Positions 1 to 64,000 of a DNA stretch of 64,000 bases are shown here, in pieces. Every line of letters starts with the position of its first letter. The first letter of the stretch is position 1. The position numbers and the translations under genes are program-made. The DNA lies in assembly GCA_021778315.1 (NCBI GenBank), contig JAJYCQ010000007.1, positions 1 to 64,000 of the forward strand, read 5' to 3'. The notes below the pieces were generated by a model. That model ran no database searches. It saw only the letters and a list, made by a program, of their open reading frames with translations, and was not told where the DNA came from. The stretch comes from Acidobacteriota bacterium (GTDB taxonomy: Bacteria; Acidobacteriota; Terriglobia; Terriglobales; Acidobacteriaceae).

Positions 1-136
1 CAACGTAGCGCGGGAAATCTGGAGGAGGATGGAACAGCAAGAACGGGAAGCCGTAAACATCCCCTGAACGATGTTCACGTATTGTTCACATGGTTAAAAC
101 ACTGACTCTTTGGTTGCCGCTAAGTCTTTTAGAATG

Positions 137-211
137 TGGTGGCCAGAGACGGGATCGAACCGCCGACGCCGGCCTTTTCAGGGCCGCGCTCTACCACTGA
201 GCTATCTGGCC
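137..211 (-). tRNA. tRNA-Phe (GAA)
   Basis: A complete cloverleaf reads on the minus strand. The 7-bp acceptor stem GGCCAGA/TCTGGCC is followed by discriminator A and an encoded CCA. The D-loop (TAGCTCAGTGGTAGAGC) and T-arm (GGTTCGATCC) are canonical. The anticodon loop CTGAAAA between a GGCC/GGCC-type stem gives anticodon GAA, which is phenylalanine. No adjacent tRNA is seen, so it appears to be a single-gene unit divergent from the deaminase gene. Confidence 0.95.
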
Positions 212-418
212 TTGGCAATGTTGATCCCGACGCGCGGCCAAGTCCGCCCGTCGATTCGTGCGTTTCGCTTCGCCTGCCTGTCGAGGAGGGAAATACAGAC
301 CCGTCGGATGACGGCATCTTCGAGAACGTCGAATCACAGTATAGCAATCCCTTCGCCTCCCGCCAAACTGCCTCCTGTATTCTTTGGAGAACTCCACGCA
401 GGACCCAGGCAGGTACGT

Positions 419-2014
419 ATGATTCGCGCTCGCATCACTCTCGCTCTCTTCCTTGGAACGGCCCTGATTTGTGCGCGCGCCGCAACTCCCTCTGCGACTG
501 CGCTATCTCCCGGCGAAGTCCGCGCTACTCGCGCCATGGAGACAGCAAGGAAGATCGGCCCCGGCGAGCTCTACGCTTTCCTCAGGTCCTTTCCCAAGGG
601 CGCGGATCTGCACATGCATCTCTCTGGCGCCATCTATGCGGAGACTTTTCTCGCTGAGGCGGTTAAGCAGAACCTCTGCGTTGACCCCGAAGCTCTGAAG
701 CTCGCTGCGCCGCCGTGCAGTAAGCCTCTCATCCCCGCTAACGACGCAGTCGCTGACCAGCCTCTCTACGACAAGCTCATCGACGCGATGTCCATGCGAA
801 GCTACGTGCCATCGTCCGGATGGAGCGGCCACGACCAGTTCTTCGCTACCTTTTCACGCTGGGGGGCGCTCGAGAAGGCGACCGCCGGCGAATGGCTCGA
901 CGAAGTCGCTACTCGTGCCGCCGCGCAGAACGAGCAGTACCTCGAGATCATGCAGACCCCCAGCTTCGGCCACGCGGCGGCGCTAGGATACAAGATTGGC
1001 TGGCCCGCTGTTCGCGATGATAACTACAAAACAGAGTTTGCAGCACTGCGAGAAAAACTTATCAACGCTGGTTTGCGTGACGAAGTTTCGATCGATGAAA
1101 AAGAGCTAGCGGATGCAGAACACAGGCGCGACGAGATCGAGACCTGCCATGATGATCCGCCCTTACCTCCTAGCCCCGAAGGCGATCATGGCTACGGTGT
1201 TGCTTGCGCGATTCGCATCCACTGGCTCTACCAGATCCTCCGCGGCTACCCACCGCAACAAGTCTTCGCGCAAACTCTGCTCGGCTTTGAGGTGGCGAGT
1301 GCCGACCCCGACGTCGTTGGAATCAACTTCGTCATGCCCGAAGACGGCCGCATTTCGATGCAGGACTACCACCTCCAGATGCAGATGCTCGATTATCTGC
1401 ATAGCATCTATCCGAACGTCCGCATCAGTCTGCACGCTGGGGAACTCGCTCCTGGCCTCGTCCCCCCTGCGGGCATGAGCTTCCATATACGCGAGGCCAT
1501 CGACCTCGGCCATGCCTCGCGCATCGGCCACGGCGTCGATGTGCTCTACGAAGACGATGCTCCGGCCCTCCTTAAAGAGATGGCCGATAAGCACGTCATG
1601 GTGGAGATTAACCTCTCCTCAAATGCGGGCATCCTCGGCATCGAGGGCAAGGACCATCCGCTCACCGCCTACCGCGCCGCCCACGTTCCCTGGGCCCTCT
1701 CCACCGACGACGAAGGTGTCTCCCGCATCGACCTCACCCACGAGTACGTCCGCGCCGCCGACGAGCAGGGCCTCTCCTACCTCGACCTCAAGCGCTCCGC
1801 CCGCACCTCCCTCGAGCATGCCTTCCTCCACGGCGAAAGCCTCTGGCAGCATCCCGACGACTTCACTACCAGGAAGGCCGACTGCCCAGCAACCGTCTCC
1901 GAACATCCGCGACTCAGCGGACGGTGCTCGGACTTCCTCAATGCGAACGAGAAAGCCGCGCAGGAATTTGAACTCGAGCGCCGCTTCGCCGCCTTCGAAG
2001 CCACCATTCACTAG
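419..2014 (+). CDS. Exported adenosine deaminase-like metallohydrolase
   Basis: Predicted 531-residue amidohydrolase of the adenosine/AMP deaminase family, which hydrolyses the 6-amino group of purine nucleosides with a catalytic zinc. Visible motifs are the zinc-binding DLHMHLSG (His65, His67), SLHAGE, SRIGHG and STDDEGVSR, in the family order. The N-terminus (about residues 1-22, hydrophobic core LALFLGTALI) looks like a signal peptide, so the enzyme probably acts in the periplasm or outside. The open frame continues upstream to 110, but that would cross tRNA-Phe; ATG 419 puts the signal peptide first. It stands alone, followed by a small membrane protein. Substrate specificity is inferred from family only; it could be a growth-factor-like (ADGF) deaminase. 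Confidence 0.82.
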   Translation: MIRARITLALFLGTALICARAATPSATALSPGEVRATRAMETARKIGPGELYAFLRSFPKGADLHMHLSGAIYAETFLAEAVKQNLCVDPEALKLAAPPCSKPLIPANDAVADQPLYDKLIDAMSMRSYVPSSGWSGHDQFFATFSRWGALEKATAGEWLDEVATRAAAQNEQYLEIMQTPSFGHAAALGYKIGWPAVRDDNYKTEFAALREKLINAGLRDEVSIDEKELADAEHRRDEIETCHDDPPLPPSPEGDHGYGVACAIRIHWLYQILRGYPPQQVFAQTLLGFEVASADPDVVGINFVMPEDGRISMQDYHLQMQMLDYLHSIYPNVRISLHAGELAPGLVPPAGMSFHIREAIDLGHASRIGHGVDVLYEDDAPALLKEMADKHVMVEINLSSNAGILGIEGKDHPLTAYRAAHVPWALSTDDEGVSRIDLTHEYVRAADEQGLSYLDLKRSARTSLEHAFLHGESLWQHPDDFTTRKADCPATVSEHPRLSGRCSDFLNANEKAAQEFELERRFAAFEATIH

Positions 2015-2092
2015 CCCCGTAAGCCGCTCGGTGCGCTAGACTGAATCCCGCCACAGATCCCAAGATTTGCTGTCACGAAAGAAGGATTTCCG

Positions 2093-2383
2093 ATGAAGCG
2101 TGTTCTCTCCGTGGTGCTCCAGTTGATTCTGTTCCTGGTTGTCTTCCTGGTCGGTTCGCTTCTGCCCGCGGCCAACGTCCTCCCCATGCTCAGCGTTAGC
2201 GTGGGTGCTGGCAGGGTCTTCGTGTACGACGGCGTGCTCCTGATGCTGGCACTCTACGTGTTGATTCTGCTGATCGCTGCTGCACGCAGGAAGATTTATG
2301 TGGCCTGGCAGAATCCAACGCTGGCAGTGATCCTCGCTTTGATTCTAGGACTTGCGATGAAGTTCGGCTTCAAAAGCATCTGA
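2093..2383 (+). CDS. Small integral membrane protein
   Basis: A 96-residue protein with three apparent membrane segments: residues 5-25 (VLQLILFLVVFLVGSLL), about 45-64 (VLLMLALYVLILLIAAA) and about 75-92 (LAVILALILGLAMKFGF). A short basic loop RRK lies between the second and third. A purine-rich GAAAGAAGGA lies just before ATG 2093. No family is recognised. It lies 78 bp after the deaminase and 265 bp before the glucan phosphorylase; nothing in the context assigns a role. Confidence 0.6.
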   Translation: MKRVLSVVLQLILFLVVFLVGSLLPAANVLPMLSVSVGAGRVFVYDGVLLMLALYVLILLIAAARRKIYVAWQNPTLAVILALILGLAMKFGFKSI

Positions 2384-2648
2384 GAGTCGGCCTGAAGATG
2401 AACAAAATTACAGTCTTTCAGGTCATCAAACTATGCACGGGTATAGAGGTTGGAACGTAATAAGAAGAGTGCATCCGCCCACTTTCCAAAATAAACCTTG
2501 GTAGAATAGAGCCACCTGACTTATCACGATCAGCGCACGCCGACGCTTCAGTTTACTGATCCTTTGGTCGCTAGTTGTCGATAACATCGGGTAGCTTGGG
2601 TAGTTTCTCTTCCAAGACCTCGGCTTTGAAAAGGATCCTCCCCAGATC

Positions 2649-4433
2649 ATGAGTCTTACCTCCCCCACCCACCCCGTTTCGTTACCCTTCGACATTTCAG
2701 ACCGCAAAATCGCCTACTTCTCCATGGAGATTGCGCTCGCCAAGACTTTGCCAACCTACTCCGGAGGTCTCGGCATGCTCGCCGGTGATTCGCTTCGCTC
2801 GGCTGCGGATACCGGTGTGTCCCTGGTGGCGGTCTCCCTGGTGCACCGTCGCGGCTACTTCGAGCAGCATCTCGACGGCTCTGGCCAACAGACGGAGAGC
2901 GACGTGGTGTGGTCGCCTGAGACCACGCTTCCTTCTGCCGAACAGACCATTTCGATTCAGATGCAGGGTCGCGCTCTTCAGCTTCGCGCCTGGCGCTTTG
3001 ATGTCATCGGCGTCACCGGCCACATCATTCCGGTCTTTCTGCTGGACGCAGACATAGAGGGCAATGACCCCTGGGACCGTCGCCTTACCGATCATCTCTA
3101 TGGTGGTGACACGTACTATCGGCTCTGTCAGGAGACGATTCTCGGCCTTGGCGGTATCCATCTGCTTCATGCGCTTGGATGCCAGCCCGAAGTTTGCCAC
3201 ATGAACGAAGGCCATGCCGCTCTGCTGACGATCGGCCTCCTGGAAGCTCGTCTCGCCCCTGCTCCGTTGTCCTCAGCCAGCGAGGCTGACGCAGAAGCGA
3301 TCCGGCAGCGGTGCGTCTTTACGACCCACACGCCGGTCCCCGCGGGCCACGATAAGTTTGGGCTGGATCAGATGATGCATGTCCTCGGACAGGAGCGGTC
3401 GGCTACCATCGAACGCTTTGGCTGCCTGCACAATGAGCTGCTCAACATGACGTACCTCGCGCTGCGTTTCTCGCGCTACGTCAACGGTGTATCGATGCTC
3501 CACGGCCAGGTTTCGCAGCAGATGTTCCCGGAATATCCGGTCCATGCGATCACCAACGGCGTGCATGCGGCGACCTGGCTATCGCAGCCTTTCCAGGAAC
3601 TGCTGGACAAAGAAATCCCTGCATGGCGTCACGATAACCAATACCTTCGCTCGGTATACGGCATTGAGTCCGAGGTGATCGACGCGACTCACGCACTGGG
3701 CAAGCAACGGCTGTTCGCGACGGTGAAGGAGCGGACCGGGGTAGACCTTGATCCGACCTTGCTCACATTGGGTTTTGCACGCCGCGTCGCGACCTATAAG
3801 AGAGCCAATCTACTATTGCAATCGCCGGAGCGACTGGTTGAGATCGCCAATAAGATTGGTGGCCTGCAGATCCTGATGGCCGGCAAGTCCCATCCTGCGG
3901 ACAATGCCGGCAAGGGCCTCATCCGCGAGATTTTCGCGGCTGCTGCCAGGCTCGATTCCAGCAAGCTTCGGATCTTGTATCTCGAGAATTACGACTGGGA
4001 ACTCGGCGAGCAACTGACCAACGGAGTCGACGTCTGGCTCAACACGCCGTTGCGTCCGTATGAGGCGTCGGGTACCAGCGGCATGAAGGCCGCCATCAAC
4101 GGCGTGCCCAGCCTCAGTGTGATGGATGGCTGGTGGATCGAGGGCTGCGCGGAGAATGTAACCGGCTGGTGCATCGAGAACAGCGAAGATGAGGCGATTC
4201 AGGCGGGCCGGCTCTACGACAAGCTTGAGAATGCTGTGGCTCCGCTCTACGCCGACAAGGCTCGCTGGGCCGAGATGCGGAGGCATTGCATCGCCATCAA
4301 CGGGACCTTCTTCAACACGCATCGCATGCTTGGCCAATACGTTGCGAACGCTTACTTCCCGCCATCGGCGTCGATTCCCGCTTCCAACCAGGTGGTAGTC
4401 AACGACGAAGTATCCCAGACCGTTCTGGCCTAG
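2649..4433 (+). CDS. glgP: Alpha-glucan phosphorylase (GT35), short form
   Basis: Predicted 594-residue alpha-glucan family phosphorylase, releasing glucose-1-phosphate from glycogen or maltodextrin with pyridoxal phosphate. The N-terminus IAYFSMEIAL and YSGGLGMLAGD are typical of the short bacterial type. The C-terminal EASGTSGMKAAINGVPS carries the PLP lysine (about Lys480), followed by SVMDGWWIEG. It is shorter than members with an N-terminal DUF3417 extension, which is absent here. The Shine-Dalgarno is weak: AAAAGGA lies about 15 nt before ATG 2649. The 265-bp upstream gap is AT-richer than its surroundings and probably holds the promoter, though no clear -35/-10 pair was found. It fits glycogen turnover together with glgC at 14335. 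Confidence 0.88.
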   Translation: MSLTSPTHPVSLPFDISDRKIAYFSMEIALAKTLPTYSGGLGMLAGDSLRSAADTGVSLVAVSLVHRRGYFEQHLDGSGQQTESDVVWSPETTLPSAEQTISIQMQGRALQLRAWRFDVIGVTGHIIPVFLLDADIEGNDPWDRRLTDHLYGGDTYYRLCQETILGLGGIHLLHALGCQPEVCHMNEGHAALLTIGLLEARLAPAPLSSASEADAEAIRQRCVFTTHTPVPAGHDKFGLDQMMHVLGQERSATIERFGCLHNELLNMTYLALRFSRYVNGVSMLHGQVSQQMFPEYPVHAITNGVHAATWLSQPFQELLDKEIPAWRHDNQYLRSVYGIESEVIDATHALGKQRLFATVKERTGVDLDPTLLTLGFARRVATYKRANLLLQSPERLVEIANKIGGLQILMAGKSHPADNAGKGLIREIFAAAARLDSSKLRILYLENYDWELGEQLTNGVDVWLNTPLRPYEASGTSGMKAAINGVPSLSVMDGWWIEGCAENVTGWCIENSEDEAIQAGRLYDKLENAVAPLYADKARWAEMRRHCIAINGTFFNTHRMLGQYVANAYFPPSASIPASNQVVVNDEVSQTVLA

Positions 4434-4487
4434 CGCCAACGAGAACCGGCCAAGCCTGCCGTGCGACGAAAGGCTCAGGAGACACCC

Positions 4488-4943
4488 ATGCAAGTAGGCG
4501 ACCTCGTAGAAAACTTCACGCTGCCCGATCAGGACGGCAACACCGTCAGCCTTACCGACTTCGCGGGCAAACCTGTCGTCCTGTTCTTCTATCCCAAGGC
4601 AGACACGCCCGGCTGCACTATCGAGGCCTGCGGCTTTCGCGATCACTTCAAGAAACTGCAGAAAGCTGGCGTTGTGGTCCTCGGCATCTCGCGTGACACC
4701 GTCAAGGCACAGAAGAAGTTCGCCGATAAGTATGACCTGCAGTATCCGCTGCTCGCCGACGCCGACCAGACCATCTGCAATCGTTTCGGCGTCATCAAAG
4801 AAAAGAATATGTACGGCAAGAAGGTCACGGGCATCGAGCGCACAACCTACGTGATTGGCCCAGATCAGAAGCTCGTGCATGAGTTCAACAAGGTGAAGCC
4901 CGAAGGCCACGCCGAAGAAGTTCTCGCGCTGTTGAAGAAGTAA
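4488..4943 (+). CDS. bcp: Thioredoxin-dependent thiol peroxidase (Bcp/PrxQ)
   Basis: A 151-residue atypical 2-Cys peroxiredoxin of the Bcp/PrxQ class, which reduces hydroperoxides in the cytoplasm using thioredoxin. The active-site stretch YPKADTPGCTIEACGFRD has the peroxidatic Cys43 and the resolving Cys48 five residues later, the PrxQ spacing. ATG 4488 is chosen over upstream in-frame options because CAGGAGA sits 5-10 nt ahead and the product then starts MQVGDL, as is usual for the family. The stop is 2 nt from the following deacetylase, so the two are probably co-transcribed. Confidence 0.93.
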   Translation: MQVGDLVENFTLPDQDGNTVSLTDFAGKPVVLFFYPKADTPGCTIEACGFRDHFKKLQKAGVVVLGISRDTVKAQKKFADKYDLQYPLLADADQTICNRFGVIKEKNMYGKKVTGIERTTYVIGPDQKLVHEFNKVKPEGHAEEVLALLKK

Positions 4944-4945
4944 GC

Positions 4946-5689
4946 ATGATCAGCACGGGCATCCCCGGAGAGCTGGTGCTAGGTGGCGCTGCCGCCGTCG
5001 TCGCCGCAACCGCCGCCTGCACGTTGACCTACGCTGCGCTCAGCCCGGGCTCTCAACTCTTCGGCCACACGATTATCGCGGGCAACAATCCAAACGAAGT
5101 CGCGCTCACCTACGACGATGGCCCGAACGACGTCGCCACCGACGCGCTCCTCGACCTCCTTGCTCACTACAACGCTCACGCTACGTTCTTCATGATCGGC
5201 CGCTTCGTGCGTCAGCGGGAGGATATCGTCCGTCGCGTCCACGCCGCCGGCCATCTCATCGGCAACCACACCCAGACGCATCCGTGGCTAAGTTTTCAGT
5301 CCTCCAGGGTCATTCGCGAGGAGCTCCGCTCCTGCAACGAGGCGCTCGAGGATGCTCTTGGCGCTCCCGTGCACTACCTCCGCCCTCCCCACGGAGCGCG
5401 CCGTCCTGCTGTCCTTCGCGTCGCCGAGGAGCTTGGCCTCAAGCTCGTCCAGTGGAACTCCATGGGTTACGACTGGCAGCCCATCACCGCTGATCGCATT
5501 CTCTCTCACGTCGAGCGTGGCCGCCAGCGCGCGCAGCGTCATCACACCGGAGCCAATATCCTCCTTCACGACGGCCATCAGCAGGGTATTGGCACCGATC
5601 GAAGCGCAACCGTCGAGGCTACCGCCAGGCTTCTTGACCGCTTTGCCAGCGAGGGCACGCGCACCGTCACCGTAGACGCATGGACGTAA
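4946..5689 (+). CDS. Polysaccharide deacetylase (NodB/CE4 family)
   Basis: A 247-residue protein with an N-terminal hydrophobic segment (residues 7-30, likely an anchor or signal) and a NodB homology domain. CE4 metal and catalytic motifs are present: LTYDDGPN (motif 1, two Asp), HLIGNHTQTHPWLS (motif 2, His-x3-His), RPPHGARR (motif 3) and LLHDG near the C-terminus. Such enzymes remove N- or O-acetyl groups from chitin-like, peptidoglycan or exopolysaccharide substrates; the substrate here is unknown. The start codon is 2 nt after bcp stops, implying an operon or translational coupling. Confidence 0.88.
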   Translation: MISTGIPGELVLGGAAAVVAATAACTLTYAALSPGSQLFGHTIIAGNNPNEVALTYDDGPNDVATDALLDLLAHYNAHATFFMIGRFVRQREDIVRRVHAAGHLIGNHTQTHPWLSFQSSRVIREELRSCNEALEDALGAPVHYLRPPHGARRPAVLRVAEELGLKLVQWNSMGYDWQPITADRILSHVERGRQRAQRHHTGANILLHDGHQQGIGTDRSATVEATARLLDRFASEGTRTVTVDAWT

Positions 5690-5734
5690 TCATCCGCCGT
5701 GAGTCCTCTAAATTGTGAAGTGAACTGGGAAAGA

Positions 5735-5811
5735 TGGTGCGCCCGAGAAGATTCGAACTTCTGACCTACAGCTTCGGAGGCTGCCGCTCTATCCAGCTGA
5801 GCTACGGGCGC
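5735..5811 (-). tRNA. tRNA-Arg (CCG)
   Basis: A minus-strand cloverleaf of 77 nt. The acceptor stem GCGCCCG/CGGGCGC is followed by A and an encoded CCA. The D-arm is TAGCTCAGCTGGATAGAGC and the T-arm GTTCGAATC. The anticodon loop CTCCGAA, closed by GCAGC/GCTGT, gives anticodon CCG (Arg). It lies alone between the deacetylase and the DUF2911 gene. Confidence 0.95.
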
Positions 5812-5890
5812 ATGCTATTAGCCTAGCAGAAACCACCGTCTCAGGAATACCCAGTGTCAACCATCAACCGCATCGGAGTAGGATACTGCC

Positions 5891-6475
5891 ATGAGAATAC
5901 TCGTCCGCTGTAGCACGCTCGTCCTCGCCTTCGCTTCCGTCGCCACCCTTGGCGCGTCCGCCCAGATGTCCAATATGGACAAGCCCGCCAAGCAGGATGC
6001 CGGCTCGGCCAAGCCGCTGGCCAGCCCGGCCGCCATGGCCGAAACCACGATCGACGGCGCCAAGATCACCATCCATTACAACTCGCCCGCCATGCGGGGC
6101 CGCAAGATCATGGGCGACCTCGTCCCCTACGGCAAGGAGTGGCGTACCGGAGCAAACCCTGCCACCACCCTCGTCACCACGGGCAACCTCAAGATCGGAA
6201 CCCTCACCGTTCCCGCCGGAACCTATACCCTCTTCACCCTCCCCGCCGCTCCTGGTACCCCCTGGCAACTGATCGTCAGTAAGAAGACCGGTGAGTGGGG
6301 CATCCCCTACCCCGCGGGCAATGATCTCGGACGCACGCCGATGCACGGTGCCACACTGCCCGGCCCGCAGGAATCCATGACTATCAGCTTCGAGAAGACC
6401 ACGAAGCACTCTACCGAACTCCACATCAAGTGGGAGACCACCGACGAGTCCGTCAAAATCGAAGCAGCGAAGTAA
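5891..6475 (+). CDS. Exported DUF2911 protein
   Basis: A 194-residue protein with a signal peptide (about residues 1-24, ending ASAQ). The mature part resembles the DUF2911 family: YNSPAMRGRKIMGDLVPYG, EWRTGANPATT and VPAGTYTLFTLP are characteristic blocks of this beta-rich domain. Its function is unknown. A low-complexity linker (MDKPAKQDAGSAKPLASPAA) separates signal and domain. A strong hairpin terminator follows, shared with the convergent epimerase gene. Confidence 0.8.
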   Translation: MRILVRCSTLVLAFASVATLGASAQMSNMDKPAKQDAGSAKPLASPAAMAETTIDGAKITIHYNSPAMRGRKIMGDLVPYGKEWRTGANPATTLVTTGNLKIGTLTVPAGTYTLFTLPAAPGTPWQLIVSKKTGEWGIPYPAGNDLGRTPMHGATLPGPQESMTISFEKTTKHSTELHIKWETTDESVKIEAAK

Positions 6476-6497
6476 CTCTGCTTCATCACGGAACGCG

Positions 6498-6525
6498 AAG
6501 GCCTGCTCGTGCGAGCAGGCCTTTT
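6498..6525. terminator. Bidirectional intrinsic terminator
   Basis: A perfect 11-bp stem (AAGGCCTGCTC, loop GTGC, GAGCAGGCCTT) ends in TTTT on the plus strand. It lies between the convergent DUF2911 gene and the epimerase gene, so it can serve both. Confidence 0.85.
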
Positions 6526-6528
6526 GCA

Positions 6529-7659
6529 TCAGGCCTTCACGCTCTGCACGATCCCCTTGGCCCGTAGCCCCGCTTCAGCCTGCGCAAAATAATCCTCCAC
6601 CGCGCCCTGCGTTTTGATCCACGCGATATATCGCCCGATGCCTTCCTCCATCGTCACCAGAGGTTCATACCCGATCATCCGAATGCGACTGATGTCCGAG
6701 ATCAGCGATCGAATCTCCCCCGGCCGGAACTCTCCCCGCGCCAGCGGCTCAATCTTTATCCCCAGTTGATCCGCGATAATCCCCGCGAGGTCTCGCACGC
6801 TCGTCGCCCTTCCGCTACCGGCATTCACCGGCAGTCCATCGAGCTTGTCCGTAGTCGCCACCAGCAGATTCGCGCGCGCAATATCCTCTACAAAGCATAG
6901 ATCCCGCGTCTGCCCACCATCCTCATACATCACCGGCGGCTGATGGTTGAGCAGCCGCGTACAGAAGATCGCAATCACCCCCGTATACGGATTGAACAGC
7001 GACTGCCGCGGCCCATACGTGCACGAGTAGCGCAGCGCCACTGTCGGAATCCCCGTCTGCTTGCCCCACAGCAGCACCAGCTTCTCCTGATCCACCTTCG
7101 TCAGCCCATAAACCGTCTCGCCCCCAACTGGCGCGGCCTCAGGCGTAGCAATACTCACCGTGGCCTTCCCGCAAATCGGACATCGTACCCTGAAATCCCC
7201 CGCCCGCAATTGCTCCGCCGGCCGCAGCATCGGAAACACCTCGCCATGCTCCACGCACCGCGCCGCGCCTTCGCTATACACCGCTTGCGAACTCGCAACG
7301 ACGACCTTCTTCACCGGCAGATTGTGGTCGCGGATAATCTCCAGCATCTGCGCCGTGCCGAAGCTATTGACGAGCACATACTTCGCCATCTCCGGCATAT
7401 ACCCGCCGTAAGCCGCCTCGTGAAACACCACGTCGATATCGGTCAGCGCAGCCCGCATCGTCTCGTAGTCCTGCACAAACCCCTCCACAAACTCGGCCCG
7501 GGGATTCACCCACTCCGGCTTCCCAAGCTTGTGCGTTTGCGGTTCAAGATTATCGAGGATGCGCACAGTCCACCCCTCGCACAAAAGCAGGTCGACGATA
7601 TGAGATCCAATAAGTCCAGCGCCGCCCGTAACCAGCGCCCGTTTCCGATGAGCTTCCAT
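6529..7659 (-). CDS. NAD-dependent sugar-nucleotide epimerase with Cys-rich insert
   Basis: A 376-residue extended short-chain dehydrogenase. The Rossmann GGAGLIGSH is near residue 12, followed by catalytic SSQAVYSEG (Ser) and YGLTK (Tyr-x3-Lys). Between them is an insert with CVEHG and CPICG (Cys/His pairs that could bind metal). This layout matches sequences annotated as dTDP-L-rhamnose 4-epimerase-like, so a role in rhamnose/talose-type nucleotide sugar conversion is likely but not proven; UDP-glucose 4-epimerase is the alternative. It is transcribed toward the terminator at 6498 and is not obviously co-transcribed with the gcv genes upstream. Confidence 0.8.
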   Translation of the reverse strand: MEAHRKRALVTGGAGLIGSHIVDLLLCEGWTVRILDNLEPQTHKLGKPEWVNPRAEFVEGFVQDYETMRAALTDIDVVFHEAAYGGYMPEMAKYVLVNSFGTAQMLEIIRDHNLPVKKVVVASSQAVYSEGAARCVEHGEVFPMLRPAEQLRAGDFRVRCPICGKATVSIATPEAAPVGGETVYGLTKVDQEKLVLLWGKQTGIPTVALRYSCTYGPRQSLFNPYTGVIAIFCTRLLNHQPPVMYEDGGQTRDLCFVEDIARANLLVATTDKLDGLPVNAGSGRATSVRDLAGIIADQLGIKIEPLARGEFRPGEIRSLISDISRIRMIGYEPLVTMEEGIGRYIAWIKTQGAVEDYFAQAEAGLRAKGIVQSVKA

Positions 7660-7724
7660 GCAGCCTAGAATACCGAATCAGCCGCCCGTCTGCCCGTGCT
7701 GCCCCTCGGTCCTGTCCTCCGCCG

Positions 7725-9275
7725 TTACCACTCCTTCGCGGCAGTTTCTGGCGTCAGCTCTGTCGCAGCAACCGGAGCCTTCCAGCGCAGAATCGGCTTG
7801 CGCGCAGCGGTCGTTTCGTCGAGTCGCTGCAGCCGCGTCGTGTGCGGCGCTGTCTGCACCAGCTCCGGATTCTCCTCTGCCTCGCGAGCAATCTGCTTCA
7901 GCGCGTCAATCAACAAATCGAGCTCCTCGCGCGACTCACTCTCTGTCGGCTCAATCATCATCGCGCCGTGCACCACCATCGGGAAGCTGACCGTATAAGC
8001 ATGAAATCCGTAGTCGATCAGCCGCTTGCCCATGTCGCCCGTCTTCACGCCATTCTTCGCCTGCAGCCGGTCCGAGAACACCACCTCATGCAGCGACCGC
8101 GACTTATACGGCAGCTCAAACGTGCCCTCCAGCTTGGCGCGAATGTAGTTCGCATTCAGCACCGCGTCCTCGGTCGTCTGCCGCAAACCATCCGGCCCGT
8201 TCGCCAGGATGTACGCCAGCGCGCGGATGAACATCCCGAAATTTCCGTACCACGCCCGCACACGCCCAACGCTCTGCGGCCGGTTGTACTCCAGCCCCAG
8301 CGATCCATCTGCATTCGTCTTCAACACCGGCGACGGCAGGAACGGCTCCAGAATTTTCTTGCAGGCCACCGGCCCCGACCCCGGACCACCACCACCATGC
8401 GGCGTCGAAAACGTCTTGTGCAAATTCAAATGCATCACGTCCGCACCAAAGTCGCCCGGCCGCGTCTTGCCCACCAGCGCATTCATATTCGCGCCGTCCA
8501 TGTAGAGCAGCGCGCCCTTCGCATGCAAAATATCGGCAATCTTATGAATGTCCGACTCGAACACTCCAATCGTCGAAGGATTCGTCAGCATCAGCGCGGC
8601 CACATCTTCATCCACCATCCGCTCGAGCTCCGCCAGGTCCACCATTCCAAGCTCATTCGACTTCAGATTCGCAACCTCATACCCGCAGATCGCCGCCGTC
8701 GCCGGATTCGTCCCATGCGCAGAGTCCGGAACGATAATCTTTCGCCGGGGATTGCCATTCGCCTCGTGGTACGCGCGAGCCAGCAAAATCCCCGTAAACT
8801 CTCCCTGCGCGCCCGCCGCTGGCTGCAGCGTAATCGTGTCCATGCCCGTAATCTCGATCAGGCAATCCGACAGCATCTTCATAATCCCCAGCGCGCCTTG
8901 CGACAACGCCTCCGGCTGATACGGATGCGCTTCTGCGAGCCCCTCAAGTCTGGCAACTGTTTCGTTGATCCGAGGGTTGTACTTCATCGTGCAGCTCCCC
9001 AGCGGATACATCCCCAGATCAATCGCATAGTTCCACGTCGAGAGCCGCGTGAAGTGCCGAATGATCTCAATCTCACTCAACTCCGGCATCGCCCCAAGAT
9101 CATCGGTCCGCACCGCATCGCCCAGCAGGGAAGCCACATCCACCGCCGGCACATCCATCTGCGCCAGCCGATACCCCTTCTTCCCAGCCGACGACTTCTC
9201 GAAGATCAAATCTTCGTTCTGATTAACGTGCGTCGTAGCCTTCTTCGGCGTCCCGATAAACTTTGTCTCTACCAT
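7725..9275 (-). CDS. gcvPB: Glycine dehydrogenase (decarboxylating) subunit 2
   Basis: A 516-residue C-terminal half of the P-protein of the glycine cleavage system, which decarboxylates glycine with PLP and passes aminomethyl to GcvH. The PLP lysine motif NLHKTFSTPHGGGGPG is present. Upstream come QPAAGAQGEFTG and PDSAHGTNPAT, both family hallmarks. Start ATG 9275 is preferred over an upstream in-frame ATG because AGAGGG lies just before it and the product starts MVETKF. It is the last gene of gcvT-gcvH-gcvPA-unknown-gcvPB. Confidence 0.95.
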   Translation of the reverse strand: MVETKFIGTPKKATTHVNQNEDLIFEKSSAGKKGYRLAQMDVPAVDVASLLGDAVRTDDLGAMPELSEIEIIRHFTRLSTWNYAIDLGMYPLGSCTMKYNPRINETVARLEGLAEAHPYQPEALSQGALGIMKMLSDCLIEITGMDTITLQPAAGAQGEFTGILLARAYHEANGNPRRKIIVPDSAHGTNPATAAICGYEVANLKSNELGMVDLAELERMVDEDVAALMLTNPSTIGVFESDIHKIADILHAKGALLYMDGANMNALVGKTRPGDFGADVMHLNLHKTFSTPHGGGGPGSGPVACKKILEPFLPSPVLKTNADGSLGLEYNRPQSVGRVRAWYGNFGMFIRALAYILANGPDGLRQTTEDAVLNANYIRAKLEGTFELPYKSRSLHEVVFSDRLQAKNGVKTGDMGKRLIDYGFHAYTVSFPMVVHGAMMIEPTESESREELDLLIDALKQIAREAEENPELVQTAPHTTRLQRLDETTAARKPILRWKAPVAATELTPETAAKEW

Positions 9276-9285
9276 AATCTGCCCT

Positions 9286-9630
9286 CTAGAACTCTTCTTC
9301 GTCCTGCCCATCGCCGCTAGCCGAATAACTTCCAGCCTCTGGCCCATCCAACTCTTCTTCCCGCAAACTCAACGCAATTACGGTGCCCGATTCAAACTCA
9401 ACCGTGAGCGACTCTATCTCCTCGAGCGCTGCCTTCGCAACCATCTCGCCAATCTGCGCGCACAACGCATTCCGATACTCCGGCTCTCCATACGCGATAG
9501 AGAAGTCAGCGAGCAACACATGCGGCCACCCGTACAGCGTCAGCATCGGCCCATCAAACCTCAGCCGCAGGTAGTCGCCGACAAACTCCACCGCCGTCAG
9601 CTCCTGCCCCTCAATCGCGCTGATATCCAT
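9286..9630 (-). CDS. Unknown small acidic protein inside the gcv operon
   Basis: A 114-residue protein sits between the two glycine decarboxylase subunits, 2 nt after gcvPA and 10 nt before gcvPB, so co-expression is almost certain. It has a beta-rich start (AVEFVGDYLRLRFDGPMLTLYGWP), a helical middle (NALCAQIGEMVAKAALEEIESL) and a strongly acidic tail (DGPEAGSYSASGDGQDEEEF). No catalytic motif or membrane segment is seen and no family is recognised. It might be a regulatory or assembly partner of the split P-protein, which is inference from position only. Confidence 0.7.
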   Translation of the reverse strand: MDISAIEGQELTAVEFVGDYLRLRFDGPMLTLYGWPHVLLADFSIAYGEPEYRNALCAQIGEMVAKAALEEIESLTVEFESGTVIALSLREEELDGPEAGSYSASGDGQDEEEF

Positions 9631-9632
9631 CG

Positions 9633-11036
9633 CTACTTCGCTCCCACCAGCTCGCGCTCAAACACGCCCGCGCATACTGCCGCAGCCGCATCCATCTGAA
9701 CCTTCGTCGTTAGCTCGGTCGCACACCACAGCGTCGCGCTCTCGCCCAACTCCGGATACCACTTCGCCAGCGCCAGCCCTCCAACGATCTGCTTTTCCAG
9801 CAACTGCGCATTCATCACGTCTGCAGCAACCGCACTCGTCAACACAAATTCATGGAACCGCGGCGTGCCATCGAACATGGTCTTTGCACCGCTCGCAAGC
9901 AGCGACTTCCGCAAGTAAGCAGCCTTCGCCAAGTTCTGCGCGGCCAACTCCTGCAGTCCCTGCTTGCCATACACCGTCATGAAAATCGTCACCATCAGCG
10001 CAACCAGCGCCTGGTTCGTACAAATATTCGACGTAGCCTTCTCGCGCCGAATATGCTGCTCGCGCGTGCTTAGCGTCAGCACCCATCCGCGCTTGCCATG
10101 GCTGTCCTTGGTCTCGCCGACCAACCGCCCGGGCATCTGCCGCAGGAACTTCTCCTTGCACGCAATCACGCCGCAGTACGGTCCGCCAAATCCCACCGCA
10201 ACGCCAAAGCTCTGCGCCTCGAGCGAAACAATATCAGCCTCCACCGGAGCTTTGACGGCGCCAAGCGAAACGGCCTCGGCAATCGATACGATCAAAAGCG
10301 CGCCCTTCTTATGCGCAATCTCTGCAATGGCCGCCACATCCTCAATCGTGCCAAAGAAGTTCGGCGACTGGATCAGCACCGCAGCCGTCTCCGACGTAAT
10401 CGCGTTATCCAGCGCGGCCAAATCCACACGCCCTGTTTCCGCAACATAGCCAACTTCAGTGATCGGAATCTCCTGGTGCTTGGTCACCGTCGCCATCACT
10501 TCGCGATACTCAGGGTGCACCGTCCGCGCCACCACTGCGCCCTGTCGCCCCGTCACGCGGCAAGCCATCAGCACCGATTCCGCAGCGCCTGTCGACCCGT
10601 CATACATCGACGCGTTCGCAATCTCCATCCCCGTCAGCTCACAGATCATCGTCTGGAACTCGAACATCGCCTGCAGCGTGCCCTGCGAAATCTCCGGCTG
10701 ATAGGGCGTATAGCTGGTCAAAAATTCCCCGCGCTGCACCAGCGAATCAATAATCACCGGACGATAATGCCGATACGCTCCCGCACCAAGAAAGCTCGCG
10801 AAGAGCTTGCCCGCAGGCTGTGCCGCCAGCTCCGCAGCATCGCCGCTGGCAATGTTTGCAGCGAACGCACGGAAGCGGTCTAGCACCTCAGACTCGGAGT
10901 GCTGGCGCGGAATATCGAGGTCATGGGTAAGCCGGTATTCGGCAGGAATCGTCTCGAACAAACTCTCGATCGACGGGACACCGATATCGGCGAGCATCGC
11001 CTCGCGATCGGCTGGCGACTTAGGCAAATAACGCAT
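9633..11036 (-). CDS. gcvPA: Glycine dehydrogenase (decarboxylating) subunit 1
   Basis: A 467-residue N-terminal half of P-protein, forming the heterodimer with GcvPB. Family features are [15 protein letters not shown] at the start, [27 protein letters not shown] and [23 protein letters not shown] 11036 is chosen over an upstream TTG because GAGGG lies 9 nt before it and the product has the family N-terminus. It is 29 nt from gcvH and 2 nt from the next small ORF. Confidence 0.95.
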
Positions 11037-11065
11037 GAAGGAACCCTCTTGCAATGAAATTCTGG

Positions 11066-11455
11066 TTAGTGTCCGGTCTCTTCCGCTACGAACTTCTCGT
11101 AGTCGGCAGCTGACAGCAGCGCGCCCACTTCATCGGCACTCTTCACTGCGACCTTGATGATCCAGGTTTCGTTGGCCGCTGCGTTGATCGTCTCGGGCGC
11201 GGTGTTTAGCGACTCATTGATGGCGCTTACGCTCCCAGTTACGGGGGAGTACAAATCACTCACCGCCTTCACCGACTCAACCGAGCCGAACGTCGATCCA
11301 GCCTGAATCTCCTGGCCAATCTTCGGCAGTTCGACGAACACAATATCGCCCAGCGAACCCTGTGCGTAGTCAGTAATGCCGACCGTGGCAATGTCGCCCT
11401 CAAGCAGCAGCCACTCGTGCGATTTGGAGTAACGGTATTTCTCCGGATAGCTCAT
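11066..11455 (-). CDS. gcvH: Glycine cleavage system H protein
   Basis: A 129-residue lipoyl carrier protein shuttling the aminomethyl group among P, T and L proteins. The lipoylation site is [15 protein letters not shown], with Lys63 as the modified residue. Its length is normal for the family. ATG 11455 is preceded by GAGGA at good spacing; upstream in-frame sequence reads into the intergenic region after gcvT and is not credible protein. Confidence 0.96.
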
Positions 11456-11545
11456 GAAAGTCCTCAAAAATTTAGATCGTTCCATAACAATTGTAGGCAG
11501 CACAGCGGTGGAAAGCGAACGGCGGCTGCTAACCGCCCGAAGCAT

Positions 11546-12736
11546 CTAGCTAAGGGGAGTAGTGATGACCGGTGAAGAAACCTTTGGCCGCTTGTAGAAG
11601 GGCGTCGGCACCACGACCGCCTTGACCATCTGGCCGCGAATCTCAACCGCGACCTCGGTTCCCAATTCGATGAACGCAATCGGTACATACGCCAGCGCGA
11701 TGTTTTTCTTCAGGAACGGTGCAGGTGACCCGCTGGTAATCTCGCCGATGCGCGTCCCATCCAGCGAAAATACCGGGTAGCCATCGCGGCCAATACCGCG
11801 TTCCACCATCTCCAGCCCCACCAGCCGCTTTGTCGGACCACCGTTTATCTGGACCTCCAGCAGCGCCTCGCGGCCGATAAAGTCGATGGCCCCTTCAGGC
11901 TCCCTGCCCAGCTTGCAATAACGCCCCAGGTTGGCCTCAAGGACGTTAAGGCTGTCAGAAATCTCATGTCCATACAGCGCCATTGCCGACTCCAACCGCA
12001 GCGTATTCCTCGCTCCCAGCCCACACGGCATGATGCCAAACTCCTCGCCCGCAGCCAGCACTTCCGCCCACACGCCCGCGCTGGTCGGCTCATCCGACGG
12101 CACATAAATCTCAAACCCGTCCTCGCCCGTATACCCGGTTCGTGCGATGAGCACGTTATACAGGCCGCAGACCTTGCCCCATGTAAACCAGTAGTTTTTG
12201 ATCGGCGCGAGGTCAACGTCGGTGAGCTTCTGCAGCGTCGCGGCGGCTTTCGGCCCTTGGATCGCAATCTGGGTGTAGTAATCGCTGACGTTCGTCACAT
12301 GCACTCCGCTCATGCTACCCACGGACTGCCGTACCCACTGCACGTCCTTCTCGCGCGTCCCAGCGTTGATCACCAGCAAGTAGTCATTGTCGCTGAGCTT
12401 ATGCAGGATCAGATCGTCCACAAACGTTCCATTTGGATACAGCATCGCGGTGTAGTGCGCCTGCCCGATCTGCAGCTTCGAAGCGTCGTTCATCAGCAGC
12501 TTCTGCACGGCGGCCAACGAGTTCGGCCCGCGCAACTGGATGTCGCCCATGTGCGATACGTCGAAGATCCCAACTCCAGTCCGCACCGCCATATGCTCTT
12601 CAATCAGCCCGCGATACTGCACCGGCATGTCCCATCCGCCGAAGTCCACCATCTTCGCCTTATGATCGCGATGGACAGAGTTCAGTGCAGTACGGTGAAG
12701 TTGAGATGGGGCCAGAGTTGCGGAGCTGTCAGTCAT
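11546..12736 (-). CDS. gcvT: Aminomethyltransferase (T protein)
   Basis: A 396-residue tetrahydrofolate-dependent aminomethyltransferase, producing methylene-THF and ammonia from aminomethyl-GcvH. Motifs seen are VDFGGWDMPVQY, GIFDVSHMGDI, RTGYTGEDGFEIYVP, GLGARNTLRLESAMALYGHE and the C-terminal GEITSGSPAPFLKKNIALAYV. ATG 12736 is used; the longer frame to 12850 adds a non-conserved tail. It is the first gene of the gcv operon. I looked for a glycine riboswitch in the 158 bp upstream and saw none of its conserved blocks. Confidence 0.95.
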   Translation of the reverse strand: MTDSSATLAPSQLHRTALNSVHRDHKAKMVDFGGWDMPVQYRGLIEEHMAVRTGVGIFDVSHMGDIQLRGPNSLAAVQKLLMNDASKLQIGQAHYTAMLYPNGTFVDDLILHKLSDNDYLLVINAGTREKDVQWVRQSVGSMSGVHVTNVSDYYTQIAIQGPKAAATLQKLTDVDLAPIKNYWFTWGKVCGLYNVLIARTGYTGEDGFEIYVPSDEPTSAGVWAEVLAAGEEFGIMPCGLGARNTLRLESAMALYGHEISDSLNVLEANLGRYCKLGREPEGAIDFIGREALLEVQINGGPTKRLVGLEMVERGIGRDGYPVFSLDGTRIGEITSGSPAPFLKKNIALAYVPIAFIELGTEVAVEIRGQMVKAVVVPTPFYKRPKVSSPVITTPLS

Positions 12737-12894
12737 AGGAGTGTGCCTTCCTCGGCTGCAATGCGCATGTTCCGCCGCCTGCAACCACTTCAAACGATAA
12801 CAAACCGCGAGCCTGACCGCTAACCAGCACCTTCGCGTCACCGTATTCATGACGCGGTTTTTGAAGGCATTGTTACAGCATTTATGCTGAATTC

Positions 12895-13368
12895 CTAATG
12901 CCTTTCACGTCGGTATGCGCGGACGAAGTTGCTGACCGCAAAGTAAGCAAAGCCAAGGAATGCCGCCAGCTGCAGATAGAAAACGGCTGCGGTGTGCGAG
13001 TGAATCGGCAGTCGAATAGCTCCTCGTTGCTTCCACAAACCCTGTGATAGGAAGAGCGCGATCAGCATAAAGAATGAACCTGTAACCTGCAGCCACAACA
13101 CGCTGGAAAATCGTGCCACGGGCGAGAGAACGGACCGTCCGAGCTTGCCGGCATGCTTCTGCGTCTGGGCAACCGTCCGCCGCGTCTCAACCACGCGCTC
13201 GACCACCCTCGAGACCGTGGGCTGTGGCGTCGACGACCGACTCGCCGGGCGCGACGGGCCTGCCGCAGATGGATTGGGGGAGCTCGCCGCGTCCGCCGCC
13301 TTCAGCAGCGACTTCGCCGCATGGCGGGCACCGTACCCCAAAGCGCGACCGAATCGAACCCTGTCCAT
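12895..13368 (-). CDS. Two-helix membrane protein, unknown
   Basis: A 157-residue protein whose first half is basic and Ser/Pro-rich (residues 1-75), with a Val/Arg-rich stretch SRVVERVVETRR. The second half has two membrane segments, VLWLQVTGSFFMLIALFLSQGL and AVFYLQLAAFLGFAYFAVSNF, ending in RAYRRERH. ATG 13368 is the start that avoids a long low-quality N-terminal extension. A short hairpin CAGCAT-AA-ATGCTG follows the stop. No family is recognised. It is divergent from the small gene at 13497. Confidence 0.6.
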   Translation of the reverse strand: MDRVRFGRALGYGARHAAKSLLKAADAASSPNPSAAGPSRPASRSSTPQPTVSRVVERVVETRRTVAQTQKHAGKLGRSVLSPVARFSSVLWLQVTGSFFMLIALFLSQGLWKQRGAIRLPIHSHTAAVFYLQLAAFLGFAYFAVSNFVRAYRRERH

Positions 13369-13496
13369 AGTGCAACCAGTGTACTGTCCCGAGGTTCTTT
13401 CCCGCCCAAGTTCTACCCAGCAGACGTTGTGCTCCGCTTCTGCATCCAAACACCCGTGGCGCGCATTGTGATAATGATGAATAGAAGGGGCTGTGT

Positions 13497-13640
13497 ATGA
13501 AGAAGCTGGTTTGGTTGGTGGGTGGGATGGCGGCAGCGACGGTAGGGTTTCTGGTCTGGGATGCAAGACGCGTCAAACCGGTCGAAGAGTTGGCGCATCG
13601 CCTGGAAGAAGCCTGGGCCGATCACCATACGGTCGTGTAG
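13497..13640 (+). CDS. 47-residue membrane-anchored microprotein
   Basis: A small ORF (ATG 13497, TAG 13638-13640) preceded by GAAGGGG at a suitable distance. The product starts MKKLVWLVGGMAAATVGF, a single hydrophobic segment, then a charged amphipathic tail rich in Glu, Arg and His (VEELAHRLEEAWADHH). The pattern of positive N-terminus, membrane anchor and helical tail supports a real protein. The function is unknown. Confidence 0.6.
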   Translation: MKKLVWLVGGMAAATVGFLVWDARRVKPVEELAHRLEEAWADHHTVV

Positions 13641-13774
13641 CGAGCTTCATCCTCTGGAAATCTTTCCCTTTTCCGGTGTACAGAGGACTTGGCTTCTACT
13701 ACGGCATCAGCGTAGTCTTAGATCAGTCAACACCCGCAGATGCCGTTCCCTCTGACGTTCGCAGGGAATACCCA

Positions 13775-14209
13775 ATGCGTGGGATGGGCATTCCAGCTAG
13801 CAGTGAATTCAAGGCTTTTCCAAAAAGCTTGTTTCCGAAGAACGGGGAGGTGGCATTGAATCAGCAGGTCAAAGACCTTATCCAGAAACTGGGCGAAGCG
13901 ATCCACGAGTCGGTCAGCGAATCCGATCAGATCTCCGGAGTAGTTCGCGAGATACGCGAGCAGGGGTTCGACGTGTTGCTGATGCTCGAAGCGACCATTG
14001 GCCTCAATGAGGTTGAGGATGACGCCGAGGAAGTGGACGTTGACGAGGGAACCGAGGCCGAACCAGGCCCCTTTACCCGCCACGATCTCACTTTCCTGAA
14101 GTCGCTTCGCATCACCACCGAGGAAGTCGAGGCCACCGACACCTCTTCTCCGCAGCTGCCAAAACCGGCGCGTCAGGAATCGAAGCCTCAGGATCCACCG
14201 GACGCCTAG
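13775..14209 (+). CDS. Unknown acidic, helical protein
   Basis: A 144-residue protein starting at ATG 13775, preceded by GCAGGGA. A predicted helical core (NQQVKDLIQKLGEAIHESVSE, then GVVREIREQGFDVLLMLEATIG) is followed by an acidic stretch (EVEDDAEEVDVDEGTEAEPG) and a Pro/Ser/Lys-rich end. No membrane segment or catalytic motif is visible and no family is recognised. The frame is open upstream to 13493, but that part overlaps the microprotein gene and looks non-coding. Confidence 0.5.
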   Translation: MRGMGIPASSEFKAFPKSLFPKNGEVALNQQVKDLIQKLGEAIHESVSESDQISGVVREIREQGFDVLLMLEATIGLNEVEDDAEEVDVDEGTEAEPGPFTRHDLTFLKSLRITTEEVEATDTSSPQLPKPARQESKPQDPPDA

Positions 14210-14334
14210 TCTGCCATCGATTTGCCAAGAATTTCTCGGCGCTGATACTCTCGGGCGTCGCTGGCTGGAGTATTCTGCATCCCAGCAGAGTGCAGACGAC
14301 GGTACCGACTAGATCCGTTCGAGAAGGTGGAATC

Positions 14335-15585
14335 ATGAGAGATACGTTAGGTGTTTTGCTTGCCGGTGGTGCTGGGGAACGGCTCTTTCCGCTCACACGT
14401 GACCGCGCTAAGCCAGCAGTTCCGTTTGCCGGGCAGTACCGCATCATCGATATAACGCTCTCCAACTGCATCAACTCCGATCTCCGTCACGTCTACATCC
14501 TGACCCAGTACAAAGCGCTCTCGCTCAACCGCCACATCCGCGAGGGATGGGGCCCTGTGGTTGCCAGCGAACTCGGTGAGTTCATCGAGATCCTGCCCCC
14601 CATGCAGAGAGTCTCCAAGAGTTGGTATCAGGGCACCGCCGACGCCGTCTTTCAGAACATCTACTCCATCGGGTCCGAGGAGCCAAAGTACGTCCTCATT
14701 CTCTCTGGCGATCACATCTACAAGATGAACTACGCGCTCATGAAGCAACAGCACGTAGACTCCGGAGCCGACGTCACCCTCGCCACTCTGCCCGTCACAC
14801 CCGACAAGGTCTCCGAATTCGGAGTCGTCCAGGTTGCAAAGAATGGGGAGGTCACCGGCTTCGTCGAGAAGCCCAAAGAGACCAGCATTCGCTCCCCCTT
14901 TAACCCCGACATGGTCGACATCTCCATGGGCATTTACCTGTTCAATACCGACGTTCTCCTGCCCGAACTCGTCAAGGATTCCGAAGACCCCGACTCCAAG
15001 CACGACTTCGGCCACGACATTCTGCCCAAGCTCCTCGGCCGCTACAAGGTCAATGCCTACAACTTCGTCGATGAGAATAAGCAGCGAGCTCTCTACTGGC
15101 GCGACGTCGGCACGCTCGAGGCCTACTACGAGGCCAACATGGACATCGCCGCCGTTGCCCCCACGTTCAACCTCTACGACAAAGCCTGGCCCATGCGATC
15201 GCGAGCCTACCAGTATCCGCCCGCCAAGTTCGTCTTCGGCGAGCCCGGCCGCACCGGCATGGGGATCAACTCGATCGTCAGCGCTGGCTGCATCGTCTCC
15301 GGATCGGTTCTGCGCAACTCCGTGCTCTCGCATGATGTGCGAGTAAACAGCTATGCGGACGTCGATTCCAGCGTCATCTTCGCGCACGTCAACATTGGCC
15401 GTCACTGCCGCATCCGCCATGCCATCGTCGACCGCGACTGCCATATCCCGGACGGCACGGTCATCGGCTACGACCCGGCGGAGGATAAGAAAAATTACTT
15501 CGTTACGCCCACAGGCCTCACCGTCGTGACTCGCGATTACTCAGCCTATGAAAACCCCGTCTCTCCAGATTTTCTGCAAGGCTGA
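14335..15585 (+). CDS. glgC: Glucose-1-phosphate adenylyltransferase
   Basis: A 416-residue ADP-glucose pyrophosphorylase that makes ADP-glucose for glycogen synthesis. The N-terminal LAGGAGERLFPLTRDRAKPAVP is the nucleotide-binding signature with the activator-site lysine. FVEKPKE (substrate region) and the C-terminal left-handed beta-helix (VSAGCIVSGSVLRNSVLS) follow. ATG 14335 with GAAGGTGG ahead gives the usual N-terminus MRDTLGVLLAGG. A heptamer array and a hairpin terminator follow the stop. Confidence 0.96.
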   Translation: MRDTLGVLLAGGAGERLFPLTRDRAKPAVPFAGQYRIIDITLSNCINSDLRHVYILTQYKALSLNRHIREGWGPVVASELGEFIEILPPMQRVSKSWYQGTADAVFQNIYSIGSEEPKYVLILSGDHIYKMNYALMKQQHVDSGADVTLATLPVTPDKVSEFGVVQVAKNGEVTGFVEKPKETSIRSPFNPDMVDISMGIYLFNTDVLLPELVKDSEDPDSKHDFGHDILPKLLGRYKVNAYNFVDENKQRALYWRDVGTLEAYYEANMDIAAVAPTFNLYDKAWPMRSRAYQYPPAKFVFGEPGRTGMGINSIVSAGCIVSGSVLRNSVLSHDVRVNSYADVDSSVIFAHVNIGRHCRIRHAIVDRDCHIPDGTVIGYDPAEDKKNYFVTPTGLTVVTRDYSAYENPVSPDFLQG

Positions 15586-15588
15586 GAA

Positions 15589-15620
15589 GCAGGGTTTAGG
15601 GATCAGAGATTAGGGATCAG
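15589..15620 (+). repeat. GGGATTA-type heptamer array (forward)
   Basis: Four degenerate 7-nt units, GGGTTTA, GGGATCA, GAGATTA and GGGATCA, lie directly after the glgC stop. A reverse-oriented array lies at 15664-15688, beyond the terminator, so the terminator is flanked by an inverted pair. Confidence 0.75.
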
Positions 15621-15625
15621 ACAAA

Positions 15626-15658
15626 TACAAAGGCCGCCTCACTGAGGCGGCCTTTGTA
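15626..15658. terminator. Bidirectional intrinsic terminator after glgC
   Basis: A 14-bp perfect inverted repeat (TACAAAGGCCGCCT and its complement) closes a 5-nt loop. It is shared by glgC and the convergent outer-membrane protein gene, and heptamer arrays of opposite orientation sit on either side. Confidence 0.8.
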
Positions 15659-15663
15659 TCTAA

Positions 15664-15688
15664 TACCTGTTGCCTAATCCCTGCTTCT
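15664..15688 (-). repeat. GGGATTA-type heptamer array (reverse)
   Basis: The complement reads GCAGGGATTA, GGCAACA and GG, so this is a short reverse-oriented array. It overlaps the last codons of the following minus-strand gene. Confidence 0.55.
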
Positions 15689-16508
15689 ATCTCTTGCCTA
15701 TCCTGTACACGACGCCCATGGAGATCGCGAAGTACTCGCGCACCTCGGTACCAAGGTGCTCGAACACCAGGTCTGGCTGCAGGCGAATCGCCAACTTCGC
15801 ACTCTCATTGAAGTCGATGCTGCCGCCCACCACACCGTACGGCCCAATGTGGTTGCAGTACAGGCCAAGATTACCCTGCTGTCCTAAACCCTGATCGGCC
15901 GCGCAGGCGCTCACCGGGCTGCTTCCCGGATAGTGGTTCACGGCATAGGTGTAGTCCCCGTAAACCCCGCCGCCTAGTACATGCAAGTCGACCGCAGCAT
16001 AGCGGTTCTTCGGTCCACGATACTGAATTCCGCCCATGCCGATGGTTTGCATGACCAGCACGCGGTTGTAGAACGGGCTGATGACCGGAGTCGTTCCGGC
16101 CCCAAAGCGGGCATCCGCTGCCAAGCCCAGGTGGCGCGTCAGCCAATAGGTTCCCATCGCCTCGCCGCCGCCCATGTTGAAGCGTACCGGAGTATTCTGC
16201 CCCGCCTGGTCGTTCATGAACAGCAAGCCTCCGTAGACCTCCCAGCGGTTGTCATACTTTGGGCCGGTGTAGGGAGCCAGCGCCGCCGCTGTGGCCTGCG
16301 AGACCGCAACCGTCCCCGGAGCAGCCAACGGCCTTTTCGTCTGACTGCTCGACTGCGAGTCGCTCGCCGCCGGATTCGGAGTTTGTGCCATCGCGGACGG
16401 TGTTCCAGCGGAGACAGCGATCGCCAGGCCCAGAAACAGGCCAAAGGTCGTCGCGCAGGCCACCGTACGGGTGGCAGGGTGTAGGGTCTTCTTGATCGGT
16501 TGCAGCAT
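15687..16508 (-). CDS. Probable outer-membrane beta-barrel protein
   Basis: A 273-residue exported protein. ATG 16508 starts a signal peptide (hydrophobic TFGLFLGLAIAVSAG, cleavage after AMAQ). A Ser/Gln-rich linker follows, then alternating beta-strand-like segments (WEVYGGLLFM, GGGEAMGTYWLT, LGLAADARFGAG, GPYGVVGGSIDF). The end REYFAISMGVVYRIGKR is a typical barrel-closing strand. Its function is unknown; surface structural or adhesion roles are possible. The longer frame to 16655 adds an implausible Arg-rich leader. It is convergent with glgC. Confidence 0.65.
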   Translation of the reverse strand: MLQPIKKTLHPATRTVACATTFGLFLGLAIAVSAGTPSAMAQTPNPAASDSQSSSQTKRPLAAPGTVAVSQATAAALAPYTGPKYDNRWEVYGGLLFMNDQAGQNTPVRFNMGGGEAMGTYWLTRHLGLAADARFGAGTTPVISPFYNRVLVMQTIGMGGIQYRGPKNRYAAVDLHVLGGGVYGDYTYAVNHYPGSSPVSACAADQGLGQQGNLGLYCNHIGPYGVVGGSIDFNESAKLAIRLQPDLVFEHLGTEVREYFAISMGVVYRIGKR

Positions 16509-16783
16509 CTTCCTCGTTTGCGGGCTCGTGCGAGCGGCGCGGGTGAATCTGGTTTGCGCGCCATCACGAAGCCTCGTCTTGAGGATGTCGCGGAGCGTCT
16601 CTTCAAGGATATACCGGCGAACGCCTATGCCAGCCCCTCGAGGCGCCTTTTGCATCCAAATCGCCGCCCGCAGCGTAATCTACTTGACTGCCTGAGTTCT
16701 ACAACCGGACATGAATCGTGGATCGTGCGACAATGAATCGTCGCCGTCCGGCATACGTCACGGACGGCAGTAGGGAGATTTAT

Positions 16784-17017
16784 ATGGGCGAATTATTCCA
16801 ACCGACGCACCTCATCATCCTCGCGGTGCTGCTCGTGATCCTGTTTGGCGGCAAGAAGCTGCCAGAACTCGGTAAAGGCCTTGGTGAAGGCCTCCGCGGC
16901 TTTAAAGAGGGCATGAAGGGCATCAACGATGACGTCAAGGCGGACGTCAAACCCGCCGAGACGGCGCACGTCGTCACCCCCAAGCCTGACGAAGCGACCA
17001 AGCCTCCCGCCGCTTAG
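16784..17017 (+). CDS. tatA: Sec-independent translocase subunit TatA/TatE
   Basis: A 77-residue Tat pore subunit. It has a short N-terminal membrane helix (THLIILAVLLVILFGG), the FGGKKLPELGKGLG hinge and amphipathic helix, then a charged tail. ATG 16784 follows GGGAG; earlier in-frame ATGs lack a site. The Tat pathway is relevant to the GH28 enzyme at 42859, which has a twin-arginine-like start. tatB and tatC are not in the window. Confidence 0.93.
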   Translation: MGELFQPTHLIILAVLLVILFGGKKLPELGKGLGEGLRGFKEGMKGINDDVKADVKPAETAHVVTPKPDEATKPPAA

Positions 17018-17034
17018 CGCATCTGCATCTCACA

Positions 17035-17073
17035 AGAGCGACGCCCGCGCTACTGTGCGGCCGTCGCTCTTTT
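17035..17073 (+). terminator. Intrinsic terminator after tatA
   Basis: The stem AGAGCGACG/CGTCGCTCT has an inner loop and is followed by TTT, 17 nt after the tatA stop. Confidence 0.7.
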
Positions 17074-17107
17074 CGATTTCAGATCCCCAGCACGAGGTCG
17101 TCTCTGC

Positions 17108-17968
17108 ATGAAATTCAAGTCTCCGCATCTCATCCCTCCCCATTCCAAGGTCCGACTCTCGCGCATATCCACTACCAACCACGATGGCATCGTCGATAAG
17201 GATGCAGCGGACGCCGTCGTCGCCAAACACCGCGAACAACTTGAAGCCCTCCAGGAGGTCTTCTACGCCTCCCAGAAGAAAGCCCTGCTCATCGTCCTAC
17301 AGGGCATGGACACCGCCGGCAAGGACGGCACCATCCGCCACATCTTCTCCGGCATCAACCCGCAGGGCTGCGACGTCTCGTCCTTCAACGTCCCCACGCC
17401 CCTCGAAGCGCAGCATGAATTCCTGTGGCGCTGCCAGAAGCGAGTCCCCGCCCGCGGCATGATCGGCATCTTCAACCGCTCCCACTACGAGGATCTTCTC
17501 TCCCCCTGGGTCCACGGCAAAATCGACGACAAGACCGTTCCCCGCCGCCTCAAGGACATCAACGCCTGGGAGCAGACCCTGACCGACGAAAATGTCGTGA
17601 TCCTCAAGTTCTATCTCCACATCTCGCGCGCCGAGCAGACCGATCGCCTGCAGGCCCGCATCGACACCCCCGACAAGCGCTGGAAGCTCTCTCCCGCCGA
17701 CTTCGCAGAGCGCCAATTCTGGCCAAAGTACATGGACGCCTACGAAGACATTTTGCGTCATACCAGCCACAAACACGCTCCCTGGTTCGTCATCCCCTCC
17801 GATGCCAAGTGGTACCGCAACGTCGCCATCTCCTCGATCCTCGTCGAGGCCATGCGAGGGCTGAACCTCAAATATCCACCGGCGTCGTTCAATCCCGCAG
17901 GCATTGACCTCAAGGAGGAGTCGCCCTCGCAGGTCGCAAAGCATGCCGCCAAGCGTGTTGCAAAGTAG
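17108..17968 (+). CDS. Polyphosphate kinase 2 family protein
   Basis: A 286-residue PPK2-family kinase using polyphosphate to phosphorylate nucleotides, or the reverse. The P-loop region LIVLQGMDTAGKDGTIRH (Walker A-like) lies near residues 62-78. The Walker B/lid region has IFNRSHYEDLL and a conserved WEQTLTDENVVILKFYLHIS. The length matches single-domain PPK2. Which class (ADP or AMP substrate) cannot be told by eye. It is a monocistronic unit between the tatA terminator and the convergent transporter gene. Confidence 0.9.
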   Translation: MKFKSPHLIPPHSKVRLSRISTTNHDGIVDKDAADAVVAKHREQLEALQEVFYASQKKALLIVLQGMDTAGKDGTIRHIFSGINPQGCDVSSFNVPTPLEAQHEFLWRCQKRVPARGMIGIFNRSHYEDLLSPWVHGKIDDKTVPRRLKDINAWEQTLTDENVVILKFYLHISRAEQTDRLQARIDTPDKRWKLSPADFAERQFWPKYMDAYEDILRHTSHKHAPWFVIPSDAKWYRNVAISSILVEAMRGLNLKYPPASFNPAGIDLKEESPSQVAKHAAKRVAK

Positions 17969-17992
17969 GCAATCGCGCCTAACGGCTCCGTC

Positions 17993-18916
17993 TCATAACG
18001 TAATCATCACCACCGCCGCCAGTGCAGCGATCATCCCTGCCGCCTGCCGTCTGGTAGGCTGCTCCTTCAGATACCACGCCGCCAGCAGAATCGTCCCTGC
18101 CGGATACAAACTCGCGACTACCGATGCCACATCCAACCTGCCCAGTCGCGCCGCCACGAGAAAGAGCATATTTCCCCCGGTATCAAGCAGCGCCACACCC
18201 GCCGCCCACCACAACACCGTCTTCCTGAACCATTGTCCCGGGTGCCCCACATTTTGCGTTTTAGGTGTGGGTTGAGGCTGCGACCGTGACCCCGCCAGAC
18301 CCATGACCGCGAGGATCAGCAGGCACAGCGTGATGCTGCTCGCCCTAGCAATCGCCATCGGCATCACGAGTCCCAGCGGACTCGCCATCTTCAGCGCCAC
18401 AAAATAAATTCCAAACGCCACGCCCGCAAAGATCGACAGCACCATCGTGCTGCTCGATTCGCCCACGCTCTCCGGCGAATCCCCAGCCGCGATCAGCCAG
18501 ATCGCCCCGCCCGCCAGCACAAACCCCGCCAGACGCATCGCCCCCGGAGCCCCCTCCATCCAACTTGACACCACCGCTGGAATGGCCGCCGCCAGCAACC
18601 CGCTTACCGCCGCCGAAACGCCCATCCCGCCCCTGCTCAGTGCCATATAAAACGCCACCACGCCCAGAGATCCGGTCACACCTCCAACCATCGCCCAGAG
18701 TACGGGTGCCCCATGCGGCAGAACGGCATGTTGCCCCCACAGTGTCGCCAGCAGCAGGCTCAGGCTGATCGCATGAGCCAGGATGACGAACCGAATCGCT
18801 CCGGGCACACGTCCTCCCGCGGCCTTTACCCCCATGCCGCCGGAAAAATCACCGCCGCCCCAGGAGGCGGCGGCAGCGAGCGCAATCAGCGCGTTCTTGT
18901 GGATCTCAAACCCCAT
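17993..18916 (-). CDS. EamA/DMT-family transporter with repeat-derived insert
   Basis: A 307-residue drug/metabolite exporter-like protein with about ten membrane segments in two EamA-type halves (first half LIALAAAASWGGGDFSGG; C-terminal half TVLWWAAGVALLDTGGNMLFLVAA). Around residues 214-227 a hydrophilic loop PTPKTQNVGHPGQ is encoded by a palindromic repeat element at 18240-18273 that also occurs in hisA. Substrate unknown. The start lies 3 nt after the VWFA gene stop at 18920, so the two may be co-transcribed. Confidence 0.82.
   Translation of the reverse strand: MGFEIHKNALIALAAAASWGGGDFSGGMGVKAAGGRVPGAIRFVILAHAISLSLLLATLWGQHAVLPHGAPVLWAMVGGVTGSLGVVAFYMALSRGGMGVSAAVSGLLAAAIPAVVSSWMEGAPGAMRLAGFVLAGGAIWLIAAGDSPESVGESSSTMVLSIFAGVAFGIYFVALKMASPLGLVMPMAIARASSITLCLLILAVMGLAGSRSQPQPTPKTQNVGHPGQWFRKTVLWWAAGVALLDTGGNMLFLVAARLGRLDVASVVASLYPAGTILLAAWYLKEQPTRRQAAGMIAALAAVVMITL
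18240..18273 (-). repeat. GGGTGCCCCA palindromic element inside EamA gene
   Basis: The element core GGGTGCCCCA is followed by a hairpin (CCCACA, loop, TGTGGG). On the gene strand it is read VGHPG. Copies at 22250 and 24021 share the CCGGGTGCCCCA border and have their own hairpin arms. Confidence 0.75.
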
Positions 18917-18919
18917 CGC

Positions 18920-20275
18920 CTACGGGGTTGCCGGTGCCGTCACCGGTGCTGCTCTCCGCCGGTTATCGGCAGCCGACGGATAGTAGCCGTCCTTGCAGGT
19001 GATCGTCAGCCCAGGCCTCATCACTCGTACCTCGGTGTGACGATAGGTCTCGTTATAAGGAGACTCATGCGTGTAATATCCCACCGTGTACTGTGCACGA
19101 ACCTCGTCGGTTATCCGCGCGAAGCTCTCCTCGATGCCCTTGGGCCGGAACTCAGGATCGGTCTGCCCTCCAGTCTCTGCGGTGTACTTCGGAAGTACAT
19201 CGTCGCGCATTGTCAACGGCAGATGGATCCGGTCAAGAAAGCCGAGGCCCGGTATCGCCGCATCGCCCACCAGCGTCGCCCATACGGTCACATTGTTGGT
19301 CAGCAGATACTTGATGACCTCTTTCTGACTCGCCTTGCTACCGTACTCCTTGCCATCCGAGATCACATACACAATGCGCCGCCGGTCAGGACTGGCCTTA
19401 GCCGCCTCCTGCGCCGCCATCAAGATCGCATCGTTCAGCGTATGAAACTCGCGAGGAACCGTGAACGACATATTGCCTGCGGAGTGCCCCGGATCGATAA
19501 CGCCGTCGACCGGCTCATTATTGATCACCGAACCGTGTGACAGCGGCCCTGTCATCCCCATCAATGGATCGCGCCCCACGCCCTTCGACCTCTCCAGCAC
19601 CGCACCAAGGCGTGCACTCTGCGCCGCCGTGAAGCCTGTCTGCTTGGTCACGCCGTTGTTATACGTGAACACCGACACCTCGTCGTAGGGCGTAAATGCT
19701 CCCTGCAACGCACTCAGCGAGGCATTGATCTTCTCCATCGTGTCGTGCGTCACGCTCTGGTCAATCACCAGGGCTACGGACAACGGAAACGGATCCGCAG
19801 TAAACAGTCTCAACTGCTGACGTAGACCATTCTCATACACCCGCACATCCCGCCAAGTGATCCCCGGGACCAGGCGGCCCTTCGAGTCCTTCACCGTGAA
19901 CGGAATCTGGTGAAACTGCACATTCACCGACAGCCTGTTCGCCGCACTCGCGGTCGATTCCGGCGGAGGTCCCTGATCTTCCTGCGCTGCCTGCGGAGTG
20001 GGCGCTGGAGCCGCGGGTAGAGCACCACCCGGCGTCACTCCGCCATTCCCGCTTGTCGCTTCATCGGGTGCCACTGGGGCTGACGGCAACGCTGGAGCCA
20101 CGGGCCGGATCGACTTCAGATTCGGGAGCGTCTGCGGCACAGGTGCATCTGGTACGTTCTGCTGTGTCGGCTGTGCATTCGTCGCCGGAGTTCCTTGTCC
20201 GTTCGCCGGACTTCCTGCCGCAGCCAGTGCCAGCACCAATCCGCCCACCCACATCATTTGCTTTCCCAACGTCAT
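18920..20275 (-). CDS. Exported VWFA-related protein (acidobacterial type)
   Basis: A 451-residue exported protein. The signal peptide (about 1-26) is followed by a Pro/Ala/Gln-rich linker to about residue 110. A domain with VNVQFHQIPFTVKDSKGRLVPGI precedes a von Willebrand A fold (PLSVALVIDQS; the MIDAS reads DQSVT rather than strict DxSxS). RIVYVISDGKEYGSK and VRAQYTVGYYTHESPYNETYRHTEVRV are blocks shared with the protein at 20632. Function is unknown; VWFA domains usually mediate protein contacts. It is divergent from its paralogue across a 356-bp gap. Confidence 0.78.
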   Translation of the reverse strand: MTLGKQMMWVGGLVLALAAAGSPANGQGTPATNAQPTQQNVPDAPVPQTLPNLKSIRPVAPALPSAPVAPDEATSGNGGVTPGGALPAAPAPTPQAAQEDQGPPPESTASAANRLSVNVQFHQIPFTVKDSKGRLVPGITWRDVRVYENGLRQQLRLFTADPFPLSVALVIDQSVTHDTMEKINASLSALQGAFTPYDEVSVFTYNNGVTKQTGFTAAQSARLGAVLERSKGVGRDPLMGMTGPLSHGSVINNEPVDGVIDPGHSAGNMSFTVPREFHTLNDAILMAAQEAAKASPDRRRIVYVISDGKEYGSKASQKEVIKYLLTNNVTVWATLVGDAAIPGLGFLDRIHLPLTMRDDVLPKYTAETGGQTDPEFRPKGIEESFARITDEVRAQYTVGYYTHESPYNETYRHTEVRVMRPGLTITCKDGYYPSAADNRRRAAPVTAPATP

Positions 20276-20631
20276 CCCTCATCCTCTTTCGCGAGCATCA
20301 GGCAGCACCACCTCTGGACCTGCAACAAGGAGTCTTTAGCCTTTCGCTAAGCCCAACTCCTTCGCACTCCAGCGGCGGCGCGGCGCGCAACGCATCCTCT
20401 AGAGACTACCAGCGCGGAGCCGCCCCCGCATCACTCTTCGACTTCTTCCATCCCGGAGGTTCCCCTCCTCTCACTCTGACGCGTAACCCACCCACTTCGT
20501 TGCGCCCCATCCTCCGGGAGCTCTCTGCCCGCTTGCCTACGCTCATCCACCCCGTCCTCAGCCTCTCGAGGAAAATAAAGCCACACCCTTGCTGTCGCCA
20601 AAATACCCTGCAATAGCGTCTAATAGTGCAT
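20276..20631. promoter_or_regulatory. Divergent intergenic region between VWFA genes
   Basis: A 356-bp gene-free stretch separates two divergently transcribed VWFA genes and must hold both promoters. I saw no clear -35/-10 pair, repeat array or hairpin. Weak ORFs crossing it have Pro/Ser/Arg-rich products and look non-coding. Confidence 0.45.
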
Positions 20632-21699
20632 ATGCGTCTGGTCTCTGTGCGCCGTTTTTCTCCTCTCCCGCTCGCACTCGTGCTCGCCTCCGCCACGGCT
20701 CTCCGCGCTCAGGAGGCCCCGTCCCCCGACGCCCCTCCTCCCCCCAGCAAGGCCGCTCCCCAGCAGGAGCACGTCGGCCACGCCAACGAAACCCTCAATC
20801 TCAACGTCAACCTCGTCGACGCCTACTTCTCCGTCCGCGACAAGAACGGCTACGTCGCCGGCCTCGGCAAAGAAGATTGCCAAGTCTACGAGGACAACAA
20901 GCTCCAGACCATCAAAAACCTCACCCAGGAGAAAAATCTCCCTCTCACCATCGGTATCCTCCTCGACACCAGCGGCAGCCAGCAGAACGTTCTCCCCCTC
21001 GAGCAGGAGTCCGGAGCGCGCTTCCTCAAAGAGGTCCTCACCCCCAAGGACGAGGCCTTCCTCATCTCCTTCGACGTCAACGTAGACCTGCTCTCCGACT
21101 ACACCAACAGTCCCCGCGAGCTCACCCGCGCCATCAACCAGGCTTCCATCAACACCGCCAGCTCCTCCGCCGGAATCCCCGGCATCGGCGGCGGCCCCAT
21201 GCCCACTAGCAATCCCCGCGGAACCCTGCTCTACGACGCCGTCTACCTCGCCGCCCACGACAAGCTCAACTCCCAGACCGGCCGCAAAATCATCGTCATC
21301 CTCACCGACGGCGGCGACCAGGGTTCTCAGGAAACCCTCAAGTCCGCCTCCGAAGCCGCCCAGAAGGCCAACAGCATCGTCTACGTCATCCTCATCGCCG
21401 ACCACGCCTTCGGCGGAGCCTTTGGCAGTCCCTTCAACGGCAAAGCCCAGATGGAGCAGCTAGCCCGCGAGACCGGTGGCCGCGTCATCGACGTAGGCAA
21501 CAACGGCCGCCGCCTCGAAGACGCCTTCGACCAGATCCAGGACGAACTCCGCACCCAATACCTCCTCAGCTACACCCCCGCCAACACCACCGCCGACGGC
21601 AAATACCGCAAGCTCGAAATCGACTGCGGCAAGGGCAACACCGTTCAGGCCCGCAAAGGCTACTACGCCATCACCGGCGACGCCGACCCCGACAACTAG
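20632..21699 (+). CDS. Exported VWFA-related protein (acidobacterial type)
   Basis: A 355-residue exported protein with a signal peptide ending ALRAQ. An N-terminal domain (LNVNLVDAYFSVRDKNGYVAGLGKEDCQVYED) precedes a VWFA domain with a classical MIDAS DTSGS, GTLLYDAVYLA and KIIVILTDGGDQGS. The C-terminal block LRTQYLLSYTPANTTADGKYRKLEI is shared with the paralogue at 18920. ATG 20632 is preferred to GTG 20626; neither has a strong Shine-Dalgarno. Function is unknown. Confidence 0.8.
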   Translation: MRLVSVRRFSPLPLALVLASATALRAQEAPSPDAPPPPSKAAPQQEHVGHANETLNLNVNLVDAYFSVRDKNGYVAGLGKEDCQVYEDNKLQTIKNLTQEKNLPLTIGILLDTSGSQQNVLPLEQESGARFLKEVLTPKDEAFLISFDVNVDLLSDYTNSPRELTRAINQASINTASSSAGIPGIGGGPMPTSNPRGTLLYDAVYLAAHDKLNSQTGRKIIVILTDGGDQGSQETLKSASEAAQKANSIVYVILIADHAFGGAFGSPFNGKAQMEQLARETGGRVIDVGNNGRRLEDAFDQIQDELRTQYLLSYTPANTTADGKYRKLEIDCGKGNTVQARKGYYAITGDADPDN

Positions 21700-21728
21700 C
21701 CGCTACGCCCCCCATCAGCGCATCTGCA

Positions 21729-21838
21729 TTGCCGTTGCCTTTGCTCTCTCCCACACCCAACCAAACTCTCGTCATCCTAGAGCGAAGCGAAGGACCACTG
21801 TATTGGCTGTTGCTGTTGCTTTTGCCGTTGCCCTTAGC
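21729..21838 (-). repeat. Hexamer arrays plus AGCGAAGCGAAGGA element (reverse)
   Basis: The complement reads as GCAANN hexamers (21805-21838 and 21729-21745) flanking an element at 21771-21799 that reads TCCTTCGCTTCGCTCT followed by AGGATGAC. The same composite occurs at 39736, 44545 and 57540. It fills most of the gap between the VWFA gene and hisA. Confidence 0.7.
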
Positions 21839-21850
21839 TCTCGTCCCCTC

Positions 21851-22618
21851 CTAAGCCTCCATCGCCCCTGAATACACCGCCATCCCCGCCACGGCATCCA
21901 CTCCCATCGCATCCAGCGCCTCCACCTCGCTCATCGCCTTGATCCCTCCCGCCACAATCAATTGCCGCGCCGTAGTCGACCTAAGAATGGCAGCCACATC
22001 CAGAGGAAACCCCTGCATCGTCCCCTCCGTATCGACATGCGTATACAGAAACGCCGAGCAGCAATCCTCCAGCCACGTCACCGCCTCCTCCGGCCCCAGC
22101 TCCACCTGCTCCTTCCACCCCCGCACCGCCACCTTCCCCCCCTTCGTGTCCACCGAGAAGCACAGCGCCTCCTCCCCCAGCGCCTTCTTCAACCCCTCCG
22201 CAAACTCCAGCCGAATCACCTTATGCCGCCGCTTCTTTGCCACCAATCCGGGTGCCCCATGTCTCGATTCTGAGACGTGGGTTTCCACCGAGTTCTCCAT
22301 CGAGTCCTCCACCTCCGGCCCAAACAAGCTCGACCCATAGATCACCCTCTTCGCCCCGGCCTCCAGCAGCCTCCGCCCGTCCTCGGCGGTCCGCAGACCA
22401 CCTCCCACCTGGCATGGCAGCCGCTTGCAGATCATCTCGATCAGCTCCCGGTTGTCGCCCTGCCGCATCGCCGCATCCAGGTCGATCAACTGCACCAGCG
22501 GATACTTCGAGAACCGCTCAATCCAATAATCGAAGTCATCAAACGAGAGCTTCAGCTTCTCTCCCTGCACCAACTGCACAATCCGCCCACCCATCAAATC
22601 AATCGAAGGAATCAACAT
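21851..22618 (-). CDS. hisA: Phosphoribosyl-formimino-AICAR-P isomerase with repeat-derived insert
   Basis: A 255-residue (beta-alpha)8 isomerase of histidine biosynthesis (ProFAR to PRFAR). The N-terminal IPSIDLMGGRIVQL carries the catalytic Asp7. QVGGGLRTAED and a second phosphate loop LIVAGGIKAMSEVEALDAMG are present, and the second catalytic Asp is probably Asp157 in CFSVDTKGG. Residues about 105-130 form an extra loop whose part ETHVSESRHGAPG is encoded by a palindromic repeat (22250-22283). It is separated from hisF by an insertion of about 1.9 kb with opposite-strand genes, so it may need its own promoter. Confidence 0.88.
   Translation of the reverse strand: MLIPSIDLMGGRIVQLVQGEKLKLSFDDFDYWIERFSKYPLVQLIDLDAAMRQGDNRELIEMICKRLPCQVGGGLRTAEDGRRLLEAGAKRVIYGSSLFGPEVEDSMENSVETHVSESRHGAPGLVAKKRRHKVIRLEFAEGLKKALGEEALCFSVDTKGGKVAVRGWKEQVELGPEEAVTWLEDCCSAFLYTHVDTEGTMQGFPLDVAAILRSTTARQLIVAGGIKAMSEVEALDAMGVDAVAGMAVYSGAMEA
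22250..22283 (-). repeat. GGGTGCCCCA palindromic element inside hisA
   Basis: The core GGGTGCCCCA leads into a 10-bp hairpin (CCCATGTCTC with GAGACGTGGG, one wobble pair). It is in frame in hisA, read HGAPG on the gene strand, a different reading frame from the copy in the transporter at 18240. Confidence 0.75.
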
Positions 22619-22752
22619 CCCTCTATCTTCTCAAATTGCGGCTAGACACCGAAATTCACCAACCCCGCTGGGGCAAAGTGTACGATTATTTTTGTTTCGT
22701 GAGTCGGTTCGTTGATGGCTATGCAGGTGGAATCTCTGGGGGGACTTAAGAA

Positions 22753-22995
22753 ATGACTTGGGCGCAGAGAACTGGGTTGGTTTCGGCAATTCTCGGGGCC
22801 ATTGGCACAATAATTATGTTCCGCTATAGCTATGCCCTTCAATCACTAGAAGGCGGAGTTTTCGGAAGTCCCGAGATAACAGAATGCAATAACCGCATTA
22901 ACGCCGAAAACCGCCGCCGTCACAGTTGGCAAAGAATAGGGCTTGGAGTTCTTTGCTTCAGCTTCTTCGTTCAAGCTGTCGCGTCTGTGCTCTAG
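22753..22995 (+). CDS. Small two-helix membrane protein in insertion region
   Basis: An 80-residue protein from ATG 22753, preceded by GGGGGGAC and AAG. Two hydrophobic segments are LVSAILGAIGTIIMFRYSY and IGLGVLCFSFFVQAVASVL, with a polar middle (EITECNNRINAENRRRHSW). It lies on the plus strand within a stretch of clearly lower GC, opposite to the his genes on both sides. No family is recognised. Confidence 0.6.
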   Translation: MTWAQRTGLVSAILGAIGTIIMFRYSYALQSLEGGVFGSPEITECNNRINAENRRRHSWQRIGLGVLCFSFFVQAVASVL

Positions 22996-23035
22996 GGCGC
23001 AGCGGGGTATACGGATTACTTCACGGGAGGAAGGA

Positions 23036-23626
23036 ATGTCTTGGCTTCGACACCTATTGCAGCCATCTACCAAGCCAACAGAGGTTAAGGGCCATTCTCG
23101 GTCTGGGCTGGGGTCGCAATCTATGCCCACCATTAAGTTCGATCCTTCAACAGTGAGCAAGAGCGCCAAAGCAAACCTACGAAGAAATATCGGCTTGCTT
23201 GACGATATCGAGAAAAAACAAGTCAAACAGATTTATGAGCTTGCTTTGCGTTCATCGGTGTGCGGGGATTTGCACTTGTTCTGTACAGAACTAATGAACA
23301 TGAACATCGAAGGAATGACCACAGGACGGGCGGCTGAAATCGGACGATCCCTGAGAAACAAAGCGAAGGCGATAATTGATCGAGAACGCCAAGCCTCCCT
23401 TGGAATCACTCATGCAAAATGGATGTATCCGAACGCCCCCTGCATGAAAGATCCAAAGCACCCAACAGCCGCAGACGTTCAACAGGATTCTGCCCACCGC
23501 TCAGCCAACGGAGAAAAATATGAAATCAGTAAGGGCTTATTTTTAGATGGCAAGTGGACATGGCCCGGCGTTGAGGATGGATGTAGATGTTGTTCGAGAT
23601 CAGTCTTGCCATGGTCGGAGGAGTAA
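23036..23626 (+). CDS. Unknown protein, C-terminus resembles phage head-morphogenesis (gp7/Mu F-like) domain
   Basis: A 196-residue protein. ATG 23036 has a strong Shine-Dalgarno (GGAGGAAGGA). The N-terminal half is helical (SAKANLRRNIGLLDDIEKKQVKQ). The C-terminal part HRSANGEKYEISKGLFLDG, then WTWPGVEDGCRCCSR, resembles the H-x-x-NGK ... PG ... CRC pattern of SPP1 gp7/Mu F-type minor head proteins. This is a pattern match by eye; no other phage gene is nearby. Base composition is AT-richer than neighbours, suggesting transfer. Confidence 0.5.
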   Translation: MSWLRHLLQPSTKPTEVKGHSRSGLGSQSMPTIKFDPSTVSKSAKANLRRNIGLLDDIEKKQVKQIYELALRSSVCGDLHLFCTELMNMNIEGMTTGRAAEIGRSLRNKAKAIIDRERQASLGITHAKWMYPNAPCMKDPKHPTAADVQQDSAHRSANGEKYEISKGLFLDGKWTWPGVEDGCRCCSRSVLPWSEE

Positions 23627-23662
23627 GAGCACGATATGCCATGAGTCCCGACCAAATGCCCA

Positions 23663-23983
23663 TCATTCGGGTTTCAGCACGTCAAAGATCAACCATCCAT
23701 CTACCTCACGTATCACTCTAGAGTGGGAGTTTAATCGGCCATCGATAAGCACAGCGCCACGGCGATCGACAATCCTTACATCGGTAATGCCTTGGAGGTC
23801 CCTTGCGGTTCCACCAAACCAACGTATTGTCGATGGACGACGACCTGTGCTTTCCCTGCCATCAACACCGCGAAGAACAATATCCGGCTCATGTGTTATT
23901 TCAACAGTCTGCGCCGTATTTTTTCTGGGCTTGATACCGGCAGTGGAATTGCTAACAAGAGCTATTTCAACGATGGTTTGCAT
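23663..23983 (-). CDS. Unknown protein in insertion region
   Basis: A 106-residue soluble protein starting at ATG 23983 (MQTIVEIALVSNSTAG). The middle (DIVLRGVDGRESTGRRPSTI) and end (VIREVDGWLIFDVLKPE) look like a compact alpha/beta domain. The frame extends to 24031, but that extension is encoded by the GGGTGCCCCA element at 24021 (read MGHPG), so the shorter start is preferred. The Shine-Dalgarno is weak. Family and function are unknown. Confidence 0.5.
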   Translation of the reverse strand: MQTIVEIALVSNSTAGIKPRKNTAQTVEITHEPDIVLRGVDGRESTGRRPSTIRWFGGTARDLQGITDVRIVDRRGAVLIDGRLNSHSRVIREVDGWLIFDVLKPE

Positions 23984-24020
23984 GGTCCATTTTACTCTGA
24001 TACAGAAAAATCTCCGCCCC

Positions 24021-24060
24021 GGGTGCCCCATTCATGACGGTTCCATCGTCATGGGTGGGG
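24021..24060. repeat. GGGTGCCCCA palindromic element (intergenic copy)
   Basis: The core GGGTGCCCCA is followed by an imperfect hairpin: CATGACG pairs with CGTCATG and the outer CCCCA with TGGGG. It shows the full element outside a conserved gene. Confidence 0.7.
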
Positions 24061-24145
24061 TGATGAGGCCAGTCCAGCCACTAGATCACCCATACCCACC
24101 CACCCAGCACCACCCCGCAAAACCCCTCGCCTGTGCAAAACCTTG

Positions 24146-24355
24146 TCAAGCCCACTCAGCCCCTAAACCGCACATTCCAAACCAAATAGACTTGGCATAG
24201 TTACCCCACGCAGCGGCGTAAAATTGAATCAGGGTTAAAACGAACAACGGAGTAACCCAGCCAACACGCAAGCAAACCAGCTTCGAAGACACTCCGTCAG
24301 GCGACGATTCAATCAGATCGTCCCCTAAGTCCAATGTTTTGAATATTTTGCCCAT
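24146..24355 (-). CDS. Possible small membrane protein in insertion region
   Basis: A 69-residue ORF from ATG 24355, with AAAGG a few bases ahead. An acidic start (KTLDLGDDLIESSPDG) precedes hydrophobic stretches VGWVTPLFVLTLIQFYAAAW and SIWFGMCGLG. It lies in the AT-richer block. It could be real or chance. Confidence 0.35.
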   Translation of the reverse strand: MGKIFKTLDLGDDLIESSPDGVSSKLVCLRVGWVTPLFVLTLIQFYAAAWGNYAKSIWFGMCGLGAEWA

Positions 24356-24449
24356 AAAGCCTTTAGATGGAATATTTTGAAGGCACAAATGTCTGTAAGT
24401 CACTCATTCCAGAGATCAGGCCATTTTAGGGGGGGAGGGGGGGTACCCC

Positions 24450-24475
24450 ACCTAATCCCTGTTCCCTAATCCCTC
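24450..24475 (-). repeat. GGGATTA-type heptamer array (reverse)
   Basis: The complement reads AGGGATTA, GGGAACA and GGGATTA, so the unit order is A-B-A. It sits directly beyond the hisF stop, at the border of the AT-richer insertion, and follows a run of G at 24429-24442. Confidence 0.8.
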
Positions 24476-24479
24476 GCCG

Positions 24480-25259
24480 CTAACAGGGGAGTCGCATGGG
24501 TACACCGGCCGCCGCCACCTCAGCCTTCAGCGCCCGCGAGTCGGTCACGCCGAAGTGGAAGATGCTGGCCGCCAGCGCCGCATCCGCCCTCCCCACCAGG
24601 AACACCTCGGCGAAGTGGGCCGCCGACCCCGCCCCCCCCGACGCGATCACCGGAATCTGCACCGCCTCCGACACCCTCCTCGTCAGCTCGCAGTCAAATC
24701 CTCCCCGCACCCCATCCGTGTCCATGCTGGTCAGCAGAATCTCCCCGGCCCCCCTGGCCTCCGCCTCCACAGCCCACTCAATCACCCTCAATCCAGTAAC
24801 TTTCCTTCCGCCCGAAACAAAAACCTCAGCGTCTCCAACAGGATCGCTCGATCCCTTTGCCCTCCGAGCATCGATCGCCACAATCACCGCTTGCGCTCCA
24901 AAGCTAGCGCCAATCTCCCCAATCAACTCAGGCCGAGCAATCGCACTCGAGTTGATGCTGACCTTATCTGCACCAGCATCGAACACCGCAGCAGCATCTT
25001 CCGCCGACCGAATTCCACCTCCAACAGTGAACGGAACGAACAGCTTCTCCGCAGTCCGCTTCACGGTCTCGAGCAGCGTTCCTCGCCCTTCATGCGTAGC
25101 TGTAATATCCAGCAGCACAATCTCATCCGCTCCTCCGCGAGCATGACGATGAGCCAGTTCCGCAGGATCTCCAGCATCCACAATGTCCACGAACTGCACG
25201 CCCTTCACGACGCGTCCTCCGCGAACGTCCAGGCAAGCGATGATGCGCTTCGTCAGCAT
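24480..25259 (-). CDS. hisF: Imidazole glycerol phosphate synthase, cyclase subunit
   Basis: A 259-residue (beta-alpha)8 cyclase which, with HisH, converts PRFAR to imidazole glycerol phosphate and [25 protein letters not shown] carries the catalytic Asp11 and VKG loop. [28 protein letters not shown] and [15 protein letters not shown] (second catalytic Asp) are typical. It abuts the unknown gene at 25260 with no gap. An A-B-A array lies just beyond its stop. Confidence 0.95.
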
Positions 25260-25691
25260 CTACGAGCTCACTCCCATGTTCATCACCGGACACTTCGCAA
25301 CCGAAGCCTCGCTACCACCAACCCGCCCAAACCCGAAGTCCTCCGTCCCCAGGAAGCTCATCTTGTGGTGCTTCGCCATTCCGCTAAGCTCGTTATGCAC
25401 CATATGCATCGCCATCTGGATAGCATGCACCGAGTCCGCACCGCCAGCAGGCGTAACGTGATCACGCCCGAGCGCGCTGATGCGATACGGACAAGCCCAA
25501 CCTTTGCCCTCGATGTGGAACGGCTTGGCGAAGCTAACCGTCAGCGTAGTAGTTTGCCCCTCATGCTCAAGGTCAATGAAGCGCTCAGCGATGATCTCGA
25601 ACGGGATCAGTTCGAGCCCAGTCCAGTTGGCCGCGGCGTCCGGCTTCACCATCTCTACTGTGCCATGTACGACTTCGCTCGTGTCTCTCAT
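25260..25691 (-). CDS. Unknown protein in his operon (DUF6968-like?)
   Basis: A 143-residue protein directly abutting hisF. A beta-rich N-terminal part (TTTLTVSFAKPFHIEGKGWACPYRISALG) leads to a helix (GGADSVHAIQMAMHMVHNELSG). The CPYRI...G.DSVHA pattern is reminiscent of DUF6968, but I could not confirm this. No membrane segment is seen. Placement between hisH and hisF, which work as one complex, implies co-expression but not a histidine role. Confidence 0.7.
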   Translation of the reverse strand: MRDTSEVVHGTVEMVKPDAAANWTGLELIPFEIIAERFIDLEHEGQTTTLTVSFAKPFHIEGKGWACPYRISALGRDHVTPAGGADSVHAIQMAMHMVHNELSGMAKHHKMSFLGTEDFGFGRVGGSEASVAKCPVMNMGVSS

Positions 25692-25721
25692 TGCGTGTCT
25701 CCTTACGTAGTCATCTCGATG

Positions 25722-26333
25722 CTACAGCGCGAGGAAGTTCCTCAACACCTGCAGTCCAGTTTCGGCCGACTTCTCCGGATGAAACTGCACCCCCATCACA
25801 TTGCCGCGCTCCACAGCCGCCGTAAACGCTCCACCATACATCGTCGTCGCAGCCGTATCCACAGACAGCGGAGCACGCCACGAATGCGTGTAGTACACGA
25901 AGCTTCCAGGCGTAATGCCCGCAAGCAGCCTGGAATCAGCGCGGATATCTTCCAGCGAGTTCCAGCCAACATGCGGAGACTTCAGATCAGCACCCTCGAA
26001 TGAAGCAGGGAATCGCTCGCACCGCCCGGCGAAGTGTCCAAGACCACGGGTCTCGGGTGCTTCGGTAGAGCCTTCGTAGAGCCATTGCAGGCCGACGCAG
26101 ATGCCGAGGAACGGAGTTCCATGACTGACGACGTCACGCGTAGCCTGCGTCAGCCCGAGATCTTCCAACAGTTGCGTAGACCGGAAGTGGCCTACGCCGG
26201 GGAGGACGATCTTGTTGGCGCGCAGTACGTCGGCGGGGGATTGGGTTACGACGATGTCGTTTGCATCAAGAAAACGCAGAGCCTTGACGACGCTCGTAAG
26301 ATTGCCCGCCTTGTAGTCGATGACTGCGATCAT
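25722..26333 (-). CDS. hisH: Imidazole glycerol phosphate synthase, glutaminase subunit
   Basis: A 203-residue class I glutamine amidotransferase supplying ammonia to HisF. It starts MIAVIDYKAGNLTSVVKAL and has the nucleophile Cys in FLGICVGLQWLYEGS, with GVQFHPEKS holding the catalytic His and Glu. ATG 26333 overlaps the end of the upstream small ORF by 4 nt (ATGA), suggesting translational coupling. The frame continues to 26459 but adds a tail that overlaps the other gene. Confidence 0.94.
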   Translation of the reverse strand: MIAVIDYKAGNLTSVVKALRFLDANDIVVTQSPADVLRANKIVLPGVGHFRSTQLLEDLGLTQATRDVVSHGTPFLGICVGLQWLYEGSTEAPETRGLGHFAGRCERFPASFEGADLKSPHVGWNSLEDIRADSRLLAGITPGSFVYYTHSWRAPLSVDTAATTMYGGAFTAAVERGNVMGVQFHPEKSAETGLQVLRNFLAL

Positions 26334-26611
26334 GGGGCCATTCCGCAGAGAGCCCAGATGGCGAGCAAAAGTATGCAAGGAATGAGTGCAATGATCCGTT
26401 TCCGACCACTTCCGAAGGCAGTAAGCGCAAATCCTATCAGAGCGCAGATTCCCCCCCAATTAACCCATGGTCGCGGATCGTTGGAATTACTAGAAGCTCT
26501 AGTCCAGTGGCCTATTGCATTTTCGAAGCAGACAAGAATCGTCAGCGACGCTACTTGAGCGATGATGCCACCTGTGAATAGTCTGCTGCGCAATGGCGTT
26601 GTAGCGATCAC
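26330..26611 (-). CDS. Small membrane protein in his operon
   Basis: A 93-residue protein starting at GTG 26611, immediately after the hisB stop, and ending in an ATGA overlap with hisH. It has three hydrophobic segments: GGIIAQVASLTILVCF, WGGICALIGFALTAFG and IIALIPCILLLAIWAL. The tight fit at both ends argues that it is translated. No family is recognised. AT content is a little higher than in hisB. Confidence 0.6.
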   Translation of the reverse strand: MIATTPLRSRLFTGGIIAQVASLTILVCFENAIGHWTRASSNSNDPRPWVNWGGICALIGFALTAFGSGRKRIIALIPCILLLAIWALCGMAP

Positions 26612-27250
26612 TTAGAGCAATCCTTTGGTGCTGGGTAACAACTCTTTCATGCGCTCATCGCGGGAGCAGGCTCCGCGGAGGGCGCGGGCGAAGGCTTTGA
26701 AGATGGCCTCGATCTTGTGGTGATTGCTGCGACCGTACATGGTCTTGACATGGACGTTGGCCCTGGCTCCGCGGGCGAATCCGTCGAAGAAGTCGGTGAC
26801 GAGTTCGGTCTGGAGATCTCCGACTACGGGGACGTCGACCTGGTCGTCGACGACGTAGGCGACGCGGCCGGAGAGGTCGACGGCGGCGACGGCGAGGGTC
26901 TCGTCCATCGCCATGACGAAGTAGCCTGCGCGGAGAATGCCCTTTTTGTCGCCGAGTGCTTCAGCGAACGCTTCGCCGAGCGCGATGCCGACGTCTTCCA
27001 CCGTGTGATGTTGGTCAACGTCAAGATCGCCGATGCATTTCAGTTGCAGGTCGAAGCCGCCGTGGCGCGTGAAGAGCTCCAGCATGTGGTCGAAGAAGCG
27101 TATTCCAGTGGAAACGGTGTACGATCCCTGGCCATCGACGTTGAGCCGCAACGAGATCTTGGTCTCCGTAGTGTTGCGCTCGACGATTCCGATGCGTTCA
27201 GGCCCTGCAGGCTGCGGCACAACGCCGACTTCTTCTAACAGATCACTCAT
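26612..27250 (-). CDS. hisB: Imidazoleglycerol-phosphate dehydratase
   Basis: A 212-residue Mn-dependent IGP dehydratase. The two His-rich metal motifs are [16 protein letters not shown] and [20 protein letters not shown]; the N-terminal half has [17 protein letters not shown]. It is the single-domain form, without the N-terminal phosphatase found in enterobacteria. It overlaps hisC by 4 nt. Confidence 0.96.
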
Positions 27251-28389
27251 GCTTGTCCTCTACCTTCTGCTGGCGTCCAGCCGATCTCCGCGAGTGACTC
27301 GCGCAGCGCTGTAATTCCTCTTGTCACATGGTCTTCGACGCCTACGGTGATGCGAACGTAGCCATCGCAGCCGGGGTCGGCGGAGCGATCGCGGAGGAGC
27401 ACGCCGCGCTTGCGCATCGCAGCGCAGAACTCCTTGTGGCGAGGGCCGATATCCATGAGTACGAAGTTGGCGGCGCTGGGCCAGGTGCGGACGTGGAGCT
27501 CGCGAAGAGCGGCGAATATTCGCTCGCGGCCAGCGTGAACCTGGTCGACGTACCAGTTGATGTAGGCGTCGTCGGCGACGGCGTCAGGGAGGACGGCGAG
27601 AGCGACTCCGTTGACGTTGTAGGGCGAGCTGACCTTGCGGAGGAAGCTGATGAGGCGAGCGTCGCCGGCGAGCATTCCGATGCGAAGGCTGGCGAGACCG
27701 TAGGCCTTGGAGAAGGTGCGAGCGACGATGAGGTTGGGGATGCTGCCGACGTCGCTGATGGTGGTATCGCCGTGAAAGTGGAAGTAGGCTTCGTCGACCA
27801 TGAGGACGGCTTGCGGAGCTGCTGCGGCTATGGCGTGGAGATGCTCGCGGCTGACGGTGGCTCCGGTGGGATTGTTGGGCGAAGCGACGATGATGAGCTT
27901 GGTCTTCGGCGTGATGGCAGCGAGGAAACGCTCAAAGGGGAAGGAGAGGGAATCGTCGGTTTGTACGCGCTTGAGGCCGGAGGTCATCAAGCTGATGGAG
28001 ACGTCGTACATGAAGAAGGTGGGGGTGCAGATGAGGGCTTCGTCGCCCTCGTCGAGGAAGGCGCAGGCGACGAGATGAATGGCCTCGTCGACGCCGTTGG
28101 TGAGGAGGATCTGGTCGTGCTGGAGACCGACGTGTTGCGCGACGATGTGCTCGACGGGCTCGCGCTCGGGATAGATGGTTAGGTCTTCGGAGGTGAGTTG
28201 CTGGAGCTTTCGCAGAACGGAGGGGCTGGGAGCGAAGGTGTTCTCGTTGAAGTCCAGGCGCAGGGCGTCACGGCCGGCGAGCGGAGGGTGGTACTCGGGC
28301 ATGGCGAGGACGGCCTTGCGCGGTTGTACGAGCTGGGATTGCTCTGGCTTGGCTTGCTCGATGTTGGTTAGTTCTGTTACGGCGTTCAT
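27247..28389 (-). CDS. hisC: Histidinol-phosphate aminotransferase
   Basis: A 380-residue fold-type I PLP aminotransferase. The PLP lysine is in [30 protein letters not shown] near the N-terminus, [11 protein letters not shown] and [11 protein letters not shown] are diagnostic blocks. It overlaps hisB and hisD by 4 nt each. It may also serve phenylalanine or tyrosine transamination, as in some bacteria, but its place in the operon supports histidine. Confidence 0.94.
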
Positions 28390-29645
28390 CGCATCCTCAC
28401 GCGCACGCTCTCGGCGTGGCCGGTTAGTCCTTCTGCTTCTGCCAGGGCGATGGTGTGAGGTCCGACCTCACGCAAGGCGTCGAGTGTGTACTGCTGCACG
28501 GTGATGATTTTGACGAAGTCGAGCACGCTGAGGCCTCCGCGAACTCGACCGTTACGGCCGGTGGGGAGGACGTGGTTGGGGCCGCTGATGTAGTCGCCCA
28601 TGGATTGTGGCGTGTGGTGTCCGATGAAGACGGAGCCGGCGTTTCTGACCCAGCGAAGGTCGGCTCCAGCGTCGACGGTGAGGTGCTCGGGTGCGAGTCT
28701 GTTGGTGAGCGCGTGCGCTTCGTCGGCGGTTGCTGTGATGAAGGCGAAGCCCTGCGCGGAGAGTGATTGCTGGGCGATGGTGTTGGTTTGAGACTGCCGC
28801 TTCACCTCGAGCACGACCTCTTCAGCGAGGTCGGATTTGCTGGTGATGAGGACAGCGAGCGCTTCGGGATCGTGCTCGGCCTGGGCTACGAGATCGGCTG
28901 CGATGCCGGAGGGGTCGCCGGTTTCGCTGGTGACGATGATCTCGGTTGGACCCGCGGGCATGTCGATTCCGGTGTGATGCGAGACGGCGATCTTGGCGGA
29001 GGTGACGTAGAGATTACCCGGGCCGACGATCTTTGCTACGGGTGCGATGGTGGATGTTCCGAACGCGAGAGCGGCGATGGCTTGGGCTCCGCCGATGCGG
29101 TAGAACTCGGTGACGCCGGCGAGATGGGCCGCGGCTAAGGTCTCTCGTGCGGGCTTGGGGGAGCAGACGACGATGCGCTCAACACCCGCGACTTGGGCGG
29201 GCGTTACGGTCATCAGCAAGGTCGAGGGCAGTGGGTATCGGCCGCCAGGAACGTAGCAGCCGACCGAGCTGAGAGGACGAATGATCTGGCCGACTTCCAT
29301 TCCTTCAGTGGGACGAAAGCTCCAGGCGCGGGGGAGTTGCTTTTCGGCGAAGGCGCGGATGTTGGCCTGGGCGAGGAGCATGGCGGCCTTGAGGTCCTCG
29401 CTGGTGGCGTCCCAGGCGGCCTGCATCTCTTCGCGGCTGACGAGGAGCGGCTGATCGTCGGTGAGGGCGTCGAAGGTGGCGGAATATTCGCGGACGGCTG
29501 CGTCGCCTCGGTCGCGCACTGCGGCGAGGATGTCCTGCACGACAGCATCGACCTTGGCGGTGTTGACGGCGCCGCGCTGCTCGAGCTGCTGGATCGCAGC
29601 CTCGGCGGAACTAAGGCTGTCGCCGAAGGTTTTGAGGATCTTCAT
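28386..29645 (-). CDS. hisD: Histidinol dehydrogenase
   Basis: A 419-residue Zn-dependent enzyme carrying out the last two oxidations to histidine with NAD. Visible motifs are YVPGGRYPLPSTLLMTVTPAQVAGV, GPGNLYVTSAKIAV, GTSTIAPVAKIV and the C-terminal PTGRNGRVRGGLSVLDFVK. Asn/His metal ligands lie in LAPEHLTVDAG. It overlaps hisC and the unknown gene at 29642 by 4 nt each. Confidence 0.96.
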   Translation of the reverse strand: MKILKTFGDSLSSAEAAIQQLEQRGAVNTAKVDAVVQDILAAVRDRGDAAVREYSATFDALTDDQPLLVSREEMQAAWDATSEDLKAAMLLAQANIRAFAEKQLPRAWSFRPTEGMEVGQIIRPLSSVGCYVPGGRYPLPSTLLMTVTPAQVAGVERIVVCSPKPARETLAAAHLAGVTEFYRIGGAQAIAALAFGTSTIAPVAKIVGPGNLYVTSAKIAVSHHTGIDMPAGPTEIIVTSETGDPSGIAADLVAQAEHDPEALAVLITSKSDLAEEVVLEVKRQSQTNTIAQQSLSAQGFAFITATADEAHALTNRLAPEHLTVDAGADLRWVRNAGSVFIGHHTPQSMGDYISGPNHVLPTGRNGRVRGGLSVLDFVKIITVQQYTLDALREVGPHTIALAEAEGLTGHAESVRVRMR

Positions 29646-30073
29646 CGTGGTCCTCTGCGACCGCGGACGCTTGGGACGACGCCGCGGCCGGACTGCATCT
29701 GGCGACGTTCGCTGCGGGAGCCGGTGGCGACGACGCGCTTGGCTGCTTCGGGACCTGCGGGGTAGATGCGCTTCGGATTTTTGGGATCGACGACGATGAC
29801 CAGGCGGACTCCGGGTTCGATCTTTTGGCCGGGTTCGATGCGCGAGCTGAGGGTGACCTGACGGCTGGTCTTGTCAGGTTCCTGGAGCCACATGACGATC
29901 TTGGCCATCGGAAGCGTTTTGCCGAAGCGTTTGATGGGCGTGACGGAGACGACGGTGGCGTAGAGGGCGAGGCCTTCGCGCTCGGCCTTGGTCTGTCGCC
30001 ACCGCTGGTAGAAGTACAGCACCGCGGGCGTTGCGGCTGCTATGAAGATGATGGTCCAGATTACTGTCTTCAT
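29642..30073 (-). CDS. Membrane-anchored unknown protein in his operon
   Basis: A 143-residue protein overlapping hisD by 4 nt. A single N-terminal membrane helix (VIWTIIFIAAATPAVLYFY) is followed by a beta-rich domain (GLALYATVVSVTPIKRFG, AKIVMWLQEP) and a basic tail ending RGRRGPR. It starts 18 nt after hisG stops. The family is not recognised. Its overlap implies translation coupled to hisD. Confidence 0.72.
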   Translation of the reverse strand: MKTVIWTIIFIAAATPAVLYFYQRWRQTKAEREGLALYATVVSVTPIKRFGKTLPMAKIVMWLQEPDKTSRQVTLSSRIEPGQKIEPGVRLVIVVDPKNPKRIYPAGPEAAKRVVATGSRSERRQMQSGRGVVPSVRGRRGPR

Positions 30074-30091
30074 CGAAACACTTCCTTCTGG

Positions 30092-30973
30092 TTACAGAAC
30101 TACTTTACTAAGTGGATATTCGACAATGCCTGTGCCTCCCGCAGCCTTGAGCTTAGGGATGACGTCGCGAACGAGATGGGTTTCGAGGATGGTGTTGAGG
30201 GCAACCCAGTGTTCATCTCGCAGCTGCGAGATCGTAGGGGAGTTGAGCGCGGGGAGGACGCTGAGGACGTTGTCGAGGTCAGCCTTGCGGACGTTGAGCA
30301 TCAGGCCGACTTGCACCTCGGCGTCCATTGCGCCGTTGAGCATGAGCGAGAGCGTCTGGATCTTGGAGCGCTTCCAATCGTTAGCCCAGGCGGTCTTGTT
30401 GGCGATGAGTTGGGTCTCGGACTCCATCAATGTCTCGATGATTCGGAGGCGGTTGGCGCGGAGAGAGCTGCCGGTTTCGGTGACCTCAACGATGGCGTCG
30501 GCGAGGGTTGGCGGCTTGACCTCGGTGGCTCCCCAGCTGAACTCCACCTTGACGGGAATATTCTTTCCGGCGAAGTAACGTTTGGTGTACTCAACGAGTT
30601 CGGTGGCGATTGTCTTGTCGGCGAGGTCTTCAGGCTTCTGAAAGGGCGAGTCCTCGGGCACGGCGAGCACCCACTTAACGGGCACGCGAGACTGCTTGGA
30701 GTAGGTGAGCGACGTGACGCGCTCGACGTCCGATTGGTTCTCGAGGATCCAGTCATTTCCGGTGAGACCGGCGTCGAGGGCGCCGTGCTCGACGTAGCGG
30801 GCCATCTCCTGGGCGCGAACGAGCATGCACTCGATCTCGACGTCGTCGATGGTGGGGAAGTAGCTTCGGCCGCTGGCGTAGATGCGCCAGCCGGCGCGCT
30901 CGAAGAGAGCAATCGTTGCATCCTGCAGGCTGCCCTTGGGAATACCTAATTTTAGTTTATTTTTGTGTGACAT
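30092..30973 (-). CDS. hisG: ATP phosphoribosyltransferase (long form)
   Basis: A 293-residue first enzyme of histidine synthesis, condensing ATP and PRPP. It starts [23 protein letters not shown]. The PRPP-binding region is [14 protein letters not shown] to [17 protein letters not shown]. The extra C-terminal domain (from about residue 215) is the histidine-binding regulatory domain of the long form, so HisZ is not needed. It overlaps the hisI stop by 1 nt. Confidence 0.95.
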
Positions 30974-31323
30974 TACTTACTCCCTAATTCGATGGGCTTG
31001 GTGAAGCAGCTGACGGTTCCTTCGTGGCAGACGAGGCCGTCGCCTTCAACTTCAACGCGGAAGAGCAGGGCATCGTTGTCGCAGTCGGTGGAGGCGGAGA
31101 CGATGCGCAGTCGGTTGCCGCTGGTCTCGCCCTTCATCCACAGTTTAGAGCGGGTGCGTGACCAGAAGGTGACGAAGCCAGTTTCTGTGGTCTTGAGGTA
31201 GCTCTCTTCATTGAGGAAGCCGAGCATGAGGACTTCGCCGGTCTTCGCGTCCTGCACAATGCCGGCTACCAAACCGCCAGCCTTTGCAAAGTCAATCGTT
31301 ATGGGTTTTGTTGAGTTCGTCAT
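30973..31323 (-). CDS. hisI: Phosphoribosyl-AMP cyclohydrolase
   Basis: A 116-residue single-domain PRA-CH. Metal-binding residues are seen in [17 protein letters not shown] and [29 protein letters not shown] is the family signature. The HisE half is not fused and not found in the window. ATG 31323 is used; the frame to 31386 runs into the attenuator. It is the first structural gene after the his leader. Confidence 0.94.
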
Positions 31324-31384
31324 CCTGTTTCCTTGAGGGTTGCGGTGAGGTTGATGGCCGAAGAGGTGCTCAACGCGACGCAGC

Positions 31385-31418
31385 AAAAAGCCCGCTCGCG
31401 ATGTGCGCGTCAGCGGGC
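31385..31418 (-). terminator. his attenuator terminator
   Basis: On the minus strand GCCCGCT and AGCGGGC close a GC-rich loop and are followed by TTTTT. It lies between the His-rich leader peptide and hisI, as in amino-acid operon attenuators. A competing pairing is possible: GCGGCTGTG (31469-31477, leader codons 20-22) with CACAGGCCCGC (31413-31423), with a 2-nt bulge. This would block the 5' arm and act as antiterminator when the ribosome stalls at the His codons. Confidence 0.85.
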
Positions 31419-31450
31419 CTGTGATAGATCCTGTAGGGCGTTCTTGTTAC

Positions 31451-31534
31451 TTACTTCGCCGCACCGGACACAGCCGCCAACACGCTATGCGCATGATGAT
31501 GGTGATGCCCGAGATGGTGCCGACGAACGCTCAT
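31451..31534 (-). CDS. hisL: his operon leader peptide
   Basis: A 27-residue ORF (ATG 31532-31534, TAA 31451-31453) with eight histidines: His6-7, five in a row at 10-14, and His16. It lies upstream of a terminator hairpin and hisI. Ribosome stalling at the His run under histidine shortage would favour read-through into the operon. GAGGG lies just before the ATG. It is too short for standard gene finders. Confidence 0.88.
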   Translation of the reverse strand: MSVRRHHLGHHHHHAHSVLAAVSGAAK

Positions 31535-31542
31535 TACCCTCT

Positions 31543-31571
31543 ACGCTAACGGGAGGACGCTGCAATGTCAA
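31543..31571 (-). promoter_or_regulatory. Probable his promoter
   Basis: The minus strand has a perfect -35 TTGACA (31566-31571), a 17-nt spacer and TAGCGT (31543-31548) as -10. The expected start is near 31536, only about 2 nt before the leader ATG. So the leader transcript would be nearly leaderless. Confidence 0.6.
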
Positions 31572-31713
31572 TGCTCTGCTGGTCGCGTACCCGAAGTTCC
31601 AAAATTGGCGGTGATCTTTCGTCTTACGCAACTACGTGAGCGCATGGAAAGGTCGCGTAAGCCGAAATCTGCATCTCTTCTGGTTACGGCAACCTGCCGG
31701 GGAGATGCACTTT

Positions 31714-31977
31714 ATGACGGACTATCGCGTACAAGCTGGAGAAGCTCAGGAAGACCAAGTTACGGCAATCATTGAGAAGTACACAGCGCCCGTTCCCTCG
31801 AGCGTGTATCTGGGGTTGGCGCTGGTGTCGATTGCTGCGTCGGTGACGCTCCAGGTGACACAGAAGGAGAAGGCAAACCCGGCCCTCTTTGTGGGCCAGT
31901 GGGTGGCGCCGTTCCTGCTGCTGGGAATCTACAACAAGCTGGTCAAGCAGCACGGTTCGGACGCGAAAGTCCGATAG
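31714..31977 (+). CDS. Small membrane protein, unknown
   Basis: An 87-residue protein. ATG 31714 follows GGGGAG; in-frame ATGs further upstream lack a site. A polar start (YRVQAGEAQEDQVTAIIEKY) is followed by two hydrophobic segments, VYLGLALVSIAASVTLQV and WVAPFLLLGIYNKLV. It is divergent from the his leader. No family is recognised. Confidence 0.6.
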   Translation: MTDYRVQAGEAQEDQVTAIIEKYTAPVPSSVYLGLALVSIAASVTLQVTQKEKANPALFVGQWVAPFLLLGIYNKLVKQHGSDAKVR

Positions 31978-32010
31978 AGTGGAACGATTCGCCAAGCAGT
32001 CGCGTGCGGC

Positions 32011-32673
32011 TTACACGCCGGTCGGGAGAGTAACCCCGATCGGCGTAAAGGTGCATTCACCATCCTCAGCCACGAAGACCTCGCCGGTTCCGATGCAGTA
32101 AATCCAACCGGAGATGGTGAGCTCTCCTTTGGCCATGGCGCGAGCCACGGAAGGGTGGGTTTTGAGGTGCTGCATCTGGAGGAGAACGTTCTGCTCGGTG
32201 ATGACGTCGACCATGGTTTCGCCTGTGGAGAGGGCGGTGGGGTGGTTGTTCAGGGACTCGGCTGTGGAGAGGGCGGCATGGGCATTGACGAGCCAGGCCT
32301 TGACGGTGGGCATCTCCGCTACGGATTCGGGATGGAGCAGAGCGGACATCGCTCCGCAGTGGGTATGACCGCAGATGACGACGTGGCTTACGTTGAGCGA
32401 GGTGACGGCGAACTCGATGACGGCGCTGACGCCTCCGAGCATCTCGCCGTAGGCCGGAACCATGTTGCCGATGTTGCGGGTGACGAAGACTTCACCGGTG
32501 CCGGAACTGGTGATGGCGATGGGGTCAACGCGTGAGTCGGCGCAGGTGATGAAGAGGGTATGCGGACGCTGGGGTTCACTGGCTGCCTGCGCAAAGACCT
32601 CGGCCTGCTCCGGATAGACCTCCGTCTGGAAGCGTCGTACACCCTCTTTGAGACGGTGGAGAACTTCGTCCAT
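32011..32673 (-). CDS. Beta-class carbonic anhydrase
   Basis: A 220-residue beta carbonic anhydrase (CO2 hydration). Zinc ligands are in FITCADSRVDP (Cys with the Asp-Arg dyad) and VVICGHTHCGAM (His and Cys). NIGNMVPAYGE is also typical. Likely cytoplasmic. Its stop lies 33 nt from the convergent small membrane gene. Confidence 0.94.
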   Translation of the reverse strand: MDEVLHRLKEGVRRFQTEVYPEQAEVFAQAASEPQRPHTLFITCADSRVDPIAITSSGTGEVFVTRNIGNMVPAYGEMLGGVSAVIEFAVTSLNVSHVVICGHTHCGAMSALLHPESVAEMPTVKAWLVNAHAALSTAESLNNHPTALSTGETMVDVITEQNVLLQMQHLKTHPSVARAMAKGELTISGWIYCIGTGEVFVAEDGECTFTPIGVTLPTGV

Positions 32674-32716
32674 TTTGTCCTCTTCTCCTAGGTTGTATTC
32701 TTAGATGACGATCCGG

Positions 32717-33364
32717 TTAAGTTTGACGCCATTTGATATTGCAACCAATGCTGCTGCGCTGCTCCGGGCTGGGATGCTTGCCGGCGATGACGGCGTCCAT
32801 GGCGGTGCGGAGGTCTTTGCCTGTGACTGGCTGGTCGTTGCCGAAGTCCTTGCGGCGGGGGCGGCTGTCGTCGAGTTGGCCGCGGTAGACGAGGCGCATT
32901 TCGGCGTCGAAGAGGAAGAAATCCGGGGTGCAGGCTGCAGCGTAAGCGTGCGCTACTTCCTGGGTTTCATCGAGGAGGTAGGGGAAGGTCCAGCCGAGGC
33001 GGGTGGCCTGCTCGCGCATGCCGTCGGGACCGTCGTCGGGGTACTCGGCGATGTCGTTGGACTGGATGGCGGCGATGGCGATGGGGCCGTTGCCGTCGTC
33101 GAAGTAGTCGTGGCCAATGCGGGCTAGCTCTCCTTCGACGTGCTTGACGTAGGGGCAGTGCACGCAGACGAACATGACGAGCAAGCCGTGCTTCTTCGCA
33201 GACCCGCCGTGGGTGGAGAGGTTGGCGGCGTCAGAACGGTTATCGTCCCAACTGAGGGCGAATATGTCGTCGCGACTCATGGCTTTGCCGGTGAGAACGT
33301 TGGGCAGCTCGAAAGGGGGAGCTATGGTTCCCAGCGGTAGCATGATCGATTCGGTTCTGGACAT
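32717..33364 (-). CDS. Thioredoxin-like (AhpC/TSA-type) protein
   Basis: A 215-residue thioredoxin-fold protein of the redoxin group. It starts LPLGTIAPPFELPNVLTGK and has a CxxC-like site VMFVCVHCPYVKHVEGELARIG, then YLLDETQEVAHAYAAACTPDFFLFD and RGQLDDSRP, all typical of an uncharacterised thiol-oxidoreductase family. ATG 33364 has GACGAGG ahead; ATG 33385 (AAGGA ahead) and ATG 33343 are alternatives. The open frame reaches 34045, but that part opposes the HNH gene and is Pro/Arg-rich noise. Confidence 0.82.
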   Translation of the reverse strand: MSRTESIMLPLGTIAPPFELPNVLTGKAMSRDDIFALSWDDNRSDAANLSTHGGSAKKHGLLVMFVCVHCPYVKHVEGELARIGHDYFDDGNGPIAIAAIQSNDIAEYPDDGPDGMREQATRLGWTFPYLLDETQEVAHAYAAACTPDFFLFDAEMRLVYRGQLDDSRPRRKDFGNDQPVTGKDLRTAMDAVIAGKHPSPEQRSSIGCNIKWRQT

Positions 33365-33481
33365 GGTTGGCCTCGTCTTCCCCATCATAAGTCCTTTGCG
33401 GCCGGGTGCTGCGCGCACCGTGGGACTAGAGGGTGGCTGATGGTGGGAAGGTGGGCGGAGGATTGATAGACTATCTGTATC

Positions 33482-34000
33482 ATGGCCATGAAAAAGGGGA
33501 AACCTGAGATTGTGCCCGGGAGGGGAGCCCGGCCGGGCCGGGTGTTGGCTGAGGCGGGGCGTGCTGCGGGCAAGGAGTCGGAGGTTGGGCCGCATGGAAG
33601 GCCGCTGTGCCGGTGGTGCCGGATGGAGATTCTGGCGAAGCGGCGGAGGACGTTTTGCTCGGATTTCTGCGTGCATCAGTGGAGGTTGCGGTCGGACCCG
33701 GGGTATCTGCGGGACCAGGTATTTGCGCGGGACCGTGGGATCTGTGTGCTTTGTGAGACGGACACGGTGGCGGCGTATGCGGAGTTGAAGCGCAGCCGGG
33801 GACGGGCGAGGGAGGAGGCGTTGAAGGTTTGGGGGATGAAGTCGGTGACAGCGCGGAGGTCCTTGTGGGACGCGGACCATATTCGACCGGTGGCGGAGGG
33901 TGGAGGGGAGTGCGATCTGGATAATCTGCGGACGATTTGTTTGCCGTGTCATCGGGAGGTGACGGCGGATTTGCGGCGACGGCTGAAGGGCCGGGGCTGA
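33482..34000 (+). CDS. HNH endonuclease with N-terminal Cys motif
   Basis: A 172-residue protein. The N-terminal third is basic; CRWCRMEILAKRRRTFCSDFC forms a possible zinc knuckle (two Cys pairs). The C-terminal HNH nuclease motif is WDADHIRPVAEGGGECDLDN and then LRTICLPCHREVT. HNH proteins of this size include restriction, repair and homing types; no methylase or intron is next to it. ATG 33482 or 33488 could start it. Confidence 0.85.
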   Translation: MAMKKGKPEIVPGRGARPGRVLAEAGRAAGKESEVGPHGRPLCRWCRMEILAKRRRTFCSDFCVHQWRLRSDPGYLRDQVFARDRGICVLCETDTVAAYAELKRSRGRAREEALKVWGMKSVTARRSLWDADHIRPVAEGGGECDLDNLRTICLPCHREVTADLRRRLKGRG

Positions 34001-34071
34001 GGGCATTCGGTTGCTTCGATGGGACAGGAGTGGGATAGTCCACAATGGAGGGATGGGGTGCGTGTGTGGCG

Positions 34072-34650
34072 ATGAATAAGGCGCTGTTTCTGGATCGCGA
34101 TGGGGTGATCAATCACGAGGTAGGGTATCTGCATGCGGCGGAGGATGTGCGCTGGGTTGCGGGGATCTTTGAGCTTTGCCGCGTGGCCGTGGGTTCGGGG
34201 TACAAGCTGGTGGTGGTGACGAACCAGGCGGGGATTGCGCGGGGACTCTATACGGAGGCGCAGTTCGAGACGCTGATGGAGTGGATGCGCGGGGAGTTTG
34301 TTGCGCGGGGAGTGGCGCTGGATGCGGTGTACTTCAGCCCGTATCACCCGGTGCATGGGCTGGGCGAGTATAAGCGGGAGCATGAAGACCGGAAGCCCGG
34401 GCCGGGGATGCTGCTGCGGGCAGCAAAGGACTTGGGACTGGATCTGGGGAGGTCGGTGATGGTGGGGGATCGCTGCTCCGATGTGGGGGCGGCGAATGCT
34501 GCGGGGCTGCGGAGGATGTTTTTGCTGAGCGGGACGGAGGCGGAGGGGTGCGCGGGGGAGTATGTGCCGGTGGAGTCGCTGGGTGAGGTGGAGAGCTGGA
34601 TTGCTGCGGATTCGGCTGCGGATTTGTCTAAAGAGCAGGAGGTGCGGTGA
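34072..34650 (+). CDS. HAD phosphatase, GmhB-like, lacking zinc cysteines
   Basis: A 192-residue HAD-superfamily, histidinol-phosphatase/heptose-bisphosphatase-type protein. Motif I is LFLDRDGVINHE, motif II LVVVTNQAGIARG, motif III RKPGPGMLL and motif IV VMVGDRCSDVGAANAAG. In GmhB the loop before motif III binds zinc with Cys/His. Here that loop (YHPVHGLGEYKREHEDRKP) has no Cys. ATG 34072 gives the family N-terminus; ATG 34045 is an alternative. It overlaps the next gene by 1 nt. As the window lacks a clear histidinol phosphatase, that role is possible but unproven. Confidence 0.78.
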   Translation: MNKALFLDRDGVINHEVGYLHAAEDVRWVAGIFELCRVAVGSGYKLVVVTNQAGIARGLYTEAQFETLMEWMRGEFVARGVALDAVYFSPYHPVHGLGEYKREHEDRKPGPGMLLRAAKDLGLDLGRSVMVGDRCSDVGAANAAGLRRMFLLSGTEAEGCAGEYVPVESLGEVESWIAADSAADLSKEQEVR

Positions 34651-34973
34651 TGCAGAGGATGCGGGATTTGCTGCGGGGATCGCTGGGGAGGAGTTTGCGG
34701 GAGTTGCCGGATGAGGATCGGCTGGCGGCTGCGTGGCCGGTGGCTTGCGGGAGTGCGCTGGCGGGGCATGGGGAGGTGCGGCATCTCGATCTGGAGGGAG
34801 TGCTGCATGTGCGGGTGGTGGGGGCGGAGTGGATGCAGCAGTTTCTGCAGGTGCGGTCGGCGCTGGCCAATGACCTGGGGAGGATCGCGGGGGTCCGGCT
34901 CAACGGGATACACTTCGAAGAGCAGGGCGTGGCGCGGGTTCGTGCGGTGAAAAGAACAGGGATTAGGGATTAG
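34650..34973 (+). CDS. DUF721 (DciA-like) protein with repeat-derived tail
   Basis: A 107-residue protein of the DUF721 family, some members of which (DciA) help load the replicative helicase. Recognisable blocks are LPDEDRLAAAWPVACGSALAGH and LHVRVVGAEWMQQFLQVRSALANDL. ATG 34650 follows AGGAGG at ideal distance and overlaps the upstream stop by 1 nt. The last residues, RTGIRD, and the stop codon are encoded by a GGGATTA heptamer array. Confidence 0.72.
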   Translation: MQRMRDLLRGSLGRSLRELPDEDRLAAAWPVACGSALAGHGEVRHLDLEGVLHVRVVGAEWMQQFLQVRSALANDLGRIAGVRLNGIHFEEQGVARVRAVKRTGIRD

Positions 34974-34990
34974 GGCACAGGGATTAGGAG
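34955..34990 (+). repeat. GGGATTA heptamer array between DUF721 gene and gatC
   Basis: Units in order are AACAGGGATTA, GGGATTA, GGGCACA, GGGATTA and GGAG. The array supplies the C-terminus and stop of the upstream gene and, as TTAGGAG, the Shine-Dalgarno of gatC. Confidence 0.9.
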
Positions 34991-34996
34991 ATGGTG

Positions 34997-35326
34997 ATGA
35001 GTGAGGCGGCGGGAGCGGTTACGTTGGAGGAGGTTCGGCATGTGGCGGACCTGGCGAACCTGGAGTTGACGGCGGAAGAGTTGCCGCAGATGGCACGGGA
35101 TTTGAATGCAATTCTGGGGCATATTGCGCAGTTGAATGAGCTGGATACCTCGGCTGTGGAGCCGATGGCGCAGGTGGGGGAGGCGCTGGGGTATACAGCG
35201 GCGGATGCGGGCGAGACGCTGCGGCCGGATGCGGTGAAGCCTTCGGTGGACCGTGCGGCGGTGATGGAGGAGGCTCCGGAGAGCGATGGACGGTTCTTCA
35301 AGGTGCCGAAGGTAATTGAGAGATAG
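34997..35326 (+). CDS. gatC: Asp-tRNA(Asn)/Glu-tRNA(Gln) amidotransferase subunit C
   Basis: A 109-residue GatC, the small chaperone-like subunit of the GatCAB transamidosome that converts Glu-tRNA(Gln) and Asp-tRNA(Asn). LEEVRHVADLANLELTAEEL at the start and MEEAPESDGRFFKVPKVIER at the end are diagnostic. ATG 34997 is chosen because TAGGAG lies 6 nt ahead (from the heptamer array). ATG 34991 overlaps that site. gatA follows; gatB is not in the window. Confidence 0.95.
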   Translation: MSEAAGAVTLEEVRHVADLANLELTAEELPQMARDLNAILGHIAQLNELDTSAVEPMAQVGEALGYTAADAGETLRPDAVKPSVDRAAVMEEAPESDGRFFKVPKVIER

Positions 35327-35333
35327 AGATAAA

Positions 35334-35367
35334 GCAGGGATTAGGGAACAGGGATTAGGGATTAGGA
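35334..35367 (+). repeat. GGGATTA heptamer array (A-B-A-A) between gatC and gatA
   Basis: GCA then units GGGATTA, GGGAACA, GGGATTA and GGGATTA, then GGAAG. This is the archetypal order. It gives four G-triplets with 4-nt loops and ends in the purine-rich site before the gatA start. Confidence 0.92.
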
Positions 35368-35375
35368 AGAATGGG

Positions 35376-36851
35376 ATGGAAGATATGGGTGTGGAGTCGG
35401 TGAATATGATCGAGAATTTGTCGCTGGCGGAGGCTCGGGCGGCGGTGGTGGAGGGTCGCGTGTCGGCGGTAACGCTGGCGGCCGAGCATTATGAGCGGAT
35501 TGCCGTGCTGGATCCGGAGATTCATAGCTACCTGGCGCTGACGCGGGATCGCGCGATGGCGCAGGCGGAGCGCGTGGATTCGGCGGCGAAGGCGGGTGAT
35601 CCGCTGGGGCCGCTGGCTGGCGTTCCGGTGGGAATCAAGGACGTGCTGGCGATGCGCGGCGCGGTGACGACGGCGGGGTCGAAGATTCTGGAGGGGTACC
35701 ACCCTCCGTACGATGCGACGGCGGTGGCGCGGCTGGAGGCGGCGGGCGCGGTGGTGCTGGGGAAGTTGAACTGCGATGAGTTTGCGATGGGATCGTCGAA
35801 TGAGAATTCGGCGTATGGGCCGGTGAAGAATCCGAGGGCGCTGGACAGGGTTCCGGGGGGGTCGTCGGGCGGGTCGGCGGCGGCGGTGGCGGCGGGGATG
35901 TGTGTCGCGAGTCTGGGGACGGATACGGGGGGATCGATTAGGCAGCCGGCGGCGTTTTGCGGCGTGGTGGGCGTGCTGCCAACGTATGGGCGCGTCTCGA
36001 GATACGGGCTGATTGCGTTTGCGTCGTCGCTGGATCGTGTGGGGCCGTTTGCTCGGTCGGTGGAGGACGCGGCGGTGATGCTAGAGGTGCTGGCGGGGCT
36101 GGATGAGATGGATGCTACGTCGTCGCATGAGGCTGTGGGCAAGTATGCGGCGGAGGCGGCGAAGGACGTTGCGGGGCTGCGGATTGGTGTTCCGGAGGAG
36201 TACTTCGGGGAGGGGCTGGACCCGGAGATTCGGGCTGCGATAGAGCGCACGCTGGATGGGCTGCGGGCGGCGGGGTGCTCGATTCACAAGGTGAGTTTGC
36301 CGCACACCCGGTATGCGGTTCCGACCTATTACGTGATTGCTACGGCGGAGGCGAGCTCGAATCTTTCGCGGTTCGATGGAGTGCGGTTTGGGATGCGGTC
36401 GAGCGATGCGGGGACGCTGTCGGCGATGTTCCGAAATACTCGCGATCAGGGGTTTGGAGCGGAGGTAAAGCGGAGGATTCTGCTGGGAACCTATGTGCTT
36501 TCAGCGGGATACTACGATGCCTACTACCGGAAGGCGCAACAGGTACGGGCACTGCTGACGAAGGATTTTGTGGAGGCGTTTGCGAAGGTGGATGCGATTG
36601 TTGCTCCGGTAACGCCGACTCCGGCGTTCAAGCTGGGCGAGAAGACGGATGATCCGCTGCAGATGTATCTGGAAGATATATATTCGGTGGCCGCGTCGCT
36701 GGCAGGGATTTGCGGGATGAGTGTGCCCTGCGGGGAAACACAGGCCGGGCTGCCGATCGGGGTGCAGGTTCTGGGCAAGCACTTTGATGAGGCGACGATG
36801 CTGCGCGTTGGGGCAGCGGTGGAGAAACAGGGCTTAGGGAACAGGGCTTAG
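35376..36851 (+). CDS. gatA: Asp-tRNA(Asn)/Glu-tRNA(Gln) amidotransferase subunit A
   Basis: A 491-residue amidase-signature glutaminase of GatCAB. The catalytic Ser-cisSer-Lys set is in GIKDV (Lys), PGGSSGGSAAAVAAGM and GTDTGGSIRQPAAFCG (Ser). PTYGRVSRYGLIAFASSLDR is GatA-specific. ATG 35376 follows AGGAAG; ATG 35385 and 35406 are alternatives. The extreme C-terminus (KQGLGNRA) is encoded by a degenerate heptamer array, so the tail is repeat-derived. Confidence 0.93.
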   Translation: MEDMGVESVNMIENLSLAEARAAVVEGRVSAVTLAAEHYERIAVLDPEIHSYLALTRDRAMAQAERVDSAAKAGDPLGPLAGVPVGIKDVLAMRGAVTTAGSKILEGYHPPYDATAVARLEAAGAVVLGKLNCDEFAMGSSNENSAYGPVKNPRALDRVPGGSSGGSAAAVAAGMCVASLGTDTGGSIRQPAAFCGVVGVLPTYGRVSRYGLIAFASSLDRVGPFARSVEDAAVMLEVLAGLDEMDATSSHEAVGKYAAEAAKDVAGLRIGVPEEYFGEGLDPEIRAAIERTLDGLRAAGCSIHKVSLPHTRYAVPTYYVIATAEASSNLSRFDGVRFGMRSSDAGTLSAMFRNTRDQGFGAEVKRRILLGTYVLSAGYYDAYYRKAQQVRALLTKDFVEAFAKVDAIVAPVTPTPAFKLGEKTDDPLQMYLEDIYSVAASLAGICGMSVPCGETQAGLPIGVQVLGKHFDEATMLRVGAAVEKQGLGNRA

Positions 36852-36852
36852 G
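36828..36852 (+). repeat. GGGATTA-type heptamer array at gatA 3' end
   Basis: Units GGGCTTA, GGGAACA and GGGCTTA followed by GGGG, in frame at the gatA end, encoding QGLGNRA and the stop. It is a C-for-A variant of unit A. Confidence 0.8.
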
Positions 36853-36861
36853 GGCGCGGTG

Positions 36862-38952
36862 ATGGTGCGAGGATGGAGTGGGTCTGCCGCGCTGGTCGTG
36901 CTGGTTGCGCTGGCGGCTGGAGCGCAGCAGCCGGCAGTGCAGCCGAAGGTGAAGGCTACGGATTCGGTTACGGTGAATGCGGACCGGGGGCTGGTGGGGG
37001 TGAGCGACTCGGCGACCAGCGTTGCGGTGCTGTCGCAGAAGCAGATGCAGAATGCTCCGGGGCTGACTCTGGACGATAAGCTGCACCAGGTGGCGGGGTT
37101 TCAGTTGTTTCGGCGGACGAGTTCGTGGACCGCGAACCCTACGACGGAGGGGGTAAGTTTGCGGGGGCTGGGCAGCACGGCGGCCAGCCGGACGCTGGTG
37201 GTGAGCGATCAAGTTCCTTTGAATGATGCGTTTGGCGGGTGGGTGCATTGGGATGAGATTCCGGCTCTGGTGATCGACGAGGTGAAGTTGCTGCGGGGAG
37301 GGTCCGCGGATCTTTATGGATCGAGCGCGATTGGAGGAGTGATTGATGTGGTTCCGGTGATGCCGGGGCTGTCGGTTACGCCGCAATTGGAGAGGAAGGG
37401 CTCGGGGCCGGATAGAGGGTTTGGGGTCAGTGCGGATGCTAGTGGGGCCTCGGAGGACACGGCGCTGGAGGATTTGTTGCTGACCGGCGTGGAGCGGCGA
37501 ATGACGATGTTGGGGGCGTTTACGGGGCTGAAGACGGGGGGGTACATTCCGATTGCTCCGGCGTTTCGGGGGACGGTGGATACTCCGGCGAATGTGACGG
37601 CGGAGAGCGGGCGGGTGATGCTGGGGACTTCGCCGGGGAGGAGGGGAATCAGTACGTTTTTACTGGGGAATGTGCTGAATGAGGCCAGGGACAATGGGAC
37701 GGCGCTGCAGACGAATGGGACTCGGTTGTGGAGGTATGAGGGTGGGGCGGATGGGCATGGGAGCTCGGGGAATGCGGCGGTGCGGGTGTATGGGTCGAGG
37801 GAGAGCTACCGGCAGAGTTTTTCGGCGATTGCGGTGAATCGGGACTCGGAGAGGCTGACGAAGTTGCAGCGGGTACCGGTGGATGAGCTGGGGTTTGTGG
37901 TGCAGGGGTCGAGGGCGCTGGGGCGGGCGGTGACGGCGGCGGTGGGGATGGATATGCGGGATATTCGGGCGACGGATGATGAATCGGTCGTTGGGAATGT
38001 TGGATTTACGACGAGTACGAGCGCAAGGCAAAGGGAGACGGGAGGGTATGTGGATGGGATCTGGCAGCCGAAAGGGTGGTCGGTTTCGGGATCGGTGAGG
38101 GTAGATTCGTTCCGGACGTTCGATGCGCGGCAAGTGGTGTCGAATGCGGCGGGGGTGGTGGGTTTGCCGGAGCTGGATGAGCTGGTGGCTAGCCCGCGGG
38201 TGGGTTTGGTGCGTAGATTGGGCAAGGGATTTGAGCTGACGGGGACGGGCTTTCGGGCGTTTCGAGGGCCTACTATGAACGAGTTATACCGGACGGGGCA
38301 GGTGGGGCAACAGATTACCAAGGCCAATGATGCGCTGCTGGCGGAGCGGGCTACGGGGTTTGAGGTGGGGGGGGAAGAGGTGGGGAGGTTGGGGAGGTTG
38401 CGGGGGACCTACTTCTGGACGGAGGTAAATCGGCCGATTTCGGCGGTTTTGCTGAGCCAGACGGCTACATCGCAACTGTTGCAGCGGCAGAACTTAGGGC
38501 AGATTCGGAGTCGTGGGGTGATGCTGGAGGGGCAGACGGAGCGGTGGCATGGGGTGGACGCTAACTTCGGCTATCAGCTTGCATTTGCAACAGTTACGGC
38601 ATTCAACACGAGCAGTTTGGTGCAGAAGAACCTGACGGGGAACTGGATTCCGGAGGTTCCGAGGGAGTCGGTTACGGCTGCGGTGAATTATGTGGTGCCA
38701 CGAATCGCCAGTGTTCATGGGATTGCGAGCTATACGGGGAAGGAATTTGACGAGGCTGCGAACCAGTTTGTGCTGCATCCGTATGCTCGGGTGGATGTAT
38801 CGGCGGAGAGGGAGCTGGGGAGGGGGTTTTCAGTGTTTGTGGGGGCGCAGAATGTGCTGAATCGCACGATTGACGCGGGGATGACGCCGCTGCTGACGTT
38901 GGCGGCTCCCCGGCTGGTGCAGGGTGGGCTACGGTACAAGTTGGGCCGGTGA
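36862..38952 (+). CDS. TonB-dependent outer-membrane receptor
   Basis: A 696-residue protein with a signal peptide (hydrophobic AALVVLVALAAGAQ). The plug domain spans residues 35-165 (DSVTVNADRG, GVSLRGLGSTAASRTLVVSD, VKLLRGGSADLYGSSAIGGVIDV), then a 22-strand-type barrel ending in GGLRYKLGR with a near-aromatic finish. The plug resembles siderophore or vitamin B12 receptors; the ligand is unknown. It follows gatA by 10 nt but is probably a separate unit. Codon use matches neighbours. Confidence 0.9.
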   Translation: MVRGWSGSAALVVLVALAAGAQQPAVQPKVKATDSVTVNADRGLVGVSDSATSVAVLSQKQMQNAPGLTLDDKLHQVAGFQLFRRTSSWTANPTTEGVSLRGLGSTAASRTLVVSDQVPLNDAFGGWVHWDEIPALVIDEVKLLRGGSADLYGSSAIGGVIDVVPVMPGLSVTPQLERKGSGPDRGFGVSADASGASEDTALEDLLLTGVERRMTMLGAFTGLKTGGYIPIAPAFRGTVDTPANVTAESGRVMLGTSPGRRGISTFLLGNVLNEARDNGTALQTNGTRLWRYEGGADGHGSSGNAAVRVYGSRESYRQSFSAIAVNRDSERLTKLQRVPVDELGFVVQGSRALGRAVTAAVGMDMRDIRATDDESVVGNVGFTTSTSARQRETGGYVDGIWQPKGWSVSGSVRVDSFRTFDARQVVSNAAGVVGLPELDELVASPRVGLVRRLGKGFELTGTGFRAFRGPTMNELYRTGQVGQQITKANDALLAERATGFEVGGEEVGRLGRLRGTYFWTEVNRPISAVLLSQTATSQLLQRQNLGQIRSRGVMLEGQTERWHGVDANFGYQLAFATVTAFNTSSLVQKNLTGNWIPEVPRESVTAAVNYVVPRIASVHGIASYTGKEFDEAANQFVLHPYARVDVSAERELGRGFSVFVGAQNVLNRTIDAGMTPLLTLAAPRLVQGGLRYKLGR

Positions 38953-39186
38953 GGGGTGTTTTCGCGCGTGTTTGGGTGGGTCTTGGGTCGCAAGTGGCGT
39001 GACTGAGGGAAGGTTCGGGTTGCGCGGCGGGAAAATGGGGTTGGAAATGGGCTGCGGGGAGGGTCTGGAATTTTGAGCCGGGGTCTGTGAACCCGGGTGG
39101 GGGAAAAGGTTGCGCGCAACACGGTGGGGGGAAGTGCGTTTATCTAACTGCACGGCGGAAGTGATCGCAGGTGCAGGAGGCACGTC

Positions 39187-39624
39187 ATGAAGAAGCTATC
39201 CAATTTGGTTGCGAAGCTTACTGGAAGGAAGTTGAACGGAATGGGCGTGCTGGCAGCAGCCACGTTGGCTGGTGCGGTGTTGATGGCTGGCGCTCCTGCG
39301 GCGCAGGCGCAACGGTTTGGGATTGGAGTGCAGTTTGGTGGGCCGAGGTATTATGCTCCGGCTCCTCCGGTCGCGGTATATGGCGGGGCTGGATATGGGT
39401 ATGGCGCTCCGGCGGTGTATGGGAATGGGTACTACGGCGGGTATGCGCAGCCCTATGGCGATGGAGATGGCGATGGCTGGAGAAACCGCGGCTATGGCTA
39501 TGGCGATGACCACCGTGGATGGGGGGATGGCGATGGCGACCGGCGCGGATGGGGTGGGGATGACCACCGCGGATGGGGTGGCGGCGATGACCACCGCGGA
39601 TGGGGCGGCCGGGAACACCGGTAA
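39187..39624 (+). CDS. Exported Gly/Tyr-rich protein with DDHRGWGG repeats
   Basis: A 145-residue protein with a strong Shine-Dalgarno (GCAGGAGG). The signal peptide (VLAAATLAGAVLMAG, ends AAQAQ) is followed by a Gly/Tyr/Ala-rich region (YGGAGYGYGAPAVYGNGYYG). The C-terminal part repeats DGDGD and DDHRGWGG four times or so. It is low-complexity, acidic with His, and could bind metal or be structural; no family is recognised. A hairpin terminator follows. Confidence 0.7.
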   Translation: MKKLSNLVAKLTGRKLNGMGVLAAATLAGAVLMAGAPAAQAQRFGIGVQFGGPRYYAPAPPVAVYGGAGYGYGAPAVYGNGYYGGYAQPYGDGDGDGWRNRGYGYGDDHRGWGDGDGDRRGWGGDDHRGWGGGDDHRGWGGREHR

Positions 39625-39633
39625 GAGGTTCGC

Positions 39634-39657
39634 GAGGCCGCCCGAGAGGGCGGCCTT
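39634..39657 (+). terminator. Intrinsic terminator-like hairpin
   Basis: AGGCCGCC and GGCGGCCT pair across CGAGAG, 10 nt after the stop. The T-tract is weak. Confidence 0.5.
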
Positions 39658-39679
39658 GCTGTGCTTGGGGGGAGGAGGT

Positions 39680-39736
39680 TCTAGCTTAGCTTCTAGCTTC
39701 TGGCTTTTAGCTTCTAGGTTCTAGCTTCTAGCTAAG
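39680..39736 (-). repeat. GCTTCTA heptamer array
   Basis: About eight 7-nt units of the type GCTTCTA (with GCTTCTG, GCTTTTA and GGTTCTA variants), ending GCTAAGG. Same period as the GGGATTA arrays but different sequence. A second site is at 47415. Confidence 0.85.
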
Positions 39737-39945
39737 GGCAAAGGCAAGGGCAACGGCGAATACAGGGGTCCTTCGCTTCGCTCAAGGATGACGGGTGTTT
39801 TGCGGGGTGTTGGGGGGAGCAAGGGCAAAAGCAAAGGCAACGGCAAAAGCAAAGGCAAAAGCAAGTGCAACGGCAACGGCAAAAGCAAGGGCAAAGGCAA
39901 GGGCAAAAGCAAAGGCAAGTGCAACGGCAACAGTAACGGCGAAGG
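39736..39945 (+). repeat. Hexamer arrays plus AAGGATGACGGG element
   Basis: A composite repeat. GCAANN hexamers at 39736-39759 are followed by an element at 39762-39800 (CCTTCGCTTCGCTCAAGGAT then GACGGG). A long hexamer run 39820-39945 of GGCAAA, GGCAAC and GCAAAA-like units follows. Translation of this stretch gives only Lys/Gly/Ser low-complexity peptides, so it is not a gene. Confidence 0.88.
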
Positions 39946-39964
39946 CGAGGTTGCGCTCGAGGGG

Positions 39965-40594
39965 TTAGAGGGGGTGGTAGTAGCGGGTTTCGGGGTGGGC
40001 GCAGGAGAGGCAGAGGCGCTGGCCGTTGCGGTCGATGAAGCGGTCGAAGTTGATGCCTTCGTGGCAGAGGTCGCAGGTGACTCGCTGGCCTTTGAAGCCG
40101 GGGAATTCGTTGGGGGGGAGAGAGACGCGGACCCAGGCGGTGCTGAAGAGGTCGTCGTCGGGGAGCTCGCGGTAGGCCTTCATCTGCTGCGCATTTTTTT
40201 CGAGGTCGGGGTAGAGTTCGCGGGCGCGATTTTTGGAGCTTTCGAGGGCTACGATGCGGAGGCCTTTGTAGTCGTCGGTGTCGCCGATTTTTTGGTTGAG
40301 GTCGATGAAGGTGGCGGCCATCTTGCCGAAGTCGCGGAGCTTGAGGGCTCGCTTGCCGACGCGGCAGCCGGTGACGACTCCGATGGCGTCGGTGGCGCAG
40401 CGGTCGATTTCTACGAAGGTGACGAGGCGCTTGCGGTCGGGGTTGAGGGAGCCGTCGGGGAGATGGCGGGCGCGGGGGTCGTGGATGTTGAGGCGAGAGA
40501 GGGCGAGCATGGCCATGCGGACGCCGAGGATCTGGCCGGCGCAGAGATGGCCGTGGGCTTGTTCGGCGTCTTGGAGGAGAGAGTCTAGGGGCAT
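39965..40594 (-). CDS. FmdE-family protein
   Basis: A 209-residue protein. The N-terminal domain has HGHLCAGQILGVRMAMLAL, the FmdE (formylmethanofuran dehydrogenase subunit E) signature, with Cys and His likely binding metal, and TFVEIDRCATDAIGVVTGCRVGKRALK. The C-terminal zinc-ribbon-like motif is VTCDLCHEGINFDRF and RLCLSCA. No methanofuran pathway is seen; in bacteria these proteins are of unknown role, often linked to molybdenum or redox enzymes. Downstream is a hexamer array, upstream a TTGTTAG array. Confidence 0.85.
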   Translation of the reverse strand: MPLDSLLQDAEQAHGHLCAGQILGVRMAMLALSRLNIHDPRARHLPDGSLNPDRKRLVTFVEIDRCATDAIGVVTGCRVGKRALKLRDFGKMAATFIDLNQKIGDTDDYKGLRIVALESSKNRARELYPDLEKNAQQMKAYRELPDDDLFSTAWVRVSLPPNEFPGFKGQRVTCDLCHEGINFDRFIDRNGQRLCLSCAHPETRYYHPL

Positions 40595-40647
40595 GGTTGT
40601 TAGTTGTTAGTTGTTAGTTGCTAGTTGTTGGTTGTTGGTTGTTAGTG
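40595..40647 (+). repeat. TTGTTAG heptamer array
   Basis: About seven units, TTGTTAG (x3), TTGCTAG, TTGTTGG (x2) and TTGTTAG, directly upstream of the FmdE-like gene start. Again period 7. A shorter relative lies at 45549. Confidence 0.88.
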
Positions 40648-40992
40648 GATAGGGGGTAGGGATGGGGTGAGTTGCTTGCCCGTTTTGATGATACTGCCGG
40701 GGGCATGGGTGGGGAACCCGGGCTTGTGCGGATGGGGAGAACGAGCAATAGCAACGGCGAAATACAGGGGTCTCTCCACTGCGTCGCGCAAGAGGCCGCG
40801 CGGCTCCGGTCGAGATGACGGGATCTTTACAGCTTCTTGCTCTTCTTCGTCGTCGTCTTCTTCTTCGTCGGGATCGTTGCGTGGATGGGGCACCCTGAGG
40901 TCCTGCGCGGACGGCTGGGGTTTGAGGCGGTGGTATGGACGCTCTCTGATCCCTGTTCCCTGATCCCTGTTCCCTGCTTCTATGCTGTTGGT
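40648..40992. repeat. Mosaic intergenic region before GH13 gene
   Basis: This gap of about 345 bp is assembled from repeat pieces. There are GGGTGGGG/GGGCACCC fragments related to the palindromic element (40703, 40887) and an element ending CGAGATGACGGGAT (40757-40825). Simple TTCTTCGTCGTC runs (40838-40870), a GTCCTGCGCGGACGG element (40900-40914) and a reverse GGGATTA-type array (40948-40978, order B-A-B-A with GGGATCA) follow. No gene is seen. Confidence 0.7.
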
Positions 40993-42678
40993 ATGGCTGA
41001 TAGTGAGTTTTTGGCGACGCAGTGGTGGCAGACCGGGGTGATCTACCAGGTGTATCCGCGGAGTTTTCAGGATACGGATGGGGATGGCGTGGGGGATCTG
41101 CGGGGGATTGCGGCTCGGCTGGATTACCTGGTCGGGCTGGGGGTGGATGCGGTGTGGATTTCGCCGATTTATCCGTCGCCGATGAAGGATTTTGGGTATG
41201 ACGTGAGTGACTATACCGGTGTAGACCCGCTGTTTGGGACGATCCAGGATTTCGATGCGCTGCTGGCGGCGGCTCATGCGAAGGGGCTGCGCGTGATTCT
41301 GGATTTTGTGCCGAATCATACTTCGGATCAGCATCCTTGGTTTGTGGAGTCGAGGTCGTCGCGGACGAGTGGGCCTGATAACAAAAAGCGGGATTGGTAT
41401 TTGTGGAGGGATGCGGCTCCTGCGGGGGATGACTGGAGGCCGCCGGGGGAGAGGGTGCCGAACAATTGGGGGTCGAACTTTGGGGGGCCGGCGTGGACGT
41501 GGGATGAGGGGACGGAACAGTTTTATCTGCACTCGTTTTTGAAGGAGCAGCCGGATTTGAACTGGAGGAATCCGGAGGTGCGGGAGGCGATGTATGCGGC
41601 GATGCGGTTCTGGCTGGATAAGGGCGTCGACGGGTTCAGGATGGATGTCTTGTGGCTGCTGGTGAAGGATGCGGAGTTTCGGGATAATCGTGCGGGGGTG
41701 GTGCATAACGCGGATCAGCCGGGGACGCTGGAGATCGTGGCGGAGATGCGGGCGTTGATGGAGGCGTATGGGGATAGCCTGGCGGGGGCGTCGGTGGGGG
41801 AGAAGCAGATCCTCCGCTTAGCAAAGGAGGACAGCCAGAAAAGCAAGAGCTCGGGGAGGGTGCTGATTGGGGAGATTTATCTGCCGCTGGATCGGCTGGT
41901 GCGGTACTACGGGGGTGGGCCGCAGTTGAGTGGGGCGAATCTGCCGTTCAATTTTCACCTGATCCAGACGCGGTGGGAGGCGGAGGCGATTGCGGAGGTG
42001 ATTCGGAACTATGAGGCGCTGCTGCCGCCGGGGGCGTGGCCGAATTATGTGCTGGGGAATCATGATCAGTCGCGGCTGGCGACGAGGATTGGAGCGCAGC
42101 AGGCGCGGGCTGCGGCGATGTTGCTGCTGACGCTGCGGGGGACTCCGACGATGTATTACGGGGATGAGTTGGGGATGGAGGATGTGGCGATTGCGGCGGA
42201 GCAGGTGCGGGATCCGGCGGCGAGGGATGGAGGGAAGGGACGGGATCCGGAACGGTCTCCAATGATTTGGGTAGGGGCGGCGAATGCGGGGTTTACTGCT
42301 CCGGGAGCGGTGCCGTGGCTGCCGCTGGTGACGGGGTGGGAGACGGAGAATGCGGCGGCGCAGTCGGTGGATAAGAGATCGATGCTGATGCTGTATCGGA
42401 AGCTGCTGGCGCTGCGGAGGAGGCATGACACGCTGCATGCGGGTGGGATTGCGGAGGTGCGGGCGGAGGGGTCGGTGCTGCGGTATCGGAGGGTGGGGAT
42501 GGAGGAGGGGGAGAGTACGGATTTTCAGGTGCTGCTGAATTTGGGGACGGAGGTGGCGACGGTGTCTTGCGAACTGGGGACGGTGGTGCTGACTACGTTG
42601 CTGGATGGGGAGGGTGCGAGGGTGGAGGGCGAAGTGGAGGTGGAGGCGGGGGAGGGACTGCTGGTCGCGTTGGATTGA
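40993..42678 (+). CDS. GH13 alpha-glucosidase with repeat-derived insert
   Basis: A 561-residue alpha-amylase-family glycosidase (oligo-1,6-/alpha-glucosidase group), hydrolysing alpha-glucosides. Conserved regions are VILDFVPNHTSD, GFRMDVLWLL (nucleophile Asp), LIGEIYLP (acid/base Glu) and LGNHDQSRLATR. There is no signal peptide, so it is probably cytoplasmic. ATG 40993 has no Shine-Dalgarno; upstream is a heptamer array. Residues about 270-286 (KQILRLAKEDSQKSKSS), just before the catalytic Glu region, are encoded by a sequence homologous to an intergenic repeat at 49489 and 57508. Confidence 0.9.
   Translation: MADSEFLATQWWQTGVIYQVYPRSFQDTDGDGVGDLRGIAARLDYLVGLGVDAVWISPIYPSPMKDFGYDVSDYTGVDPLFGTIQDFDALLAAAHAKGLRVILDFVPNHTSDQHPWFVESRSSRTSGPDNKKRDWYLWRDAAPAGDDWRPPGERVPNNWGSNFGGPAWTWDEGTEQFYLHSFLKEQPDLNWRNPEVREAMYAAMRFWLDKGVDGFRMDVLWLLVKDAEFRDNRAGVVHNADQPGTLEIVAEMRALMEAYGDSLAGASVGEKQILRLAKEDSQKSKSSGRVLIGEIYLPLDRLVRYYGGGPQLSGANLPFNFHLIQTRWEAEAIAEVIRNYEALLPPGAWPNYVLGNHDQSRLATRIGAQQARAAAMLLLTLRGTPTMYYGDELGMEDVAIAAEQVRDPAARDGGKGRDPERSPMIWVGAANAGFTAPGAVPWLPLVTGWETENAAAQSVDKRSMLMLYRKLLALRRRHDTLHAGGIAEVRAEGSVLRYRRVGMEEGESTDFQVLLNLGTEVATVSCELGTVVLTTLLDGEGARVEGEVEVEAGEGLLVALD
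41804..41842 (+). repeat. Intergenic-type repeat embedded in GH13 gene
   Basis: AGAAGCAGATCCTCCGC, a diverged middle, then GACAGCCAGAAAAGCAAGA. The intergenic copies at 49489 and 57508 have the same two ends (AGA-GATTCCTCCGC and GACAG-CAGAAAAGCAAG). The copy is in frame. Confidence 0.75.
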
Positions 42679-42795
42679 GTCCTGCGCGGACGGCGAGGGT
42701 TGTTGAGGAGAGTCCCAGGGGGCTGAAGCCCGGAGCTGTCTGAGGGGCAACGGCAAAAGCAGATCCCTGCGGGATGACAGCCAGAAATACAAGAA
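42679..42795 (+). repeat. GTCC-TGCGC-GGAC element and GATCCCTGCGGGATGACAG element
   Basis: The element GTCCTGCGCGGACGG begins at the GH13 stop codon. Hexamers (GGCAACGGCAAAAGCA, 42746) and the element GATCCCTGCGGGATGACAG (42763) follow. No gene is seen before 42859. Confidence 0.7.
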
Positions 42796-42858
42796 CGGCT
42801 GCAAGGGCGAGGGCGGGGGTGCCAAGGGTGGAGGTTGTGCTGTAGGATTTTGTACACT

Positions 42859-44469
42859 ATGGATCGTCGCGATATTTTGAAGGTTTCTCCGTTGGCTATT
42901 GCTGGTGCAATTGGCTACGTTGCCAAGGCTGAAATGCCTAAGGCTGGTACGGCAAAGGTTTTGTTCGATGTGCGTAGCTATGGGGCTACGGGCGATGGGA
43001 AGACCGTGGATACTCCGGCGGTGAACCGGGCGATTGAGGCTGTCGCGGCGGCGGGTGGTGGGACGCTGGTGTTTCCGGCGGGGACTTATGTTTGCTTCAC
43101 GATTCGGCTGAAGAGCAGGGTGGAGATTTATCTGTCGCGGGGGTGCGTGATTGTGGCGGCGGATTCGCCGAAGGTGGGAGAGACGACGGGGTATCGCGGA
43201 GGGACGTACGATCCGGCGGGGCCGGCGCAGGCGTGGGAGGCTTATGAGGATTATGGGCATAACCACTGGCCGAACTCGTTGTTTTATGGCGAGGGGTTGG
43301 AGGATGTGTCGATTGTGGGGCCGGGGATGATCTGGGGGCGGGGGCTGAGCAATGGCACGAAGGGTGTGCGCGATGGGACGGGCGGGTTCGTTGCCGAGCA
43401 GGCCGGGGTGGGGAACAAGGCGATCTCGCTGAAGAACTGCCGCAAGGTTTTGCTGCGGGACTTTTCAGTGTTGAAGGGAGGACACTTTGCGCTGCTGGCT
43501 ACGGGCGTGGATGATTTGACGATCGATAATCTGCTGGTGGATACGGACCGGGATGGGTTCGATATTGATTGCTGCAAGAATGTGCGGGTGAGTAATTGCA
43601 CGGTGAACTCGCCTTGGGATGATGCGATCTGTCCGAAGTCGAGTTTTGCTCTGGGGTATGCGCGGTCGACGGATAATGTGACGATTGCGAACTGCTTTGT
43701 GGCGGGGATGTACAAACTGGGCACGGTGCTGGATGGGACGTGGAAGAAGTATGATTCGGCGACCGATCACGTTTGGGGGAATGGGCGGATCAAGTGCGGG
43801 ACGGAGTCGAATGGCGGGTTCCGGAATATTGCGATTTCGAATTGCGTGTGCGAGGACTCTCGGGGGATATCGCTGGAGACGAGCGATGGAGCGTATCTCG
43901 AGGATATTGCGATTTCGAATATCACGATGCGGGGGACGCTGGATGCTCCGCTGTTTTTGAGGCTGAATGCGAGGAACCGCGGGCCGAAGGAGACGATGCG
44001 CGCGGGGACGTTGCGGAGGGTGCTGATTTCGAATATTGTGTCGCATGATTCGGCGGCGGTGACGGCGTCGATTCTGTCGGGGATTCCGGAGAATGCGATC
44101 GAGGATGTGAAGCTGTCGAACTGCTACTTTGGGCATAAGGGTGTGTACCCGGCGGAGGCGGTGGGGCGGGCGGTTCCGGAGTTGGTGGATGGATATCCGG
44201 AGATCGGGAGGTTCGGGCCGACTCCTTCAAATGGGTTTTATATTCGGCACTTGAAGAACCTGGAGATGTCGCATGTGGAGATTGCTCCGGAGAAGGCGGA
44301 TGCTCGGCCGGCGTTCTGGCTGGAGGATGTGCAGCGAGCGGACTTTTTTGCGGTGACGGCTCCGGGTGGGCCTAATTTTGCGCTGAAGAATGTGAAGGAT
44401 TTGAGGATTTTGTGGAGTAGGGCGGCGAAGGATGTGACCGTGGCGGAGGTTGGGGAGGAGATGCTGTAG
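42859..44469 (+). CDS. GH28-type polygalacturonase-like protein, Tat signal
   Basis: A 536-residue right-handed beta-helix glycosidase. The N-terminus MDRRDILKVSPLAIAG resembles a twin-arginine signal, so it is likely exported by Tat (tatA at 16784). DVRSYGATGDGKTVDTPAVNRAIEA is the pectin-enzyme N-terminal domain. GH28-type catalytic motifs are DRDGFDIDCC, WDDAICPKSS and GRIKCGTES (RIK). It probably acts on pectin or other plant uronans. ATG 42859 has AGGA 11 nt ahead. Its 3' side is a long repeat region. Confidence 0.85.
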   Translation: MDRRDILKVSPLAIAGAIGYVAKAEMPKAGTAKVLFDVRSYGATGDGKTVDTPAVNRAIEAVAAAGGGTLVFPAGTYVCFTIRLKSRVEIYLSRGCVIVAADSPKVGETTGYRGGTYDPAGPAQAWEAYEDYGHNHWPNSLFYGEGLEDVSIVGPGMIWGRGLSNGTKGVRDGTGGFVAEQAGVGNKAISLKNCRKVLLRDFSVLKGGHFALLATGVDDLTIDNLLVDTDRDGFDIDCCKNVRVSNCTVNSPWDDAICPKSSFALGYARSTDNVTIANCFVAGMYKLGTVLDGTWKKYDSATDHVWGNGRIKCGTESNGGFRNIAISNCVCEDSRGISLETSDGAYLEDIAISNITMRGTLDAPLFLRLNARNRGPKETMRAGTLRRVLISNIVSHDSAAVTASILSGIPENAIEDVKLSNCYFGHKGVYPAEAVGRAVPELVDGYPEIGRFGPTPSNGFYIRHLKNLEMSHVEIAPEKADARPAFWLEDVQRADFFAVTAPGGPNFALKNVKDLRILWSRAAKDVTVAEVGEEML

Positions 44470-44760
44470 CTTGGGATGTTTGGGCGGGTGCGGGGGAGAA
44501 CGGGAGACAGCAGGTTCCTCGGCTTCGCTTGGAATGACAGACAGAAAGGCAAGGGCAACAGCAACAGCCAATACAGTGGCCCTTCGCTTCGCTCCAGGAT
44601 GACGGGAGCTTGGGCGGTGTTTGGGAGGGCAACTGCAACTGCAAGAGCAACGGCAACGGCAACTGCAACTGAAAGAGCAACTGCAACTGCAACGGCAACT
44701 ACAGATCCCTGCGGGATGACAGACAGAAAGGCAAAGGCAAGGGCAAAGGCTAGAGCAGGG
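44470..44760 (+). repeat. Composite hexamer/element repeat region
   Basis: Order: an element ending TTCGCTTGGAATGACAG (44507-44545); hexamers (44545-44569); CCTTCGCTTCGCTCCAGGAT element (44572-44606); hexamers with GCAACT/GCAACG units (44626-44702); GATCCCTGCGGGATGACAG element (44702-44727); hexamers (44728-44756). Open frames here encode only repeat peptides such as VILERSEGPLY on the other strand. No gene is seen. Confidence 0.88.
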
Positions 44761-44786
44761 CGATGACAGGGGTAGGGGGCAAAGGT

Positions 44787-44812
44787 AAAGCCCCGGGGTT
44801 GGCCGGGGCTTT
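44787..44812 (-). terminator. Hairpin downstream of bactofilin gene
   Basis: AAAGCCCCGG and CCGGGGCTTT form a 10-bp stem around GGTTGG, 42 nt after the bactofilin stop. Confidence 0.65.
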
Positions 44813-44853
44813 GGGTGGTTGGGTCTCTCAATGGGCGAGAGAGGTGCGGTGGG

Positions 44854-45360
44854 TTAGCTTTCTTTGTGCTCTGAGTCGGGGGTGGCGGGGGTTGCCGGGG
44901 TGCCACCCTTGGGCTCGTTGCCGGGCTTGCGGATGTCGATGCCACCCTTGAAGAAGGCACCGTCTTCGATGGAGATGCGGGCGGCGATGACGTCGCCGGT
45001 GAGGGAACCTTCGCTGCGGATGTCGACGCGGTCAGAGGCCTGGCAGTTGCCACGGACTTTGCCGAGAACGACGACCTCGCGGGCGGAGATGTTGGCGGCT
45101 ACCTGGCCGTTGCGGCCAATGGTGACGCGGTTTCCGGGGAGGTTGATGGCTCCTTCGACCTTGCCGTCGATGTAGAGAGACTCGGAACCGGAGACCTCAC
45201 CTTTGACGACGAGGCTTTTGCCGATGGTGGCCTGCTCGGTGCTGGCTACCGCTCCTGCACCACTGGGAGTTGCGGTGAAGCCGGGAGTGGTGGAGGGAGG
45301 GGTGGGACGGACGGGCTCGGGGGTTGCAGGCGTGGCGCCAGGCTGATTCGGTTTCCACAT
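44854..45360 (-). CDS. Bactofilin
   Basis: A 168-residue bactofilin (polymerising cytoskeletal protein). Pro/Thr-rich ends flank a right-handed beta-helix core of repeats (ATIGKSLVVKGEVSGSESLY, then IDGKVEGAINLPGNRVTIG, GQVAANISAREVVVLGKVRG). No membrane segment is seen, though bactofilins often associate with the membrane and organise cell-wall enzymes. It is monocistronic between a repeat block and a low-complexity gap. Confidence 0.9.
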   Translation of the reverse strand: MWKPNQPGATPATPEPVRPTPPSTTPGFTATPSGAGAVASTEQATIGKSLVVKGEVSGSESLYIDGKVEGAINLPGNRVTIGRNGQVAANISAREVVVLGKVRGNCQASDRVDIRSEGSLTGDVIAARISIEDGAFFKGGIDIRKPGNEPKGGTPATPATPDSEHKES

Positions 45361-45623
45361 AGATCTCTAATTCCTTTCCTTCGGGGGAGGGTATATCGCG
45401 GTAGCTGCTGCGCCAGGGTGAAAAATGATGCCAGACGTAGAACACAGCGTTGGCACCTGCGCTGAGAACACGATACTACTTTGTCAACAGTGCTGTGCTG
45501 TAGAGTTCGACGCAGAATGGTGGATTGGAGTTACCTCTCGTGGTTCTCGGTTGTTGGTTGTTGGTTGTTGGACTCACGGTCTTGCGCGGACGGCGGGAGT
45601 AAGAACGGGTTGGCGGGTAGGGG
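45361..45623. repeat. Intergenic region with GTTGTTG heptamers and GCGCGGACGG element
   Basis: Gene-free. The bactofilin promoter must lie near 45370-45450. TTGTTGG heptamers occur at 45549-45570 and a GTCTTGCGCGGACGG element at 45579-45593. Confidence 0.6.
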
Positions 45624-46313
45624 CTAGTCGTCGAGGGAGTTGTCGTTGTCTTCGATGAGGGAGAGGGTTCCTACTATGTCGAAGGTGAGGGGTTGGCCAC
45701 CGGTGAGCTGGAGGGTGGCTCGCATGGGGGTTCGCTGCCACTGGGGGCGGGCGCAGACGGGGTGCGGGGCGGAGGAGTTGGGCCAGGGGGCTAAGACCTT
45801 CTGGACGATGGGCTTGCGGGCTCCCAGCTCGGCGATGACGGCGACGATGGAGGGCTTGGCGGTGGTGGAGATTCCGCAGTAGGCGGCGTAGTCGCGGAAC
45901 CAGACGAGGTCGGAGATTTGAGCGTCGTAGGAGGGGAGATGGAGGGCGGTGATATGGCCGGTGGAGCGGTCGACCATGAGCCAGGAGCCGGGCTGCCAGG
46001 TCCAGCGGGGGGACTCGGAGGGGAGGGAATCGTTGATGCGGAGGGCCCGGCGGACGACGAAGGTGCGGTCGGTGACATCGTGGACTTCGCCGAGGGTCCA
46101 CTCTTTCTGTGTACCGTCGACGACGAGGGGGCGGATGCGGAGGGTGGTGGCGTCTTCGGAGGTGGTGTTGGGCGTGGCCTCGGGGGGAGTGTACGGGACT
46201 TTGCGGGAGGGGCCGAGGGTGACGCTGTGAACTTTTGGCGGCCTGGCGGCAGCGGGAAGGGCAAAGGCGAGGACTAAGAGCAGTGGCACTAGAGCCGGGC
46301 GAAGGGTCTGCAT
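45624..46313 (-). CDS. Exported protein of unknown function
   Basis: A 229-residue protein with a signal peptide (LVPLLLVLAFALPAAA). The mature protein has LRIRPLVVDGTQKEWTLGEV and DVTDRTFVVRRALRINDSLP, a Trp-rich WTWQPGSWLMVDRSTGHI and the conserved-looking WFRDYAAYCGIS. The end is acidic (IEDNDNSLDD). No family is recognised. Confidence 0.65.
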   Translation of the reverse strand: MQTLRPALVPLLLVLAFALPAAARPPKVHSVTLGPSRKVPYTPPEATPNTTSEDATTLRIRPLVVDGTQKEWTLGEVHDVTDRTFVVRRALRINDSLPSESPRWTWQPGSWLMVDRSTGHITALHLPSYDAQISDLVWFRDYAAYCGISTTAKPSIVAVIAELGARKPIVQKVLAPWPNSSAPHPVCARPQWQRTPMRATLQLTGGQPLTFDIVGTLSLIEDNDNSLDD

Positions 46314-46341
46314 GCTGAAAGCCTAGCAGGTTCTGCGCGGA

Positions 46342-46356
46342 GTCCTGCGCGGACGG
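46342..46356 (+). repeat. GTCC-TGCGC-GGAC element
   Basis: GTCCTGCGCGGACGG, preceded by a partial copy TTCTGCGCGG. It lies between two divergent genes. Confidence 0.65.
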
Positions 46357-46501
46357 CGGGTGTTGTTGTGGTGGGGCTGCGCCATGGGCGGGGCACTGGG
46401 ACGGTGGTTTCGGAATTGGCTTGACATGATGGGGCGTTCGGCTAAGGATGGGCTTTTCGTTTGAGCGTCTGAATCAGTTGCCAGATGTGACGGGAGGTTC
46501 C

Positions 46502-46933
46502 ATGAATGCGACGAATGGTTTGGTGATTGGATTGGTCCTGTTGTTGGGGAGCCTGGGATCGCTGGTGAGTGCGTTTATCGGTGACAGTGCATGGCATTTG
46601 CCACGGATGGATCAGGGCATTTTTCGGCCGGGGTATGTCGGGAACATGCTGGTGGGGGCGTTGGCGGCGCTGGCGTCTTGGGGGATGCAGAAGGGGGCGG
46701 TGTTGATTGGCGCGACGCCGAGTGCGCTCAGCTTTTCGACGTCGGATATGGCGAACGCGATTGTGATTGGGTTTGGAGGGGCGAGTTGGTTTAAGAGCCA
46801 GATTGACAAGATGGTCCTGCAGAGAACGGCAGCGGTGGCGGCGGGTAAACCGGGGGACCTGATGGCTGCGGCGAGCATCGCCGTGTCGAGTCCTATGGCG
46901 GCGCTCGAGACGGCAAACGGTATGAAGTCTTAG
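46502..46933 (+). CDS. Membrane protein of unknown function
   Basis: A 143-residue protein from ATG 46502 (GGGAGG 5 nt ahead; the frame extends to 46448 without a site). Hydrophobic segments: LVIGLVLLLGSLGSLVSAF, YVGNMLVGALAALASWGM and AIVIGFGGASWF, then QIDKMVLQRTAAVAAG and a small-residue-rich tail. No family is recognised. Confidence 0.65.
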   Translation: MNATNGLVIGLVLLLGSLGSLVSAFIGDSAWHLPRMDQGIFRPGYVGNMLVGALAALASWGMQKGAVLIGATPSALSFSTSDMANAIVIGFGGASWFKSQIDKMVLQRTAAVAAGKPGDLMAAASIAVSSPMAALETANGMKS

Positions 46934-47185
46934 GCGGGGATGGCGGGAGGCACGGCGGGGTTGGAAGAAAGCGTGTGGGCAGCGTGGTATGCCCTTCCCA
47001 AACCGCTAGCTTTTAGGTAGACTTGCAGGTGGTGCGTGTACCTTCCGCCGTCTTCCCTTGACTGGTCTTGCGAAATGATCGCAGGACGGAGTGAGTGAAG
47101 GCTATCAGAAGCCCACGAAACAGGTTTTAGGGAAAGCAGATGGGGTTTTGCGTCGTGAGGCGTGGACTCTATCGAAGGAGACTGT

Positions 47186-47404
47186 TTGTCGAAGGAAGAT
47201 GCAATTGAAGTGATGGCGGTGGTTGTCGAGACGCTGCCGAATGCGTTGTTCAAGGTAGAGCTCGAGAACAAGCACCAGGTGCTGGCGCATGTTTCGGGCA
47301 GAATGCGCAAGAACTTCATCCGCATCCTCCCCGGCGACCGGGTCGCGATCGAGCTTAGCCCGTATGACTTGAACCGCGGCCGGATTGTGTATCGGTATAA
47401 GTAG
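47186..47404 (+). CDS. infA: Translation initiation factor IF-1
   Basis: A 72-residue IF-1, the standard length, starting at TTG 47186. GAAGGAG lies 5 nt ahead and the product then starts (M)[20 protein letters not shown], the family N-terminus. The S1-like OB fold continues [20 protein letters not shown] and ends GRIVYRYK. The upstream in-frame ATG 47162 would add 8 residues and ignore the ideal site. It heads the infA-rpmJ-rpsM-rpsK-rpsD-rpoA-rplQ cluster. Confidence 0.95.
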
Positions 47405-47414
47405 CAGGAAGGCC

Positions 47415-47528
47415 AGCTTCTAGCTTCTAGCTTCTGGCTTCTAGCTAAAGACAACCACTGGTAGAGAGTTTTCGTAGGAGCCTTTTGTTTTTAGCTAGAA
47501 GCTAGAAGCTAAGGGCCAAAAGCTAAGG
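47415..47528. repeat. Inverted pair of GCTTCTA heptamer arrays
   Basis: A forward array at 47415-47447 (GCTTCTA x4 type) and a reverse-complement array at 47489-47528 (TAGAAGC units ending AAGCTAAGGAG) flank about 40 nt. They could form a long hairpin between infA and rpmJ. The last unit supplies AAGGAG, the rpmJ Shine-Dalgarno. Confidence 0.85.
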
Positions 47529-47536
47529 AGTTTGAA

Positions 47537-47650
47537 ATGAAGGTTCGTGCATCTGTAAAGCCGATTTGTGACAAGTGCAAGGTGATCCACCGCAAGGGGA
47601 TCGTTCGCGTGATTTGCGAGAATGCCAAGCACAAGCAGAGACAAGGGTAG
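47537..47650 (+). CDS. rpmJ: Ribosomal protein L36
   Basis: A 37-residue L36. It starts [20 protein letters not shown] and has the Cys-x2-Cys, later Cys and His that bind zinc (ICENAKHK). ATG 47537 has AAGGAG 6 nt ahead, created by the adjacent heptamer array. Its place between infA and rpsM is the normal one. Confidence 0.96.
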
Positions 47651-47651
47651 T

Positions 47652-47733
47652 GCAGGGAACAGGGATTAGGGATTAGAAGTGCCCCTGACTCAAGAGTTTT
47701 TCTAATCCCTGAGCCCTGATCCCTAATCCCTGC
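47652..47733. repeat. Inverted pair of GGGATTA heptamer arrays
   Basis: Forward units GGGAACA, GGGATTA and GGGATTA at 47652-47678 and reverse-complement units at 47702-47733 (four units) flank a short spacer containing TTTTT. They could pair into a hairpin with the look of a terminator or pause site between rpmJ and rpsM. Confidence 0.88.
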
Positions 47734-47867
47734 CTTTGTGGCCCCACTGGGCGAGTTCGCCGAAGTTAAGGCGTGCGATGAACCCGGAGGAGACAGCAGT
47801 CAGGTCAGCCACACAACCGTAAACCCCGCTTTAGAGCGTTGCTCGAAGCCCAACCGAAAGGCACACC

Positions 47868-48248
47868 ATGGCACGTATTGCCGGCGTCGACCTGCCAGGA
47901 AACAAGCAGGCTCGTATCGCCCTCACGTATATCTATGGCATCGGGGATCCCCGCGCCAAGAAGATTTTAGAGAAGGCTGGGATTGACCCCCTGGCGAAGA
48001 TGGCCACTCTTGATGAGGACCAGCTTAACAAGATTCGTCAGGTCATCGAAGCAGAGGGCGGCATCGAGGGAGATCTTCGCAAGGAGATTTCCCTCAACAT
48101 CAAGCGCCTGATCGAGATTCAGTCCTACCGTGGCCTTCGCCACCGCCGCAGCCTTCCGGTTCGCGGACAGCGTACCCACACTAACGCTCGTACTCGCAAG
48201 GGTCCTCGTAAGGGAACTGTTGCCGGTAAGAAGAAAGCGACGAAGTAA
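47868..48248 (+). CDS. rpsM: Ribosomal protein S13
   Basis: A 126-residue S13. It starts [40 protein letters not shown] is the C-terminal RNA-binding signature, followed by a Lys-rich tail. AAAGG lies before ATG 47868. rpsK starts 3 nt after its stop. Confidence 0.97.
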
Positions 48249-48251
48249 CCC

Positions 48252-48674
48252 ATGGCAAAGTCACAGAATAAGGGTACCGGCGCGAAGGTCGGCAAGAATA
48301 AGAAGTTCAAGAAACGCGAACGCAAGAATGTTCCGTTTGGTCTGGTGTTTATCCAGGCTACGTTCAACAACACGATCGTGACAATCACGGACCAGCAGGG
48401 CAATACGCTGAGCTGGAAGAGCTCGGGTTCGCTCGGCTTCCGCGGATCGCGCAAAGGAACACCATTTGCCGCGCAGCAGGCAGCGGTCGGAGCAGCTACG
48501 GCGGCTCGTGACCACGGTCTGCGTGCGGTTGATGTGCGGGTTTCCGGGCCTGGTTCGGGACGTGAGTCTGCGATCCGTGCGCTGGCTGCTGCGGGTATCG
48601 ATGTGCGGAGCATTCGGGACGTTACGCCGATGCCGCATAACGGTTGCCGTCCGCCGAAAAGACGTAGGGTATAG
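48252..48674 (+). CDS. rpsK: Ribosomal protein S11
   Basis: A 140-residue S11. The N-terminal Lys-rich extension precedes [20 protein letters not shown], then [20 protein letters not shown] and [18 protein letters not shown], diagnostic. It is coupled to rpsM. Confidence 0.97.
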
Positions 48675-48760
48675 GGCCCAAGGCTCAGCGTACTTTGTGC
48701 TGGCTCTGGGCTCTTGCTGAGACCCGTTTCTGGACCCTGGGCACTAAGCCCTGGGCCCTT
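48674..48760. repeat. GGGCCCA heptamer arrays, inverted
   Basis: GGGCCCA, AGGCTCA at the left and, on the complementary strand, GGGCCCA, GGGCTTA, GTGCCCA and GGGTCCA at 48727-48760. They have period 7 and opposite orientation. They could pair between rpsK and rpsD. Confidence 0.7.
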
Positions 48761-48831
48761 GTTTACGGATCGTGACGAAGGGCGACGCCGCCTGTAAAGC
48801 GATCGACAACCGAAGTATTTGGAGATAAGAA

Positions 48832-49464
48832 ATGGCACGTTATACAGGACCCGTCTGCCGGCTTTGCCGCAGGGACGGAACCAAGCTGTTCCTCAAGGGC
48901 GCGAAGTGCTTTACCGACAAGTGCCCCGTCGAGAAGCGCAACTTTCCCCCGGGCCAGCATGGTCAGAGCAAGAAGATCAAGAAGGTTGTGGGCTACGGTT
49001 TGCAGCTTCGTGAGAAGCAGAAGGCCAAGCGCATCTACTTCACGCTGGAGACACAGTTCCGCGCGTACTACGAGAAGGCTGCGAGCCGCACGGGCGTTAC
49101 CGGCGAGCTGTTGTTGCAGCAACTGGAGACACGGTTGGACAACGTGTGCTACCGGATGGGATTTGCGATGAGCCGCCGGCAGTCTCGGCAGGTGGTTCGC
49201 CACGGGCATGTTCAGGTGAATGGCCGCAAGGTGAACATTCCGAGCTTCCAGTGCAAGGTTGGCGACGTGATCGAGATTCGCGAGGCTTCGAAGAAGCTGG
49301 TGATGCTCGAGACGGCGAAGGACTTTGTGTCTGGGCAGAATCGCGTGCAGTGGATCGAAGTGGCTGCCGATAATCTGTCGGGTAAGGTCATTGCGATGCC
49401 GAAGCGCGAGGATGTGAATCTGCCGGTGAACGAGCAGTTGATCGTCGAACTTTATTCGAAGTAA
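48832..49464 (+). CDS. rpsD: Ribosomal protein S4
   Basis: A 210-residue S4. It starts [20 protein letters not shown] with a Cys-rich zinc-type N-terminus (VCRLC and KCFTDKC), then [20 protein letters not shown] and the S4 RNA-binding [22 protein letters not shown] lies before ATG 48832. S4 may autoregulate this cluster in other bacteria. Confidence 0.97.
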
Positions 49465-49488
49465 GCCTTAGGTTTTGTGGCGCAGCGG

Positions 49489-49530
49489 GAGAAGAAGATT
49501 CCTCCGCTGCGCTGCGGAATGACAGCCAGA
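49489..49530 (+). repeat. Intergenic element (GATTCCTCCGCTGCGCTGCGGA)
   Basis: A hairpin-prone element: TCCGCTGCGC with CTGCGGA, then ATGACAGCCAGAAAAGCAAG. Copies at 57508 and, in frame, 41804. It lies between rpsD and rpoA. Confidence 0.75.
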
Positions 49531-49613
49531 AAAGCAAGAACAACGGCAGTATCAACCGCACCACCATCAGCCACGCAGAATGCCTCGCGTGTGCGATGAA
49601 GAAAGGATCCACC

Positions 49614-50714
49614 ATGCTTTGGAGAGGTTTTCAAAAGCCCAAGCGTCTCGCCGTCGATCAGGAGAGCCTGACTAACCTTTACGGAAAGTTTTCCGCGCAA
49701 CCTTTTGAGCGCGGTTTCGGTACGACGATCGGCAATGCGCTGCGCCGCACGCTGCTGTCGTCCATCGAGGGAGCGGCTGTGACGGCTGTTCGCATCGAGG
49801 GCGTGCTGCACGAGTTCCAGTCGATCACGGGCGTGGTTGAAGACGCGACCGACATCATTTTGAATTTGAAGCAGATTCCGTTCAAGCTGAATGGCGAGGG
49901 GCCGAAGGCTCTTTACCTTCGCGCGGATGCGGCGGGCGTGATTCTTTCGGGCTCGATCGAAGCGGATTCGGATGTTGAGATTCTGGATCCGAATGTGTAC
50001 ATCTGCACGATCTCCGAGGGCGGACGCATTGACATGGAGATGCGCCTGAAGCGTGGCCGTGGCTATGTTTCAGCCGACAAGAACTTTGATAGCGATCTGG
50101 GCATTGGATTCATTCCGGTGGACTCGGTTCACTCGCCGGTGCGGAAGGTGAATTACCTGGTTGAGGCGGCACGTCTTGGACAGATCACCGACTACGAGAA
50201 GCTGACGCTGGAGATCTGGACCAACGGAACGGTGCTTCCCGCGGATGCGCTGGGACTTTCGGCGAAGCTGCTGAAGGACCACATGACGATCTTCATCAAC
50301 TTCGAAGAGGAGATGGAGGCGGGTGCCGAGGGTCTGCATGACGGGCCGGCGATTCGCAACGAGAATCTCAATCGGTCGGTTGAAGAGCTGGAGCTTTCGG
50401 TTCGCAGCTACAACTGCCTGAAGAATGCCAATATCGCGACGATCGGCGAGCTGATTCAGAAGACCGAAGCAGAGATGCTGAAGACGAAGAACTTTGGCCG
50501 CAAGAGCCTGAACGAGATCAAGGAAATCCTTGCTCAGATGGGGCTATCGCTGGGCATGAAGATTGATGAGCAGGGCAACCCGGTTCCGGGACCGACGTCG
50601 GTACTGCCGGCGGCGACACTGGCGGCGAGCTATGCGAACTTCGACGATGAAGACGAGGATGAGGACGAGGAAGAGGATGATCTCGATCTCGCGGCCGAGC
50701 CGGAGAATTTTTAA
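49614..50714 (+). CDS. rpoA: RNA polymerase alpha subunit
   Basis: A 366-residue alpha subunit. It has N-terminal domain [33 protein letters not shown] sequence (with [20 protein letters not shown] here) and a C-terminal domain [40 protein letters not shown]. The end is an acidic tail of Asp/Glu. ATG 49614 with AAAGGA at 7 nt; the frame starts upstream at 49596 without a site. Confidence 0.97.
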
Positions 50715-50715
50715 G

Positions 50716-50767
50716 GGCAGGGATTAGGGAACAGGGATTAGGGATTAGAAGAACTGATCCCTGTTCC
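50716..50767. repeat. GGGATTA heptamer array (A-B-A-A) with short inverted arm
   Basis: GCA, GGGATTA, GGGAACA, GGGATTA, GGGATTA forward at 50716-50749, then a reverse part TGATCCCTGTTCC at 50756-50767. It is directly after the rpoA stop. Confidence 0.9.
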
Positions 50768-50815
50768 GGCACTTTCCAGTAGAGCAGGACGGAAATAGGC
50801 GATTCGTTTCGGGAC

Positions 50816-51145
50816 TTGGTTGTGTGGCAACGTTCGGTTCAGATGAGGGTTGCGATTTACAAGCTCACTGCCGGGTTTCCGAAGGAAGAGATTTACGGAT
50901 TGAGCAGCCAACTCCGGCGAGCCGGCGTATCGGTTGCAAGCAATATAGCAGAAGGTTATGCGCGGGCATCTCGGGGTGAGTACAAGCAGTTTCTCGGGAT
51001 GGCACGTGGTTCCAATTCAGAGGTGCAAACGCAATTAGTCATTGCACGGGAGTTGGGATTTGGAAGTCCGCAGACGCTCGATACGGCCGAGGGGCTATCG
51101 AACGAAGTGGGCAAAATGATGGCGGCAATTCTTCGTGGCCTCTGA
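50816..51145 (+). CDS. Four-helix bundle (23S rRNA IVP/S23-type) protein
   Basis: A 109-residue protein of the S23/IVP four-helix bundle family: FPKEEIYGLSSQLRRAGVSV, ASNIAEGYARASRGEYKQFL and EVQTQLVIARELGF. The reading starts at TTG 50816, but the family start FRDLVVWQ lies upstream in frame (TTT CGG GAC TTG...). The only codon there with a Shine-Dalgarno (AGGA, 5 nt) is ATA 50795, so a rare start or a mutated ATG is possible. It sits between rpoA and rplQ, which usually adjoin, and is flanked by heptamer arrays. Confidence 0.8.
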   Translation: MVVWQRSVQMRVAIYKLTAGFPKEEIYGLSSQLRRAGVSVASNIAEGYARASRGEYKQFLGMARGSNSEVQTQLVIARELGFGSPQTLDTAEGLSNEVGKMMAAILRGL

Positions 51146-51163
51146 CACGCGAATGTGCAGCAT

Positions 51164-51189
51164 TCCTAATCCCTAATCCCTAATTTCTA
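51164..51189 (-). repeat. GGGATTA heptamer array (reverse)
   Basis: CCTAATCCCTAATCCCTAAT, three or more reverse-oriented units, between the four-helix-bundle gene and rplQ. Confidence 0.88.
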
Positions 51190-51244
51190 AACCCTCGAAC
51201 GCAGTATCCGAGCCGGGCTGAAGTCCGGGTCGAAGGAGATTATC

Positions 51245-51715
51245 ATGCGCCACCGTAATGGCGGATTCAAGCTGGGACGTAATACCAGCCATCGCCGCGC
51301 TTTGCTTCGCAACCTTGTTACCTCGATTATTTTGAACGATCGCGTTCACACCACCATTACGAAGGCGAAGGCGTCGAAGCCGATCGTCGAGAAGATGATT
51401 ACGCTGGGCAAGAATGGCAGCGTTCATGCACGCCGGCAGGCGCTGGCGTATATGATGACTCCGGAGTCGGTGGACCGTTTGTTCAAGACGGTGGCACCGC
51501 GGTATGCGACGCGTCCGGGTGGGTATTCGCGGATTGTTCGCACGGGACAGCGGCAGGGAGATGCAGCAGAGATGGCGTATATCGAGCTGCTGGGTGCTGA
51601 ACTGGAGCTGAGCGAGAAGGCTGAGAAGCGTTCGGCGGCTCGTGCGAAGCGCAACGAGGAGCTGCAGAAGCAGCTGGCGGAGAGCGGCCAGGACGACGGC
51701 GGTACTGCGCAGTAG
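51245..51715 (+). CDS. rplQ: Ribosomal protein L17
   Basis: A 156-residue L17. It starts MRHRNGGFKLGRNTSHRRAL and has TTITKAKASKPIVEKMITLG and GGYSRIVRTGQRQGDAAEMA. The C-terminus (EKRSAARAKRNEELQKQLAE and beyond) is a charged helical extension relative to the E. coli protein. GAAGGAG precedes ATG 51245. Confidence 0.96.
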   Translation: MRHRNGGFKLGRNTSHRRALLRNLVTSIILNDRVHTTITKAKASKPIVEKMITLGKNGSVHARRQALAYMMTPESVDRLFKTVAPRYATRPGGYSRIVRTGQRQGDAAEMAYIELLGAELELSEKAEKRSAARAKRNEELQKQLAESGQDDGGTAQ

Positions 51716-51737
51716 ATTGAAGCGATTTCGATGCGAG

Positions 51738-51762
51738 AGACGCACCTTCGGGTGCGTCTTTT
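51738..51762 (+). terminator. Intrinsic terminator after rplQ
   Basis: AGACGCACC and GGTGCGTCT close a TTCG tetraloop, followed by TTT. It ends the ribosomal/rpoA cluster. Confidence 0.88.
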
Positions 51763-51864
51763 GCGTTGGGCGAAGGTGAAGGGCGGTCGAGGAAACTGCA
51801 CTGCGCTAGACTAGGGTTGCTGACTACTACGTCTGTTGGCTACGAAAGAAGGCCTTCCTACCGC

Positions 51865-52797
51865 ATGGCTATCGTTGAGCTGAATAAGATTCGCAAGGTG
51901 TACGACACGAAGGTTGCTGTTGAGGGGCTTTCGCTGACGATTGAACCGGGAACGATGTTTGGATTGCTGGGGCCGAATGGCTCGGGCAAGACGAGTTCGA
52001 TTCGGATGATGATCGGGATGACGGTTCCGGACTCGGGTACAGTGAGTTTGTTTGGGAAGCCGTTTGAGCGGGCGTCGCTGCACCGGGTGGGGTATCTGCC
52101 GGAGGAGCGCGGGCTGTACAAGAAGATGAAGGTGGTGGACCAGTTGGTGTTCCTGGGGCAGCTGCATGGGCTGACCGAGGCGACGGCGCGGGCGCGGGCG
52201 CTGGTGTGGTGCGAGCGGATGGAGATTACCGAGGCGATCGAGAAGAAGACCGAGGAGCTGTCGAAGGGGATGCAGCAGAAGATCCAGTTTATTGCGGCGC
52301 TGCTGCATGAGCCGGAGCTGATTATTATGGACGAGCCGTTCAGCGGGCTTGATCCGGTGAATGCGACGCTGCTGATGGACACGCTGGTGGAGCTTCGCGG
52401 GGAGGGGAAGGCGATTCTTTTCTCGACGCACAGGATGGACCAGGTGGAGAAGTTGTGCGATGCGATTGCGTTGATTTCGCGAGGGAAGCTGCTGCTGTCG
52501 GGGTCGATGCGGGAGATTAAATCGGAGTATCCGAGGAACAGGTTGCAGGTGGTGTTCACGGGGGACGAATCGTTTCTGGGCCATGCGGAGGTGGCGGAGG
52601 CGAAGAATTATTCGGGCATTGCGGAGATCAAGCTGCATCGCGAGGCGGGTGCGCAGTCGGTGCTGGCGGAGGCGATTGGCCGGGGCACGGTGATCAACCG
52701 GTTCGAGGTGATTGAGCCGACGCTGGAAGAGATTTTTATTGAGCGGGTTCGCGCAAGTTTTGGGGATGAGGAAGCACGAGGGATCGTCGATGCATAA
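51865..52797 (+). CDS. ABC transporter ATP-binding protein
   Basis: A 310-residue ATPase. Walker A GLLGPNGSGKTSSIRM, signature LSKGMQQKIQFIA, Walker B LIIMDEPFSGLDPVNA and FSTHRMDQVEKLCD (H-loop) are present. The C-terminal region (IKLHREAGAQSVLAEAIGRG) matches NatA-like exporters. ATG 51865 is used. It overlaps the permease gene by 8 nt. Confidence 0.93.
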   Translation: MAIVELNKIRKVYDTKVAVEGLSLTIEPGTMFGLLGPNGSGKTSSIRMMIGMTVPDSGTVSLFGKPFERASLHRVGYLPEERGLYKKMKVVDQLVFLGQLHGLTEATARARALVWCERMEITEAIEKKTEELSKGMQQKIQFIAALLHEPELIIMDEPFSGLDPVNATLLMDTLVELRGEGKAILFSTHRMDQVEKLCDAIALISRGKLLLSGSMREIKSEYPRNRLQVVFTGDESFLGHAEVAEAKNYSGIAEIKLHREAGAQSVLAEAIGRGTVINRFEVIEPTLEEIFIERVRASFGDEEARGIVDA

Positions 52798-54019
52798 TGT
52801 CTGGTTGATTGCGAAGCGCGAGTATACGGAGCGGGTGAAGACGAAGGGGTTCATTATTGCGACGGTGCTGATTCCGGTGCTGATGAGCGTGCTGGTGGTG
52901 GGCGGCGGATTTCTGGCGAGCAAGACGAAGAGCAACTCGCATATTGCGGTGGTGACGAGCGATGCGGTGTTTGGCGCGGACTTGAAGCAGAAGCTGGAGT
53001 CGGACAAAGAGAGCACGATGAAGGTGGATGTGGCGACGCCGTCGGATGAGACGCGGAAGAGGCTGGATGGGGAGCTACAGGATAAGACGTCAACGCTGTC
53101 GGGGTACCTGTGGGTGACTCCTGCTGCGCAGGCGGGGGAGCGTCCCAAGTTTAGCTACAAGGCTCGGTCGGCGGGAGACATCAGTACGCAGCTTGCGCTG
53201 CAGAGCTCGATTAAATCGGTGCTGATCCTTGAGCGGCTGACGGCGAAGGGGATGAGCGTGGCGGAGATTGACGCGCTGAATGCTCCGGTGGATATCGATA
53301 CGAGCGCGTCGGGCAATACGATGGCGGCGCTGGCTTCGGCGTACGTGATGTTTCTGCTGATGTACATGGCGATTGCGTTGTACGGGATGAATACGGCGCG
53401 ATCGATTATTGAAGAGAAGACGAGCCGCGTGTTTGAGGTGTTGCTGGCGACGATCAAGCCGGATGAGTTGCTGGCGGGAAAGATTCTGGGTGTGGGAGCG
53501 GTGGGGCTGACGCAGGTGGGGATTTGGATGTTTGCCGCGGCGCTGCTATCGACCAGTGGGCTGGCTGCGAGCCTTATAGGCAGCGGGCATTCGCTGATCA
53601 GCGGGCTGCAGATTGTTTACTTCCTGCTGTATTTCGTGTTCGGGTTTCTGTTGTATTCGAGCATCGCTGCGGCGTTGGGAGCGATGACGAATTCGGAGCA
53701 GGAGCTGCAGCAGTTGAATATGTTTCTGATGATGCCGCTGTTCTTTTGCATGCTGATGTTGCTACCGACGATTCGCGCTCCGAATTCGATGCTGTCGCAG
53801 ATTGCATCGCTGATTCCGTTTTGCAGTCCGCTGTTGATGAATGTGCGGGCTTCTTTGACGGAGGTTCCGGCGTGGCAGATCGGTCTTTCGTTTGTGCTGA
53901 TGTCGCTGACGATTGTGGTGATTCTGTGGATCTCGTCGCGGATTTATCGCGTTGGTATTTTGATGTACGGCAAGAAGCCCAATCTCCCTGAGATTCTTCG
54001 CTGGTTGAAATATAGCTAG
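52790..54019 (+). CDS. ABC-2 type permease (NatB-like)
   Basis: A 409-residue permease. The first membrane segment (FIIATVLIPVLMSVLVVGGGF) is followed by a large extracytoplasmic domain to about residue 175. A membrane bundle of five or so segments follows (YVMFLLMYMAIALYGMNTAR, SIIEEKTSRVFEVLLATIKP and others). The motif IIEEKTSRV is typical of NatB/YhaP-like exporters. Substrate not known. Confidence 0.9.
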   Translation: MHNVWLIAKREYTERVKTKGFIIATVLIPVLMSVLVVGGGFLASKTKSNSHIAVVTSDAVFGADLKQKLESDKESTMKVDVATPSDETRKRLDGELQDKTSTLSGYLWVTPAAQAGERPKFSYKARSAGDISTQLALQSSIKSVLILERLTAKGMSVAEIDALNAPVDIDTSASGNTMAALASAYVMFLLMYMAIALYGMNTARSIIEEKTSRVFEVLLATIKPDELLAGKILGVGAVGLTQVGIWMFAAALLSTSGLAASLIGSGHSLISGLQIVYFLLYFVFGFLLYSSIAAALGAMTNSEQELQQLNMFLMMPLFFCMLMLLPTIRAPNSMLSQIASLIPFCSPLLMNVRASLTEVPAWQIGLSFVLMSLTIVVILWISSRIYRVGILMYGKKPNLPEILRWLKYS

Positions 54020-54052
54020 AGCAAAGATGCTCTGGTTGTTGAGGGAGCTTCG

Positions 54053-55633
54053 ATGGAGATTGATCTTGCGGGTGCAGGGGTTCCGGTAGCGGCGGTTCGG
54101 TCGCAGGTGTGCGTGGTGGGGGCGGGGATTGCGGGACTGACGGTGGCGCGGAGGCTGGCGCAGCGCGGCGTGGATGTGGTGGTGATCGAGGCCGGCGGGC
54201 GCGAGGTGGAGGAGGCGGGGCAGCAGCTGTTTGCGGAGGCGGAGCTGACTGGGCGGGCGCATGTGGGAACGATCGATGGACGGGCGAGGGTGCTGGGGGG
54301 AACGTCGGTGTGGTGGGGCGGGCAGGTGCTGGGGATGACGCGCGATGCGGCTGCGGCGTGGCCGGTGGCGTGGGAGGAGATGGAGAGATTCCTGGCTGAG
54401 GCGGAGCAGTTGGTCGAGGTGGACTCGCTGCCGTATGAGGGGGCGGAGTTTTTTGCGGCGACGGGCGCGGCGGTGCCTCCGATGATTGCGGAGTTGGGTG
54501 AGGTGGATGCGAGGATGTCGAAGTGGATGGGGTTCTCGCGGAGGAATTTTGCGGGGACGGTGGGGAAGGAGTTGCTGGCGCATCCGAGGGCGAGGATTTA
54601 TTTGCATGCGCAGGTGAGGGAGTTGTTGCTGACCGCGTCGGGAGAGCGATTGGAGGCGGTTGTGGTGCGGACGGCCTCGGGTGCGGCGGTTCGATTCGAA
54701 GCGGAAGAGTTTGTGCTGGCGACGGGAACGGTGGAGACGTCTCGGCTGCTGCTGGCTTCGCGGACGGTTGCGGCGGAGGGTGTGGGGAATGCGAATGACC
54801 AGGTGGGGCGAGGGTTTCATGATCATGTGACGCTGCCGGTGGCAACGCTGACGGGAGCTGCGCGGGAGAGAATTTTGCGGGAGCTTCGGCCGTGGGTGTT
54901 GGGCGGGACGGTGCATAGCGTGAAGTTTGAGGCGTCGCGAAGGTTGCGGGAACGGTTGGGAGTGAATCCGGTGCTGGCGCATGTGGCGCTGGATGAGCCG
55001 GAGGGTTCGGGGGTTGCGGTGGTGCGGGAGTTGTTGACGGCGATGCAGCGCGGAGAGTTTGGGAGGGCGTTGACGACGCATGCGGCGCGGGTTCCGGGGG
55101 CGGCGGTGGAGGCGGTGAGATTGGCTTGGGAGGCGAAGGTGCGGCGGCGGAGATTCGTGTCGGAGGATGCGGTGGTGAAGCTGCAGATGAATGTGGCGCA
55201 GGATGTGGGGTCGCAGTCGCGGGTGATGCTGGATGAGGGGAGGGATGCGAGTGGGATGCCGCGGGTGGTGGTGGATTGGCGCGTGTCGGCGAATGAGATT
55301 GCGACGCTGCAGAGGTATGCGGGGTATCTGCGGGAGAGGTTTGAGGGGATGGGTTTGAGGGACGTGGAGTGGGTACGCGAGATGTTTGTGGAGGGCGCAG
55401 AGCTGCCGGGGATGGAGGACGCGCGACATGCGATGGGCGGGGCTTGCATGGGAACGGATCCTCTGAGCAGCGTGGTGGATGCGGAGATGAGAGTGCATGG
55501 GGTTGCGAATCTTTCGATTGCCAGTGCTGCTACGTTTCCGGATGGGAGCGCGCAGCTGCCGACGTTGACGATGATGGCGCTGGCGCTGCGGCTGGCAGAA
55601 CGGATAGGGCAGGGATTAGGGAATAGGGATTAG
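54053..55633 (+). CDS. GMC-family FAD oxidoreductase with repeat-derived tail
   Basis: A 526-residue flavoprotein. The FAD motif VCVVGAGIAGLTVARRLAQR lies near residue 20 and ends in VIEAGG. GTSVWWGGQVLG and FVLATGTVETSRLLLAS are typical of the GMC family. The C-terminal block is HAMGGACMGTDPLSSVVDA, then SIASAATFPDGSAQLPTLTM. It probably oxidises an alcohol or sugar. The last residues (GQGLGNRD) and stop come from a heptamer array. Confidence 0.88.
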   Translation: MEIDLAGAGVPVAAVRSQVCVVGAGIAGLTVARRLAQRGVDVVVIEAGGREVEEAGQQLFAEAELTGRAHVGTIDGRARVLGGTSVWWGGQVLGMTRDAAAAWPVAWEEMERFLAEAEQLVEVDSLPYEGAEFFAATGAAVPPMIAELGEVDARMSKWMGFSRRNFAGTVGKELLAHPRARIYLHAQVRELLLTASGERLEAVVVRTASGAAVRFEAEEFVLATGTVETSRLLLASRTVAAEGVGNANDQVGRGFHDHVTLPVATLTGAARERILRELRPWVLGGTVHSVKFEASRRLRERLGVNPVLAHVALDEPEGSGVAVVRELLTAMQRGEFGRALTTHAARVPGAAVEAVRLAWEAKVRRRRFVSEDAVVKLQMNVAQDVGSQSRVMLDEGRDASGMPRVVVDWRVSANEIATLQRYAGYLRERFEGMGLRDVEWVREMFVEGAELPGMEDARHAMGGACMGTDPLSSVVDAEMRVHGVANLSIASAATFPDGSAQLPTLTMMALALRLAERIGQGLGNRD

Positions 55634-55638
55634 GGATT
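55606..55638 (+). repeat. GGGATTA heptamer array at end of GMC gene
   Basis: GCA, GGGATTA, GGGAATA, GGGATTA, GGGATTC, in frame at the 3' end of the coding region and providing the stop (TAG). Confidence 0.88.
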
Positions 55639-55668
55639 CGGTGCGGCTGAGCGGATACACTGGGGAGC

Positions 55669-56313
55669 GTGGCTTCCTTCACGCGTAAAGAGAGATTGAT
55701 GCTGGCGATTGTGCCGCCGATGGCGGCGCTGCTGATTCGTGTGTTGGGGGCTACGCTGCGATATCGCGATGTGAATGCGGAGGGGACTCCGAATGGGCAT
55801 ACGATGCCGGGGCCGACGGTGTTTGCATTTTGGCATTGCACGATGCTGACTTCGGCGCACCGGTTTAGGAATTTGGGGATTGCGATTTTGATTTCGCGAT
55901 CGTTTGATGGAGAGTTGATTGCGCGGACGGTGGAGCGGCTGGGATTTTTGGCGGTGCGGGGATCGAGTTCGCGGGGAGGTGCGGCGGGATTGAAGGGCAT
56001 GGCGGAGGCGTATGCGGCGGGGCACCGGTGCGCGTTTACGGCGGATGGGCCGAGAGGGCCGGCGAGGGTGGCGAAGGCCGGGCCGGTGCAGCTTGCGGAG
56101 TTGGCGGGGGCGACTTGGATTGGGGCTTATCATGCGCAGCCTTCGAGGGCTTGGTATTTGAAGAGCTGGGATCGATTTATGATTCCGAAGCCGTTTTCTA
56201 CGGTGACGTTTGGATGGCCGGCGCATGTGAAGCCGGAGTTGGAGCTTGTGCAGCGGGCGATGGATGAGGCCGTGGCGATGGCTCAGATGCAGGGATTAGG
56301 TATTAGGGATTAG
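55669..56313 (+). CDS. DUF374 lysophospholipid acyltransferase-like protein
   Basis: A 214-residue protein of the DUF374 group (LpxL/PlsC-related fold). [15 protein letters not shown] (HxxxxxH-like), [40 protein letters not shown] and [14 protein letters not shown] are typical. GTG 55669 starts it; ATG 55699 is possible. The C-terminal QGLGIRD and stop are repeat-derived. It would act at the membrane on lipids; the substrate is unknown. Confidence 0.84.
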
Positions 56314-56320
56314 GGATTGG
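56290..56320 (+). repeat. GGGATTA heptamer array at end of DUF374 gene
   Basis: GCA, GGGATTA, GGTATTA, GGGATTA, GGGATTG. It overlaps the DUF374 C-terminus and stop, and lies just before the queA start. Confidence 0.88.
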
Positions 56321-56326
56321 ATTTCG

Positions 56327-57451
56327 ATGCTGGTATCGGATTTTGGGTATGAGTTGCCGGATGAGTTGATTGCGCAGCGGCCGCCGGAGGTGCGGGGGAC
56401 GAGCCGTATGTTGACGCTTGATCGGAGGACGGGGGCGTTTGCGGATCGGAGTTTTGGGGACCTGCCGTCGTTGCTGCGGGCGGGCGATTTGCTGGTGCTG
56501 AATGACTCGCGGGTGATTCCGGCGCGGCTGTTTGCTACGCGTGTGGGGTTGACGACGCAGGAGAAATCGCCGGTGCCTCGTGGGGTTGTGGAGGTATTGC
56601 TGACGGAGCGGCTGGTTGGGCTGCCTGGGGGACAGGCGGAGTGGTCTGCGCTGGTGCGGCCGGCGAAGAAGGTGCAGGTGGGGGAGCGATTATTGTTTGG
56701 CGCTGCAGCTTCGGGGGAGGCCGTGCTACGGGCCGAGGTGATGGCGGCGGGAGAGTTTGGCGAGCGCACGCTGCGGTTCGATGCGGTGGATGATTTTTAT
56801 GCGGAGCTGGAGCGGATTGGGCATCTGCCGCTGCCTCCTTATATTCGGCGCGAGAAAGATGTGCCGGATCGGGCGGAGGATCGGGAGCGGTACCAGACGG
56901 TGTATTCGCGGCCGCTGGGGAGTGCGGAGGCTCGTGGGTCGTCGGCTGCACCGACGGCGGGGCTGCACTTTACTCCGGAGATTTTGGATGAGCTGCGAGG
57001 GCGTGGGGTGGAGGTGGTGACGTTGACGCTGCATGTGGGGCTGGGGACGTTTCAGCCGGTGCGGGCGGAGCGGACCGAGGAGATCAAGCTGCATGCGGAG
57101 AGCTATACGATCTCAGCGGAGACGGCGGCGGCGGTGAACCGCGCGAGAGTGGAGGGGCGGCGGATACTTGCGGCGGGGACGACGAGCACTCGGACGCTGG
57201 AGCATGTGGCTCGCGTGTTTGGAGATAGGGGTATTGAGGCTCACTCGGGGAGTACGAGTTTATTTTTGTCGCCGGGCGCGGAGTTCAAGGTGGTGAGTGG
57301 GTTGCTGACGAATTTTCATCTGCCGGAGTCGACGCTGTTGATGCTGGTGTCGGCGTTTGCGGGACGGGAGAAGGTGCTGGCGGCTTATGCGCATGCGGTG
57401 GAGCAGCGGTATCGTTTTTTTTCGTATGGCGACTGTATGCTGATTGTTTAG
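56327..57451 (+). CDS. queA: tRNA preQ1(34) S-adenosylmethionine ribosyltransferase-isomerase
   Basis: A 374-residue QueA, making epoxyqueuosine from preQ1-tRNA. It starts [20 protein letters not shown] and has [66 protein letters not shown] and [20 protein letters not shown]. The array at 56290-56320 provides AGGGATTGG ahead of ATG 56327. The insert ([16 protein letters not shown]) is not unusual. Confidence 0.95.
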
Positions 57452-57452
57452 A

Positions 57453-57494
57453 GGCAGGGATTGAAGGGCAGGGATTAGGGGATAGGGATTAGGA
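57453..57494 (+). repeat. GGGATTA heptamer array after queA
   Basis: GCAGGGATTG, AAGGGCA, GGGATTA, GGGGATA, GGGATTA, GG, directly after the queA stop. Confidence 0.85.
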
Positions 57495-57507
57495 GTGCAA
57501 GTGCAGA

Positions 57508-57760
57508 AGCAGATTCCTCCGCTGCGCTGCGGAATGACAGGCAGAAAAGCAAGTGCAAGAACGAATGCAAGAGCAAGAGCAAGAGCAAAGGCAAGAGCAA
57601 AGGCAAAGGCAAGAGCAAAGGCAAAGGCAAAGGCAAGAGCCAATATAGTGGTCCTTCGCTTTGCTCTAGGATGACGGGATTTTTGGGGGTGCTAGGGAGT
57701 GTAAGAGCAACTGCAAGAACAAGAGCAACTGCAGATCCTTACGGGATGACAAATAAAAGA
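57508..57760 (+). repeat. Composite hexamer/element repeat region before polA
   Basis: Order: element GATTCCTCCGCTGCGCTGCG with GACAGGCAGAAAAGCAAG (57508-57545); hexamers such as GAGCAA and GGCAAA (57546-57642); element CCTTCGCTTTGCTCTAGGAT (57643-57678); hexamers (57698-57732); element GATCCTTACGGGATGACA (57732-57757). No gene is seen. The polA promoter is not obvious. Confidence 0.88.
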
Positions 57761-57830
57761 GCGCGAGTCAGAGTTTCGGCGGGTGGATTTGTTCGGGAAT
57801 GGTTGAAGGAAAGATGAGAGTGATTTTGAA

Positions 57831-60821
57831 ATGATGACGAACAAAAACATGACGACGGATAAGCCACCGATTTATTTGTTGGACTCGATGGCGTTTATTT
57901 TTCGGGCGTATCACGCGATGGCTCGCATGAGGCCGATGACGACGCGGACGGGGATACCTACGGCGGCAACTTATGTCTTTGTGAACATGATTAATAAGTT
58001 GCGCGCGGATTTTAAGCCGGAGTATCTGGCGGCGGTGTATGACGTAGGGGCTCCGCTGCATCGGTATGAACTGGCTACGCAGATGAAGGGCGTGCAGAAG
58101 TTTAATAGCAAGACGCAGCAGTTTGAGACGGTGGAGTATGCGGGGTACAAGGCGAATCGCGCGGAGACTCCTCCGGATTTAATTCAGCAGCAGCCTTATA
58201 TTCGGCGGGCGCTGGAGGCGTTCAGGATTCCAATTTTGTACTACGAGGGGTTCGAGGCTGATGATGTGATCGGCACGCTGAGCCGGCAGCTTTCGGCGCT
58301 GGGGCACAAGGTGTTTGTGGTGTCGTCGGATAAGGACATGATGCAGTTGGTGAATGCGGACGTGTCGATCTTGAATCCTACGAAGGACAATTTAATTCTT
58401 GATCCGGCGGGAGTGGAGAAGGTGCTGGGGGTTCCTCCGGAGCGCGTGGTGGATGTGATGGCGCTGCGGGGAGATGCGATTGACAATATTCCGGGAGCTC
58501 CGGGAATTGGGGACAAGGGGTCGGTGGAGTTGATTCAGCAGTTCGGCACGGTGGAGGGCGCGCTGGATCATGCGGACGAGGTGAAGAAGAAGACGTATCG
58601 CGAGTCGCTGCAGAATAATCGCGAGAATATTTTGCTGTCGAAGGAGTTGGTGACGATTGATACGTCGGTGCCGATTGAGTTTTCGATTGACGCGATGCGG
58701 ACGCGGCCGGTGGACAATGCTGCGTGTCGAGCGCTGTTTACGGAGCTTGAGTTTACGACGATGTTGAAGGACCTGGCTCCGGATGCGGATGCGGTGCTGA
58801 CGACGTATAACGTGAAGGCGACGGCGGAGGACGTGGCGCAGTTGTTGATGGAGGCTCGTGCGGCGGGGCATTTGGCGATTGCGATGGCGTCGAATTCGCA
58901 GGCGGTGGCGGAGGAGATGGGCGCGGATGCGGCGGCTGATGCGGAGGTGGAAGCGGAGCCTGGTCCGGCGGAGACGATGTCGTTGTTTGGTGCCCCGGAG
59001 GCTGAGGTGAAGGCGGCGGTGAGCGCGGTGGATCCAGCGTGCCGGCTGGGGTTGGCGGTGACGGCGGCGGAGGCGATGGAGGTGTCGCTGGAGATGCCGG
59101 GGGTTCGCGAGGCGTTAATGGATGCGACGCTGCCGAAGCAGGTGCATGATCTGAAGGCGGTGCTGCGTGCGCTCGAACCGCATGGTGTTGAGCTGGCGGG
59201 AGCGGTGACGGATGTGATGCTGGAGAGCTATCTGCTGAACCCTACGCATAGCTCGCACACGCTGGTGGATATGGCGGCGCGGACTACAAGCCTGGCGCTG
59301 ACGCACCAGGTGACGAAGGATAATCCTGCGGACCCGAAGAGGTTGGCAGAGGCCGCCGCTGCGGTGGTGCGGTTGGCGAAGACGCTGGGCGAGCAGATGC
59401 AAGAAGCAGGGATTAGGGGACAGGGATTAGGGATTAGCGAGAGGCTGGTGGATGAGCCAGGGTTGGGTGGGGCGATTACGACGGAAATGATGTTTGGAAG
59501 AACAGGGACTAGGGAACAGGGATTAGGGATTAAAAAGCGGGTCGAGGGCGAGTCGGCTTCGGCGTTGAATGAGGACTCGACGCTGGAGGATGTTTATTGG
59601 AAGTTGGATTTGCCGCTGGTGCGGGTGCTGTTGCAGATGGAGCGGGTGGGCGTGCGGGTGGATAGTGATGTGCTGCGGGCGATGAGTTCGCGGCTGGCGG
59701 TGACGATCGATGATTTGGCGGAGCAGGTGTATGCGAGTTCGGGGCATCGATTTAATATCAACTCGCCAAAGCAGTTGGGGGATGTGCTGTTCAATAAGAT
59801 GGATCTGCCGAAGCCGATGAAGCATGGCAAGGGCAAGGTGATTTCTACGGCGCAGGATATTTTGGAGGATTTGGCGGAGCGGACGGATGTCGAAGGACAT
59901 GAAGTGCCGGCGCTGGTGTTGGAGTATCGGCAACTGCAGAAGTTGAAGGGGACGTATCTGGATGCGTTGCCGGCGCTGGCGGATTCGCAGGGGCGGATTC
60001 ATACGACGTTCAATCAGGTGGGTACGGCTACGGGGCGACTGAGTTCGACGAATCCGAATTTGCAGAATATTCCGGTGCGGACGGCGGTGGGGAGAGAGAT
60101 TCGCGCGGCGTTTATTGCGGCGGAGGGGAATCTTTTGATGTCGGCTGATTATTCGCAGATTGAGTTGCGTTTGATGGCGCATTTTTCGCAGGACCCGCTG
60201 CTGCTGGATGCGTATCGCACGGGGAAAGATATTCATACGCTTACGGCGGCGGAGGTGTTTGAGGTGGACGCGGAAACGATGGATAAGGAGACTCGCGCGC
60301 GGGCGAAGGCGGTGAACTTCGGAATTGTGTATGGTATTTCACCGTTTGGTTTAGCAGCGCAGTTGGGGATCGATCAGAAGATTGCGAAGGAATATATTGC
60401 GCGATATTTTGAGCGGTATAAGGGTGTGGCGGAGTTTATTGAGCGGACGCTGGAGACGGTGCGGCGCGATCAGTCAGTGCGGACTGCGTTTGGGAGGGTG
60501 AGGCCGATTCCGGATATTCAATCGCGGAATCCGAATCAGCGCGGGTTTGCGGAGAGGACGGCGGTGAATACTCCTCTGCAGGGAACGGCGGCGGACTTGA
60601 TCAAGATTGCGATGTTGCGGATTGATGCGGCGATGCGGTCGCGGAATTTTAAGTCGGTGATGACGCTGCAGGTGCATGACGAGCTGCTGTTTGATGTGGT
60701 GCCGGAGGAGGCGGAGGAGTTGCAGGAGCTGGTGAAGCGGGAGATGGAGTCGGCTGCGGAGTTTAGTGTGCCGATTGTGGCGGAGGTTGGTTTGGGAAAG
60801 AATTGGCGGGATATCAAGTGA
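57831..60821 (+). CDS. polA: DNA polymerase I with two repeat-derived inserts
   Basis: A 996-residue PolA. Residues 15-310: 5'-3' exonuclease (YLLDSMAFIFRAYHAM, FEADDVIGTLSRQL, VVSSDKDMMQLV, GAPGIGDKGSVELI). About 330-510: proofreading-domain remnant, lacking the DTET motif (HLAIAMASNSQ here), so probably inactive. 600-996: polymerase (motif A LMSADYSQIELRLMAH, motif B RARAKAVNFGIVYG, motif C LQVHDELLFDV). Residues 525-536 and 557-569 (AGIRGQGLGIS, TGTREQGLGIKK) are encoded by in-frame heptamer arrays in the linker before the polymerase domain. ATG 57831 is used. Confidence 0.94.
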   Translation: MMTNKNMTTDKPPIYLLDSMAFIFRAYHAMARMRPMTTRTGIPTAATYVFVNMINKLRADFKPEYLAAVYDVGAPLHRYELATQMKGVQKFNSKTQQFETVEYAGYKANRAETPPDLIQQQPYIRRALEAFRIPILYYEGFEADDVIGTLSRQLSALGHKVFVVSSDKDMMQLVNADVSILNPTKDNLILDPAGVEKVLGVPPERVVDVMALRGDAIDNIPGAPGIGDKGSVELIQQFGTVEGALDHADEVKKKTYRESLQNNRENILLSKELVTIDTSVPIEFSIDAMRTRPVDNAACRALFTELEFTTMLKDLAPDADAVLTTYNVKATAEDVAQLLMEARAAGHLAIAMASNSQAVAEEMGADAAADAEVEAEPGPAETMSLFGAPEAEVKAAVSAVDPACRLGLAVTAAEAMEVSLEMPGVREALMDATLPKQVHDLKAVLRALEPHGVELAGAVTDVMLESYLLNPTHSSHTLVDMAARTTSLALTHQVTKDNPADPKRLAEAAAAVVRLAKTLGEQMQEAGIRGQGLGISERLVDEPGLGGAITTEMMFGRTGTREQGLGIKKRVEGESASALNEDSTLEDVYWKLDLPLVRVLLQMERVGVRVDSDVLRAMSSRLAVTIDDLAEQVYASSGHRFNINSPKQLGDVLFNKMDLPKPMKHGKGKVISTAQDILEDLAERTDVEGHEVPALVLEYRQLQKLKGTYLDALPALADSQGRIHTTFNQVGTATGRLSSTNPNLQNIPVRTAVGREIRAAFIAAEGNLLMSADYSQIELRLMAHFSQDPLLLDAYRTGKDIHTLTAAEVFEVDAETMDKETRARAKAVNFGIVYGISPFGLAAQLGIDQKIAKEYIARYFERYKGVAEFIERTLETVRRDQSVRTAFGRVRPIPDIQSRNPNQRGFAERTAVNTPLQGTAADLIKIAMLRIDAAMRSRNFKSVMTLQVHDELLFDVVPEEAEELQELVKREMESAAEFSVPIVAEVGLGKNWRDIK
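59407..59438 (+). repeat. GGGATTA heptamer array inside polA (copy 1)
   Basis: Units GGGATTA, GGGGACA, GGGATTA, GGGATTA, in frame (A-B-A-A). The B-type second unit lies in the phase where a second A unit would make TAG, so the frame stays open. Confidence 0.92.
59500..59532 (+). repeat. GGGATTA heptamer array inside polA (copy 2)
   Basis: Units GGGACTA, GGGAACA, GGGATTA, GGGATTA, then AAA. Same order and same reading phase as the copy 93 nt upstream. Confidence 0.92.
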
Positions 60822-60851
60822 GTCCTACGCGGACGGGTCCTGCGCGGACGG
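60822..60851 (+). repeat. Tandem GTCC-TGCGC-GGAC elements after polA
   Basis: GTCCTACGCGGACGG and GTCCTGCGCGGACGG in tandem, directly after the polA stop TGA, as in the copy after the GH13 gene at 42679. Confidence 0.8.
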
Positions 60852-60908
60852 CGAGGGTTAAGTGCTGCGTGGGGGGGCGGGAGTTAAGTGCTGCGCGGGG
60901 GAGCTAAG

Positions 60909-61820
60909 ATGGTGGGTATGCGAAGGCTGGGTGTTGTGGTTGTGATGATGCTGTCGTCGATGGTGGGGGTGGCGCAGCAGAGGACGCTGCTGCTGTGGCC
61001 GAAGGGGAATCCTGAGCCGTCGAAGGTGGTGGGGCCGGAGGTGGATCCGACTACGGATGCGAACCGTATGGTGTCGGGCAAGGTGACGGTGCGGGTGACG
61101 AATGTGAGACAGCCGACGCTGACGGTGTATCCGCCGAAGGGGAAGAATACGGGCGCGGCGGCGCTGGTGTTTCCGGGTGGATCGTATGTGCGGCTGGCGT
61201 ACAACATCGAGGGCACGGAGGTGTGCGATTGGTTGAACTCGATTGGGATGACGTGCGTGCTGGTGAAGTATCGCGTGCCGGAGGAGGGACACTATCCGGC
61301 GAATGTGGAAGACCTGGAGGACGCGCAGCAGGCGATGCGGATGACGCGGGTGCATGCTGCGGAGTGGGGGATTGATCCGCAGCGGATTGGGGTGATTGGA
61401 TTTTCCGCGGGAGCGCATCTGGCGGTGGTGTTGAGTACGCATCCGGATTTCGAGGGGAAGAATGTGGCGGCGTCTGCGGTGGATGCGCGACCTGATTTTC
61501 AGATGGTGATTTATCCGGGATGGCTGACGGGGCCGGGGGGTAAGGTGGATGCTTCGGTGGCTCCGAATGCCGGGGTGCCTCCTACGTTTTTAGTGCAGGC
61601 GGAGAATGATTACACCGCGCATGTGGAGAATGTGCTGGGGTATTTTCAGGCGTTGAAGGATGCGAGGATTCCTGCGGAGCTGCACGTGTATACGGAGGGC
61701 GGGCATGGGTTCGGGATGCGGCCTACGGAGCTGCCGATCTCGCACTGGGGAGCGGTGGCGGAGATTTGGCTGCATACGATTCATGTGCTGGGGGAGCCGG
61801 GAGTGGTGGGGAGGCCTTGA
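60909..61820 (+). CDS. Exported alpha/beta hydrolase (esterase-like)
   Basis: A 303-residue hydrolase. ATG 60909 with GGGGGAG 5 nt ahead; signal peptide LGVVVVMMLSSMVGVAQ. The nucleophile elbow is IGVIGFSAGAHLAVVLS (GxSxG), the acid is probably in LVQAENDYTAHVEN and the His in YTEGGHGFGMRP. The sequence resembles the BD-FAE/acetyl-xylan-esterase-like group, so it may deacetylate plant polysaccharides. Inferred only. Confidence 0.84.
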   Translation: MVGMRRLGVVVVMMLSSMVGVAQQRTLLLWPKGNPEPSKVVGPEVDPTTDANRMVSGKVTVRVTNVRQPTLTVYPPKGKNTGAAALVFPGGSYVRLAYNIEGTEVCDWLNSIGMTCVLVKYRVPEEGHYPANVEDLEDAQQAMRMTRVHAAEWGIDPQRIGVIGFSAGAHLAVVLSTHPDFEGKNVAASAVDARPDFQMVIYPGWLTGPGGKVDASVAPNAGVPPTFLVQAENDYTAHVENVLGYFQALKDARIPAELHVYTEGGHGFGMRPTELPISHWGAVAEIWLHTIHVLGEPGVVGRP

Positions 61821-61900
61821 GGGCGGGAAGGGAGTCGGTGGCGATATTTTGGTGCTAATCGCGGCTGAGGTTGAGTTTGGAAATAATGGAGAGACATCAA

Positions 61901-63184
61901 ATGAGTTCAACCCGCCGCGTTGCCACGATTGACTTGGAGTTTTTGCATAGGTCTTTCTATGAAACGGTCACAAATGCGGCTAATATCAAACTGCTGGAAC
62001 TTGTCGAGTCAAAACTTGGGGAGCAAGGTATTTCTCTCCAAGACCCAGAGCGCGAAGAAATTCTCCGCCAGATCACAGCTGATCCAACACAGTTGCGGCT
62101 GTCTATTGACCGAGATAACAGTGATCGCGACCTCTCGATAAAGATCACCGATGAGGATTTCGGCCAGCTTAATCGAGCAATATCAAGACTCGAAGCTAAA
62201 CTTCCAGAGCTGTTTGAGCAGTCTGCTACCTTTTCGGCAGAGTTGATTCTGAAGTCGCTAAAGCAAAGGTGGAAGGAAGAATCAAAACTTCAGAGGAAAG
62301 AGATTGCCTCTTTCGAAAGAAACCTTTATCTAAGATGGAAACGACCCCTCGAGCTATTGCGTCAGTTCCTCACGATGTGCGGCGAATTGGCAGCTAGTTA
62401 TCGAGCCGAGGTAGACCTTGACTCGGCTCGACCTAAGTTGTGGGAGCTGCTCACGCGCTTGAATGCTAGGGCTCTTCGTGTAGCGGAGGAGATTTTCTGC
62501 TTGCTGAAGACGGGTCATGCTGATGGGGCATTAGTCCGCTGGCGCACAGTACATGAGATAGCAGTCACAATTCGCTTTCTCGTCAAGCACGGAGAAGACG
62601 CTGCAATTAGATACATCGATCATCAGTGGGTTGGAAGTAAGAAAAGCGCTGATGAATATCAAAAGGTATTCGGAGATGATCTAGAATCCACGATTTCACA
62701 GGAGGAACTTCAGCGTTTGAATGACGGCTATTCAGCAATGTTGAATAAGCATGGATTTGAATTTCGTCATGATTATGGATGGGCTGCAAAGGCTCTTTCG
62801 ATAGCTAAGCCAAACTTTAAACACATTGAGGAATCGGTGGCGGCCTCTCGTTATCGACCACACTATCAGTGGGCGAGTCAGGGGTTACATGCAGGATCTA
62901 AAGGAACATATGCTCCTCTGTCAGGAGACGCCCCCATTCTCTTAATTGGCCCATCAAATACAGGTTTGGCTGACCCAGCACAAGCGCTTTCACATGTGCT
63001 AACCGAAATTGCAGAAGATATCTCCAGTCTCCATTTAAGTCTGGATGCACTAGTGATCCTGAAAATGTTGAGGACGCTTCGTGATGAGATCAATGAAGCG
63101 TTCCTTGAGTGCCATTGGAAACTCGAGGAAGACGAGGCCAAGCTGGATGCGAGTGAATCAGGTTCCGAAGGCGCATTGAACTAG
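61901..63184 (+). CDS. DUF5677-like protein, AT-richer, likely acquired
   Basis: A 427-residue soluble protein. ATG 61901 follows GGAGAG at 7 nt; ATG 61886 is an alternative. The middle (ARALRVAEEIFCLLKTGHAD, GALVRWRTVHEIAVTIRFLV, HGEDAAIRYIDHQ) resembles DUF5677, which includes proteins near defence islands. Helical N-terminal half. Its GC content is clearly lower than polA or glmM, suggesting transfer. No partner gene is next to it. Confidence 0.7.
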   Translation: MSSTRRVATIDLEFLHRSFYETVTNAANIKLLELVESKLGEQGISLQDPEREEILRQITADPTQLRLSIDRDNSDRDLSIKITDEDFGQLNRAISRLEAKLPELFEQSATFSAELILKSLKQRWKEESKLQRKEIASFERNLYLRWKRPLELLRQFLTMCGELAASYRAEVDLDSARPKLWELLTRLNARALRVAEEIFCLLKTGHADGALVRWRTVHEIAVTIRFLVKHGEDAAIRYIDHQWVGSKKSADEYQKVFGDDLESTISQEELQRLNDGYSAMLNKHGFEFRHDYGWAAKALSIAKPNFKHIEESVAASRYRPHYQWASQGLHAGSKGTYAPLSGDAPILLIGPSNTGLADPAQALSHVLTEIAEDISSLHLSLDALVILKMLRTLRDEINEAFLECHWKLEEDEAKLDASESGSEGALN

Positions 63185-63191
63185 CTGGTTC

Positions 63192-64000
63192 TCACACCCC
63201 TAGTTCGTGGCGGATGGCGTTGGCTATGGTGGTGGCGTGGTGGTGCATGGCTTCGGCGCTTTCGGCTTCGATCATTACGCGGGCGAGGGGTTCGGTGCCG
63301 GAGTAGCGGATGACGACTCGGCCGGTGGTGGCGAGGTCGGCTTCGGCGGCGGCGATGGCGGCGACGATGGCGGGGAAGGTGTTGAGGGGGAGTTTTTCGC
63401 GGACCTTTACGTTGAGGATGATCTGCGGATAGTTGGTGAGGTCGGCGATGAGCTGGCTGAGGGTTTTGCCGCTGCGGTGGACTACGTCGAGGACAAGGAG
63501 CGCGGTGAGGAGGCCGTCGCCGGTGGTGGCGCGGGCGGGGAAGAGGATGTGGCCGGACTGTTCGCCGCCCAAAGATGCTCCCGAACTGCGCATCTCTTCG
63601 AGGACGTATTTGTCGCCGACGGGGGCGCGGAGCATGCGGATTCCGGAGCGGGCGAAGGCGGCTTCGAGGCCCATGTTGGACATGGTGGTGGCGACGACGA
63701 GGTTATGGGCGAGCTCTCCGCGGGCCTGGAGGTCGCGGGCGCAGAGGAGGAGGACGGCGTCGCCGTTGAGGACGTTGCCGTGCTCGTCGGCGAACATGGC
63801 CCGGTCGGCGTCGCCGTCGAAGGTGAAGCCGATGGAGGCACCGGCGACTTTGACCTGGGCGGCGACGATTTCGGGGTGGAGGGCACCGCAGTGCTCGTTG
63901 ATGTTGCGGCCGTCGGGTGAGGCGTGGGTGACCTGGACGGTGCCGTGGAGGGAGTCGAATAGCTGGGGGGCGACGGAGGTGGCGGCACCGTTGGCGCAGT
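63192..64000 (-). CDS. glmM: Phosphoglucosamine mutase (partial)
   Basis: The C-terminal about 269 residues of GlmM; the gene runs off the right edge of the window. The metal-binding loop FTFDGDADRAM, GEQSGHILFPARATTGDGLL (sugar specificity) and the phosphate loop RYSGTEPLARVMIEAE are seen. It makes glucosamine-1-phosphate for peptidoglycan. An ATG at 63797 lies inside the gene and is not the start; the frame continues to the window end. Confidence 0.95.
   Translation of the reverse strand, partial: CANGAATSVAPQLFDSLHGTVQVTHASPDGRNINEHCGALHPEIVAAQVKVAGASIGFTFDGDADRAMFADEHGNVLNGDAVLLLCARDLQARGELAHNLVVATTMSNMGLEAAFARSGIRMLRAPVGDKYVLEEMRSSGASLGGEQSGHILFPARATTGDGLLTALLVLDVVHRSGKTLSQLIADLTNYPQIILNVKVREKLPLNTFPAIVAAIAAAEADLATTGRVVIRYSGTEPLARVMIEAESAEAMHHHATTIANAIRHELGV

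Follow-up and report, generated by a model that had tools for sequence, protein, structure and literature searches.

The two short peptides in the linker of DNA polymerase I (PolA) of the window (the whole 64-kb stretch of DNA analyzed here) are best explained by a dispersed, quadruplex-prone repeat of the Xanthomonas/Nostoc type that, like the Rickettsia palindromic elements (RPE), enters protein genes; we put the probability of this explanation at roughly 0.8. Both peptides would be read from copies of a dispersed G-rich heptamer repeat with four G-tracts. The array DNA of polA is in frame and is absent from close relatives. This region of PolA was found to hold arrays of three families, some of them paired or on the reverse strand, and other housekeeping genes are also hit. 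W refers below to the PolA of the window, L and P numbers to PolA/array loci and proteins, and G numbers to genomes.

The polA gene (57831..60821, + strand) encodes 996 amino acids and was assigned by its open reading frame, Pfam domains (5_3_exonuc_N, 5_3_exonuc, DNA_polI_exo1, and DNA_pol_A), and PDB sequence matches, the best of which were PolA, Taq, and Klenow. An exonuclease-like (RNase H-like) domain (PF22619; residues 417-486; 59079..59288) is followed by an inter-domain region (residues 505-592; 59343..59606), consisting of a conserved helix and then a hypervariable linker, as judged from alignments of 81 and 127 PolAs and from pLDDT, and by the polymerase domain (PF00476; residues 613-993; 59667..60809). 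The description of the exonuclease-like domain as degenerate rests on the Pfam family matched (PF22619). Direct reading of the sequence and its translation confirmed what the earlier note had proposed, namely two in-frame A-B-A-A arrays between these two domains. The site-1 array (59409..59437, + strand; GGGATTA, GGGGACA, GGGATTA, GGGATTA, and a final G) encodes GIRGQGLGIS and lies within codons 526-536 (AGIRGQGLGIS), and the site-2 array (59505..59533, + strand; type A'-B-A-A: GGGACTA, GGGAACA, GGGATTA, GGGATTA, and a final A) encodes GTREQGLGIK and lies within codons 558-569 (TGTREQGLGIKK); each array contains one variant unit.

A run of four A units (GGGATTA) closes every frame of both strands, whereas with the A-B-A-A order one frame stays open in each direction; polA reads its arrays in the open forward frame. 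The claim that the B unit stands where an A unit would create TAG was therefore right in that A units close frames and A-B-A-A keeps a forward one, but B at position 2 is family-wide: it was also found in arrays outside polA, at 35337, 50720, and 55612 (as GGGAATA). TAG avoidance thus reflects which frame survived rather than a change specific to polA, and the B unit as a frame-saving adaptation of polA was rejected, since the A-B-A-A order has an open forward frame anyway.

W was aligned with the best 80 of 538 candidates from a scan of PolA loci. Of these 81 PolAs, three carried the site-1 peptide (W, L001, and L002) and two that of site 2 (W and L001, the form in L001 being degenerate). The site-1 arrays of L001 and L002 were in the same frame as that of W, with near-identical DNA. 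In L003, L004, and L028, whose best segments show 82-84% identity, the flanks aligned and both peptides were absent, which supports in-frame capture by the test that the earlier note had proposed; at site 2, L003 had a different array, of the GGAAG type. In the four peptide-bearing PolAs whose DNA was readable (W, L001, L002, and L125), the peptides are all array-encoded, so that they were not found conserved apart from the DNA repeat. L125 (73% identical) looks like a separate gain of the array. As an observation apart, site 2 of L002 also has a segment, with the peptide IPFGDD, that resembles a different intergenic repeat found in the window.

The insertion claim accordingly held as far as capture is concerned, but not as a clean addition. 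Compared with L136 (88% identical), the site-1 region was 12 nt longer, for an array of approximately 30 nt, and site 2 was longer by one residue than in L136 and equal in length to that of P0003. Since these gains are smaller than the arrays themselves, native linker sequence was overwritten by the polA arrays. Against L136 and L004, although these are relatives of 84-88%, no target-site duplication was seen, and no donor copy for the polA arrays was identified. W and L001 share both sites, and hence those array events are older than the split between them. Fourfold sites differed between W and L001 at 0 of 8 positions in the arrays and at 64 of 434 outside the linker; strong conservation of the array codons was considered and dropped because the sites were too few.

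When the DNA of 111 PolA entries (duplicates included) was examined for arrays of at least three tracts, 12 entries, representing eight distinct genes, contained 18 tracts, all at W positions 343-346, 390-398, 527-534, or 558-583. An AlphaFold2 model of W (41-row alignment; mean pLDDT 80.6) gave pLDDT below 50 at residues 1-7, 356-402, 533-576, and 665-667. In this model, site 2 is predicted to lie inside the segment 533-576, and site 1 to straddle its edge after a long helix (504-530). By the same prediction, 12 of the 18 tracts fall in the low-pLDDT segments 356-402 and 533-576, which are predicted to be disordered (a tract starting there being counted in), three straddle a segment edge (site 1), one is just past an edge, and two (L135; 343-346) are in a tight helix-strand loop modeled with high confidence. 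Three heptamer families were found in this region: GGGATTA/GGGAACA in W, L001, L002, L125, and one tract of L135; a GGGYYCA-like family in L005, L116, and L135; and GGAAGYA in L003. A reverse array was present in L001, and forward-reverse inverted pairs in L125 and L135. The frame was intact in all eight distinct array-bearing PolAs read at the DNA level. These PolA stretches of the Granulicella clade (approximately 356-405 and 526-585, and the tight loop 343-346 in L135) are regions that have been entered and overwritten many times.

This turnover was also seen on a tree. The PolA homolog search (at least 120 proteins among 132) was pooled with the loci after P0001, P0002, P0014, P0015, and P0120 (copies of loci) and proteins shorter than 900 aa had been left out. 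From the pool of 210, we dropped 32 duplicates by C-terminus, 55 entries without the linker motif (including L028, L136, and P0068, whose linker is present but shows GPGGA or is truncated), and one short entry. As outgroups, we retained eight rows that lack the motif. The FastTree tree had 122 rows, and the linkers were left out of its alignment. The minimum numbers of changes were 5 for site-1 presence, 13 for site-2 presence, and 26 for site-2 class, these counts being rough because most rows are protein-only and array classes were assigned by peptide regular expressions. No labeled array was found at site 2 in 73 of the 122 rows, or at site 1 in 112. L003 and P0051, which are 97.0% identical outside the linker, had GGAAG-type and GGGTTC-type peptides, respectively; P0060 and P0078 (96.9% identical outside the linker) differed in the presence of an array, and W and P0012 (95.6%) had different array families in the same region. 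Arrays in the PolA linker turn over fast.

The arrays of the window are not a product of chance, since ten with at least four G-tracts on the same period were observed and none in 200 first-order Markov shuffles. Eight of them are outside polA. Three of these overlap a stop codon: that of a 108-aa ORF (34959..34989, +), that of an amidase gene (36830..36853, +; tail QGLGNRA before the stop), and that of a GMC oxidoreductase gene (55612..55635, +; tail QGLGNRD before the stop). Three are intergenic: the minus-strand array (47707-47730) of a convergent inverted pair with a plus-strand array at 47655-47671 (47655..47730, both strands), an array beginning 5 nt past the RNA polymerase alpha (rpoA) gene (50720..50743, +), and an array 19 nt past a queuosine-synthesis gene (57471..57494, +), itself upstream of polA. 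The other two lie toward the 5' end of their ORFs and precede the Pfam domain: a consensus A-B-A-A array among the initial codons of the amidase ORF 35316-36851 (35337..35367, +) and a GGGAACA/GGGATCA array before an alpha-amylase domain (40951..40974, -). A further array was located at the end of a DUF374 gene (56291..56318, +; tail QGLGIRD before the stop), and short arrays of three tracts at 24457..24473 (-; GGGATTA/GGGAACA family) and 51164..51180 (-). The window also has other period-7 arrays of unrelated sequence. An Rfam scan of the window returned two tRNAs and nothing else.

Repeated copies of the four-unit 29-mer are present both in the window and in G001, the sister genome; arrays of other lengths, longer or shorter, were seen as well. 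The exact consensus GGGATTAGGGAACAGGGATTAGGGATTAG was present in nine copies in G001, one of which is polA site 1, and in 9 of 300 genomes sampled from the family; the backwards control gave 0. In 27 genomes, we counted 24-mers of each family (23-mers for GGAARYA), with overlapping matches counted apart and polA copies included. GGG-type polA arrays were found in six of nine genomes with at least 10 GGG-type matches versus none of the 18 others (Fisher p 2.8e-4, a value that ignores kinship and a cut-off chosen after the counts were known). Backwards controls were 0 for GGGYYCA and GGAARYA; some matches were obtained for GGGAHYA (for example, 9 versus 47 in G001), since even in backward order such arrays fit the pattern in part. 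The polA array class was that of the dominant repeat of the genome in G001, G002, G018, and G020, and the match was ambiguous in G006 (10 GGGAHYA, 18 GGGYYCA). A rule that the polA array copies the dominant repeat is not general: it fails for G007, with a GGGYYCA-like polA array and 23 GGGAHYA and 2 GGGYYCA matches in the genome, and for G003, with a GGAAGYA-type polA array and 0 strict matches of that type (with three mismatches allowed, polA itself and one more). G025, G026, and G028, and for GGAARYA G005, G010, and G014, are array-rich genomes without polA arrays.

The earlier statement that essential-type genes rarely carry intergenic repeats fails in this clade. Within a non-random set of loci, 51 of 135 distinct arrays (32 of 85 and 19 of 50 in two sets) fell within an ORF of some kind, a count that takes in spurious antisense ORFs as well as copies of polA. 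We scanned 20 array-containing ORFs with Pfam; 14 had domains, and six (L166, L184, L091, L093, L212, and L219) had none. These 14 reduced to 11 genes with internal in-frame arrays, since the arrays of the window ORF at 40837 and of L172 (N-terminus of a MurG-type gene) precede the domains, and L220 and L228 are one gene; the loci being non-random search returns, no rate is claimed. The genes were PriA (L185, three arrays), PP-loop proteins of the TilS type (L215 and L222), MnmG (L179 and L220/L228), Mur ligases (L085, L214, and L217), Lhr (L094), and AMIN-amidases (L156 and L199); some of the internal arrays fall within the Pfam domain matches. TilS, MurG, Mpl, and rpoA are the names that we take to correspond to the respective Pfam domains. 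In-frame arrays in these housekeeping-type genes mean that polA is not unique.

Among 150 distinct arrays of at least three tracts, neighbors within 150 bp were convergent in 19 cases, on the same strand in 5, and divergent in 0; most arrays of the window are single. An in-frame inverted pair was also found in the MnmG gene of L179, as judged by its peptides. In RNA energy predictions, the site-1 array alone gave -11.2 kcal/mol with quadruplexes allowed versus 0.0, allowing quadruplexes gained 7.5 to 11.2 kcal/mol in the single arrays tested, and the L125 pair gave a hairpin of -41.9 kcal/mol. These energies suggest that the array DNA or RNA may fold in the cell as a G-quadruplex (single arrays) or a hairpin (pairs).

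The closest known system is the G-rich heptamer repeat of Xanthomonas and Nostoc, with GGGNATC and GGGGA(C/T)T units, of which 7% and 11% in Xanthomonas overlap an ORF at least partly (Rehm et al. 2015; PMC4692102). As described there, these repeats share with the present ones the 7-nt GGG-tract units, the preference for four units, dispersal, positions near stop codons, convergent inverted pairs, and quadruplex potential. They are mostly intergenic; of the 135 arrays here (non-random loci), 51 were inside some ORF. The present repeats differ in that the units are GGGATTA/GGGAACA, GGGYYCA, and GGAARYA, the hosts are Acidobacteriota, and entry into housekeeping enzymes is recurrent and in frame, with families swapped. 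No description of serial in-frame capture was found in the passages of PMC4692102. By its unit sequences, the Acidobacteriota repeat is a sister kind of the GGGNATC/GGGGA(C/T)T repeats, and not that repeat. RPE, palindromes of about 105-150 bp according to the passages of PMC2229807 and PMC10969869, are likewise dispersed repeats that occur as in-frame fusions within conserved protein genes, where they are tolerated; unlike them, the elements here are G-rich arrays of 29-31 nt or convergent pairs of approximately 80-100 nt, and a single site is occupied by different families in turn. The polA sites of the window, single one-strand arrays of 29 nt, thus work like RPE but are not RPE. The REP/MITE-type repeats, as outlined in PMC2229807, are similarly short, dispersed, and sometimes arranged as hairpin pairs, but inverted termini, a duplicated target, and a linked transposase are not among the features shown for the present arrays. 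No report of these repeats in Acidobacteriota proteins was found among the titles and abstract openings listed by searches of an open-access library, or in passages of PMC7015867, PMC4060949, and PMC3910553.

In the mechanism that we propose, the GGGATTA/GGGAACA family would for the most part be located outside genes, frequently at their 3' ends, either as arrays standing singly or as convergent inverted pairs. Copies would also enter coding sequence, and the survivors would be those in a tolerant loop with an open frame. Templated replacement fits best as the mode of spread: copies would come from elsewhere in the genome by a process that replaces the target sequence, for which the repair of breaks, template switching, and conversion with G-runs as anchors are candidate routes. 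The peptides would be translated and would serve as neutral linker filler. A true mobile element of the MITE or REPIN kind, in which the convergent inverted pair is moved by a transposase in trans and single arrays are remnants, is rather unlikely. It would account for the convergent arrangement of all 19 opposite-strand neighbors within 150 bp and for the in-frame pairs in polA of L125 and L135 and in MnmG of L179, but the comparison with array-less relatives (84-88%), in which native sequence was replaced and no target-site duplication was seen, and the mostly single arrays of the window argue against it.

It appears improbable that nothing was imported and that the arrays grew where they stand, short G-rich seeds in a rapidly evolving linker being multiplied by replication slippage. 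In-place duplication does occur in this linker (a DQEEA-type tandem repeat in L007 and a tandem copy of IPKDSPELGGAIT in L134), and unrelated period-7 arrays exist in the window; nevertheless, slippage alone leaves unexplained the genome-wide dispersal of an exact A-B-A-A 29-mer, the reverse arrays beside forward ones, and the different families in 97%-identical PolAs. Selection of the peptides as a functional motif in this PolA is very improbable, because most rows of the tree have no labeled array at either site and the different families and orientations yield unrelated peptides (EQGLGIR, RVQGSG, SRKQEVG, and NPYSLIP); their retention in both W and L001 is in its favor, as is the fourfold-site comparison, in which the sites are too few to mean much. 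An assembly or binning artefact is hardly credible: the relatives are often metagenome bins and repeats are error-prone, but all eight distinct array-bearing PolAs, including L005 (from a record of Granulicella mallensis strain X5P3), kept an intact frame.

The dispersed repeat that enters protein genes therefore remains the preferred reading. More tentatively, and with somewhat less than even confidence, we consider that Granulicella-type Acidobacteriota may harbor protein-invading quadruplex repeats, whose arrays and convergent pairs are copied, forward or reverse, into loops of enzymes for replication, the cell wall, and tRNA, with families swapped by genomic exchange and with PolA, a copier of such repeats, itself continually rewritten. 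For annotation, array-encoded peptides should not be taken for functional motifs. Since one conserved gene, polA, offers many filled, empty, and swapped sites, the mode of spread of the repeat (transposition, conversion, or template switching) and the share of linker variation in housekeeping enzymes that is repeat-derived both become testable. The present case adds soil bacteria, and a heptamer repeat prone to form quadruplexes, to the in-frame repeat capture best known from Rickettsia.

Three genes in the window were found to share a similar C-terminal tail, encoded by heptamer arrays (the dispersed G-rich seven-base repeats) that run over their stop codons: QGLGNRA in the amidase gene (array at 36830-36853), QGLGNRD in the GMC oxidoreductase gene (55612-55635), and QGLGIRD in the DUF374 gene (56291-56318), each ending at the stop. 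Among all loci examined, 28 of 162 arrays overlapped the stop codon at which an open frame on their own strand, at least 150 codons long, ends; some of these frames may be spurious.

Further period-7 tandem arrays, unrelated in sequence to the heptamer family, were detected at 39679-39733, 40596-40646, 47415-47446, and 45541-45571 (unit types TTCTAGC, GTTGTTA, AGCTTCT, and TGGTTGT), and a 7-nt period as such seems to be favoured in the window DNA. Hexamer arrays of the GCAAGA, GCAAAG, and GCAACT type, together with a palindrome, TTCCTCCGCTGCGCTGCGGAA, were located at 57480-57760, 39734-39930, and 44628-44750, some copies directly adjoining heptamer arrays, as if the intergenic spaces were common to several repeat types.

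In the PolA linkers of relatives, codons were tandemly duplicated in place at loci L007 (DQEEA repeats) and L134 (doubled IPKDSPELGGAIT). Loci L008 and L015, titled Verrucomicrobia and Rhodanobacteraceae, respectively, carried polA of the Acidobacteriota-like type, and these bins therefore look mislabelled. At site 2, the linker of L002 (3865-4137) and the homologous proteins P0046 and P0114 contained the peptide IPFGDD or IPFGND, which seems to come from a different intergenic repeat, with the sequence GATCCCCTTCGGGGATGAC in L002. PolA of L020 and PolA of L016 each contained an odd peptide of their own in two linkers (ALSEVERVASE and PHLDSEMW-like, respectively), and a similar one occurred once each in L019 and L034; additional repeat families may also be inserting into PolA without breaking its reading frame.
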